Positions 1 to 34,428 of a stretch of DNA of 34,428 nucleotides are shown in pieces (the first letter of the stretch is position 1; each line of letters begins with the position of its first letter). Where the stretch lies: contig JAUIIC010000014.1 of the NCBI GenBank assembly GCA_030431935.1, positions 1 to 34,428 of the forward strand, written 5' to 3'. This stretch comes from Alphaproteobacteria bacterium (GTDB taxonomy: Bacteria > Pseudomonadota > Alphaproteobacteria > Rhodobacterales > Rhodobacteraceae). The notes beneath the pieces are model-generated. The model was given only the letters and a program-made list of their open reading frames with translations. It was not told where the DNA came from and searched no databases. The position numbers were made by a program, and so were the translations under genes.

Positions 1-2920
1 GCCGCCCTCCCTCGGGGTCAAAGGCGACGGGGTCGGTCACCTCGCAGACCGTTTCCACCCCGCGCAGGTGATCGACCAGCCGCACCCTTTGCCCGTGCCG
101 CGCGCGCCCGTTCTTCAGGAAGCCAAGGCCCAGCCAGCTGCCCAGCGTCGGCGAATAGCCCACGCTGGTCACATAGCCCTGGTCGTTCTCCCGCACCGCC
201 ACGGCGGCCTCCTCGAACAGATGCGCGCCCGCCGTCAGCGCCTGCTGCGGATCGACCGGGCGCAGGCCGACAAGCTGTTCGCGCTCGGCCCCCGACAGGC
301 CCGGACGTTCCGAGGCGGGCCGCCCGATGCAGTCCTTTTTCTGGCTCACCATCCGGTCCATCCCGATGTCGAAGGCCGTGGTGCGCCCGTGGATCTCGGC
401 ATGGGTGATATGCCCCTTCTCGATCCGAAGGACGTTCAGCGCCTCCATCCCGTAGGGGCCGCCGCCGACCATCTCGGCCTGCGCCAGCAACAGCCGCCAA
501 AGGCTTTCGCCATAGCGCGCGGGCACCGCGACCTCGTAGGCATGCTCGCCCGAGAAGGATATCCGGAACAGCCGCCCGGGCACGCCCGACACCCCGATCT
601 CGCCGCAGGACATGTAGGGCCAGCCCGCATCGTCCACCGGGCTGTCCAGCACCGCGTTCAGCACCTCGCGCGATTTCGGCCCGGCCACGGCGAATTGCGC
701 CCACTGTTCGGTGACAGAGATCATCGCCACGTCCATCTGCGGCACGAGGCACTGGTGCACGAATTCAAGGTGCTGCATCACCGCGCCCGCCGCCGCGGTG
801 GTGGTCGTCATGACGTAATGGTCCTCGGCCAACCGCGCACTGGTGCCGTCGTCCATGACATGCCCGTCCTCGCGCAGCATCAGCCCATAGCGCACGCGCC
901 CGACCTTCAGCGTCGAGAAGGTGTTGGTATAGACGAAATCGAGAAACCGTGCCGCATCAGGCCCTTGTATGTCGATCTTGCCAAGGGTCGAGACATCGCA
1001 GATGCCCACCGACGACCGCACCATCCGCACCTCGCGGTCGCAGGCCTCGCGCCATGTGGTCTCTCCCTGCTGCGGGAAATAGCTCGGCCGGTACCACAGC
1101 CCCGCCTCGATCATCGGCGCGCCGCGCGCGACACTTGCGGCATGGCTGGTGGTGAAGCGCTGCGGCGCAAAGCCGTTGCCGCGCGCCCCCGCCCCCATCG
1201 CCGCGATCGACACGGGCGTATAGGGCGGGCGGAAGGTGGTGGTGCCCGTCTCGGCAATCGTGCGCCCGGTGGCATCGGCCAGGATCGCCAGCGCCCCGAT
1301 GTTCGAGTTCTTGCCCTGGTCGGTGGCCATGCCCTGCGTGGTATAACGCTTCATGTGCTCGACAGAGCGGAAGTTCTCGCGTGCCGCCTGCCGGATGTCC
1401 TTGGCCGTCACGTCGTTCTGGAAATCGAGCCACGCCCGCCCCTTGCCCGGCACCACCCAGATCGGGTCGAGCGCATAGGCCCCGTCCTCGGCCTTGGGCA
1501 GCGTCGCGCGTTTCGGCCTCAGCCCGATGTCCTTCAGCGCCGCCTCTGCCGCGCGCTTGCCGTCCGCAAGACAGCCCGCCGTTGAAAAGACCCCGTTGGC
1601 CGCGCCCGCAGGGTCCAGCCCCGGCACCGCACCCGGCGCGGGCACGAAACCCGCGATGTCCTCGCGCCAGACGGGCCGCGCGTTCATGTGGCAGGTCAGG
1701 TGCACCGCCGGGTTCCAACCGCCCGATACGGCGAGGCAATCGGTCCAGATCGTGCGCGACCCGCCACGATGGCGCACGGCGATCTCCCTCAGGCCGTGGC
1801 GCCCCGACGTGGCCGTCACGGCACCGCCCGCCAGCACCGGCCAGGGCGCGTCCGTCGGCACCTCTGGCCGGGTGTCGATCACCGCGGCGATCTTCACCCC
1901 GGCCGCGTGCAGGTCGCGCGCCGTGCGGTGCGCGTCGTCGTTGTTGCCGAAGACGGTGACGGACCGGCCCGGCGCCACGCCCCAGCGGTGCAGGTAGGCG
2001 CGCACGGCGCCCGCCAGCATGATCCCCGGCCTGTCGTTGTCGCGGAACGCGATGGGCCGTTCCAGCGCGCCTGCCGTCAGCACCGCGCGCTTCGCGACGA
2101 TCCGCCAGAAGGTCTCCAGCGGGACGTCGCCGGGCTCCGCCAGGTGCAGGCCGGAGCGTTCCAGCGCCCCGTAGGTGCCCTGGTCATAGGCGCCGGTGAC
2201 CGTGGTGCGCGGCATCAGTCGCACGTTGGGCATCGCCGCCAGCGTCTCGACGGCCTCGTCCGCCCAATGGGCGGCGGGCAGCCCGTCGATCTCCATCTCC
2301 TCGGCCAGGCACCGCCCGCCCATCCGCGCGCCCTCGTCGGCCAGGATCACGTCGGCACCCGCGCGCGCCGCGGTCAGCGCCGCCATCAGCCCTGCAGGAC
2401 CGGCCCCGATCACCAAGACGTCGCAATGGGCGAAGGCCCGGTCGCTGCGGGTGGTGTCATGGTCGCCCGAAAGCGCGCCCAATCCGGCGGCGCGGCGGAT
2501 CACGGGCTCATAAAGTTTCTCCCATAACCCCTTGGGCCACATGAAGGTCTTGTAGTAGAAGCCCGCGCCGAGGAAGGGCGACAGCAGGTCGTTCACCGCC
2601 AGCGCGTCGCGTCTCACGCTGGGCCAGGCGTTCTGGCTGCGCACCTCCAGCCCGTCGTGGATCTCCTGCACCGTGGCGCGCGTGTTGGGCACCTGCGCCG
2701 CGCCACGTCCCGTCGTCACCAGCGCGTTCGGCTCTTCCGAGCCCGCCGTCAGGATGCCGCGCGGGCGGTGATACTTGAACGACCGCGCCACCAGCAGGAT
2801 GTCGTTGGCCAGAAGCGCCGAGGCGACGGTATCGCCCGCGAACCCCGTCACGGTCTCGCCGTCGAAGGTAAAGCGCACCGGGCGGTCCCGGTCGATCAGC
2901 CCGCGCCCCTCGACCCTCAT
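1..2920 (-). CDS. soxA: Sarcosine oxidase subunit alpha, C-terminus cut by window edge
   Basis: Large subunit of heterotetrameric sarcosine oxidase, a cytoplasmic enzyme that oxidatively demethylates sarcosine to glycine and passes the one-carbon unit to tetrahydrofolate. The reverse strand is open from an ATG at 2920 to base 1 (about 973 codons). The family is usually near 1000 residues, so only the last few dozen should be missing. Seen: an N-terminal region of the 2Fe-2S-like/SoxA type (FDGETVTGFAGDTVASAL), a dinucleotide-binding GAGPAG around residue 172, a second FAD/NAD part, then a C-terminal aminomethyltransferase (GcvT-like) folate domain with VGICDVSTLGKIDIQGPDA around residues 640-660. 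The start overlaps the soxD stop as ATGA, which implies translational coupling. In the usual soxBDAG order soxG would follow beyond the left edge. Confidence 0.95.
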   Translation of the reverse strand, partial: MRVEGRGLIDRDRPVRFTFDGETVTGFAGDTVASALLANDILLVARSFKYHRPRGILTAGSEEPNALVTTGRGAAQVPNTRATVQEIHDGLEVRSQNAWPSVRRDALAVNDLLSPFLGAGFYYKTFMWPKGLWEKLYEPVIRRAAGLGALSGDHDTTRSDRAFAHCDVLVIGAGPAGLMAALTAARAGADVILADEGARMGGRCLAEEMEIDGLPAAHWADEAVETLAAMPNVRLMPRTTVTGAYDQGTYGALERSGLHLAEPGDVPLETFWRIVAKRAVLTAGALERPIAFRDNDRPGIMLAGAVRAYLHRWGVAPGRSVTVFGNNDDAHRTARDLHAAGVKIAAVIDTRPEVPTDAPWPVLAGGAVTATSGRHGLREIAVRHRGGSRTIWTDCLAVSGGWNPAVHLTCHMNARPVWREDIAGFVPAPGAVPGLDPAGAANGVFSTAGCLADGKRAAEAALKDIGLRPKRATLPKAEDGAYALDPIWVVPGKGRAWLDFQNDVTAKDIRQAARENFRSVEHMKRYTTQGMATDQGKNSNIGALAILADATGRTIAETGTTTFRPPYTPVSIAAMGAGARGNGFAPQRFTTSHAASVARGAPMIEAGLWYRPSYFPQQGETTWREACDREVRMVRSSVGICDVSTLGKIDIQGPDAARFLDFVYTNTFSTLKVGRVRYGLMLREDGHVMDDGTSARLAEDHYVMTTTTAAAGAVMQHLEFVHQCLVPQMDVAMISVTEQWAQFAVAGPKSREVLNAVLDSPVDDAGWPYMSCGEIGVSGVPGRLFRISFSGEHAYEVAVPARYGESLWRLLLAQAEMVGGGPYGMEALNVLRIEKGHITHAEIHGRTTAFDIGMDRMVSQKKDCIGRPASERPGLSGAEREQLVGLRPVDPQQALTAGAHLFEEAAVAVRENDQGYVTSVGYSPTLGSWLGLGFLKNGRARHGQRVRLVDHLRGVETVCEVTDPVAFDPEGGR

Positions 2921-3189
2921 GCGCCGCCCTCCGCCATGTCGGCCGCCAGCCGTGCCCCCGTGACCGCATGTGTGACCGTGTCGCGCTCCACCACCAGCCA
3001 GGCGCCGCAGCCGCCGCCGTGATACCACAGGTCCCGCGTCGCCCCGGCGGGGTTCTCGCGCAGGTGCAGGTAGGCGTCCCAGGCCGCATCATCGGCCTCG
3101 GGTGCCGGGCGGTCGAGGTATTCGGCGCCGCCCTTGTAGGTGAACTCGCGGATGTCACGGTCTCCGCACAGGGGACAGGGCAACCTCAT
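2917..3189 (-). CDS. soxD: Sarcosine oxidase subunit delta
   Basis: A 90-aa small subunit of heterotetrameric sarcosine oxidase. The N-terminus MRLPCPLCGDRDIREF has the CPxCG zinc-ligand pair typical of SoxD. The rest carries the family pattern with YLHLRENPAG, WYH..GCGAWL and a C-terminal TGARLA. Length is normal. It lies between soxB (76 bp upstream) and soxA (4-bp ATGA overlap), so the three are very likely one transcript read leftwards. In the known enzyme delta binds zinc and helps hold the complex together; that role is family knowledge, not visible here. Confidence 0.95.
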   Translation of the reverse strand: MRLPCPLCGDRDIREFTYKGGAEYLDRPAPEADDAAWDAYLHLRENPAGATRDLWYHGGGCGAWLVVERDTVTHAVTGARLAADMAEGGA

Positions 3190-3265
3190 TCCACACCTTC
3201 ACAGTGACCCGAAAGCTCTTGACCAGAATAGTGTAAATCGCTTTGCATCATTCGCGCCACATGCC

Positions 3266-4519
3266 TCAGTGCAGGTTGTGCTGGCTGCCGGTGCCTTCCT
3301 CGTCCATCAGCCCGTGCCCGGTGCGGAACCGGTCCAGCCGATAGCGGGCGGCGGGGGCGTGGTGGCGGTCGGTCGCCATCAGATGCGCGAACGAGAACCC
3401 CGATCCCGGCACCGCCTTGAACCCGCCATAGCACCAGCCGCAATCGATATAGAGCCCCTCGACCGGCGTCTTGTCGATGATCGGAGAGCCGTCGGGCGTC
3501 ATGTCCATGATCCCGCCCCAGCTGCGCAGCACCTTCGCCTTGCCGATCACCGGCATCAGCGTCATCGCCGCCTCCATCACGTGTTCCTTCATCGGCAGGT
3601 TGCCGCGCTGCGCGTAAGAGGCGTAGAAATCCAGGTCGCCGCCGAACACCAGCCCGCCCTTGTCGGACTGGCTGATATAGAAATGCCCCATGCCGAAGCT
3701 GACGACATGGTCGATCACCGGCTTCAGCCCCTCGGTGACAAAGGCCTGCAGGATGTGGCTTTCGATCGGCAACCGCATCCCGGCCATCGCGGCCACCTGA
3801 CCGCTCCTCCCCGCCACCACAATTCCGACTTTCTTGGCCCTGATTTCTCCACGGGTGGTGCGGACGCCTTTCACTTTTCCGCCTTCGATGTCGATTCCGG
3901 TGACCTCGCAGTTCTGGATCAGGTCCACGCCCCGCGAATCCGCCCCGCGCGCGTATCCCCAGGCCACCGCGTCATGCCGCGCGGTGCCGCCGCGCGGGTG
4001 CAGAAGCCCGCCGTAGACCGGAAACCGCACGTTGTCGAAATCGAGATAGGGCAGATGCCGCCGCACGCCCTCGCGGTCCAGCAGGATGGCGTCGTCGCCC
4101 TGGTTTATCATCGCGTTGCCGCGCCGGGCGAAGGCGTCGCGCTGCCCGTCGGAATGGAACAGGTTGATCAGCCCGCGCTGGGAATGCATCACGTTGTAGT
4201 TCAGCTCCTCCTCCAGCCCTTCCCACAGTTTCAGGGAATGGCTGTAGAACTCGGAATTGCCGGGCAGGAAGTAGTTGGCGCGCACGATCGTGGTGTTCCG
4301 CCCGACGTTGCCGCCTCCGATATAGCCCTTCTCCAGCACCGCCACGTTCGTCAGCCCGTGCTCGCGCGCCAGGTAATAGGCGGTCGACAGCCCGTGCCCG
4401 CCGCCGCCGATGATGACGATGTCGTATTCGGCCTTCGGCGCGGGGTCGCGCCAGACGGGTTTCCACCCGGCATTTCCGGTCAGTCCCTGCTTCAGGATTT
4501 CCCACGCCGAATAGCGCAT
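3266..4519 (-). CDS. soxB: Sarcosine oxidase subunit beta
   Basis: A 417-aa flavoprotein subunit that carries the sarcosine-oxidising site (covalent FMN and FAD in the known complex). I placed the start at the ATG at 4519 (MRYSAWEILKQGL), the usual SoxB N-terminus; a longer open frame reaches 4696 but its first 59 codons look non-coding. The Rossmann FAD motif IIGGGGHGLSTAYYLA is near residues 35-50, followed by EKGYIGGGNVGRNTTIVRAN, a DAO-family pattern. The C-terminal CGWCYGGFKAVPGSG is typical of SoxB. First gene of the soxBDA(G) run. The glutamate dehydrogenase gene lies 173 bp upstream on the same strand, with a repeat and hairpin between, suggesting separate transcripts. Confidence 0.96.
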   Translation of the reverse strand: MRYSAWEILKQGLTGNAGWKPVWRDPAPKAEYDIVIIGGGGHGLSTAYYLAREHGLTNVAVLEKGYIGGGNVGRNTTIVRANYFLPGNSEFYSHSLKLWEGLEEELNYNVMHSQRGLINLFHSDGQRDAFARRGNAMINQGDDAILLDREGVRRHLPYLDFDNVRFPVYGGLLHPRGGTARHDAVAWGYARGADSRGVDLIQNCEVTGIDIEGGKVKGVRTTRGEIRAKKVGIVVAGRSGQVAAMAGMRLPIESHILQAFVTEGLKPVIDHVVSFGMGHFYISQSDKGGLVFGGDLDFYASYAQRGNLPMKEHVMEAAMTLMPVIGKAKVLRSWGGIMDMTPDGSPIIDKTPVEGLYIDCGWCYGGFKAVPGSGFSFAHLMATDRHHAPAARYRLDRFRTGHGLMDEEGTGSQHNLH

Positions 4520-4619
4520 CGCGGCCCCTCGCGTTCCGGTTCGCGCCCGACCTAAGCAGGAGCGTGCGGCGGTTGCAATCACCGATCGGGCGGCCGCGGC
4601 GTCCCTGCGACACCCCGGC

Positions 4620-4651
4620 TTCTTCTGTTCCGAAATACTCCCGCCAGAGGC
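4620..4651. repeat. Single copy of a dispersed repeat also present as an array at 16751-17100
   Basis: Begins TTCTTCTGTTCCGAAATACT and continues with the CCCGCC(A/G)GAGGCA block. The same unit, with at most a few changes, occurs four times at 16751-17100. In both places the repeat is followed on the plus strand by a GC-rich hairpin, but the hairpin sequence differs. It lies between the convergently irrelevant, same-strand genes gdh and soxB. I associate this sequence with intergenic regions of Rhodobacterales genomes from memory; no search was possible. Confidence 0.75.
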
Positions 4652-4686
4652 AGCCCGGGCGGGGGCTCGATGCCCCTGCCCGGGCT
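4652..4686 (-). terminator. Candidate terminator hairpin after glutamate dehydrogenase
   Basis: A 15-position stem, AGCCCGGGC…GCCCGGGCT, closes on a five-base loop with one internal G/T position. It lies 6 bp beyond the stop of the minus-strand glutamate dehydrogenase gene. There is no T-run directly after it on the minus strand, so intrinsic termination is plausible but not proven. Confidence 0.5.
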
Positions 4687-4692
4687 TCCCCC

Positions 4693-6129
4693 TCAAAGCC
4701 CCTTGGCGCGATAGCTCTGTGCGACCCGGTCGATCGCGACCAGGTAGGCCGCCACGCGCAGGTCCTTGACGTCCTCGCGGTCGTGCCAGACCTCGCGCAT
4801 CGCCTGGTAGGCCACACGCATCGTGTCATCAAGGCCCGAGCGCACCAGTTCCAGCTCGTCCGCGCCGCGCAGGTAGCGTTCCTTGAAGCCCGGCGACAGC
4901 GTCCAGCCCACGCCGCTGTCGGCCGACAGCCGCTCCAGCTCGTCGACCACAAGCTGGTGACGCGCCTCTTCCTGGCGGCGCTGCATCCGCCCGAAGCGGA
5001 TGTGCGACAGGTTCTTGACCCATTCGAAATAGCTGACCGTGACGCCGCCGGCGTTGGCATAAAGGTCGGGGATCACCACCGTGCCCTTCTCTCGCAGCAC
5101 GTCGTCGGCGCCCGCCGTGATCGGCCCGTTCGCCGCCTCGATGATAAGCGGCGCGCGGATGCGTGCCGCGTTGCCCAGGTGAATCACGCCCTCCAGCGCC
5201 GCCGGAATCAGGATGTCGCACTCGGCCTCCAGCACCGAGGCGCCGTCCTCGACATAGTGCGCGTCGGCATAGCCCGTGACGCCGCCGTGTCCCCGGATCC
5301 AGGCATGCACCGCCGCCACGTCCAGCCCCTGCGGCGACAGAAGCGCGCCGTCCCGCTCGATGATGCCCACGATCCGCGCGCCGTCCTCCTCCGACAGGAA
5401 CTTCGCCGCGTGATGGCCCACGTTGCCCAGCCCCTGAACGATCACCCGCTTGCCGTCGAGCGTGCCCGACAGGCCCGCGGCGGCCACGTCATCAGGGTGT
5501 CGGAAGAACTCGCGCAACGCATACTGCACGCCGCGCCCCGTCGCCTCGGTCCGTCCCTCGATGCCGCCGGCATGGGTGGGCTTGCCGGTGACGCAGGCGT
5601 TGGCGTTGATGTCGGTGGTGTTCATCCGGGCGAACTGGTCGGCGATCCAGGCCATCTCGCGCTCCGATGTGCCCATGTCCGGCGCCGGCACGTTCTGGGC
5701 GGGGTTTATCATGTCGCGCTTGATGAGTTCATAGGCAAAGCGGCGGGTGATCTGCTCCAGCTCGTGCTCCTCGTACTGGCGCGGGTCGATGCACAGCCCG
5801 CCCTTGGAGCCGCCGAAGGGCGCCTCGACCAGCGCGCATTTGAAGGTCATCAGCGCCGCCAGCGCCTCGACCTCGTCCTGCGTCACCGAAAGCGCGTAGC
5901 GGATGCCGCCCTTGACCGGCTCCATGTGTTCGGAATGGACCGAGCGATAGCCGGTAAAGGTCTGGATCTGCCCGCGCAGCCGCACGCCGAAGCGCACCGT
6001 GTAGGTCGAGTTGCAGACCCGTATCTTTTCCTCCAGCCCGGGCGACAGGTCCATCAGGGCGACGGCCCGGTTGAACATCAGGTTGACCGAATCGCGGAAG
6101 CCGGGTTCGGGAACGGCGCGGGACTCCAT
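4693..6129 (-). CDS. gdhA: Glutamate dehydrogenase (Glu/Leu/Phe/Val family)
   Basis: A 478-aa dehydrogenase interconverting glutamate and 2-oxoglutarate plus ammonia. Start ATG at 6129 (MESRAVPEPGF) is preceded by AGGGTGA, a good ribosome site; an upstream in-frame start at 6210 gives a poor N-terminus. Seen: the substrate/catalytic lysine region FGGSKGGL around residue 110, PAPDMGTSEREM, the Rossmann motif GLGNVG near residue 230, the AANGPIT block, and DLYANAGGVTVSYFEW. Coenzyme preference cannot be read reliably. It is next to the sarcosine oxidase genes, fitting a cluster that consumes glycine-betaine-derived nitrogen, though that link is inference. Confidence 0.93.
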   Translation of the reverse strand: MESRAVPEPGFRDSVNLMFNRAVALMDLSPGLEEKIRVCNSTYTVRFGVRLRGQIQTFTGYRSVHSEHMEPVKGGIRYALSVTQDEVEALAALMTFKCALVEAPFGGSKGGLCIDPRQYEEHELEQITRRFAYELIKRDMINPAQNVPAPDMGTSEREMAWIADQFARMNTTDINANACVTGKPTHAGGIEGRTEATGRGVQYALREFFRHPDDVAAAGLSGTLDGKRVIVQGLGNVGHHAAKFLSEEDGARIVGIIERDGALLSPQGLDVAAVHAWIRGHGGVTGYADAHYVEDGASVLEAECDILIPAALEGVIHLGNAARIRAPLIIEAANGPITAGADDVLREKGTVVIPDLYANAGGVTVSYFEWVKNLSHIRFGRMQRRQEEARHQLVVDELERLSADSGVGWTLSPGFKERYLRGADELELVRSGLDDTMRVAYQAMREVWHDREDVKDLRVAAYLVAIDRVAQSYRAKGL

Positions 6130-6470
6130 GGTTTCACCCTGATTGACAAAACGGATCGGTGTGACGCCACCATTGCACAGCCGGCAACCCGAGCGCCATG
6201 GATTTGCCACGTTTGAGGGCCCCGAACCGGCGCACGGTCCCTTGTTCGCGAACGCATCCCGCTCGCATGGCCACGCAAGTCGGCTTGAAAATCAAGGCAT
6301 TGCCCCCTCGCCGGCACGCGGCCGGGCCCACAAGCCGGGCCCTGCCCCGAAAAAGTCCGGCCCGCCGCCCAATTGCGGCCTGAAAAGTTTTCCACAGTGC
6401 TTGCGAACACGTCCGCCCGGCGCACCGGCGCAACCGCTTCGTCGTGCGGGCAGATCAGAAAGTGGAAGTC
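6130..6470. other. Divergent intergenic region between gdhA and the Tad genes
   Basis: About 340 bp without a convincing gene. It must hold the promoters for gdhA (leftwards) and the Tad genes (rightwards). I see no clear -35/-10 pair and no repeat. A single TTTTCCACA at 6389-6397 resembles a DnaA box with one mismatch, but stands alone. Confidence 0.5.
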
Positions 6471-8105
6471 ATGCGAGTGCTCACCGTGCCAGACCCAGAC
6501 GACGCTCCGCAGCCAGCGGAACGGGACATCCATCTTGCGCGCGTCCAGCGCGACCATCTCGCGCGCTTCCAGCGGGACGAAGACGGATCGCTCGTCATGT
6601 TCTCCTTCTTCCTGCTCATCGGCATCCTGCTGGTGGGCGGGTTCGCCGTCGACCTGATGCGCGCAGAGACACGCCGCGCGGAACTTCAGGCCGTCGCCGA
6701 TACCGCGACGCTGGCCGCCGCCGCCAGCACGCAAGAGCGCAACCCGACGACCGTGGTGCAGGACTATTTCGCAGCCGCCGGGCTGTCCAACGAGCTGGAC
6801 AGCGTGCAGATCGCCGGCGTCGTCACCGCGCGCGAGGTGACAGCCAACACCAGTTCGCAGGTGCCCACGACCTTCCTGCGCATGGCCGGCATCAACAACT
6901 TCACCGCCTCGGTCAGTTCGACCGCCACCGAAAAGATCAGCGCCGTCGAGCTTTCGATGGTTCTCGACATCTCCGGCTCGATGCGCGGCGACAAGCTTAC
7001 GCGCCTGCAGGACGCCAGCGCCGATTTCGTCGATGCGATCTTCGGTTCGCTTCCGACCTCGGAAAGCATGGTGTCGATCGTTCCCTACACCGCGACGGTC
7101 GCGGCGGGGCCTGACATCCTCGCCCAGCTGAACGTCACCGACGAGCACGACTATTCCCATTGCATCGAGTTCGACGCCGACCACTTCGAAACCGTCGGCC
7201 TGTCGATGACCGAGGAATATCGCCGCGCGGGCCATTTCGACCCGTTCTCCAGCTACCATAACAGCACCTGGCCCGAACAGTTCGTCTGCCGGACCGAGCA
7301 GTATGCGGAAATCCTGCCCTACTCGAACGATCCGGTGGCGCTGCGCCAGAAGATCTACAGCCTTGAGGCCGACGGCAACACCGGCATCGACAACGGCCTG
7401 AAATGGGGCGCGGCCCTGCTGGACACCTCGGCACGCCCGATCCTTGCGGGACTGGTGGACGACGGTGTCGTCAACGCAGAGTTCGACGGCCGCCCCCACA
7501 GCCTCGAGGAATACCCCGGCATCAAGGTCGTCGTGCTGATGACCGACGGCCAGAACACCAGCGAATACCGCCTGCGTCCGCAATATCGTGACGGGCTGGT
7601 GGACGTCTGGATGCACAACACCGACGTCGACCGCGTGTCGATCCAGGACGAGGAGTACATGAACCAGGACGGTGACGGCCGCCACTGGGAAGACTTCTGG
7701 CGGATGCGCAACCACCGCTTCAGCAACTCGCCCGACGGCGGCTGGAACGGCAGCTACCAGATGACCTATCCCCAGCTCTGGAACCGCTTCTCGGTGCGCT
7801 ACCACGCCTACCTGCGCTATCTCGTGAACGGCTGGTCCAGCCAGTACTATGCCTGGGACAACGAGCCCTACACGTCCGTCAGCGGCTCTGAAAAGGACGA
7901 CCGCCTGCTCGATATCTGCGCCGCGACCAAGGCGTCGGGCATCGTGATCTACACCCTCGCGGTCGAGGCGCCCACCAGTTCGAACAACCTCCTGCGCTCC
8001 TGCGCCACGTCGCCCTCACATCACTTCGACGTCGACCGGTTCGACATCGGCACCGCCTTCGGAGCCATCATCACCTCCATCAATCACCTGAGGCTGACGC
8101 AATGA
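6471..8105 (+). CDS. TadG-like pilus assembly protein with von Willebrand A domain
   Basis: A 544-aa membrane-anchored protein of the Tad/Flp pilus type. The start chosen is ATG 6471 (MRVLTVPDPDD), with GTGGAAG just upstream; a GTG at 6444 in frame is the alternative. One membrane segment at about residues 41-62 follows an EDGS stretch, the usual TadE/TadG N-terminal pattern. A von Willebrand A fold begins near residue 160 with the metal-site motif DISGSM (166-171), a threonine in GNTGIDNGL (about 302-310) and VVLMTDGQ (about 354-361). The C-terminal half is rich in aromatic residues with several cysteines and should be periplasmic. It overlaps the next gene as ATGA. Other Tad genes (ATPase, secretin) are not in the window. 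Confidence 0.85.
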   Translation: MRVLTVPDPDDAPQPAERDIHLARVQRDHLARFQRDEDGSLVMFSFFLLIGILLVGGFAVDLMRAETRRAELQAVADTATLAAAASTQERNPTTVVQDYFAAAGLSNELDSVQIAGVVTAREVTANTSSQVPTTFLRMAGINNFTASVSSTATEKISAVELSMVLDISGSMRGDKLTRLQDASADFVDAIFGSLPTSESMVSIVPYTATVAAGPDILAQLNVTDEHDYSHCIEFDADHFETVGLSMTEEYRRAGHFDPFSSYHNSTWPEQFVCRTEQYAEILPYSNDPVALRQKIYSLEADGNTGIDNGLKWGAALLDTSARPILAGLVDDGVVNAEFDGRPHSLEEYPGIKVVVLMTDGQNTSEYRLRPQYRDGLVDVWMHNTDVDRVSIQDEEYMNQDGDGRHWEDFWRMRNHRFSNSPDGGWNGSYQMTYPQLWNRFSVRYHAYLRYLVNGWSSQYYAWDNEPYTSVSGSEKDDRLLDICAATKASGIVIYTLAVEAPTSSNNLLRSCATSPSHHFDVDRFDIGTAFGAIITSINHLRLTQ

Positions 8106-8632
8106 TCCGGTTCCTGAAATCCAGGTTCGCCCGCGAAGAGGACGGCAACACCTCGGTCGAATTCGTCACGCTCTTCCCTCTGGTGATCCTGCTGTTCTGC
8201 ACGGCCTTCGAAACCAGCGTCTACGCGGTGCGGCAGGTGCGGCTGGACGGCGCGACCACCGACGTCGTGCGCCACCTGCGGCTGGCCTCGAACACGCCCC
8301 CCTCGCGGGCCACGATCGCCAGCCTGGTGTGCGACCGCGCGGCGGTCATCGCCGATTGCGAGAACGCCATCACGGTCGAGTTGAAGCCCATCGACACCCA
8401 GACCTGGAACCTGTCGCCCACGGCGATGGATTGCAGCGACCGGGATGGAGGGTTCGTCGCGGCCGAGGAATACACCGCGGGGAACAACAACCAGCTGATG
8501 ATGGTGCGCATCTGCGCCGTCTTCAAACCGCTCTTCCCCACGGTGGGGCTGGGCGCCCAGCTGAAGCGGGTCAACCAGACAGACTATGCCATGGTCTCTG
8601 CTTCCGCCTTCGTGAACGAGCCCAACTCATGA
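8102..8632 (+). CDS. TadE-like pseudopilin
   Basis: A 176-aa protein with one N-terminal membrane segment (about residues 18-40). The leader ends REEDG15, followed by NTSVE with glutamate at +5, which matches the TadV/prepilin-peptidase cleavage pattern of TadE-type pseudopilins. The rest is a periplasmic domain with cysteines at about 77, 86, 113 and 140. It overlaps both neighbours by ATGA, so all three genes are almost certainly translated from one message. Role by family: minor pseudopilin needed for Tad pilus assembly. Confidence 0.85.
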   Translation: MIRFLKSRFAREEDGNTSVEFVTLFPLVILLFCTAFETSVYAVRQVRLDGATTDVVRHLRLASNTPPSRATIASLVCDRAAVIADCENAITVELKPIDTQTWNLSPTAMDCSDRDGGFVAAEEYTAGNNNQLMMVRICAVFKPLFPTVGLGAQLKRVNQTDYAMVSASAFVNEPNS

Positions 8633-9180
8633 CCAGTTTCCCGTTTCTCCCACGTCTCCGGCGCTTCCGCGATGCCGAGGACGGCGTCATCGCGGTCGAG
8701 GCCGTCGTCGTCATCCCGTTCCTCGTATGGTCGTTCCTCGCGCTGTTTGCGCTGACCGACGTCTACCGCTCGCAGCACGCGAACACGACGTCCAGCTACA
8801 CCATCGTCGACGCGCTCTCGCGCGAGACCGAGGCCGTGAACGCCGCCTATATCGAGGGCCTGAACAACCTGCACACCCAGATGACCCGCGCGCGGGCCGC
8901 AACCAAGATGCGGGCCACCCATGTCTGGTTCGACGGCGGTGACAACCAGCTAGAAGTGCGCTGGTCCTACGGCACCGGAGAGCTTCCGGCGCTGACAACC
9001 GCCACCCTGTCCGAGATCAGCGCGCGCATTCCGACGCTGTCCAACGGCGAAAGCGTGATCGTGGTGGAAACCTGGATGCCCTATTCGCCGATCGTCGACT
9101 ATCTTGTGGAAGACCTCAACATCTACAAGCTGGTCGTATCCCGGCCGCGCTACGCGCCCACCATCGCCTGGGCCAACTGA
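8629..9180 (+). CDS. Second TadE-like pseudopilin
   Basis: A 183-aa protein built like its upstream neighbour: a basic leader, DAEDG19, glutamate 24 at +5 (VIAVE), and a membrane segment of about residues 20-43. The periplasmic part carries no clear motif. The start ATG overlaps the previous stop. It is the last gene of the three-gene set, and a hairpin follows at 9189. TadE/TadF-type paralogues normally occur in pairs in such clusters, which fits; I cannot say which of the two is the TadF equivalent. Confidence 0.8.
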   Translation: MTSFPFLPRLRRFRDAEDGVIAVEAVVVIPFLVWSFLALFALTDVYRSQHANTTSSYTIVDALSRETEAVNAAYIEGLNNLHTQMTRARAATKMRATHVWFDGGDNQLEVRWSYGTGELPALTTATLSEISARIPTLSNGESVIVVETWMPYSPIVDYLVEDLNIYKLVVSRPRYAPTIAWAN

Positions 9181-9188
9181 CCCGGTGC

Positions 9189-9206
9189 CGGGTGCCTCGG
9201 CACCCG
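9189..9206. terminator. Candidate terminator between convergent genes
   Basis: CGGGTGC-CTCG-GCACCCG is a perfect 7-bp stem with a tetraloop. It sits 9 bp after the last Tad gene and 11 bp before the end of the convergent minus-strand gene. No T-run follows on either strand. Confidence 0.4.
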
Positions 9207-9216
9207 CGTTCCGGAC

Positions 9217-9699
9217 CTAGCGGTCGCCGTCGCGCTGCACCAGAAGCTGCGCGATCATCTCGGCCATGAACTTGCCCTGCCCGGACGGCACCACGCCGCC
9301 GATGCCCACGCGTCGGCCCAGCCGCCACCACAGCCCCGGCGCCCAGCGTCGCGGCGCGGGCGCGGCCAGCCGCAGGACGAACCCGTTCGACGGCTTGAAG
9401 GCGAACATGCCCCGGTCGATGCCCACCACGTCCTCCATGAGGCACAGCACCTCGCCCTCGCCGTCGGTCAGCGCATCGCGCGTCAGCAGCACCTCTCCGG
9501 CCGTGGCCCGCCGCATCCGCTCTGCCAGCCAGAGCGCCGCCACACCCGCCGCGACCAGGAACGCCTGCCAGCCCAGCGATTGCGGCGGCGTGGCAAAGGC
9601 AAGGTAGACCAGGATGCCGCCCAGCGCGTAGATCATCGCCAGCGCGATCACGCGCCGCGCCGGCGTCGCCCGCACCCGGGCCAGAACCTCGTCCGTCAT
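9217..9699 (-). CDS. Hypothetical two-helix membrane protein
   Basis: About 160 aa. Two hydrophobic segments (roughly residues 18-38 and 44-61) are followed by a soluble domain with alternating strands (GEVLLTRDALTDGEGEVLC, GIDRGMFAFKPSNGFVL), reminiscent of PH-like membrane proteins. ATG 9699 is used; a TTG at 9705 lies 5 bases after GGAG and is also possible. The C-terminal GQGKFMAEMIAQLL looks helical. No enzyme motif is visible and I do not recognise the function. It probably faces the cytoplasm with its C-terminal domain. Confidence 0.7.
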   Translation of the reverse strand: MTDEVLARVRATPARRVIALAMIYALGGILVYLAFATPPQSLGWQAFLVAAGVAALWLAERMRRATAGEVLLTRDALTDGEGEVLCLMEDVVGIDRGMFAFKPSNGFVLRLAAPAPRRWAPGLWWRLGRRVGIGGVVPSGQGKFMAEMIAQLLVQRDGDR

Positions 9700-9762
9700 G
9701 TCCAATGGGTCTCCAGCGGTTTGCCCCCCCGTCTAGACCGATCCCGCCCGCTTGGCGAGCGC

Positions 9763-10350
9763 TCAGGCCCCGACCGCGCGCCGCACCATGTTCCAGTAGA
9801 TCCGCTCGACCCGGTCGCGGCTCAGCCGCCCGCCCTCGCGATACCACGTGTTCACTCCGTTCAGCATCGCGATCACCGCCTTGGCGGCCAGGCTGACATC
9901 GGGCACGCGGAAGTCTCCCGTTTCCCCACCCTGCCGCAGGATGTCCTCCAATGCGTCCTCATAGGCGCCGCGCAGCCCCGCGATGATCTCGTAATTCCCG
10001 GGGTCGAGGTTGCGCAGTTCCATGTAAGAGATGAACACCGCGTCCGGCCGGTCCAGGTGATAGCGGATGTGAAAGAGCGTGAAGGCCTGCAGGCGCCCCA
10101 GCGGATCGGCGGGCTTGTCCACCGCCTCCCAGGCCGCCAGCACGCCTTCCATGTGCTCGCGCATCAGGTCGAACAGCAGGGTCTGCTTGTCCGGCGTGTA
10201 AAGGTAGAGCGCCCCGGCCTGCACACCCACCTCGGCCGCGATCTGCCGCATCGAGACCGCCGCGAACCCCTGCCGGGCGATCAACCGTTCCGCCGCGGCG
10301 CGGATCCGCGGGCCGGTGATGTCGGAATGCGATCCACTCTTGCGCGCCAT
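9763..10350 (-). CDS. TetR-family transcriptional regulator
   Basis: A 195-aa repressor-type protein. The N-terminal helix-turn-helix is clear at about residues 31-58 (VSMRQIAAEVGVQAGALYLY, then TPDKQTLL), and an all-helical ligand-binding domain follows. Two perfect 14-bp palindromes lie just upstream of its start (10365-10395), between it and the divergent lipoprotein gene, and are the likely operators. The ligand cannot be guessed from sequence, and neither neighbour reveals the regulated pathway. Confidence 0.88.
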   Translation of the reverse strand: MARKSGSHSDITGPRIRAAAERLIARQGFAAVSMRQIAAEVGVQAGALYLYTPDKQTLLFDLMREHMEGVLAAWEAVDKPADPLGRLQAFTLFHIRYHLDRPDAVFISYMELRNLDPGNYEIIAGLRGAYEDALEDILRQGGETGDFRVPDVSLAAKAVIAMLNGVNTWYREGGRLSRDRVERIYWNMVRRAVGA

Positions 10351-10364
10351 GCGACCTCAATATC

Positions 10365-10395
10365 TGAACGCGCGTTCATTTCAACCCGCGGGTTG
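10365..10395. promoter_or_regulatory. Two adjacent perfect 14-bp palindromes, likely TetR operators
   Basis: TGAACGCGCGTTCA (10365-10378) and CAACCCGCGGGTTG (10382-10395) are both perfect inverted repeats, with centres 17 bp apart. They lie between the divergent TetR gene and the lipoprotein gene. The first looks like a classical TetR-family operator. The second has a different half-site (CAACCCG versus TGAACGC), so it may bind another protein or be a weaker site. Confidence 0.65.
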
Positions 10396-10447
10396 TGGCA
10401 GCGTGGATTTGAGACTATTTTGAAAGGAACCTAATGGATTGGACGCT

Positions 10448-11014
10448 ATGCGCCGCCTCGCCCTTCTCGCCGGCACGGCTCTCGCCCTCGCTGGTTGCAG
10501 CACCTTCCCCGAGCTTGACGCCCAGATCACCGATCAGGCGCGCGGGGCGGATTACCTGTCGCTGAAACCGCTCGACACCGTCACCGCGGCGCCAGACCCG
10601 GTGCTGGAGGACAGCGCCGCCACCGGCGCCGCGCTCGAAACCGCGGGGCTGGCGCTGCAGGCGCGCGGCGCCACCGTCGCGGCACTCGATCCCGGGCTGA
10701 TCGACACCGCCCGCTCCCAGCAGGAACACGCCGAACGCCTGATCGCGGAATCCGCGCTGGCCCGCCTGCAACTGCAGGACAGCGCCGTCGCGGGCACCTC
10801 CGCCGAGACACCCGTGCAGGCCGCGCCAGAGGCCGACGCCACGGCCCTCGCCACCGCGCCCGACCCGGCCCCCGACACGCCGGAGACCGATCCCGCCGCG
10901 CTTCAGGCCCGCATCGACGCGCTTCTCGCCCGGACCGACACGCTCAAGGACGAAAGCCTCGACGCGCGCCGCCTGCTTCTGCTGCAACGCGCGAAAGAGC
11001 TCGGCGGCATCTGA
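10448..11014 (+). CDS. Putative lipoprotein, unknown function
   Basis: 188 aa starting at ATG 10448 (MRRLALLAGTALALAGC). It has a short basic leader, a hydrophobic core and a lipobox LAGC with cysteine 17, so export and lipidation are expected. The mature part is rich in Ala, Asp and Pro (acidic linker around residues 120-150) with helical stretches at both ends and ends in RAKELGGI. Start choice: AGGA lies 20 bp before this ATG; an in-frame TTG at 10439 fits that spacing better but adds residues ahead of the signal. No domain recognised. Confidence 0.72.
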   Translation: MRRLALLAGTALALAGCSTFPELDAQITDQARGADYLSLKPLDTVTAAPDPVLEDSAATGAALETAGLALQARGATVAALDPGLIDTARSQQEHAERLIAESALARLQLQDSAVAGTSAETPVQAAPEADATALATAPDPAPDTPETDPAALQARIDALLARTDTLKDESLDARRLLLLQRAKELGGI

Positions 11015-11085
11015 ACGCCGCCGCGTTGCACCGCCCCCGATAAGACGCTAACAGGCCGCCAGACCCACCTGACGGAGCGCCGCCC

Positions 11086-12372
11086 ATGACCACCCCCCTG
11101 CGCCTTGGTATCGCCGGTCTCGGCACCGTCGGAACCGGTGTCCTGCGCATCGTCCAGCGCCGCGCCGCCCTGCTGGAACGCCGCAGCGGCCGCCCGGTCA
11201 CGATCTCCGCCGTATCCGCGCGCACCCGCGACAAGGACCGCGGCGTGCGCCTGTCGGATTACGCCTGGGAGGATGACCCCGTCGCTCTGGCCCGCCGCGA
11301 CGACGTCGATCTTTTCGTGGAACTCATGGGCGGCCAGGACGGCCCCGCCAAGGCCGCGGTCGAGACCGCCATCGCCCATGGCAAGGACGTGGTGACGGCC
11401 AACAAGGCCATGCTCGCCGTGCACGGCCAGGCCATGGCCGAGGCCGCCGAGACCGCCGGCGTCGCACTGCGCTTCGAGGCCGCCGTCGCCGGCGGCATCC
11501 CCGTCGTCAAGGCCCTGACCGAAGGGCTTGCCGGCAACGAGGTGCAGCGCGTCATGGGCGTGATGAACGGCACCTGCAACTACATCCTGACCCGCATGGA
11601 ACACGCGGGCCTCAGCTATGACGAGGTGTTCGAGGAAGCCAACGCGCTCGGCTATCTCGAGGCAGACCCCCAGCTTGACGTCGGCGGCATCGACGCGGGC
11701 CACAAGCTGGCGCTTCTGGCCGCCATCGCCTTCGGCACGCAAGTGAGTTTCGGGGATGTCGAGCTGGAAGGCATCGGCGCGATCTCGATCACCGATATCG
11801 AGCAGGCCCGCGACCTGGGCTTCCGGATCAAGCTTCTGGGCGTGGCGCAGATGACCGGCCGCGGGCTGGAACAACGCATGTCGCCCTGCCTGGTTCCCGC
11901 CGCCAGCCCCCTTGGCACTCTGGAGAACGCGACCAACATGGTCGTGCTCGAGGGCGACGCGGCGGGCCAGATCGTCCTGCAGGGCGCCGGCGCGGGCGAA
12001 GGCCCCACCGCCAGCGCTGTCATGTCCGACATCCTCGACATCGCGCGCGGGCTGCGCCTCTCGACCTTCGGCCAGCCTGCGCACTCGCTGGTCAAACCGG
12101 TCGCCGCGCAGACGGCCACGCCCGCCGCCTTCTACCTGCGCATGGCGCTGCAGGACAAGCCGGGCGCGCTGGCCAAGGTCGCGACCGTGCTGGGCGAGGC
12201 GGGCATCTCGATCGACCGGATGCGGCAGACCCGCCACGTGGAATCCACCGCGCCGGTGCTGATCGTCACCCACAAGACGACCCGCGCCGCGCTGGACACC
12301 GCGCTGGCCGGCCTGCCCGCCACCGGCGTGGTCGAGGGCGCGCCCGTGGCGATCCGCATCGAAGAGGTCTGA
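11086..12372 (+). CDS. hom: Homoserine dehydrogenase
   Basis: A 428-aa enzyme reducing aspartate semialdehyde to homoserine, the branch step to threonine and methionine. Seen: the NAD(P)-binding GIAGLGTVGTG at about residues 8-18, VTANKAML near 103-110, the substrate-loop signature GVMNGTCNYILT near 162-173, DVGGIDAGHKLALLA, and a C-terminal ACT domain from about residue 345 (LRMALQDKPGALAKVATVLGEAGISI in short form), the usual site of threonine feedback. GGAG precedes ATG 11086 by 9 bp. In related genomes I recall glpX and recJ directly following; here they start 5 kb downstream. Confidence 0.96.
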   Translation: MTTPLRLGIAGLGTVGTGVLRIVQRRAALLERRSGRPVTISAVSARTRDKDRGVRLSDYAWEDDPVALARRDDVDLFVELMGGQDGPAKAAVETAIAHGKDVVTANKAMLAVHGQAMAEAAETAGVALRFEAAVAGGIPVVKALTEGLAGNEVQRVMGVMNGTCNYILTRMEHAGLSYDEVFEEANALGYLEADPQLDVGGIDAGHKLALLAAIAFGTQVSFGDVELEGIGAISITDIEQARDLGFRIKLLGVAQMTGRGLEQRMSPCLVPAASPLGTLENATNMVVLEGDAAGQIVLQGAGAGEGPTASAVMSDILDIARGLRLSTFGQPAHSLVKPVAAQTATPAAFYLRMALQDKPGALAKVATVLGEAGISIDRMRQTRHVESTAPVLIVTHKTTRAALDTALAGLPATGVVEGAPVAIRIEEV

Positions 12373-12499
12373 CGCCACCGGCCGGGCGGAAACAAAATCG
12401 CCGCGCTGCCCGATCCGTTCGTCTTCTCGCCACAATAAGGTCCAGAAACCGGGGCATGATCGCAGGATACGTCTTGCGACCTGCGGTGGAGGACCCGTC

Positions 12500-14242
12500 T
12501 TGAGTTTCACGATCTACTACGACGGCGACTGCCCGTTCTGCACCCGTTATGTCGCCATGTCGCGCCTGCGCGCCGCCGCCGGTCCCGTCTCGCTGATCGA
12601 CCTGCGCCAGGATGCCGCCGCGCGCGCGCGCCTCGGCGCCGAAGGCCTCGACCCCGACACCGGCATGGTCGTGGAAACCCCCGCCGGGCTTTATCACGGC
12701 GCCGATGCGGTCCATGCCATCAGCGCCATGTCCTCTGGCGCGGGTCTTCTGAACCGGCTGGCCGCCACGCTCTTCCGGCACCGTGCGCTGGCGCGCCTCG
12801 CCTACCCGGTGCTGCGCGCGGGCCGCAACGCCGCGCTTCTGGCGCTGGGCCGTTCGCCGATGCGCGCCGCAGACCCCGCCGAGAACGCCGGGTTCGAGAT
12901 CTTCGCCCGCTTCTTCGGGCTCTTCCTGATCCTGAACGTGCTCTACTACATGTTCCGGGCCACCGCCTTCGACCTGCAGCCGACCTCGGTGCCGCTCCTC
13001 TTGCTCGGGCTTGCGCTGGTGGTGCGCCCCGCCGCCAAGGCCATCTTCGTGCTGTCCGTCCTTGCGCTGGCCGCCGACAGCTGGCTGCACGCGCCCGTGC
13101 ATTCCAACCATACCATGCTGGCGAACTTCCTGATCGCCACCTTCCTACTGGGCGGCGCCTGGCACATGCTGCGCGGCTCCAGCTGGGAAACATTCTTCGC
13201 CGCCGTCCGCCCCACCGGGCGGGTGCTGCTGCTCATCATGTATACCTTCGGGATCTTCCACAAGATCAACACCGACTTCCTGAACCCCGAGACCAGCTGC
13301 GCCGTCGCGCTCTGGCGAGAGATGCCGGCGCCGCTGGCCGCCATCGACACCGCCTGGATGCATTACCTCGCGATCTACGGCACCTTCGTCGTCGAGGGCG
13401 TCATCATGCTGATGCTGATCGTGCCGCGCTGGCGGCACCTGGGCATCATCGCCGGGATCGGCTTCCACGCCCTGCTGGCGCAAAGCGGCTACGCCATGTA
13501 CCCGGTGTTCACCACGCTGGCCATCGTGCTGCACATCCTCTACCTGCCGCCCGCCGTCGCCCTGCGCATCTCCCGCCACCCCCGCTACCGCGCGCTCGAC
13601 GCCTTCCTGCGCCGCCCCGCCGGTGTGGCCTATATCGTGGCCGCCATCGGGCTCATCGGGCTTTTCGCCCGCGACTGGGATTACCGCATGGCCGCCTTCG
13701 TCTGGCTCCTGCTCGCGACATGGCCGCTCGCCATCATCGCCGTGGCGGGCTTTCACCGCGCCGCCCACGAGCATGAGCGCGTGCAGCTCTGGTCGCCCAC
13801 CCTTGCGCTGAACCTCATCCCGCTGGTGTTCTTCCTGAACTGCCTCAGCCCCTATTTCGGGCTGAAGACGGCGCAAAGCATGAACATGTTCGCCAACCTG
13901 CGGCTGGAAGGCGGGGTCAGCAACCACCTTGTCTTCCGCGACACCATCGGCCCCTTCACCTATCTCGACGACATCGTGCTGGTCACCGATGCGCGCGGCT
14001 CGGCCACGCTGACCGCGGCGCTTGAGCACACCGACATCAGCCTCGTCTACTACGAGTTCCTCGACATGCTCGAAGACGTCCCGCCCCAGGCCGAGGTCGC
14101 CTTCGTCCGCGGCCCCTACGCCGTGCCGCTGACCCCCGTGGCCGAGATCATGGAGCGCGACGGCCACATCCTGCACCCCGAATGGGTGCGCAAGGTGTTC
14201 CACTTCCTGCCCGTGATGACCGAGACGCCCCGCCCCTGCTAG
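12500..14242 (+). CDS. DCC-type thiol-disulfide domain fused to HTTM-like membrane domain
   Basis: 580 aa, TTG start supported by GGAGG seven bases upstream. Residues 1-120 form a DCC1-like thioredoxin-fold domain with the signature YYDGDCPFC and a CxxC pair (C11, C14). From about residue 130 there are roughly ten hydrophobic segments resembling the HTTM/vitamin K-dependent carboxylase-like family, including YTFGIFHKINTDFLNP and ESCAVALWREM-like loop residues. The final 120 residues are soluble. The reading is a membrane protein whose thiol domain may transfer electrons to the membrane part; that is inference. A hairpin overlaps the stop codon. No operon partner is obvious. Confidence 0.78.
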   Translation: MSFTIYYDGDCPFCTRYVAMSRLRAAAGPVSLIDLRQDAAARARLGAEGLDPDTGMVVETPAGLYHGADAVHAISAMSSGAGLLNRLAATLFRHRALARLAYPVLRAGRNAALLALGRSPMRAADPAENAGFEIFARFFGLFLILNVLYYMFRATAFDLQPTSVPLLLLGLALVVRPAAKAIFVLSVLALAADSWLHAPVHSNHTMLANFLIATFLLGGAWHMLRGSSWETFFAAVRPTGRVLLLIMYTFGIFHKINTDFLNPETSCAVALWREMPAPLAAIDTAWMHYLAIYGTFVVEGVIMLMLIVPRWRHLGIIAGIGFHALLAQSGYAMYPVFTTLAIVLHILYLPPAVALRISRHPRYRALDAFLRRPAGVAYIVAAIGLIGLFARDWDYRMAAFVWLLLATWPLAIIAVAGFHRAAHEHERVQLWSPTLALNLIPLVFFLNCLSPYFGLKTAQSMNMFANLRLEGGVSNHLVFRDTIGPFTYLDDIVLVTDARGSATLTAALEHTDISLVYYEFLDMLEDVPPQAEVAFVRGPYAVPLTPVAEIMERDGHILHPEWVRKVFHFLPVMTETPRPC

Positions 14243-14251
14243 GGCGTCTCG
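14221..14251 (+). terminator. Hairpin across the stop codon of the DCC/HTTM gene
   Basis: CGAGACGCCC pairs with GGGCGTCTCG (10 bp) around an 11-base loop containing the TAG stop. No T-run follows. It lies between convergent genes, so it could end transcription in either direction. Confidence 0.4.
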
Positions 14252-14279
14252 CCCCGGACCCGGGCACCCGCACCTCCCG

Positions 14280-15311
14280 TCACACGTTCTCGGACGAGGC
14301 CGCCCACAGGTTCACGCCGTCCTCGAAGGCCAGCCGGTCGATCTCGGCCAGCTCCTCGGCGGTGAACTCCAGCCGCGCCAGCGCGCCGACGCAGTCCTCG
14401 ATCTGTGCGGGCCGCGACGCACCGATCAGCGCGGACGTCACGCGCCCGCCGCGCAGGACCCAGGCGATCGCCATCTGCGCCAGGCTTTGCCCCCGCGCCG
14501 CCGCGATCTCGTTCAGCGCCCGCAGCCGCGCCACCGCCGCCTCCGAGATCAGCCCGGCGTTCAGCGACTTGCCCGCAGCCGCCCGGCTGTCCCCGGGCAC
14601 CCCGCCCAGGTACTTGCCGGTCAGCATCCCCTGCGCCAGCGGCGTGAACACGATCGAGCCCATGCCGGCCTCGTCCAGCGTGTCCAGCAACCCGTCACGC
14701 TCGATCCAGCGGTTCAGGATGTTGTAGGACGGCTGATGTATCACCACGGGCGTGCCCAACTCCTTCAGGATCGCCACGATCTGCCGCGTCCGCTCGCTGT
14801 TGTAGCTGGAGATCCCGGCATAAAGCGCCTTGCCCGACCGCACGATCTGGTCCAGCGCGCCCGCCGTCTCTTCCAGCGGGGTGTCGGGATCGAAGCGGTG
14901 CGAATAGAAGATGTCCACATAGTCGAGCCCCAGCCGCCGCAGCGATGCATCGCAAGAGGCGATCAGGTACTTGCGGCTGCCCCACTCGCCATAGGGTCCG
15001 GGCCACATGCCGTAACCGGCCTTAGACGACACGATCAGCTCGTCCCGGTGGTGGCAGAAATCGGTCCGCAGGATCTGGCCGAAGGCCTCTTCCGCCGACC
15101 CCGGCGGCGGGCCGTAGTTGTTGGCCAGGTCGAAATGGGTGATGCCGAGGTCAAAGGCCGTCCGGCACATCGCCCGCTTGACGTCATGCGGCGTGTCCTC
15201 GCCGAAATTGTGCCACAGCCCCAGCGACACCGCCGGCAGCTTCAGCCCCGAGCGGCCGAGCCGGCGATACTCCATCCTGTCGTAACGGGTCGCACTGGGG
15301 ACATATGTCAT
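14280..15311 (-). CDS. Aldo/keto reductase (YghZ/MgrA-like)
   Basis: A 343-aa NADPH-dependent oxidoreductase of the aldo/keto reductase superfamily. The sequence follows the L-glyceraldehyde 3-phosphate reductase (YghZ) pattern: MEYRRLGRSGLKLPAVSLGLWHNFG, then HFDLANNYGPPPGSAEE. The catalytic tetrad appears as Asp and Tyr in FDLANNYG, Lys in VSSKAGYGMWPGPYG and His in YSHRFDP. The C-terminal TSALIGASRPAQIEDCV block binds the cofactor phosphate in this family. ATG 15311 has GGGAGAG upstream. Substrate is inferred only. It is transcribed away from nothing obvious; the TetR gene upstream lies on the same strand, 107 bp away. Confidence 0.88.
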   Translation of the reverse strand: MTYVPSATRYDRMEYRRLGRSGLKLPAVSLGLWHNFGEDTPHDVKRAMCRTAFDLGITHFDLANNYGPPPGSAEEAFGQILRTDFCHHRDELIVSSKAGYGMWPGPYGEWGSRKYLIASCDASLRRLGLDYVDIFYSHRFDPDTPLEETAGALDQIVRSGKALYAGISSYNSERTRQIVAILKELGTPVVIHQPSYNILNRWIERDGLLDTLDEAGMGSIVFTPLAQGMLTGKYLGGVPGDSRAAAGKSLNAGLISEAAVARLRALNEIAAARGQSLAQMAIAWVLRGGRVTSALIGASRPAQIEDCVGALARLEFTAEELAEIDRLAFEDGVNLWAASSENV

Positions 15312-15418
15312 GATCACGCTCTCCCTTGCCTGCCAGTCGGGGCGGACATGCACCATGCCCCCGTCCGTCCGCCGGTGCAATCGGTGTCGCCAGAGCGTCC
15401 GCCCATCACGCCCCGCCC

Positions 15419-16039
15419 CTAGGAGGCGGCGCGCGCCACGAAGACCGACAGCGCAAGGTCCAGAACAGCCCGCACCTCGGCCACCGGCACGCCCGCCGCA
15501 CGGCTGGCCAACGCCAGCCCGAACTGGGCGTCGAGATAGCGCGCGCCCAGCGCCACCGGCACACAGCCGGCCCAGTCGCCGCCGTCACGCGCCGACTGCA
15601 GGAAAGCGGCAAATGCGGCCCGGGTGTCCGCCTCGATCGCCACGACCAGCGCACGCGTGTCGTCTCCGGCAAGGGGCTTCGCGGCGCGCAGCTTGGTGAA
15701 CAGGCAGCCGTGGGCGAACACCGGGTCTTCCGCGAAGAACGACGCCATGGCATCCAGCCGTTCGGCAAAGCTGCCCGGCCCGTCCAGAAGCCCGACCACA
15801 CGGTCCAGCACGCTTGCGGCATAGGCTTCGAGCGCGGCACGCATCAGCCCGTCCTCGCCCCCGAACTCGCGGTAGAGCGACGGCTTCGAAATACCCGCCA
15901 TCTGGCAAAGCGCGTTCACCGACACGCCCTGCGGGCCCGCCTCCCAATAGGCACGCATGGCGATGTCGACCAGCCGCTCCCGATCCAGCGATTTCGGCCG
16001 TCCCCGCCGCCGTGGCGCTTCGTCATCCTGCATTTTCAT
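15419..16039 (-). CDS. TetR-family regulator divergent from the cupin gene
   Basis: About 206 aa. After a basic arm (RRRGRPKSLDRERLVD) comes a helix-turn-helix (SVNALCQMAGISKPSLYREF), then a helical effector domain typical of TetR proteins. Start choice is uncertain: ATG 16039, ATG 16033, or an in-frame ATG at 16075. I prefer the short forms because a near-palindromic operator covers 16039-16050, which would lie inside the gene if the long start were used. Divergent from the periplasmic cupin gene, which it probably represses together with itself. The inducer is unknown. Confidence 0.85.
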   Translation of the reverse strand: MKMQDDEAPRRRGRPKSLDRERLVDIAMRAYWEAGPQGVSVNALCQMAGISKPSLYREFGGEDGLMRAALEAYAASVLDRVVGLLDGPGSFAERLDAMASFFAEDPVFAHGCLFTKLRAAKPLAGDDTRALVVAIEADTRAAFAAFLQSARDGGDWAGCVPVALGARYLDAQFGLALASRAAGVPVAEVRAVLDLALSVFVARAAS

Positions 16040-16096
16040 ACCACATGGTAATTTATTATTGACGCCGCCGCCCATATATTCGTACCACTAGGTACG
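16039..16096. promoter_or_regulatory. Pair of near-identical TetR operators in a divergent promoter
   Basis: TACCACATGGTA (16039-16050) and TACCACTAGGTA (16083-16094, within the 16-bp palindrome CGTACC-ACTA-GGTACG) agree at 10 of 12 positions. Centres are 44 bp apart, about four helical turns. The DNA between is AT-rich (TTATTATTGACG, CATATATT) as expected for promoters. Position and similarity point to autoregulation and control of the cupin gene by the adjacent TetR protein. Confidence 0.75.
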
Positions 16097-16146
16097 ATAA
16101 ATTGAAACGGGGCATTGCCCCTTCCCGATCAAGAGGACCACCTCAC

Positions 16147-16569
16147 ATGAAGACGCTCCTTGCGCTTGCCGCCACCCTCGCCCTGTCTCTTCCCGCCGTC
16201 GCCGCGGAGCACGCGCACGACCATACCCTTGTGACCCCGGCCAGCGCCCCCTGGCAAGAGACCGGCCTTCCCGGCGTCCAGCTTGCCCTTGCATGGGGCA
16301 GCGAAGAGGCGGGCGATGCCGTCTGGCTGCTCCGAATGGCCCCCGGTGTCGCGCTTCCCGCGCATACCCATACCAATGACTACTGGGGCCTGACCGTGCA
16401 GGGCAACTGGGTCCACATCCACGAGGACGGCAGCGAAACCGCCTCGGCCCCAGGGGATTACACCCGCGTTCCGGGCGGCGTGCTGCACGGAGACCGCTGC
16501 GACGGCGACATCCCCTGCATAGGCCTGCTCGATTTCGACGGCATCCGCGACGCGATCTTCCCCAACTGA
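16147..16569 (+). CDS. Exported cupin-domain protein
   Basis: 140 aa. Start ATG 16147, with AGAGGA upstream, gives a clean signal peptide (MKTLLALAATLALSLPAVAA) and a mature N-terminus EHAHDH. The mature protein is one small cupin barrel: motif 1 appears as PAHTHTNDYWGLTVQGNW and motif 2 as PGGVLHGDRC, giving three or more histidines able to bind a metal. Location should be periplasmic. Two cysteines (DRCDGDIPC) could form a disulfide. The substrate is unknown. Likely controlled by the divergent TetR protein through the paired operators. Confidence 0.8.
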   Translation: MKTLLALAATLALSLPAVAAEHAHDHTLVTPASAPWQETGLPGVQLALAWGSEEAGDAVWLLRMAPGVALPAHTHTNDYWGLTVQGNWVHIHEDGSETASAPGDYTRVPGGVLHGDRCDGDIPCIGLLDFDGIRDAIFPN

Positions 16570-16597
16570 CCGCGTCCCGCGCCCCGACTGCCCCCGC

Positions 16598-16621
16598 CGG
16601 GCGCCCCTCTGCGGGCGCCCG
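16598..16621 (+). terminator. Candidate terminator after the cupin gene
   Basis: CGGGCGCCC pairs with GGGCGCCCG (9 bp) around a six-base loop, 28 bp after the cupin stop. GC-rich with no T-run. Confidence 0.4.
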
Positions 16622-16750
16622 CCACCGCGCGGGCCCGACCGCCCGCCCGAAACCCCGCACTCCACCCTGCCCCGTCGCCCCGCTCGCCCCGGCCCCGCCG
16701 CCCCCAACTCCACGGACGCCGCCCGCCCCGCCCGACCCCACACCCCACTC

Positions 16751-17100
16751 TTCTTCTCTGCCCAAACCCTCCCGCCGGAAGCACGCCACACCGCCGCGTT
16801 CCACCCGACACGCAACCCTCCCGACGCCCTCACCAGCGCACGCCCCCGTATTCTTCTGTTCCGAAATACTCCCGCCGGAGGCACGCCGCAGAGCGGCGTT
16901 CCACCCGACACGCCACCCTCCCGACGTCCCCCAAGCGCGCCCCCCAGATTCTTCTGTTCCCAAATACTCCCGCCGGAGGCACGCCGCAGAGCGGCGTTCC
17001 ACCCGCCACGCCACCCTCCCGACGCCCCGACCAGCGCACGCCCCCGCATTCTTCTGTTCCCAAATACTCCCGCCGGAGGCACGCCGCAGAGCGGCGTTCC
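16751..17100. repeat. Four-copy tandem array of a 98-100 bp repeat
   Basis: Units begin with TTCTTCT at 16751, 16851, 16949 and 17049; the last is cut after 52 bp. Each has TTCTTCTGTTCC, AAATACTCCCGCCGGAGGCA, then a perfect hairpin ACGCCGC-AGA-GCGGCGT (copies 2-4) and a spacer with CACCCTCCCGACG. Copy 1 is the most diverged (CTCTGCCCAAACC and a broken hairpin). A single further copy of the first 32 bp is at 4620. The array is downstream of the cupin gene and far upstream of glpX. Confidence 0.9.
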
Positions 17101-17110
17101 CCGATCCCCG

Positions 17111-17151
17111 CGCCGACCTTTTGCCGACGTCATGCCGACGCGATGCCGACA
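17111..17151. repeat. First cluster of 11-bp phased TGCCGAC repeats
   Basis: CGCCGAC at 17111 and TGCCGAC at 17122, 17133 and 17144, exactly 11 bp apart, with linkers CTTT, GTCA and GCGA. Period is not a multiple of three, so it is not a coding repeat. Confidence 0.8.
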
Positions 17152-17295
17152 CGGCCGCCGGCCCCGGTCAGCCCCCCGGACACCCGACGCCCCGTCGTCG
17201 CGGGAGCCGCTTTCCCGCGCCGCAAGGACAGCCCCTCCCCCTTCAACCCGGACCAGTCAGTTCCACCGCGGGTACGTCGCATGGCGGAGTTCCCG

Positions 17296-17369
17296 CGCCG
17301 ACGCGATGCCGACGTTATGCCGACGTCATGCCGACATGGCACCGAACTGGCCCGGACAGGGTGCCGACG
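17296..17369. repeat. Second cluster of 11-bp phased TGCCGAC repeats
   Basis: CGCCGAC at 17296 and TGCCGAC at 17307, 17318 and 17329, again 11 bp apart. A further TGCCGAC at 17362 is in phase (three periods on), with degenerate units at 17340 and 17351. Linkers are GCGA, GTTA and GTCA. Unit order differs from the first cluster, so this is not a simple block duplication. Confidence 0.8.
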
Positions 17370-17425
17370 CCGCCTTCTCCCGCCCGGCCCGGTCGAAAAG
17401 CACGCCGGGGTTAGCGCTGTCACTG

Positions 17426-17455
17426 TTGCCCCCCTGCCCCCGGACAGGCTAGATG
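17426..17455 (+). promoter_or_regulatory. Possible glpX promoter
   Basis: TTGCCC and TAGATG separated by 18 bp, ending 38 bp before the glpX start. Matches sigma-70 spacing, weak -35 match. Confidence 0.3.
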
Positions 17456-17493
17456 CGCGCAGTTCACCCGCCCTTGCCCACAGGATATTGCGC

Positions 17494-18468
17494 ATGACGC
17501 CCCCCATTGATTTCAACGACCGGATGCTGTCGCTGGGCCTTGCCCGCGTGTCCGAGGCCGCCGCCCTCGCCTCTGCCGGCCTTGTCGGCCACGGCGACGA
17601 AAAGGCCGCCGACCAGGCCGCGGTGAACGCCATGCGCGACCAGCTCAACAAGCTCGACATCCGCGGCGTGGTCGTTATCGGCGAAGGAGAAAGAGACGAA
17701 GCGCCAATGCTTTACATCGGTGAAGAGGTCGGCACCGGCACCGGCCCCGAGGTCGATATCGCGCTGGATCCGCTGGAGGGCACGACGCTGACGGCCAAGG
17801 ACATGCCCAACGCCCTGACCGTGATCGCCATGGCCCCGAGAGGCACGCTGCTGCACGCCCCCGACGTCTACATGGACAAGCTCGCCGTCGGCCCCGGCTA
17901 TGTCCCCGATGTGGTGTCGCTGGAAATGAGCCCGTCTGAAAGGGTGCACGCGCTTGCCAAGGCGCGCGGCTGCAGCGCGCGCGACATCACCGTCTGCATC
18001 CTGGAGCGTCCCCGCCACGAGGACCTGATCGCCGAGGTCCGCTCCACCGGCGCCGCGATCCGCCTCATCACAGATGGCGACGTCGCCGGCGTGATCCACT
18101 GCGCCGAAGCCGACATCACCGGCATCGACATGTACATGGGGTCGGGCGGCGCGCCCGAGGGTGTGCTGGCGGCCTCTGCCCTCAAGTGCATGGGCGGGCA
18201 GATGTGGGGGCGGCTGTTGTTCCGCAACGACGACGAGAGGGCACGCGCCGCGAAAGCGGGCATCACCGACCTCGGCAAGGTCTATTCCCGTGACGAGATG
18301 GTGACCTCGAACGTCATCTTCGCCGCCACCGGCGTCACCGACGGGTCCATCCTGCGCGGGATCAAGCGCGAACCGACGCACCTGACGACCGAGACGATCC
18401 TCATGCGCTCCAAGACCGGGTCGATCCGGCGGATGCTCTACCGCAACCCGCGCGCCCCGCGCGACTAG
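17494..18468 (+). CDS. glpX: Class II fructose-1,6-bisphosphatase
   Basis: 324 aa, the normal GlpX length, starting at ATG 17494 (MTPPIDFNDRMLSLGLARV) with AGGA nine bases upstream; a longer frame to 17143 runs through repeats and is rejected. Hydrolyses fructose 1,6-bisphosphate to fructose 6-phosphate in gluconeogenesis; GlpX-type enzymes may also act on sedoheptulose bisphosphate. Seen: VVIGEGERDEAPMLYIGEEVG with metal-binding acids at about 60-70, DIALDPLEGTTL (about 86-97) with the DPxEGT phosphatase signature, and GSGGAPEGVLAA near 220. recJ begins 2 bp after the stop, so the two are one operon. Confidence 0.96.
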   Translation: MTPPIDFNDRMLSLGLARVSEAAALASAGLVGHGDEKAADQAAVNAMRDQLNKLDIRGVVVIGEGERDEAPMLYIGEEVGTGTGPEVDIALDPLEGTTLTAKDMPNALTVIAMAPRGTLLHAPDVYMDKLAVGPGYVPDVVSLEMSPSERVHALAKARGCSARDITVCILERPRHEDLIAEVRSTGAAIRLITDGDVAGVIHCAEADITGIDMYMGSGGAPEGVLAASALKCMGGQMWGRLLFRNDDERARAAKAGITDLGKVYSRDEMVTSNVIFAATGVTDGSILRGIKREPTHLTTETILMRSKTGSIRRMLYRNPRAPRD

Positions 18469-18470
18469 GC

Positions 18471-20216
18471 ATGGCGGCCTTTCTCGGGGTCGAACGTTCT
18501 GTCACCGGGCGGCGCTGGGTCGGGCCCGATCCGGCGCAGGACCGCCTGGCCGAGGCCATCGCCCAGCAGACCCGCCTGCCCCTGCCCGTGGGCCATGTGC
18601 TGGCCCGCCGGGGCGTGGCGCCCGAGGCAGCAGAGGCCTTTCTCTCCCCCACCCTGCGCGACCTGCTGCCCGACCCGCGCAGCCTCAAGGACATGGAGCG
18701 CGCCGCGGCCCGGCTTGTCACCGCCCTGACCCGGCGTGAGCCTGTCGCGGTCTTCGCCGACTACGATGTGGATGGCGGGGCATCCGCCGCGCTGCTGCTG
18801 ACATGGCTGCGGGCGCAGGGGCATGACGCGACGCTCTACGTGCCCGACCGCATCGACGAGGGCTATGGCCCCAACCCGCAGGCGATGCAGGTCCTAGCGC
18901 GCGACCACGCGCTGATCGTCTGCGTCGATTGCGGCACGCTGAGCCATGACGCGATCGCGGCGGCCGATGGCGCGGAGGTTGTCGTGCTCGACCATCACCT
19001 GGGCGCCGAGACGCTGCCGCCCGCCCTTGCCGTGGTCAACCCCAACCGCCAGGACGAGCCCGGCGACCTGGGCCACCTCTGCGCCGCCGCCGTCGTCTTC
19101 CTGGCCCTGGTCGAGGCGAACCGGCAGATGCGCGAGGCCGGGCGCAAGGGCCCGGACCTGATGACCTTCCTCGACCTGGTGGCGCTGGCCACGGTGGCCG
19201 ACGTGGCGCCGCTGGTCGGCGTGAACCGCGCGCTCGTCCGCCAGGGGCTGAAGGTGATGGCGCAACGGCGGCGCCCCGGTTTGGTCGCCCTGTCGGACGT
19301 GGCGCGCATGAACGCCGCGCCGACGCCCTACCATCTGGGGTTCCTGCTGGGGCCGCGGGTGAATGCCGGGGGGCGCGTGGGCCGCGCCGACCTGGGCGCC
19401 CGGCTTCTGGCGACAGAGGACGCCGCCGAGGCGGCGGCCCTGGCCGAACGACTCGACGCGCTCAATACCGAGCGGCGGGATATCGAGGCGCGCGTGCTCG
19501 ACGCGGCGCTGGCCGCAGCAGAGGCGCGCGGCCTCGACGGCCCGCTGGTCTGGGCCGCGGGCGAGGGCTGGCACCCCGGCGTGGTGGGCATCGTGGCCTC
19601 GCGTCTGAAGGAGGCGACGAACCGGCCCGCCATCGTGATCGGCCTGCACGACGGCGAGGGCAAGGGCTCGGGCCGCTCGGTCTCGGGCATCGACCTTGGC
19701 GCCTCGGTGCAGCGGCTGGCCGCCGAGGGCCTGCTGATAAAGGGCGGCGGCCACCGGATGGCGGCGGGGCTGACCGTGGCCGCCGACAAGCTGGACCCGG
19801 CGATGGAGCGGCTGGCGGAATTGCTGGACCGTCAGGGCGCTGGCGCGCTGGGTCCGCGCGACCTGACGCTCGACGGCCTCCTGATGCCCGGCGCGGCCAC
19901 GGTCGAACTGATCGACCGGATCGAGGCGGCGGGACCCTATGGCGCCGGCGCCCCCGCCCCGCGCTTCGCCTTCCCCTCGCAGATCATCGGCCATGCCCGC
20001 AGGGTCGGCGAATCGCACCTCAAGATCGCCTTTTCGGACGGAACCGGCCCCCGGCTCGAGGCGATCGCCTTCGGGGCCTTCGACGGCCCGATCGGCCCCG
20101 CGCTCGACGCGCACGGCGGCGCACGCTTTCACCTGGCCGGGCGGCTGGAGATCAACGACTGGGGCGGCCGGCAACGCCCGCAACTGCGTCTCGAGGACAT
20201 TGCCCCCGCCGGCTGA
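18471..20216 (+). CDS. recJ: Single-strand-specific exonuclease RecJ
   Basis: 581 aa, full length for the family. Digests single-stranded DNA 5' to 3' in recombinational and mismatch repair. DHH-superfamily motifs are intact: ADYDVDGGASA (about residues 95-105), CVDCGT, VVLDHHLGAE (about 167-176) and, in the DHHA1 part, IKGGGHRMAAGL (about 423-434). A C-terminal OB-like domain follows (HARRVGESHLKIAFSDG). Only 2 bp separate it from glpX. The tRNA-Glu gene starts 77 bp downstream. Confidence 0.95.
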   Translation: MAAFLGVERSVTGRRWVGPDPAQDRLAEAIAQQTRLPLPVGHVLARRGVAPEAAEAFLSPTLRDLLPDPRSLKDMERAAARLVTALTRREPVAVFADYDVDGGASAALLLTWLRAQGHDATLYVPDRIDEGYGPNPQAMQVLARDHALIVCVDCGTLSHDAIAAADGAEVVVLDHHLGAETLPPALAVVNPNRQDEPGDLGHLCAAAVVFLALVEANRQMREAGRKGPDLMTFLDLVALATVADVAPLVGVNRALVRQGLKVMAQRRRPGLVALSDVARMNAAPTPYHLGFLLGPRVNAGGRVGRADLGARLLATEDAAEAAALAERLDALNTERRDIEARVLDAALAAAEARGLDGPLVWAAGEGWHPGVVGIVASRLKEATNRPAIVIGLHDGEGKGSGRSVSGIDLGASVQRLAAEGLLIKGGGHRMAAGLTVAADKLDPAMERLAELLDRQGAGALGPRDLTLDGLLMPGAATVELIDRIEAAGPYGAGAPAPRFAFPSQIIGHARRVGESHLKIAFSDGTGPRLEAIAFGAFDGPIGPALDAHGGARFHLAGRLEINDWGGRQRPQLRLEDIAPAG

Positions 20217-20293
20217 AACAATGGAAATACCGCAAAGAATCCCCTTGCCACGCTCCCGCAGATTTTCTAGATAACGCCGCACGCCAAAGCGCT

Positions 20294-20368
20294 GGCCCGT
20301 TCGTCTATCGGTTAGGACGCCAGGTTTTCAACCTGGAAAGAGGGGTTCGATTCCCCTACGGGCTGCCA
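20294..20368 (+). tRNA. tRNA-Glu (anticodon UUC), integration site of the island
   Basis: 75 nt with encoded CCA. Acceptor GGCCCGT/ACGGGCT (terminal G-U pair), D-arm TCTATCGGTTAGGA, anticodon stem CCAGG/CCTGG with loop TTTTCAA placing TTC as anticodon, and T-arm GGGGTTCGATTCCCC. The last 15 bases recur at 33188, so the gene's 3' end is the attachment core and the tRNA stays complete after integration. Confidence 0.97.
20354..20368 (+). other. attL core, 3' end of tRNA-Glu
   Basis: CCCTACGGGCTGCCA, identical to 33188-33202. It spans part of the T-arm, the acceptor strand and CCA, the usual core used by P4-type integrases. Confidence 0.88.
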
Positions 20369-20387
20369 TATTTCCGCGCAACCTATT

Positions 20388-20404
20388 GAAAAGCCTAGCT
20401 TTTC
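20388..20404. terminator. Small hairpin after tRNA-Glu
   Basis: GAAAAGC-CTA-GCTTTTC, a perfect 7-bp stem, 20 bp beyond the tRNA. It may end tRNA transcription, and lies within the island. Confidence 0.35.
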
Positions 20405-20456
20405 TGCCGTGGCCTTGCTTCTACCCGCCAAAACGCTTGCCATCCCCTGCGGACCT

Positions 20457-20467
20457 AAACGGAACAA
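20457..20467. promoter_or_regulatory. Possible integrase arm site near attL
   Basis: AAACGGAACAA also occurs at 33082-33092 near attR. GTGATAC follows here (20469) and recurs at 33144. Such sharing between the two ends is expected for arm-type integrase sites. Confidence 0.4.
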
Positions 20468-20606
20468 CGTGATACAGATTGGTGCGGCAGGCTGCCGCAC
20501 CCCTACCGCCTAGCATGGTTCGCCCCGCGCCCTCCCTGCGGCCACCCGCCTACCCGCTGCTGGTCTCGGTGTCGGTTATCCTGCCCGCCCGAGGCGGGAG
20601 GCACCG

Positions 20607-20822
20607 ATGAGCAGACGACGGCAACGCGGCAAGTCGCTGGACCTGATCCCTAAGGATCGCGCGGCATGGGCGGCGGAGATCTGGCAGGACCGCGAGGAGG
20701 TCGCGCGCACCGAGGTCGGGGCGTGGATGCTGCGCGAGGCGGCGGCGATCCTCGGCGAGCCTGAGGAGGCCGTGGACGCGCTCCTCACCGTCTACCGGGG
20801 CGAGCCGCCAGACGCGCCCTGA
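20607..20822 (+). CDS. Small hypothetical protein
   Basis: 71 aa (MSRRRQRGKSLDLIP…) with GGGAGG six bases before the ATG. A basic N-terminal tail is followed by helical, acidic sequence (AAWAAEIWQDREEVARTEVGAW in part). No domain recognised. First island gene beside the tRNA and one of only two good plus-strand genes in the island. Could be a small DNA-binding or antitoxin-like protein, but nothing in the sequence proves that. Confidence 0.6.
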   Translation: MSRRRQRGKSLDLIPKDRAAWAAEIWQDREEVARTEVGAWMLREAAAILGEPEEAVDALLTVYRGEPPDAP

Positions 20823-20896
20823 GGGGCGCTCTGCGGCCCCGAGGCTGTCGGCGGCCTCCGAATGCCGGATGGGGCGTGGTGGCCGTCATGGCGGCG

Positions 20897-21334
20897 CTAA
20901 GCGGCTCGGTGGCGGGCGTGAGGAGGAGGACCCGCCCCTGCCATGCTACGGCCCCGCGTCGGCTCCTCGCCGCGCTCGACCATGCCGTTCACCGTGCGCT
21001 CGATCACGCCGGGATCGGCGCGCTCGGCGTCACGGAGGCGGCGGGCCTCGTGGATTTCGTCGCGGCGAAGGCCGAGGGTGTTGGAGGCCGCAACACCCTC
21101 CTCTCGGTGCTGGTTAGCACCAAGACGCGCCACCTCCCCCCGCTCCTGCGCGGCATCGTATTCCTCGGCCAGCCGCATTTCGGCCCGCGCGCGGTTGGCA
21201 AGCGCATGGGCTTGCGCCCAGTGGACCTCAGCGATCCGATCAGGGCGGGAAGCATCTTGACGCCCAAGAGCGGCCTCGCACACCCTGCCATTGCCGGTGA
21301 GGAAGGAGGTGAAGATGAGGCTCACAACGATCAC
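20897..21334 (-). CDS. Hypothetical coiled-coil protein with N-terminal hydrophobic segment
   Basis: Up to 145 aa from a GTG at 21334. A hydrophobic N-terminus (VSLIFTSFLTG) precedes long charged helices (NRARAEMRLAEEYDAAQERGE). The part EARRLRDA…VIERTVNGMVERGEEPTR is clearly homologous, in the same reading frame, to the segment around 22969-23085, which argues that this frame is or was coding. The last 20 residues (GRSMAGAGPPPHARHRAA) look like frameshifted sequence, so the gene may be broken at its end. It overlaps the divergent 21315 gene by 20 bp. Overall shape recalls phage spanin or lysis accessory proteins, but only weakly. Confidence 0.45.
   Translation of the reverse strand: MIVVSLIFTSFLTGNGRVCEAALGRQDASRPDRIAEVHWAQAHALANRARAEMRLAEEYDAAQERGEVARLGANQHREEGVAASNTLGLRRDEIHEARRLRDAERADPGVIERTVNGMVERGEEPTRGRSMAGAGPPPHARHRAA
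20956..21066. repeat. Copy A of a roughly 110-bp paralogous segment
   Basis: Starts GCGTCGGCTCCTCGCC and includes GGCGGGCCTC. Aligns along its length, same orientation, with 22969-23085. Together they flank the 21315 gene and the Mrr gene. Confidence 0.75.
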
Positions 21335-21701
21335 GATGGGCGCGGCGATGATGGCGCAGGAGGCAGGGGCGACGCCCTTCGAGGGCGTCTATGACCGTGA
21401 CTACCAGAGATGCCTGCGGCCCGCGTCCGACAGCCGCGTGGTGTTCTCCGGCGACCTCATGGAATTCTGGGAGGGCGGGTGCGCGCTATCCAACCCGACC
21501 GTGATCCGCGACATGCCAGACGCACGCCTCTATGACGGAGACTGCGGTGAGGAGGACTACAGGTTCCGGCAGCGGATCATGGTGATGCGGATCGACCGGA
21601 GATACGAGCAGCCAAGCAACGCGGACCTAGCCATCATCCGAAACGGCACGGTGGCTTTCTACACCACCTGCCCGCCGGGGACGACGATCTACGGCCAGTG
21701 A
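21315..21701 (+). CDS. Small hypothetical, possibly exported protein
   Basis: 128 aa from ATG 21315, which has an almost ideal AGGAGGTG five bases upstream. The N-terminus (MRLTTITMGAAMMAQEAGATPF) is weakly signal-like. The rest holds four cysteines (about 31, 50, 72 and 115), suitable for disulfides if exported, and a possible strand-rich fold (RVVFSGDLMEFWEGGC). No family recognised. It lies head-to-tail against the end of the convergent Mrr gene, 24 bp apart, and inside the direct-repeat-flanked cassette. Confidence 0.68.
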   Translation: MRLTTITMGAAMMAQEAGATPFEGVYDRDYQRCLRPASDSRVVFSGDLMEFWEGGCALSNPTVIRDMPDARLYDGDCGEEDYRFRQRIMVMRIDRRYEQPSNADLAIIRNGTVAFYTTCPPGTTIYGQ

Positions 21702-21725
21702 TAGGACGCGGCGCCGTCACGCGGC

Positions 21726-22751
21726 CTAGCTGCCCGATAGGTCGGGCACATATATCTGCTTGAGCGGGATCATCGAGCGGTAGCGCGGCGAGAGCCGGGC
21801 GTAGTTCTCTAGCACCAACTCCACGAAGTCGTCTCCGTCGATGAGCCGGAGCTTGGGCCGGTGGCGTTCCAGATCAATCGACTGGCGGCTGTATGACCCG
21901 AGCGAAATGAAAAGGCCGAACTCCCCTTCGCCCAAGGTGCCCAGCAACTGATCAACCTCGGGGCGGGGAACTTGGTCTGTCTTGCGCTTGCACTGAACCT
22001 TCAGGATCGGAGGCTCAAAGCCCAGCTTGTCGCGGTGGGCGATCACATCAACGCCGCCATCGCCTGACCGCTGTGTGACGCGCGCGGTGTAGCCCATGCA
22101 TTCCAGCAGGTGGGCGACAAACTCCTCGAAGTCGTAGCCCGAGAGCTTGTTCATGATCTGGCGGATCACGAAGTCGCCGGTCGTTATCTCGGCCTGCTGG
22201 GAGACGGCGACCGTAGCCGTGTCGTCATCCGGGGTTTCTTCCGGCACGCCTTCCGCTGGACCTGCATCTTCCGGAGCGGCCATGCCGATCTTGGCAAGGA
22301 ACTCCCCCCGGTTTCCTTGGATCAGGAAGACAGTGATGAAGGCCCCGATCTCGTTCAGGGCACTCTGGCTGAAATCGCTGCGGGGGAAGTGACCTAGCCA
22401 CTCAACCTGACGCCGGTTTGGGTAGTCATCCGGGTCATCCGCGACATGGTCGAACGCCCCGGTGAAGCGCCCGATGTTGACCATGCGGTCGTTCTTCGAC
22501 GGATAGACTACGATGTCGCCCGCCTGCATTTCATGGGTGAAGCGGAACAGGATACCTGCGTCGACCGGCCGCGACCCTGCCTTCTTGTCCGGGTAGTGTT
22601 GTGCCAATGCGATCTTGAGGGCTTCACGGTCGGGATACTGGCGCAGATCACCGAGTGCCGTCCATCCGATGGCAACATACCCGTTTTCAAGCGGGCGGTC
22701 TCCAACGTGCGCGCCCATGTGGACGCCCCAAACACTCGGGTGCTCGGTCAT
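21726..22751 (-). CDS. Mrr-type restriction endonuclease with modified-base-reader-like N-terminus
   Basis: 341 aa. The C-terminal part (from about residue 200) is an Mrr catalytic domain of the PD-(D/E)xK fold: LSGYDFEEFVAHLLECMGY, GDGGVDV with Asp 235, and VQCKRK with Gln 253/Lys 255, then EVDQLLGTL and GLFISLGSYS. Residues 1-160 carry GYVAIGW, GDIVVYPSKNDRMVNIGRFTG, a pattern I associate with EVE/PUA-like or related base-reading domains of restriction systems. A linker of acid and proline residues joins them. A type IV-like, modification-dependent role is inferred: no methyltransferase gene is nearby. The start overlaps the upstream ORF as ATGA. Confidence 0.87.
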   Translation of the reverse strand: MTEHPSVWGVHMGAHVGDRPLENGYVAIGWTALGDLRQYPDREALKIALAQHYPDKKAGSRPVDAGILFRFTHEMQAGDIVVYPSKNDRMVNIGRFTGAFDHVADDPDDYPNRRQVEWLGHFPRSDFSQSALNEIGAFITVFLIQGNRGEFLAKIGMAAPEDAGPAEGVPEETPDDDTATVAVSQQAEITTGDFVIRQIMNKLSGYDFEEFVAHLLECMGYTARVTQRSGDGGVDVIAHRDKLGFEPPILKVQCKRKTDQVPRPEVDQLLGTLGEGEFGLFISLGSYSRQSIDLERHRPKLRLIDGDDFVELVLENYARLSPRYRSMIPLKQIYVPDLSGS

Positions 22752-23020
22752 GTCGCTCCTCCTCCATTGGCGCCACCTGAGGTCCTCGCCTTATTGAGCC
22801 AGAACAGTCTGGCGAGGATTTCGTAGTCTGTCAGCGCCCCGGCCCGCCAGTCGGCATCCTGACCGTAGGGGTCGACCACCGTGGTGTCGAGCGCGGCGCG
22901 GACATGACCAAGCCGCGCCGTGCGCGCGGCACATGGGTTCGTCAGCATCAGCCTTTTCAGCGCCGCCCGCGTCGGCTCCTCGCCCCGCTCCACCATCTCG
23001 TCCAGCGCCTGCTGGATCAC
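22748..23020 (-). pseudogene. Small ORF coupled to Mrr, N-terminally truncated relative of 20897-21334
   Basis: Open for 90 codons from a GTG at 23018-23020, ending in ATGA overlap with mrr. Residues VIQQALDEMVERGEEPTRAALKRL match VIERTVNGMVERGEEPTR of the paralogue near 21000. Upstream, the same frame reads EARRMRDA then meets two TAG stops where the paralogue reads ERA, so the original longer gene is interrupted. The remaining part may still be translated: its stop/start overlap with mrr and its novel C-terminus (DWRAGALTDYEILARLFWLNKA) look maintained. There is no good ribosome site at the GTG; an in-frame ATG (MVERG) is an alternative. Confidence 0.55.
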
Positions 23021-23085
23021 GCAGGGCTGCTAGCGCTACGCATCGCGCATGCGGCGGGCCTCTTGAAGGTCTTTGTCGGTGTGTC
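22969..23085. repeat. Copy B of the roughly 110-bp paralogous segment
   Basis: GCGTCGGCTCCTCGCC…GGCGGGCCTC, same orientation as copy A at 20956-21066. It contains two in-frame TAG codons absent from copy A. Confidence 0.75.
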
Positions 23086-23106
23086 GAGCGAGTTTGACGG
23101 TCGCGC

Positions 23107-23838
23107 TCAGCGACGGACGGAAAGAGCCTCCTTCAAGTCCTCGACCGTCCACCACGGCCGCGATGCGTGCACCATTCGATGGCAGTTTGCACAGAGAAGG
23201 ACCAGATCGGCCAGCTTGGTCGTCTCGCCCGCAGCCAGTTCCGATACAGGCTTGGTGTGATGGCATTCGATAAATCCGCCTCCCCGCTCGCCATAGGTGG
23301 CATGGAAGTCGAAGCCGCACGCCTCGCAGCACAGATGCCCATGTTGCTTCAGGTAGGCCGCCTTCTTGCGCTTCACGATGGTCGCGTTCCGCTCACGGTA
23401 CCGGTGCATCCGGGTTAGGAGCTGTCCTTCGACGGCTTCGGTCAAATCGTCCTCGGGCAAAAATGGCGCATCTTCTGCCGTTGCTACCTGCGTCACGTCG
23501 AGGATCGAGGCCACCACCTTCTTTAGAGCAGTCGGGTTGTCGGCAAACTCAGCCCAGACGACCTCTTCGAGCTTGTTTCCCCGGATCAGACCCTTGGTGT
23601 TGTGGTTCGGGTCATGGGCGCGAAAGTTCAGGAGTTTCATCGACACGCCGTTGGCATTGCGGAGCGTGTCAGAGCCCGTCAGGCCTAACGCCTTGGCGAC
23701 ATGGCTGATCTTGGCCGTAAGGCCGAGCACACCGTTTCCCGTAGGCGAAAAATAGTCGTCCGGATTGTCCAAGTAATAGTCCAGAGCCACGAGAAGCTCG
23801 TCGCGGGTCCATGGTGGATTGCGCTTCGTCTCTGCCAT
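23107..23838 (-). CDS. HNH endonuclease
   Basis: 243 aa. The C-terminal third is an HNH/His-Me domain with zinc ribbons: CCEACGFDF (cysteines 171 and 174), the catalytic histidine pair in ECHHTKP (193-194), and LLCANCHRMVH (cysteines 216, 219; Asn 218; histidines 220, 224). The N-terminal 130 residues are a separate domain (WTRDELLVALDYYLDNP, and SMKLLNFRAHDP), a layout seen in McrA-like and other stand-alone restriction HNH proteins. Reading: a DNA-cutting defence nuclease, possibly modification-dependent. No partner methylase. It is followed by the small Mrr-coupled ORF, so all may be on one leftward transcript. Confidence 0.88.
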   Translation of the reverse strand: MAETKRNPPWTRDELLVALDYYLDNPDDYFSPTGNGVLGLTAKISHVAKALGLTGSDTLRNANGVSMKLLNFRAHDPNHNTKGLIRGNKLEEVVWAEFADNPTALKKVVASILDVTQVATAEDAPFLPEDDLTEAVEGQLLTRMHRYRERNATIVKRKKAAYLKQHGHLCCEACGFDFHATYGERGGGFIECHHTKPVSELAAGETTKLADLVLLCANCHRMVHASRPWWTVEDLKEALSVRR

Positions 23839-23987
23839 GCACGGACACTAGCAATGAGGTCGACGTTCCCGCCAGATGTATTCAGCTCCTAGAGGCTTCT
23901 CAACGTCCTTTGGCAGTTGGTGGCGGTTGGTGTCCTCGTCGCCGATCAGGGCCAAGGCCTTGGCCTCATTCTAGCGTGCACCCACAA

Positions 23988-24572
23988 TTACGACCAGAAC
24001 CGGGCCGCGTCTGCCCGATGCTCGCCCATCTGGCTCTCGACGGTAAGTGTTGTAACGCCCGCGCCGTGGGCGATCTGTTCGAGGATGCCTGCGGTTGTCA
24101 GCGCGACGGCGAAGACGGCGTTGAAGGTCGGGGGTCTGCGGCCGGGGTCCATCTGCGCTAGATGCGCGATCTGCTTGTGGCGCATGTGGCTGACAAGATC
24201 TAGGTCGGCCGCCCCCTCGGCCGCACGGAAGCGGACAATGGCGGCTTCCAGATCGGCGGGACGTGGCGTGCTGGACAGCGCCTCCGCCCCGGTGTTCTCG
24301 ATATACTCGACCATGGCTCGCAGGTGTCGGTCAGATGCCTTCCGCACTGGCAGCCAAGCGCGGATGGCCTTGCCGATCAGCGCCTCCAAGAGCACCTGTC
24401 GAATGGCCGTCGCTGTGCGCCCGGCGCGCGCCTCGTTGATGGACGCCACCACCTCGGGCGCGTTCCCCGCCTCAATAATGGCGACGTAGCGGTGCAGGTT
24501 CACGGCGTCCGTGAATGCGACAAGGGCCGCGTCCCGAAACTCCGCCTCGTCGCTGATGCCCGCCTTCGGCAT
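23988..24572 (-). CDS. HEPN-motif protein, AbiU2-like candidate RNase
   Basis: 194 aa, all-helical in appearance, starting at ATG 24572 (MPKAGISDEAEF) with GGAG upstream. Residues 127-139 read VSHMRHKQIAHLA, which contains R131-x5-H137, the RX4-6H signature of HEPN ribonucleases, in the R(N/H)K.IAH form I recall from AbiU2-like proteins. The preceding helices (LLEALIGKAIRAW, LRAMVEYIENTG) fit the four-helix HEPN bundle. A role in abortive infection or as a toxin is inferred; no nucleotidyltransferase or antitoxin partner is adjacent. The frame stays open upstream to 25163 through the repeat region, so a longer product cannot be excluded. Confidence 0.65.
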   Translation of the reverse strand: MPKAGISDEAEFRDAALVAFTDAVNLHRYVAIIEAGNAPEVVASINEARAGRTATAIRQVLLEALIGKAIRAWLPVRKASDRHLRAMVEYIENTGAEALSSTPRPADLEAAIVRFRAAEGAADLDLVSHMRHKQIAHLAQMDPGRRPPTFNAVFAVALTTAGILEQIAHGAGVTTLTVESQMGEHRADAARFWS

Positions 24573-24659
24573 GATCCGGCGTCTCCGTGTTGCTCTGCCC
24601 GGCACCCAATGTCGGGCACCGCCCCGATCCGGCGTCGAGGGTAGACCCAGCCTCGTGTG

Positions 24660-24905
24660 TTCGGCAACGCGGGGGTCCACGCTGGGCCGGTTCAGGATCA
24701 CCAGCGCGTCGCGGACGGCGTGGCCGTCCTTGAAGGCGCCGCCGAGGAAGCGGCGGATAGCTGGCTCGCCTGCGCCGTCCTTAGCGGCGAAGCCAAAGCC
24801 CTGCCGGTTCCCGAACCAGTGGCACAATTCAGCCTCGCCAATCCGCGAGGCTGCCCCCTCCCACCCCATCGCCAGCACGCCATCGAGATAGGCTTCCGTT
24901 TCCCA
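24660..24905 (-). pseudogene. Module copy R2 (…AYLDGVLAMGW…SVDPR)
   Basis: Reads AYLDGVLAMGWEGAASRIGE…LCHWFG…IRRFLGGAFKDGHAV…LNRPSVDPR on the minus strand. The ends match copy R1 (24970-25464) exactly or nearly so, while the middle differs at many bases. It has no start of its own and is in frame with the HEPN gene downstream. I do not recognise the protein family. Most likely a fragment of a duplicated gene, though an in-frame fusion to the HEPN gene is conceivable. Confidence 0.5.
24669..24758. repeat. 90-bp exact direct repeat, copy A
   Basis: Identical to 25237-25326 over 90 bp by reading; it begins GCGGGGGTCCACGCTGGGCC and ends AAGCGGCGGAT. It encodes the conserved tail FLGGAFKDGHAVRDALVILN… of the module. 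Confidence 0.88.
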
Positions 24906-25421
24906 ACCATGCAGGCATTTCTGGCTCGCGAATTCGCCAGCCAGTTCAGCCCCACCCGTGGCGGAAAGGTCAACTAGCCGCACGCCTGTCGCCAGACCAC
25001 TGAACAAGGGTGTCCTCGCCAATCCGCGAGGACGCCTCCTCCCGCCCCATCTCCGACACGCCTTGCGGCCGAACCACGAAGCCAATTCGGTCTCGCCAAT
25101 CCGCGAGGCCGCCCCTCCTAGCCGAGCGCAGCAGCGCGGTTCGGCAGGTCGCGCGCCCGACATGCGGCGGTCCGCCCTCCCAGTTCATGCTCGCCAATTC
25201 GCGAGCACGCCATCTCCCACTTGAGCGCCCGGCGATGCGGGGGTCCACGCTGGGCCGGTTCAGGATCACCAGCGCGTCGCGGACGGCGTGGCCGTCCTTG
25301 AAGGCGCCGCCGAGGAAGCGGCGGATGGAGCCTTCTCCTGCGCCTGACGCTGCGGCGGTGCAGAAGTTGCCCTTGCTTCCGAACCATTCCATCAGGTCAC
25401 GCTCGCGGATGCGCGAGCGTG
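24831..25421. repeat. Array of six palindromes with conserved core and covarying stems
   Basis: Hairpins at 24831-24852, 24921-24944, 25012-25033, 25089-25110, 25188-25207 and 25398-25421. Inner stem CTCGC/GCGAG, loop CAATCC or a variant. Outer stem pairs differ yet stay complementary: AGC/GCT, GTC/GAC, TG/CA, CACG/CGTG, GGT/GCC (one wobble) and CTGG/CCAG (one inner mismatch). Flanks are also shared: CCGAACCA plus CAATTC before the better copies, and CCTCCCACCCCATC-like sequence after them. Spacing of the first five is 90, 91, 77 and 99 bp. On the minus strand the core reads SRIGE or SRIRE in different frames. Confidence 0.85.
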
Positions 25422-25464
25422 CCTCCTCCCACCCCATCGCCAGCACGCCATCGAGATACGCCTT
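24970..25464 (-). pseudogene. Module copy R1 and trailing degenerate units
   Basis: The minus-strand frame reads AKAYLDGVLAMGWEEARSRIRE…LMEWFG…IRRFLGGAFKDG…SVDPRIAG and continues to a stop at 24970. It opens inside the DUF6362-like gene, and its only starts (GTG 25446, ATG 25437) have no ribosome site. After the module it passes out of frame across two further hairpin units, then in frame through MGREEASSRIGEDTLVQW. This looks like a truncated gene followed by partial copies. Function unknown. Confidence 0.5.
25237..25326. repeat. 90-bp exact direct repeat, copy B
   Basis: Matches 24669-24758 with no difference that I could find. The two copies are 568 bp apart (start to start) and bracket five of the six palindromes. 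Confidence 0.88.
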
Positions 25465-25498
25465 CGCCTGCTTGACGCAGAGCAGCGCGTGCTGCGGC

Positions 25499-26032
25499 CT
25501 AGCGCGGCGGCACGCGGCTGATCGTCAATCCGACCGCGATCAGCGACAGCGCCCGATCCTTCCACCGATAAGCCAGCGTCCGGTTCAAGCCGCGCTCCCG
25601 GCAGATCGGCGCGAAGCCCCGGCGCGCGGCCTGCGCCGCGATCCACGCCTGTAGCGCCCGCGCGGCGTCCGGGTGGCGCGGCGCGACGTAGCGCGCGGGC
25701 CAGCGCAGCGCGGCGTCAAGCTGATCGAGACGGGCGGCGGGCAGCATCCTGTAGTGCAGGCGCTCGGCCTCGTGTTCCTCCTCCTTCTCGTCATCGAGAT
25801 CGGCCCGCTCGGGCGGGCCGCCGAAGGCCTCGATGTGCTCGTGAAGGGACAGGGGCGCGTCATGCAGGCGCGATCCGACGAAGCCGAGCGGCCCGGCCCG
25901 GCCGCCTGCGTGATAGAGCCAGCGCGCGGCCTCGATCAGTTCGGCCTCGACGGTCTCGGGCGTCCAGCCGGGCGCCCCGACGGGCAGCGCCGATCCGGGC
26001 ACGCGGCGGGCGGGCATCGAAGCGTCGAACAT
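25499..26032 (-). CDS. DUF6362-like phage protein with C-terminal helix-turn-helix
   Basis: 177 aa from ATG 26032 (MFDASMPARR), with GGGGAG nine bases upstream. The pattern WTPETVEAELIEAARWLYHAGG, a central stretch ending in LDQLDAALRWPARYV, and the C-terminal GFAPICRERGLNRTLAYRWKDRALSLIA fits the DUF6362 family of phage and mobile-element proteins as I remember it, though it is longer in the middle (an acidic insert DDEKEEEHEAE). The C-terminal part looks like a sigma-like helix-turn-helix. Likely a small regulator or terminase-associated DNA-binding protein; exact role unknown. Confidence 0.65.
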   Translation of the reverse strand: MFDASMPARRVPGSALPVGAPGWTPETVEAELIEAARWLYHAGGRAGPLGFVGSRLHDAPLSLHEHIEAFGGPPERADLDDEKEEEHEAERLHYRMLPAARLDQLDAALRWPARYVAPRHPDAARALQAWIAAQAARRGFAPICRERGLNRTLAYRWKDRALSLIAVGLTISRVPPR

Positions 26033-26604
26033 GGCGCGGGCTCCCCTGCTGATGGCAGGAGGATAGAACCAACGCGGCCCCTTGTCAGGCGTCGTTTTGC
26101 AGAAATACCCGGACGCTCCCAGAACAAAGCAAACCGAGTTTCGAATTTTGCAAAAAATCGAGGACATACGGGGCGGCGCCCCGCGTGGCTCCTGTCGCGG
26201 CCCATACGGTCCCTAAAGGGGGTCGCGCCCCTCTCTCCGCCCCGTCCAGCCCCGTCTCGCCATTCCGGGTAGGGCGAATGCCGCGAACCGACTTGGGGCT
26301 CCACGGCCCCTCTGAGCGCGTCTCTGCGGGTCCGGCCCGTCCGCGCGCTTGCGCACAGATCCCGATCAGTCGGTCAGGGGAAACTGGCAAGAGGATTGTG
26401 CAGGAACAGGGTGGGGGTCTCAGGGAAGGGGGCACTCTGGGCGTGACGGGCAAAGACGGACAGGTGGCCGGTCAGAAGTGTCCGACAGGCGACGGCAACG
26501 ACCGAGCCGGTGGCATCAGCGGCAGATCACCGGCCGGGGATTGGGCCTTCATCCCACTGAGGCCCGCGTAGGCGTCTGGCGCAGAAAGAGATGGGGATCA
26601 GGAT

Positions 26605-26629
26605 CGGGGCGGGCTTGTGGCCCGCCCCG
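26605..26629 (-). terminator. Strong hairpin downstream of the small-gene operon
   Basis: CGGGGCGGGC-TTGTG-GCCCGCCCCG, a perfect 10-bp stem with a 5-base loop. It lies 150 bp past the end of the leftward operon at 26777. No T-run. It could end that transcript. Confidence 0.4.
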
Positions 26630-26663
26630 GCCTCGTCGCCACGCCCGGAAAGGAGACCCGAAA

Positions 26664-26729
26664 ATGGCCGCGACGCCTCGGTGTTTTGCGGCACCGCCGA
26701 GTGGCCGGATCACTTCGCCATGTCCATGA
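26664..26729 (+). CDS. Possible 21-aa peptide
   Basis: ATG preceded by AAAGGAG at good spacing. Encodes MAATPRCFAAPPSGRITSPCP and stops. The ribosome site is as good as any in the island, but the ORF is short and GC-biased, so it may be chance. Confidence 0.25.
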   Translation: MAATPRCFAAPPSGRITSPCP

Positions 26730-26776
26730 GGCGGGCGGATCAACCCACAGGCCCGGCCTGTCGCCGAGCCCGCCGA

Positions 26777-27031
26777 TCAGGTGTCGGCGAGGTCACGCGC
26801 CAGCGACGCGAGCAGCCGGGCGGCCTGCTCGGGGCACTCGCGGCCGATCATCGCGCGGGCGAGTTCGACCTTAGCGCGCTGGTCGGCGCGGGTCGTCGCG
26901 CGGCACTCGACGGCGCGGTCGAACGCGTCCCAGCCGCGCGCGTCGGCGGCGTCGGCGTGGGCGTCGTCGGGCGCCGACAGCGCGGCGGCGAAGGCGTCAG
27001 CGTAGGTGTTGGCGAGTTGGGTGGGGGTCAT
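26777..27031 (-). CDS. Small hypothetical helical protein
   Basis: 84 aa (MTPTQLANTYADAFAAAL…) with AAAGGA nine bases upstream. Two or three amphipathic helices, many Ala, Asp and Arg residues, one cysteine in ECRATT and one in RECPEQ. No family recognised. Last gene of the leftward run that starts at 29560, 73 bp after its neighbour. Confidence 0.6.
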   Translation of the reverse strand: MTPTQLANTYADAFAAALSAPDDAHADAADARGWDAFDRAVECRATTRADQRAKVELARAMIGRECPEQAARLLASLARDLADT

Positions 27032-27104
27032 GTCGGCGGTCCTTTCAGGTTGGGGTCAGCGGCGCCCGAGGCCGAGGTCTCGGGCGCGGTGATCGCGCTT
27101 ACGG

Positions 27105-27482
27105 TCATCGGTCGCGCGACCCGTTGACGGCGCGCAGCGCCGACGCCCACACCCGGTCAATGGGCGTCTCGGCGGCGGGTGGGGGGCCTTCGGCCATCGT
27201 GGCTACACCTTCCTCGCGCCGCTCGATGCCCGGGATGCTGGCCTCGGGCTGGATGGGCGCCGCGCGCAGAAACTGACGCGCGGGTTCCACCGCCATGTCG
27301 GTTTCCAGTGCGAGCTTCATTGCCACGTCCCACCGCCCGGCGGCCTCGGGGCTTTCGAGTATGCCCTTGATCCGCGCGCGCTCGGCGGCTGCGCCTTCGG
27401 CCCGCCCCTCTGCGCGTGCGGCCTCGCGGGCCTCGGCCGCCGCCGCGCGGCGCGTCGATGTGAAGCTGGATTGGCTGAACAT
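27105..27482 (-). CDS. Small protein resembling a phage scaffold/protease tail region
   Basis: 125 aa, ATG with AAGGAG upstream. An Ala/Arg/Glu-rich coiled coil (residues 12-35) leads into AERARIKGILESPEA, then MKLALETDMAVEPARQFLRAAP. This ER.RI..IL…A..LA..TD…A..FL.AAP pattern is one I know from the C-terminal regions of phage prohead proteases and scaffolds, where it lies after the peptidase. Here no protease precedes it. A scaffold-like or capsid-remodelling role is a guess from that likeness; satellites are known to carry such proteins, which makes it worth testing. Confidence 0.6.
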   Translation of the reverse strand: MFSQSSFTSTRRAAAAEAREAARAEGRAEGAAAERARIKGILESPEAAGRWDVAMKLALETDMAVEPARQFLRAAPIQPEASIPGIERREEGVATMAEGPPPAAETPIDRVWASALRAVNGSRDR

Positions 27483-27523
27483 TGTCGATCTCCTTTCTGT
27501 GTCCGACCGGTGCCTTGGGCACG

Positions 27524-28060
27524 TCAGCGCGCGAGCACGGCGTCGCTGGCGAGCGTCGCCTCCGGGCTCGCGTCGGCCCGGCGAAGGACCGCCATACCGG
27601 CCGCTTCGCAGTCCCTGACCAGCGCTTCCTCGGCCATTTCCGCGTCGAGGATCTGCCGATCCAGCCGGGCGAGTTCCGCGTCCCGTTCACCGGGGTCGAG
27701 GCCGGGGTCATCGCCGTAGGTTTCGGCCAGCAGTGCCTTCATCACGTCCGCGACCGCGCCAGTGTTCGAAGCCAAGATCAGCGCCAGCAGCTGGTCGCTG
27801 GACAGCGACGGCAGCCTCGGGCTACGGCCATCCGCCGGGCGGCAAAGGCTCGCAAGGTTGATCGTCGCCAGCGACTGCTCGGCCATCCGGGCGAGGCCGT
27901 CAGAGATAGCGGCCTGCGCGAGCGCGAGAGGCACTGGTCGGCTGGCGATCTGGTCGCGCTGGTCGAGAAGCCGGACCCGAAGGGCGCGCAGTTCCTCGAC
28001 TGCGGCGCGCGCCTCGGTCGCGGGCGAGGTCGCCGATTTCTTGCTCTTGCGCGCGATCAT
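27524..28060 (-). CDS. Hypothetical protein, unknown function
   Basis: 178 aa beginning MIARKSKKSATSPATEARAAVEELRALR. A basic tail, a heptad-like helix, a central part (LPSLSSDQLLALILASNTGAVADVMKALL) and an acidic C-terminal helix (DPGERDAELARLDRQILDAEMAEEALV). The start overlaps the preceding stop as ATGA, so translation is coupled. No domain recognised. Lacks cysteine-rich or catalytic patterns; likely structural or regulatory. Confidence 0.65.
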   Translation of the reverse strand: MIARKSKKSATSPATEARAAVEELRALRVRLLDQRDQIASRPVPLALAQAAISDGLARMAEQSLATINLASLCRPADGRSPRLPSLSSDQLLALILASNTGAVADVMKALLAETYGDDPGLDPGERDAELARLDRQILDAEMAEEALVRDCEAAGMAVLRRADASPEATLASDAVLAR

Positions 28061-28464
28061 CTGATGACCCCCTGTCCGGTGCCGACGACTGCGCGCGACC
28101 CGTCATCGGTCTCGATGGGCAGCGGCAGGCCGTGTTCCCTCGCGAACTTCAGCGCGGCGTCGTAGACGCGCCCGGCGGCCTGACTTTGTGCGCCGGCGGC
28201 GTCGCGCTGTTCAGCGCAGCGCTGCTGCTCGTCGACAATGGCCGCCACTTCCGCGTGGAGACGGGCGATCTCATCGCTCGTTGTCTTGTCGCGGTGCCCG
28301 ATGCCGTCGAGTTCCAACCGCTCGATACGGCCTAGCGCGCGCTGACGGCGCTGGCCGAGGTCCATCACGCGGTCGGACAGCGCCCTGACGCAGGCAAGCT
28401 TCTCCTGCCGGATGAGGTTGAGCGCGGCAAGCCGGGCGGCGCTGTCGAATTGCGTTTGGTCCAT
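28057..28464 (-). CDS. Hypothetical coiled-coil protein
   Basis: 135 aa from ATG 28464 (MDQTQFDSAARL), chosen because AAGGAGG lies six bases upstream. Mostly helical with heptads (LIRQEKLACVRALSDRVMDL, IARLHAEVAAIVDEQQR), then YDAALKFAREHGLPLP. No known family. Lies 11 bp after the previous gene and overlaps the next as ATGA, firmly within the leftward operon. Confidence 0.68.
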   Translation of the reverse strand: MDQTQFDSAARLAALNLIRQEKLACVRALSDRVMDLGQRRQRALGRIERLELDGIGHRDKTTSDEIARLHAEVAAIVDEQQRCAEQRDAAGAQSQAAGRVYDAALKFAREHGLPLPIETDDGSRAVVGTGQGVIR

Positions 28465-28475
28465 GTGTGCCTCCT

Positions 28476-29006
28476 TCAACTGACGCCACCATCGGGCCGA
28501 ACGCTGGCCATCTCCACGGGGTCAAGATGGCCAGCGGTCTCTGCCGCGAGGATCGAGCGGAGGCGACGGGCCGACAGGGCGGCGTGGCCCTCGCTCACCA
28601 ACCGATGCAGGGTTTGCTCGGGCTCCCGCGACGGCGTCATGCTGGCGCGCTCGGCGCGCCGCCATGACGCTGCCAACATCTTGGCCGCCGCCTCATGCCC
28701 TAGGTCGGGCCAGCATCGCGCCCGCAAGCCGCGCAACGCCGCGTCTCGGCGATCCTGACGGAGACGGCGCCGTGCATGGGACCAGCCGGGGCCAGCGACC
28801 CCGAGGACCGCTTCCAGCGACCCGGCCTCTGGGCCGTGCAGCCATCGAAGGATCAGGACGCCCGCCCGCCGGGCGCCGGGGTCGCGCGACACCAGCCCGA
28901 CCTCGGCAAGAGCGACGAGATCGACCGCCGGGCCGAGGCCGTCATCGGCCTCGCCCCACTGCGGCTTGGTGGCCGAGGCGTGAAGCAGGGTGTCCCGCGC
29001 GCCCAT
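28476..29006 (-). CDS. Hypothetical protein
   Basis: 176 aa from ATG 29006 (MGARDTLLHASATK), whose A is shared with the previous TGA. Mostly helical with aromatic and basic motifs (ILRWLHGPEAGSLEAVLG, GWSHARRRLRQDRRDAALRGL) and a C-terminal part SEGHAALSARRLRSILAAE. It may bind nucleic acid given its charge, but nothing diagnostic is present. Coupled to both neighbours in the leftward operon. Confidence 0.65.
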   Translation of the reverse strand: MGARDTLLHASATKPQWGEADDGLGPAVDLVALAEVGLVSRDPGARRAGVLILRWLHGPEAGSLEAVLGVAGPGWSHARRRLRQDRRDAALRGLRARCWPDLGHEAAAKMLAASWRRAERASMTPSREPEQTLHRLVSEGHAALSARRLRSILAAETAGHLDPVEMASVRPDGGVS

Positions 29007-29560
29007 CAGAAGACCCCCGGACGGATCCTGACGTGTTTCCCTTGGACCTCGATGAGCCGAAGTTCGAGCAGACGGCGCCGGGCGCGGTTGAATGACTGAC
29101 ACATCGCGTTGGGCTGCTGAGACGCATGCCGGCGCATGTCGTCGAAGGCTTGCCGCCACTCTGCCACGGGAACCAACCGATGCCCGCCGGAAACGCGGCG
29201 AAGGGCTTGAATGGCGATCGCCTGTGACGGCGACAGATGGACCGGCGGACGGGACACAACGCCACGAAGGGCGGCGGGGGCGAGCGGTCGCACGGTCCCG
29301 GCTGATCCTACCGAGGCGACGGCGGAACAGCGAAGACGCTCCTCGTGATCGAGGACGGTGCCGGTCCATGCGGCCAAGGCGCGACGTGCCTCGGCCTCAC
29401 CTACGCGACCGATAAGGTCGGAACGAATGGCGGCCTGCCAAGCCACGAGGCGACGGGCGCGCTCGGTCGTTCCGAGCGCGGCCCCTTCGACAAGGTCGAG
29501 GGCAGCCGCCTCAGGGTGCAGCCACGGCCAGCGGTCGAGGGGAAAGGCGACGCAGGTCAT
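29006..29560 (-). CDS. Hypothetical protein with winged-helix-like C-terminus
   Basis: 184 aa from ATG 29560 (MTCVAFPLDRWPWL), with GGGGA eight bases before. The N-terminal half is helical (AARRLVAWQAAIRSDLIG-like). The C-terminal 75 residues (LSPSQAIAIQALRRV, SFNRARRRLLELRLIEVQGKHVRI) look like a winged helix ending in a hairpin wing. First gene of the run 29560-26777, directly beyond the iteron-like region, so it could be a replication or regulatory accessory protein; inference only. Confidence 0.65.
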   Translation of the reverse strand: MTCVAFPLDRWPWLHPEAAALDLVEGAALGTTERARRLVAWQAAIRSDLIGRVGEAEARRALAAWTGTVLDHEERLRCSAVASVGSAGTVRPLAPAALRGVVSRPPVHLSPSQAIAIQALRRVSGGHRLVPVAEWRQAFDDMRRHASQQPNAMCQSFNRARRRLLELRLIEVQGKHVRIRPGVF

Positions 29561-29584
29561 TGCGCATTCCCCTGAACACCGTTC

Positions 29585-29774
29585 CGGACAGACCGCCGGG
29601 TGGCGGGACAGACGGGACGCGACAGACCCCCCCAATAAGGGGGTCTGTCGCGCCCTCCCCCGGCCGGGACAAACCGATGAAAACTCCGTTCTGTCTTCCG
29701 TGTGTCCCGGTTTGTCGCGTGTCCCGAAGCCGAGACACACCGACCGCCTTTCCGATGTGTCCCGGTCTGTCTCG
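29585..29774. promoter_or_regulatory. Iteron-like repeats beside the RepA-like gene, candidate origin or operator
   Basis: TGTGTCCCGGTTTGTCGCG (29701) and TGTGTCCCGGTCTGTCTCG (29756) agree at 17 of 19 positions, 55 bp apart. Inverted and partial forms follow: CCGGGACAAACCG (29664), GCGGGACAGAC (29604), CCGGACAGACC (29585) and GTGTCCCGAAG. They fill the gap between the RepA-like gene and the next operon. Confidence 0.6.
29618..29652 (-). terminator. Perfect 14-bp hairpin within the iteron-like region
   Basis: CGCGACAGACCCCC pairs with GGGGGTCTGTCGCG around CCAATAA. The arms contain the same GACAGAC word as the iterons. It could end the RepA-like transcript, or act in replication. Confidence 0.5.
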
Positions 29775-29776
29775 CC

Positions 29777-30742
29777 CTAAGAAGCGGCATAGGACCACTC
29801 CTCGACAAGGTTCCCGCGCAGCCCTGCACGGTCTATCATCCGCTGGACCGACTTCCGCTCCGAAGCGGCCTTTAGGCCCGAGCCCAAGAGCCCTTCGCCC
29901 CGCGCGGCATTGATCGCCTCGGTCAACGTGAACGGATCGTCACCGAGCCGCTGTGCCAGCCTCGCCGCCTTTGCGTCGGCCTCCTGTGATTTCCGCTGCG
30001 CCTGCGCTCCCAGCACTTCCGCCGGAGCCGTGGGCTCCCCCTCAATCACCGCTTCGTCCGAGCCGTCAGCCGTCGCGAGACTGGCAACGCGGAAACGCAG
30101 TTCCTGCCCTGTCGGCACCGAGTTGGCCTTCACGACTGCCAGCCGGGAGAAGCCACGGCCCGAGCCCACGCGAAGTTCGACATCGACAGCGGCGACCAGC
30201 GCCGTCGAGCCCCGCGCCGTCCCGCCGCCCTTGGCGAGGTGGTGGATGAGGATCATCGCAGCGCCGGGGAAGGCGCGGGATATTGCCGTCAGCGCAGAGA
30301 CCGCGCGACCTACATCCCGTGCTGAGTTCTCGTCGAGCCCGAGGATGAGGCGCGCGACTGTGTCGACGACGATTAGGCGCGGATTGGGCGTCACGGCGCT
30401 GATCTCGCCGACAATGGCGTCCCGCTCCGTGGCAAGCTGTGGTGCCCAATCGGCGATGCTTACGAATGCCGGATCGGCGCTGGCGGCCAGCAGGCGCCGC
30501 TGTACGGCGCCTGCGCGCTCGGCGGCAAGATAGACAACGTGGCCCGCTCGAACCTCGCGGTCGAGCCACGGCATACCCCGCGAAACGGACGCGCTGAGTG
30601 ACGCGGCAAGCGTCGATTTCCCGGCGCCGGGCGCGCCTGTCAGTAGCCCGATCTCGCCAGCGGCCAGAAGCCCGGACACGATCTCCTGCCGTAGTGGCGG
30701 CGGGCCGAGGTCGGCCAGCCGCCGGAAGCGCCCGCTATTCAT
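29777..30742 (-). CDS. RepA-like RecA-fold ATPase/helicase
   Basis: 321 aa from ATG 30742, which overlaps the AlpA stop by 8 bp. Walker A GAPGAGKST (36-44), Walker B RLIVVDT with Asp 127, and MILIHHLAKGGGTARGST (about 165-182), the sensor/arginine region typical of the AAA_25/RepA hexameric helicases of plasmids and phages. The C-terminal 90 residues are helical (DPFTLTEAINAARGEG), perhaps a winged helix. It would drive replication of the excised island. The iteron-like region lies directly after it. Primase is not evident. Confidence 0.85.
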   Translation of the reverse strand: MNSGRFRRLADLGPPPLRQEIVSGLLAAGEIGLLTGAPGAGKSTLAASLSASVSRGMPWLDREVRAGHVVYLAAERAGAVQRRLLAASADPAFVSIADWAPQLATERDAIVGEISAVTPNPRLIVVDTVARLILGLDENSARDVGRAVSALTAISRAFPGAAMILIHHLAKGGGTARGSTALVAAVDVELRVGSGRGFSRLAVVKANSVPTGQELRFRVASLATADGSDEAVIEGEPTAPAEVLGAQAQRKSQEADAKAARLAQRLGDDPFTLTEAINAARGEGLLGSGLKAASERKSVQRMIDRAGLRGNLVEEWSYAAS

Positions 30743-30953
30743 CGGCCGCCTCCTGCACCGCCACGGCGCGGATCGCGTCGGCCAGCGCGCGGTCGCCTTC
30801 CCATTTTTCGAGGTCCGAGAGCGACCAGCGGGTGCATTTCGGGCTGAGGTGGACCGGGGGCGGGAAGCCATCGTGGCCTTCCCGGACCCACCGCCAGACG
30901 GTGTTTCGGCTAACGGCATAGCGCCGTGCGACCGCTCGATCAGATAGGAACAT
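30735..30953 (-). CDS. AlpA-like/MerR-type excisionase or regulator
   Basis: 72 aa. The N-terminal DRAVARRYAVSRNTVWRWVRE is a winged helix-turn-helix of the AlpA/MerR excisionase type, followed by GFPPPVHLSPKCTRWSLSDLEKW, where the R.(W/F)…DLE.W ending is characteristic. AlpA proteins activate integrase or act as directionality factors in P4-like islands. Translationally coupled to the RepA-like gene. An inverted repeat lies 48 bp upstream of its start. Confidence 0.87.
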   Translation of the reverse strand: MFLSDRAVARRYAVSRNTVWRWVREGHDGFPPPVHLSPKCTRWSLSDLEKWEGDRALADAIRAVAVQEAADE

Positions 30954-31000
30954 TGCGGGGCCTTTCGTTCAGCTACGCCCCACGAGTAACCCCTGCCCCG

Positions 31001-31025
31001 CTAAGGTGTCGCGGACAGTACTTAG
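31001..31025. promoter_or_regulatory. Interrupted inverted repeat upstream of alpA
   Basis: CTAAG g TGTC gcg GACA gta CTTAG, spanning the gap between the 229-aa gene and the AlpA gene. Candidate operator or weak terminator. Confidence 0.45.
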
Positions 31026-31715
31026 TTATTTTTTGACTAGTTCTGTCCTTTTCTTCAGGTTTCGCTTGATCCGCTTCAGGGCTCGTTCGGGAAGATCATC
31101 ACCGCCACCCAGCGCTTCGTTCAGCGCGCGCAGGATAGCTTCGAAGTCCCGCCAACAGGCCCGGTCGAACCCTTGCCCGGCCCCGGTCCAGACGGCAGCA
31201 AGATCATCGGCCAGCCGGTCGAGCGGATCGCCCGCGAGCGCGTCTGAAAGCGAGCGCGGGCCACCCCCGTCGTCGCCGTGTTCTGCGAGAACCGCAGCCT
31301 CTAGTCGCGCTGCGACGGCGGCTAGGTCATGTAGCCCCACGAATGCCTCGGCGGCGGGGGCAGCAATCTCGCACCACGCAGGTGCGCCTTTCATGGCGCC
31401 GAAATGGGCGAAAAGGCGGTTTAGCCGATCCGAAAGCCGGGCGACATTCTGGACGGCATCCTGAAGCCCTTCTACTACCTCGAAAAGGTCGCCTTGCCTT
31501 GGCCCCTTTGCCCGCGTCCGCGACAGGTCGAAACGAAGTGCAGCCAACTCGACTGCTCGCAGGGAAACAGGGTCGTTTAGAATGCCATCGAACGCAGTAG
31601 CAGCGGCGGCGGCGCCGCCTGTATGATGCAGGGCATCGCGTGCGGCGCGCACCTTCCCGCGCAGCGTAGCCTCCATATGCCGGGCGAGTTCGCTTCCGCG
31701 TGGCTTCTTGCTCAC
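31026..31715 (-). CDS. Integrase-coupled hypothetical protein
   Basis: 229 aa from GTG 31715 (MSKKPRGSELARHM…), overlapping the integrase stop as GTGA. Longer starts run through the integrase gene and are rejected. Mostly helical. A basic C-terminus (RALKRIKRNLKKRTELVKK) suggests nucleic-acid binding. Notable blocks are GDLFEVVEGLQDAVQNVARLSDRLNRLF and FDRACWRDFEAILRALNEAL. I do not recognise a family. Tight coupling to the integrase suggests a role in integration, excision or element maintenance, but this is inference. Confidence 0.7.
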   Translation of the reverse strand: MSKKPRGSELARHMEATLRGKVRAARDALHHTGGAAAAATAFDGILNDPVSLRAVELAALRFDLSRTRAKGPRQGDLFEVVEGLQDAVQNVARLSDRLNRLFAHFGAMKGAPAWCEIAAPAAEAFVGLHDLAAVAARLEAAVLAEHGDDGGGPRSLSDALAGDPLDRLADDLAAVWTGAGQGFDRACWRDFEAILRALNEALGGGDDLPERALKRIKRNLKKRTELVKK

Positions 31716-33010
31716 GTGCCCGCTCCGATCATCGGAACAACGTTGCCGCGCTCCTCGCCACGGAGGAACGCTGCCCAACTTTCCATCATCTGCCGTCGCC
31801 GCTCCACGAGGTCGCTGCGCCGATAGGCGCGCTCGACCTCGCTGCCGACCTTGTGCGCGAGCGCGATTTCGCTCAATTCGTTGGGAAATCCTCGCTCTGC
31901 CGCCCAATCCTTGAACAGGCTTCTAAGGCCATGCGGCACGGCGGGCTGGCCCGACCTTGGGTCTATCCAGCCGGGACGCCCGGCCTTTACCTCGCTATCG
32001 TGCATCCGCCGCATGACGGCGGAAACGGACATATCCGACAGCATTCCGCCGCGCGGGCCGGGGAAGATGAGGTCGGTCCCGGCAAAACGCGGGAGGCTGC
32101 GCAACAGCGCGACAGCGGACGCAGGCAGCGGGACGCGGTGCTCGCGCTCCATCTTCATCCGTGAGGCGGACACGATCCATAGTCCGGCTTCGAGGTCGAT
32201 CTCTCGCCACACCGCACCGCGCACCTCGCCACTGCGCGCAGCCGTCTGGACAAGGAATTCGAGCGCCCGCGCCGCCATTCCGTCTCGGCCCCTGAGATCG
32301 ACGAACCATGCCGGACCATCGGCCTGCGAGAGTGCAGGCCAGTTGGACTTCTTCGCCACCCGAGAGGGCTTCGGCAAAAGCTGGTCAAGGTTGCCGCGCC
32401 ATCGGGCTGGGTTTTCCCCCGTCCGGTGACCTGCGACCGTTGCCCACGAAAGCACGTTCTCGACCCGCCCCCGAACCCTTCGGGCAGTGTCGGTCGTGGT
32501 AAGCCAGTGCGGGTGAAGGGCGCGGAGCACGTCTTGCGTGCCGATCTCCGAAACCAACATGTCGCCGATCTCGCCACACACCATGCTCTCGACACCTGCG
32601 CGCCACTGTTTGCGGTGCTTCTCTGAGCGAAACTCGTGGGACTTTTCTGCGAAGTATCGGTCGAGTGCGTCGTTGAAGGTCAGGCCCCGCCGCTGTTGCG
32701 CGGCCAGCGCCGCCCGCGCCGCCTTGCGCTCCTCTATTGGGTCGGTGCCCTCGCGGATCATCGCCTTTGCCCGACGCGCGCCCTCGCGTGCATCGGCGAG
32801 GCCAACTTCGGGATAGCTGCCCAAGCCAAGCGAACGACGTTTCTCACCGACGACGCTTCGCAGGAGCCACGACTTCGCGCCGCCGGGGGTGATCTGAAGC
32901 AGCAGCCCGGCGACCCCGCCGACGGCGATCGTGATGTTGCGGTCGTGCCCGCCGGGATGTTTGGCGCGCTTAACGTCCAGCGCGGTCATTTCCTTGGCTA
33001 CCTTCGGCAT
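31712..33010 (-). CDS. int: P4-type tyrosine integrase
   Basis: 432 aa from ATG 33010, with AAAGGAGG upstream. The N-terminal DUF4102/arm-binding region (LQITPGGAKSWLLRSVVGEKRRSLGLG) is typical of P4-like integrases that target tRNA genes. Catalytic residues are visible: Arg 259 (TAARSGE), His 360-x-x-Arg 363 (PHGLRS), His 386 (LAHKVG) and Tyr 396 (RAYRRSD). It lies 177 bp inside attR. It reads away from the attachment site and is followed without a gap by the 229-aa gene. Confidence 0.96.
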   Translation of the reverse strand: MPKVAKEMTALDVKRAKHPGGHDRNITIAVGGVAGLLLQITPGGAKSWLLRSVVGEKRRSLGLGSYPEVGLADAREGARRAKAMIREGTDPIEERKAARAALAAQQRRGLTFNDALDRYFAEKSHEFRSEKHRKQWRAGVESMVCGEIGDMLVSEIGTQDVLRALHPHWLTTTDTARRVRGRVENVLSWATVAGHRTGENPARWRGNLDQLLPKPSRVAKKSNWPALSQADGPAWFVDLRGRDGMAARALEFLVQTAARSGEVRGAVWREIDLEAGLWIVSASRMKMEREHRVPLPASAVALLRSLPRFAGTDLIFPGPRGGMLSDMSVSAVMRRMHDSEVKAGRPGWIDPRSGQPAVPHGLRSLFKDWAAERGFPNELSEIALAHKVGSEVERAYRRSDLVERRRQMMESWAAFLRGEERGNVVPMIGAGT

Positions 33011-33075
33011 TCGGCCTCCTTTGTCGAAGTGGTGGCCTATAACTCCTACCGGCCATCCCGCTTGCCAAAAGAGAT

Positions 33076-33164
33076 GCTACGAAACGGAACAATATACAAC
33101 AGAAGGTTACAAGTGCAGCGCCAGAATGCCCTTATAAACAAGGTGATACGCTACAAATCGGAAC
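33076..33164. promoter_or_regulatory. Direct repeats near attR, candidate integrase arm sites
   Basis: GCTACGAAACGGAAC (33076-33090) and GCTACAAATCGGAAC (33150-33164) agree at 13 of 15 positions. AAACGGAACAA within the first also occurs near attL. The stretch is noticeably AT-rich compared with the flanks, as expected for an integrase/IHF binding region; it also contains the integrase promoter. Confidence 0.55.
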
Positions 33165-33187
33165 GAGATGATGCGGTCGAAACGCGG

Positions 33188-33202
33188 CCCTACGGGCTGC
33201 CA
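33188..33202. other. attR core
   Basis: CCCTACGGGCTGCCA, the distal copy of the tRNA-Glu 3' end. A partial TCGA-containing match before it suggests a decayed T-arm. Confidence 0.85.
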
Positions 33203-33415
33203 CCTCTTCCAGCTTTATCGATACGCATGGTCCGGTCGCACCCACCCGGCGCGCTTGCTTTGCAGCGAGGCTCTGCCGCGCCACCGGTGGGGCCCTGTCC
33301 GGGCTGTTCAGCGCTGTCGGCCTGGCCCCGGGGATGTGGCGCGGCGGGAGCGTTTCGTGCGCCCGCCCCTGGAGGAACTGCCCCATCGCACGGGCCGTGG
33401 CCCGGACGCGACGCC

Positions 33416-34339
33416 TCAGCCGCGGGCCAGGAGGGCGTCGATCTCGGCGCGGGCCGGCATGGACGGGGCCGTGCCGGGCCGGGTGACCGAGATCGAGGCC
33501 GTGGCGCAGCCGAAGCGCACGGCGTCGATGGCGTCCATCCCTTCGGCCAGCGCGGTGGCCAGCCCGCCGTTGAAGGCATCGCCCGCGCCCGTGGTTTCGA
33601 CGACCGGCCCGGCGTCGAAGACCGGCACGTGCACCGTCCGGGTTGCGTCGTGGTAGAGCGCGCCGTTCTCGCCCAGGGTGATGATGGCCGCGCCCACACC
33701 CCGGGCCAGCAGGGCCTCGGCGGCCTGATGCGCCGTCTCGATGCCCGTTACTGCGATGCCGGTGATGCCCTCGGCCTCGCTCTCGTTCGGGGTGACGATG
33801 TCGCAGAGCGCCAGCATCTCGTCGGGGATCTCGGCTGCCGGGGCGGGGTTCAGGATCGTCCGGGCCCCGCCCGCACGGGCGATCTGGAGCGCGCAGTGCG
33901 CGGCGGCCATCGGCTGTTCCAGCTGGGTAACGAAGACGGAGGCCCCCGCGATCAGGTCGGCGCGCGCCTCTACATCGTCGACAGAGATGCGGCCCGCCGC
34001 GCCGGGCGAGATGATGATGGCGTTGTTGCCGGTGGCGTCCTCGATGAAGATATAGGCCGCGCCGGTGTAGCTTTCGCCGTCCGTGGTGATCTCGGGGGTG
34101 ACGCCGGCCCGGGCCCAGGTGTCGCGCGCCATGTCAGCGAAGGGATCGGCGCCGAGGCGGCTGATGAAATGCACGTCGCCGCCGGCCATGGCGGCGGCCA
34201 CCGACTGGTTCGAGCCCTTGCCGCCGGGACCGAGCACGAAGCTTTTTCCGAGAATCGTTTCGCCCATGCGCGGCTGACGCTCGGCGCGATAGGCAGTGTC
34301 GGCGACGAACACGCCGAGGATGACGATCTTTCCGGCCAT
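33416..34339 (-). CDS. rbsK: Ribokinase (PfkB family)
   Basis: 307 aa. Phosphorylates ribose, or a related sugar, with ATP. Seen: GPGGKGSNQSVAAAMAG (about 38-54), the ribokinase signature 1 region, NPAPAAEIPDE in the middle, NESEAEGITG, and the signature 2 block ETTGAGDAFNGGLA (about 249-262) with the anion hole and catalytic Asp. ATG 34339 with AGGACAGG upstream. It starts 10 bp after a sugar-mutarotase-like gene and so belongs to a sugar-uptake operon coming from the right. The 213 bp between attR and its end hold nothing I recognise. Confidence 0.93.
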   Translation of the reverse strand: MAGKIVILGVFVADTAYRAERQPRMGETILGKSFVLGPGGKGSNQSVAAAMAGGDVHFISRLGADPFADMARDTWARAGVTPEITTDGESYTGAAYIFIEDATGNNAIIISPGAAGRISVDDVEARADLIAGASVFVTQLEQPMAAAHCALQIARAGGARTILNPAPAAEIPDEMLALCDIVTPNESEAEGITGIAVTGIETAHQAAEALLARGVGAAIITLGENGALYHDATRTVHVPVFDAGPVVETTGAGDAFNGGLATALAEGMDAIDAVRFGCATASISVTRPGTAPSMPARAEIDALLARG

Positions 34340-34349
34340 GGTCCTGTCC

Positions 34350-34428
34350 TCACTCGTCGGGGGCGATGACGCCCTTGCGCAGGATGAAGCAGCCGTAGAA
34401 CCGCCGCTCGCCGGTCTGGATCACGGCA
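34350..34428 (-). CDS. RbsD/FucU-type sugar mutarotase, C-terminal end only
   Basis: 25 codons before a TGA at 34350-34352: AVIQTGERRFYGCFILRKGV, then IAPDE. The AVxxTGExxxYxxxIL pattern is the C-terminal signature of RbsD/FucU mutarotases. FucU-like features (TGERR.YG) are a little stronger than RbsD. Ten bp upstream of rbsK on the same strand, so co-transcribed. The rest lies beyond the right edge. Confidence 0.7.
   Translation of the reverse strand, partial: AVIQTGERRFYGCFILRKGVIAPDE

Follow-up and report, generated by a model that had tools for sequence, protein, structure and literature searches.

A single-locus array of six related palindromes in a Rhodobacteraceae genomic island, most likely generated locally as a consequence of DNA copying

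The island and its cargo

The DNA analysed here (the window, 34,428 nucleotides) is contig C271 of a draft genome from the family Rhodobacteraceae, which comprises 4.03 Mb in 301 contigs and is 84% complete. A 15-bp direct repeat, CCCTACGGGCTGCCA, forms the 3′ end of a tRNA-Glu gene at 20354-20368 and recurs at 33188-33202, and the two copies are the probable attL and attR of an integrative island. The minus-strand cargo of this island includes genes for an Mrr-type nuclease, an HNH protein, an AbiU2-like HEPN protein and a phrog_6836 protein, and the palindrome array that we describe sits between the last two.

20354-33202, no strand: integrative island, bounded by the two 15-bp repeats
31712-33010, minus strand: phage-type tyrosine integrase with Arm_DNA-bind_3 and Phage_int_M domains
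25499-26167, minus strand: phrog_6836 gene, of a phage-type family without assigned function, upstream of the array
23988-24572, minus strand: AbiU2-like HEPN gene (MPKAGISDE...), downstream of the array; Pfam PF18734 E 0.0035, below the cut-off

The HEPN gene scores 17.3 bits against Pfam PF18734 (HEPN_AbiU2), under the cut-off of 26.8, and its translation contains RHKQIAH, which fits the Rx4-6H motif defined for HEPN proteins (PMC3710099). A second AbiU2-like protein of the same genome (L071, C13:13766-14215) reaches 25.1 bits, just under the family cut-off, and is encoded without such an array.

Elsewhere in the island, the Mrr-like nuclease at 21726-22751 (minus strand) strongly matches the PADLOC candidate group PDC-S02 (E 1e-133), and a gene at 29777-30919 (minus strand) encodes an AAA_25 (RepA-type) helicase resembling phage primase/helicase proteins, in view of which the island may replicate after excision. 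Furthermore, a 90-codon ORF at 22748-23020 (minus strand) matches the end of a type IIG restriction-modification model and is overlapped by the second copy of a 100-nt partial duplication (20953-21052 and 22966-23065, 77% identical). The type IIG fragment and its partial duplicate at 20953-21052 suggest that the island cargo near the array is broken.

Six units with paired arms

The original prediction, made from the sequence alone, described six palindromes in an array around a CTCGC/GCGAG core. We found all six, as the following units.

24811-24865, minus strand: palindromic unit U6, core 24834-24849
24902-24956, minus strand: palindromic unit U5, core 24925-24940; a 24-bp palindrome with one mismatched pair
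24992-25046, minus strand: palindromic unit U4, core 25015-25030
25069-25123, minus strand: palindromic unit U3, core 25092-25107
25167-25221, minus strand: palindromic unit U2, core 25190-25205
25379-25433, minus strand: palindromic unit U1, core 25402-25417

Successive core starts are 91, 90, 77, 98 and 212 bp apart. The core is exact in five of the six units, and U5 has CTCGC/GCCAG, a single mismatch. The pattern is dense in the window, with 15 occurrences versus 4.3 expected (largest shuffle 12), and the units are 62-81% identical to one another. The common flanking words that had been predicted are real but uneven: U1, U4 and U6 have 28 nt upstream in common on the minus strand, whereas the stretch common to all six is the hairpin plus about 12-20 nt only, and U2, U3 and U5 share little more. 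Loops and flanks vary among units. The units lie in three frames, and no single ORF spans them all.

In a gap-free alignment of the six units (55 columns), the 9-bp stem is 94% paired, with both-side changes at three pairs. At the first three outer stem positions, 17 of the 18 cells pair (16 Watson-Crick and one wobble) and one is a mismatch; when the 5′ and 3′ arms were re-paired between units in all 720 permutations, 17/18 was reached by the true pairing only (1/720). The covariation score is 0.415; shuffles gave 0.108, with none of 500 reaching the observed value, and sliding the alignment gave no more than 0.096. The other 5-bp hairpins in the window have no consistent outer-arm pairing of this kind. 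For the minus strand, the folding z-score is -4.5. The pairing statistics confirm the predicted compensatory change, in which outer pairs differ between units and still pair: the six units are related, and the pairing of their arms is not chance.

A calibrated covariance model of the unit returned six matches in the own genome, all at this array. It gave no match above noise in the 100 relatives and 395 family genomes searched, the matches of 24-29 bits in the relatives being isolated and poorly aligned. The bare core pattern matched singly at two more places in the own genome, both isolated and low-scoring, and single matches in two viral contigs (L033 and L063) have one core each and no array. 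DNA searches of phages and plasmids gave no match, and the BLASTN matches in the relatives are short GC-rich stretches of unrelated genes, for example RlmB-type methyltransferases. Across the own genome, the 100 relatives, the 395 genomes of the family and the viral-contig, phage and plasmid sequences, we thus found no further instances, the outcome that the original prediction had named as indicating chance plus local duplication. It argues for local duplication, even though the pairing itself is not chance.

A part-duplicated, coding-like segment

The array is set within a partial duplication of 237 nt (24662-24898 and 25230-25466), which is coding-like on the minus strand, a context that the original prediction did not contain.

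24669-24890, minus strand: copy 1 of the putative orphan coding segment, with a coding-like 78-aa frame at 24660-24893; holds the palindrome at 24834
25237-25458, minus strand: copy 2 of the segment, with its frame, at 25228-25461, shifted; holds the palindrome at 25402
24759-24856, minus strand: variable middle of copy 1, 98 nt, 58% identical to the middle of copy 2
25327-25424, minus strand: variable middle of copy 2

Over the 222 aligned bases of the two copies, the ends of 90 and 34 nt are identical and the 98-nt middle is 58% identical. The first and last palindromes, U6 and U1, fall within these variable middles. Changes in the middle fall evenly on the three codon positions (15/12/14) and thus show no sign of purifying selection on the protein there. 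By codon-position GC and codon-usage scores, the minus strand looks coding at about 24641-24964 and at 25190-25504, in different frames; the signal is absent from the DNA between these two stretches, where the other four units lie in other frames. The identical 90 nt (24669-24758 and 25237-25326) also holds a 7-bp perfect hairpin, GGACGGC-CAC-GCCGTCC, and adjoins the variable middle.

No credible homologue of the 78-aa frame turned up among 395 genomes of the family, 385 of the class, species-level genome contigs, viral contigs, phages or plasmids, nor did the frame have a match above cut-offs in Pfam or PHROGs or a credible match in PDB. Weak tblastn and HMM matches in the family and class genomes look like chance when translated, and the two matches in species-level genome contigs are to a Halorutilus tyrosine-recombinase-like protein and to an out-of-frame stretch of an ABC permease gene. 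NCBIfam CspD matches to copy 1 (E 0.01, 16 bits versus cut-offs of 115 to 152) align solely around WFGNRQGFGF, do not recur in copy 2, and were taken as chance. A structure model of the frame (two sequences, mean pLDDT 68, helices) retrieved nothing credible from PDB or BFVD. The 78-aa frame is an orphan.

We propose, with moderate confidence, that an orphan gene in the cargo zone of the tRNA-Glu island, repeatedly part-duplicated, has decayed to leave the array, and that replication template switching has kept its quasi-palindromes symmetrical. An orphan gene segment with a quasi-palindrome would have been part-duplicated several times within the island; two copies would have retained coding-type composition, in different frames, and the four intervening units would have lost it. 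Template switching would copy one arm of the quasi-palindrome onto the other, so that arms vary yet for the most part pair, and the same hairpins would favour the duplications. Such switching homogenises short inverted-repeat arms and yields multi-base changes inside genes, with adjacent paired changes and spacer inversions seen also in coding genes (PMC8604942, PMC7202029). Because it copies arm to arm, it can give paired arms without selection for a fold. The original prediction took compensatory change as the mark of selection; the compensatory pairing is real, but may have arisen by template switching without it.

The duplication, the coding signature, the differing frames, the paired arms and the lack of further copies elsewhere are observed; both the decay of the gene and the role of template switching in the arm pairing are what we infer. 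Decay of a repeatedly part-duplicated gene is the simplest account of the coding-type composition, the change of frame between copies, the missing coding signal in the middle of the array and the absence of the array elsewhere. The three frames without a spanning ORF, the lack of a homologue and the other fragmentary cargo nearby support it. Two observations count against it. Six units with differences at most flanking positions have a paired stem, and selection on the hairpin would have the same outcome. Furthermore, simple decay leaves the 90-nt identity beside the 58% middle unexplained, unless gene conversion has recently acted on the ends or the middle has been exchanged.

Alternative explanations and known repeat systems

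The main rival is that selection acts on the hairpin itself, which would serve the island at the DNA or RNA level (as an operator, a recombination or replication site, or a transcript hairpin), with the inner stem recognised and the outer stem needing only to pair. We regard this as possible though doubtful. The covariation in excess of shuffles and slides, the minus-strand folding and the retention of the hairpin while the flanks drift are consistent with it. On the other hand, the own genome and its relatives contain no other instance, loops and flanks are variable, two of the units lie inside coding-like sequence, and six units from one locus cannot tell selection from arm homogenisation. 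The structured RNA repeat of the original prediction is still conceivable, although an Rfam search of the array gave no match.

A palindromic mini-element of the REP or Rickettsia type, inserted several times in this one locus, partly in a coding segment, and read as SRIGE-x-EL, is unlikely. The shortness of the stretch common to all six units and their occupation of three frames speak for such insertions, but all six copies fall within 0.6 kb, the rest of the 4.0 Mb genome (84% complete) has none, no target duplications were identified, and no transposase gene was recognised among the island proteins scanned. The CGTC REPs of alpha-proteobacteria have a constant CGTC/TGTC/CCTC tag at the stem foot and a CCA tail (PMC3733652). 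The array resembles them in its stem of 8-9 bp, its loop of 4-6 nt and its alpha-proteobacterial host; unlike them, its six units have neither tag nor tail in their flanks, it is not dispersed in high copy, and loop and flanks differ. With Rickettsia palindromic elements, to which the original prediction had pointed, it has in common a palindrome within coding-like DNA in several reading frames, but it occupies a single locus, with a shorter common unit and no genome-wide family. Membership in either group fails on dispersal, all six matches being at the array.

Exchange of cassettes is very unlikely as an account of the locus. It would make the two copies constant-end forms with an exchangeable 98-nt middle, and the units between them silent donors. 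The identical outer parts flanking a 58% middle, the even spread of changes over codon positions and the partial units between the copies fit this arrangement, whereas the donor tracts lack a base-for-base match to the copies and no expressed full gene was identified. We keep it because the 90-nt base-for-base identity beside the 58% middle is unexplained. Hairpin-associated exchange in an orphan gene, with the units as donor cassettes or recombination sites and a diversified protein segment, is highly unlikely. If active exchange does underlie the pattern of identical ends and variable middle, the mobile island would contain a small generator of diversity.

The gene order makes a type III-like toxin-antitoxin attractive, in which the array would supply an RNA antitoxin to the AbiU2-like HEPN protein: the HEPN gene, which carries the Rx4-6H motif (RHKQIAH), lies directly downstream on the same strand, and there are known AbiF HEPN toxins that have structured RNA antitoxins (PMC12373285). 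Like ToxI and CptI arrays and the AbiF RNA, the locus has structured repeats upstream of a same-strand putative RNase toxin gene. We nevertheless consider it extremely doubtful. Near-identical tandem RNA repeats are a required feature, and here the units have diverged to 62-81% identity, have coding-type composition and lack an Rfam match. In addition, the HEPN match itself is under the Pfam cut-off, and nine other AbiU2-family loci are without this array; in eight of them a search for a similar array of repeats of any kind also found none.

Attachment sites of the integron attC type, another original suggestion, are not supported: the array has serial imperfect palindromes as attC arrays do, but 24640-25490 contains no RYYYAAC or GTTRRRY core site, the spacing is too short for cassettes, and no integron integrase (IntI) was found, the sole integrase found being the phage-type one. 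CRISPR arrays have near-identical direct repeats, unique spacers and cas genes; units of such limited identity do not qualify, and the main island proteins scanned include no cas gene.

Taken together, these comparisons indicate that the array most likely arose locally, as a side effect of DNA copying, rather than representing a novel genetic system. If it is of this ordinary kind, compensatory stem changes can occur where neither an RNA system nor a recombination system is present, and covariation-based discovery calls for caution when it draws on a few units from a single locus. The decayed, part-duplicated gene that we propose is closest to template-switched short inverted repeats: it differs from them in having six related units side by side, and is like them in its short arms, small loop, multi-base paired changes and position inside coding DNA.
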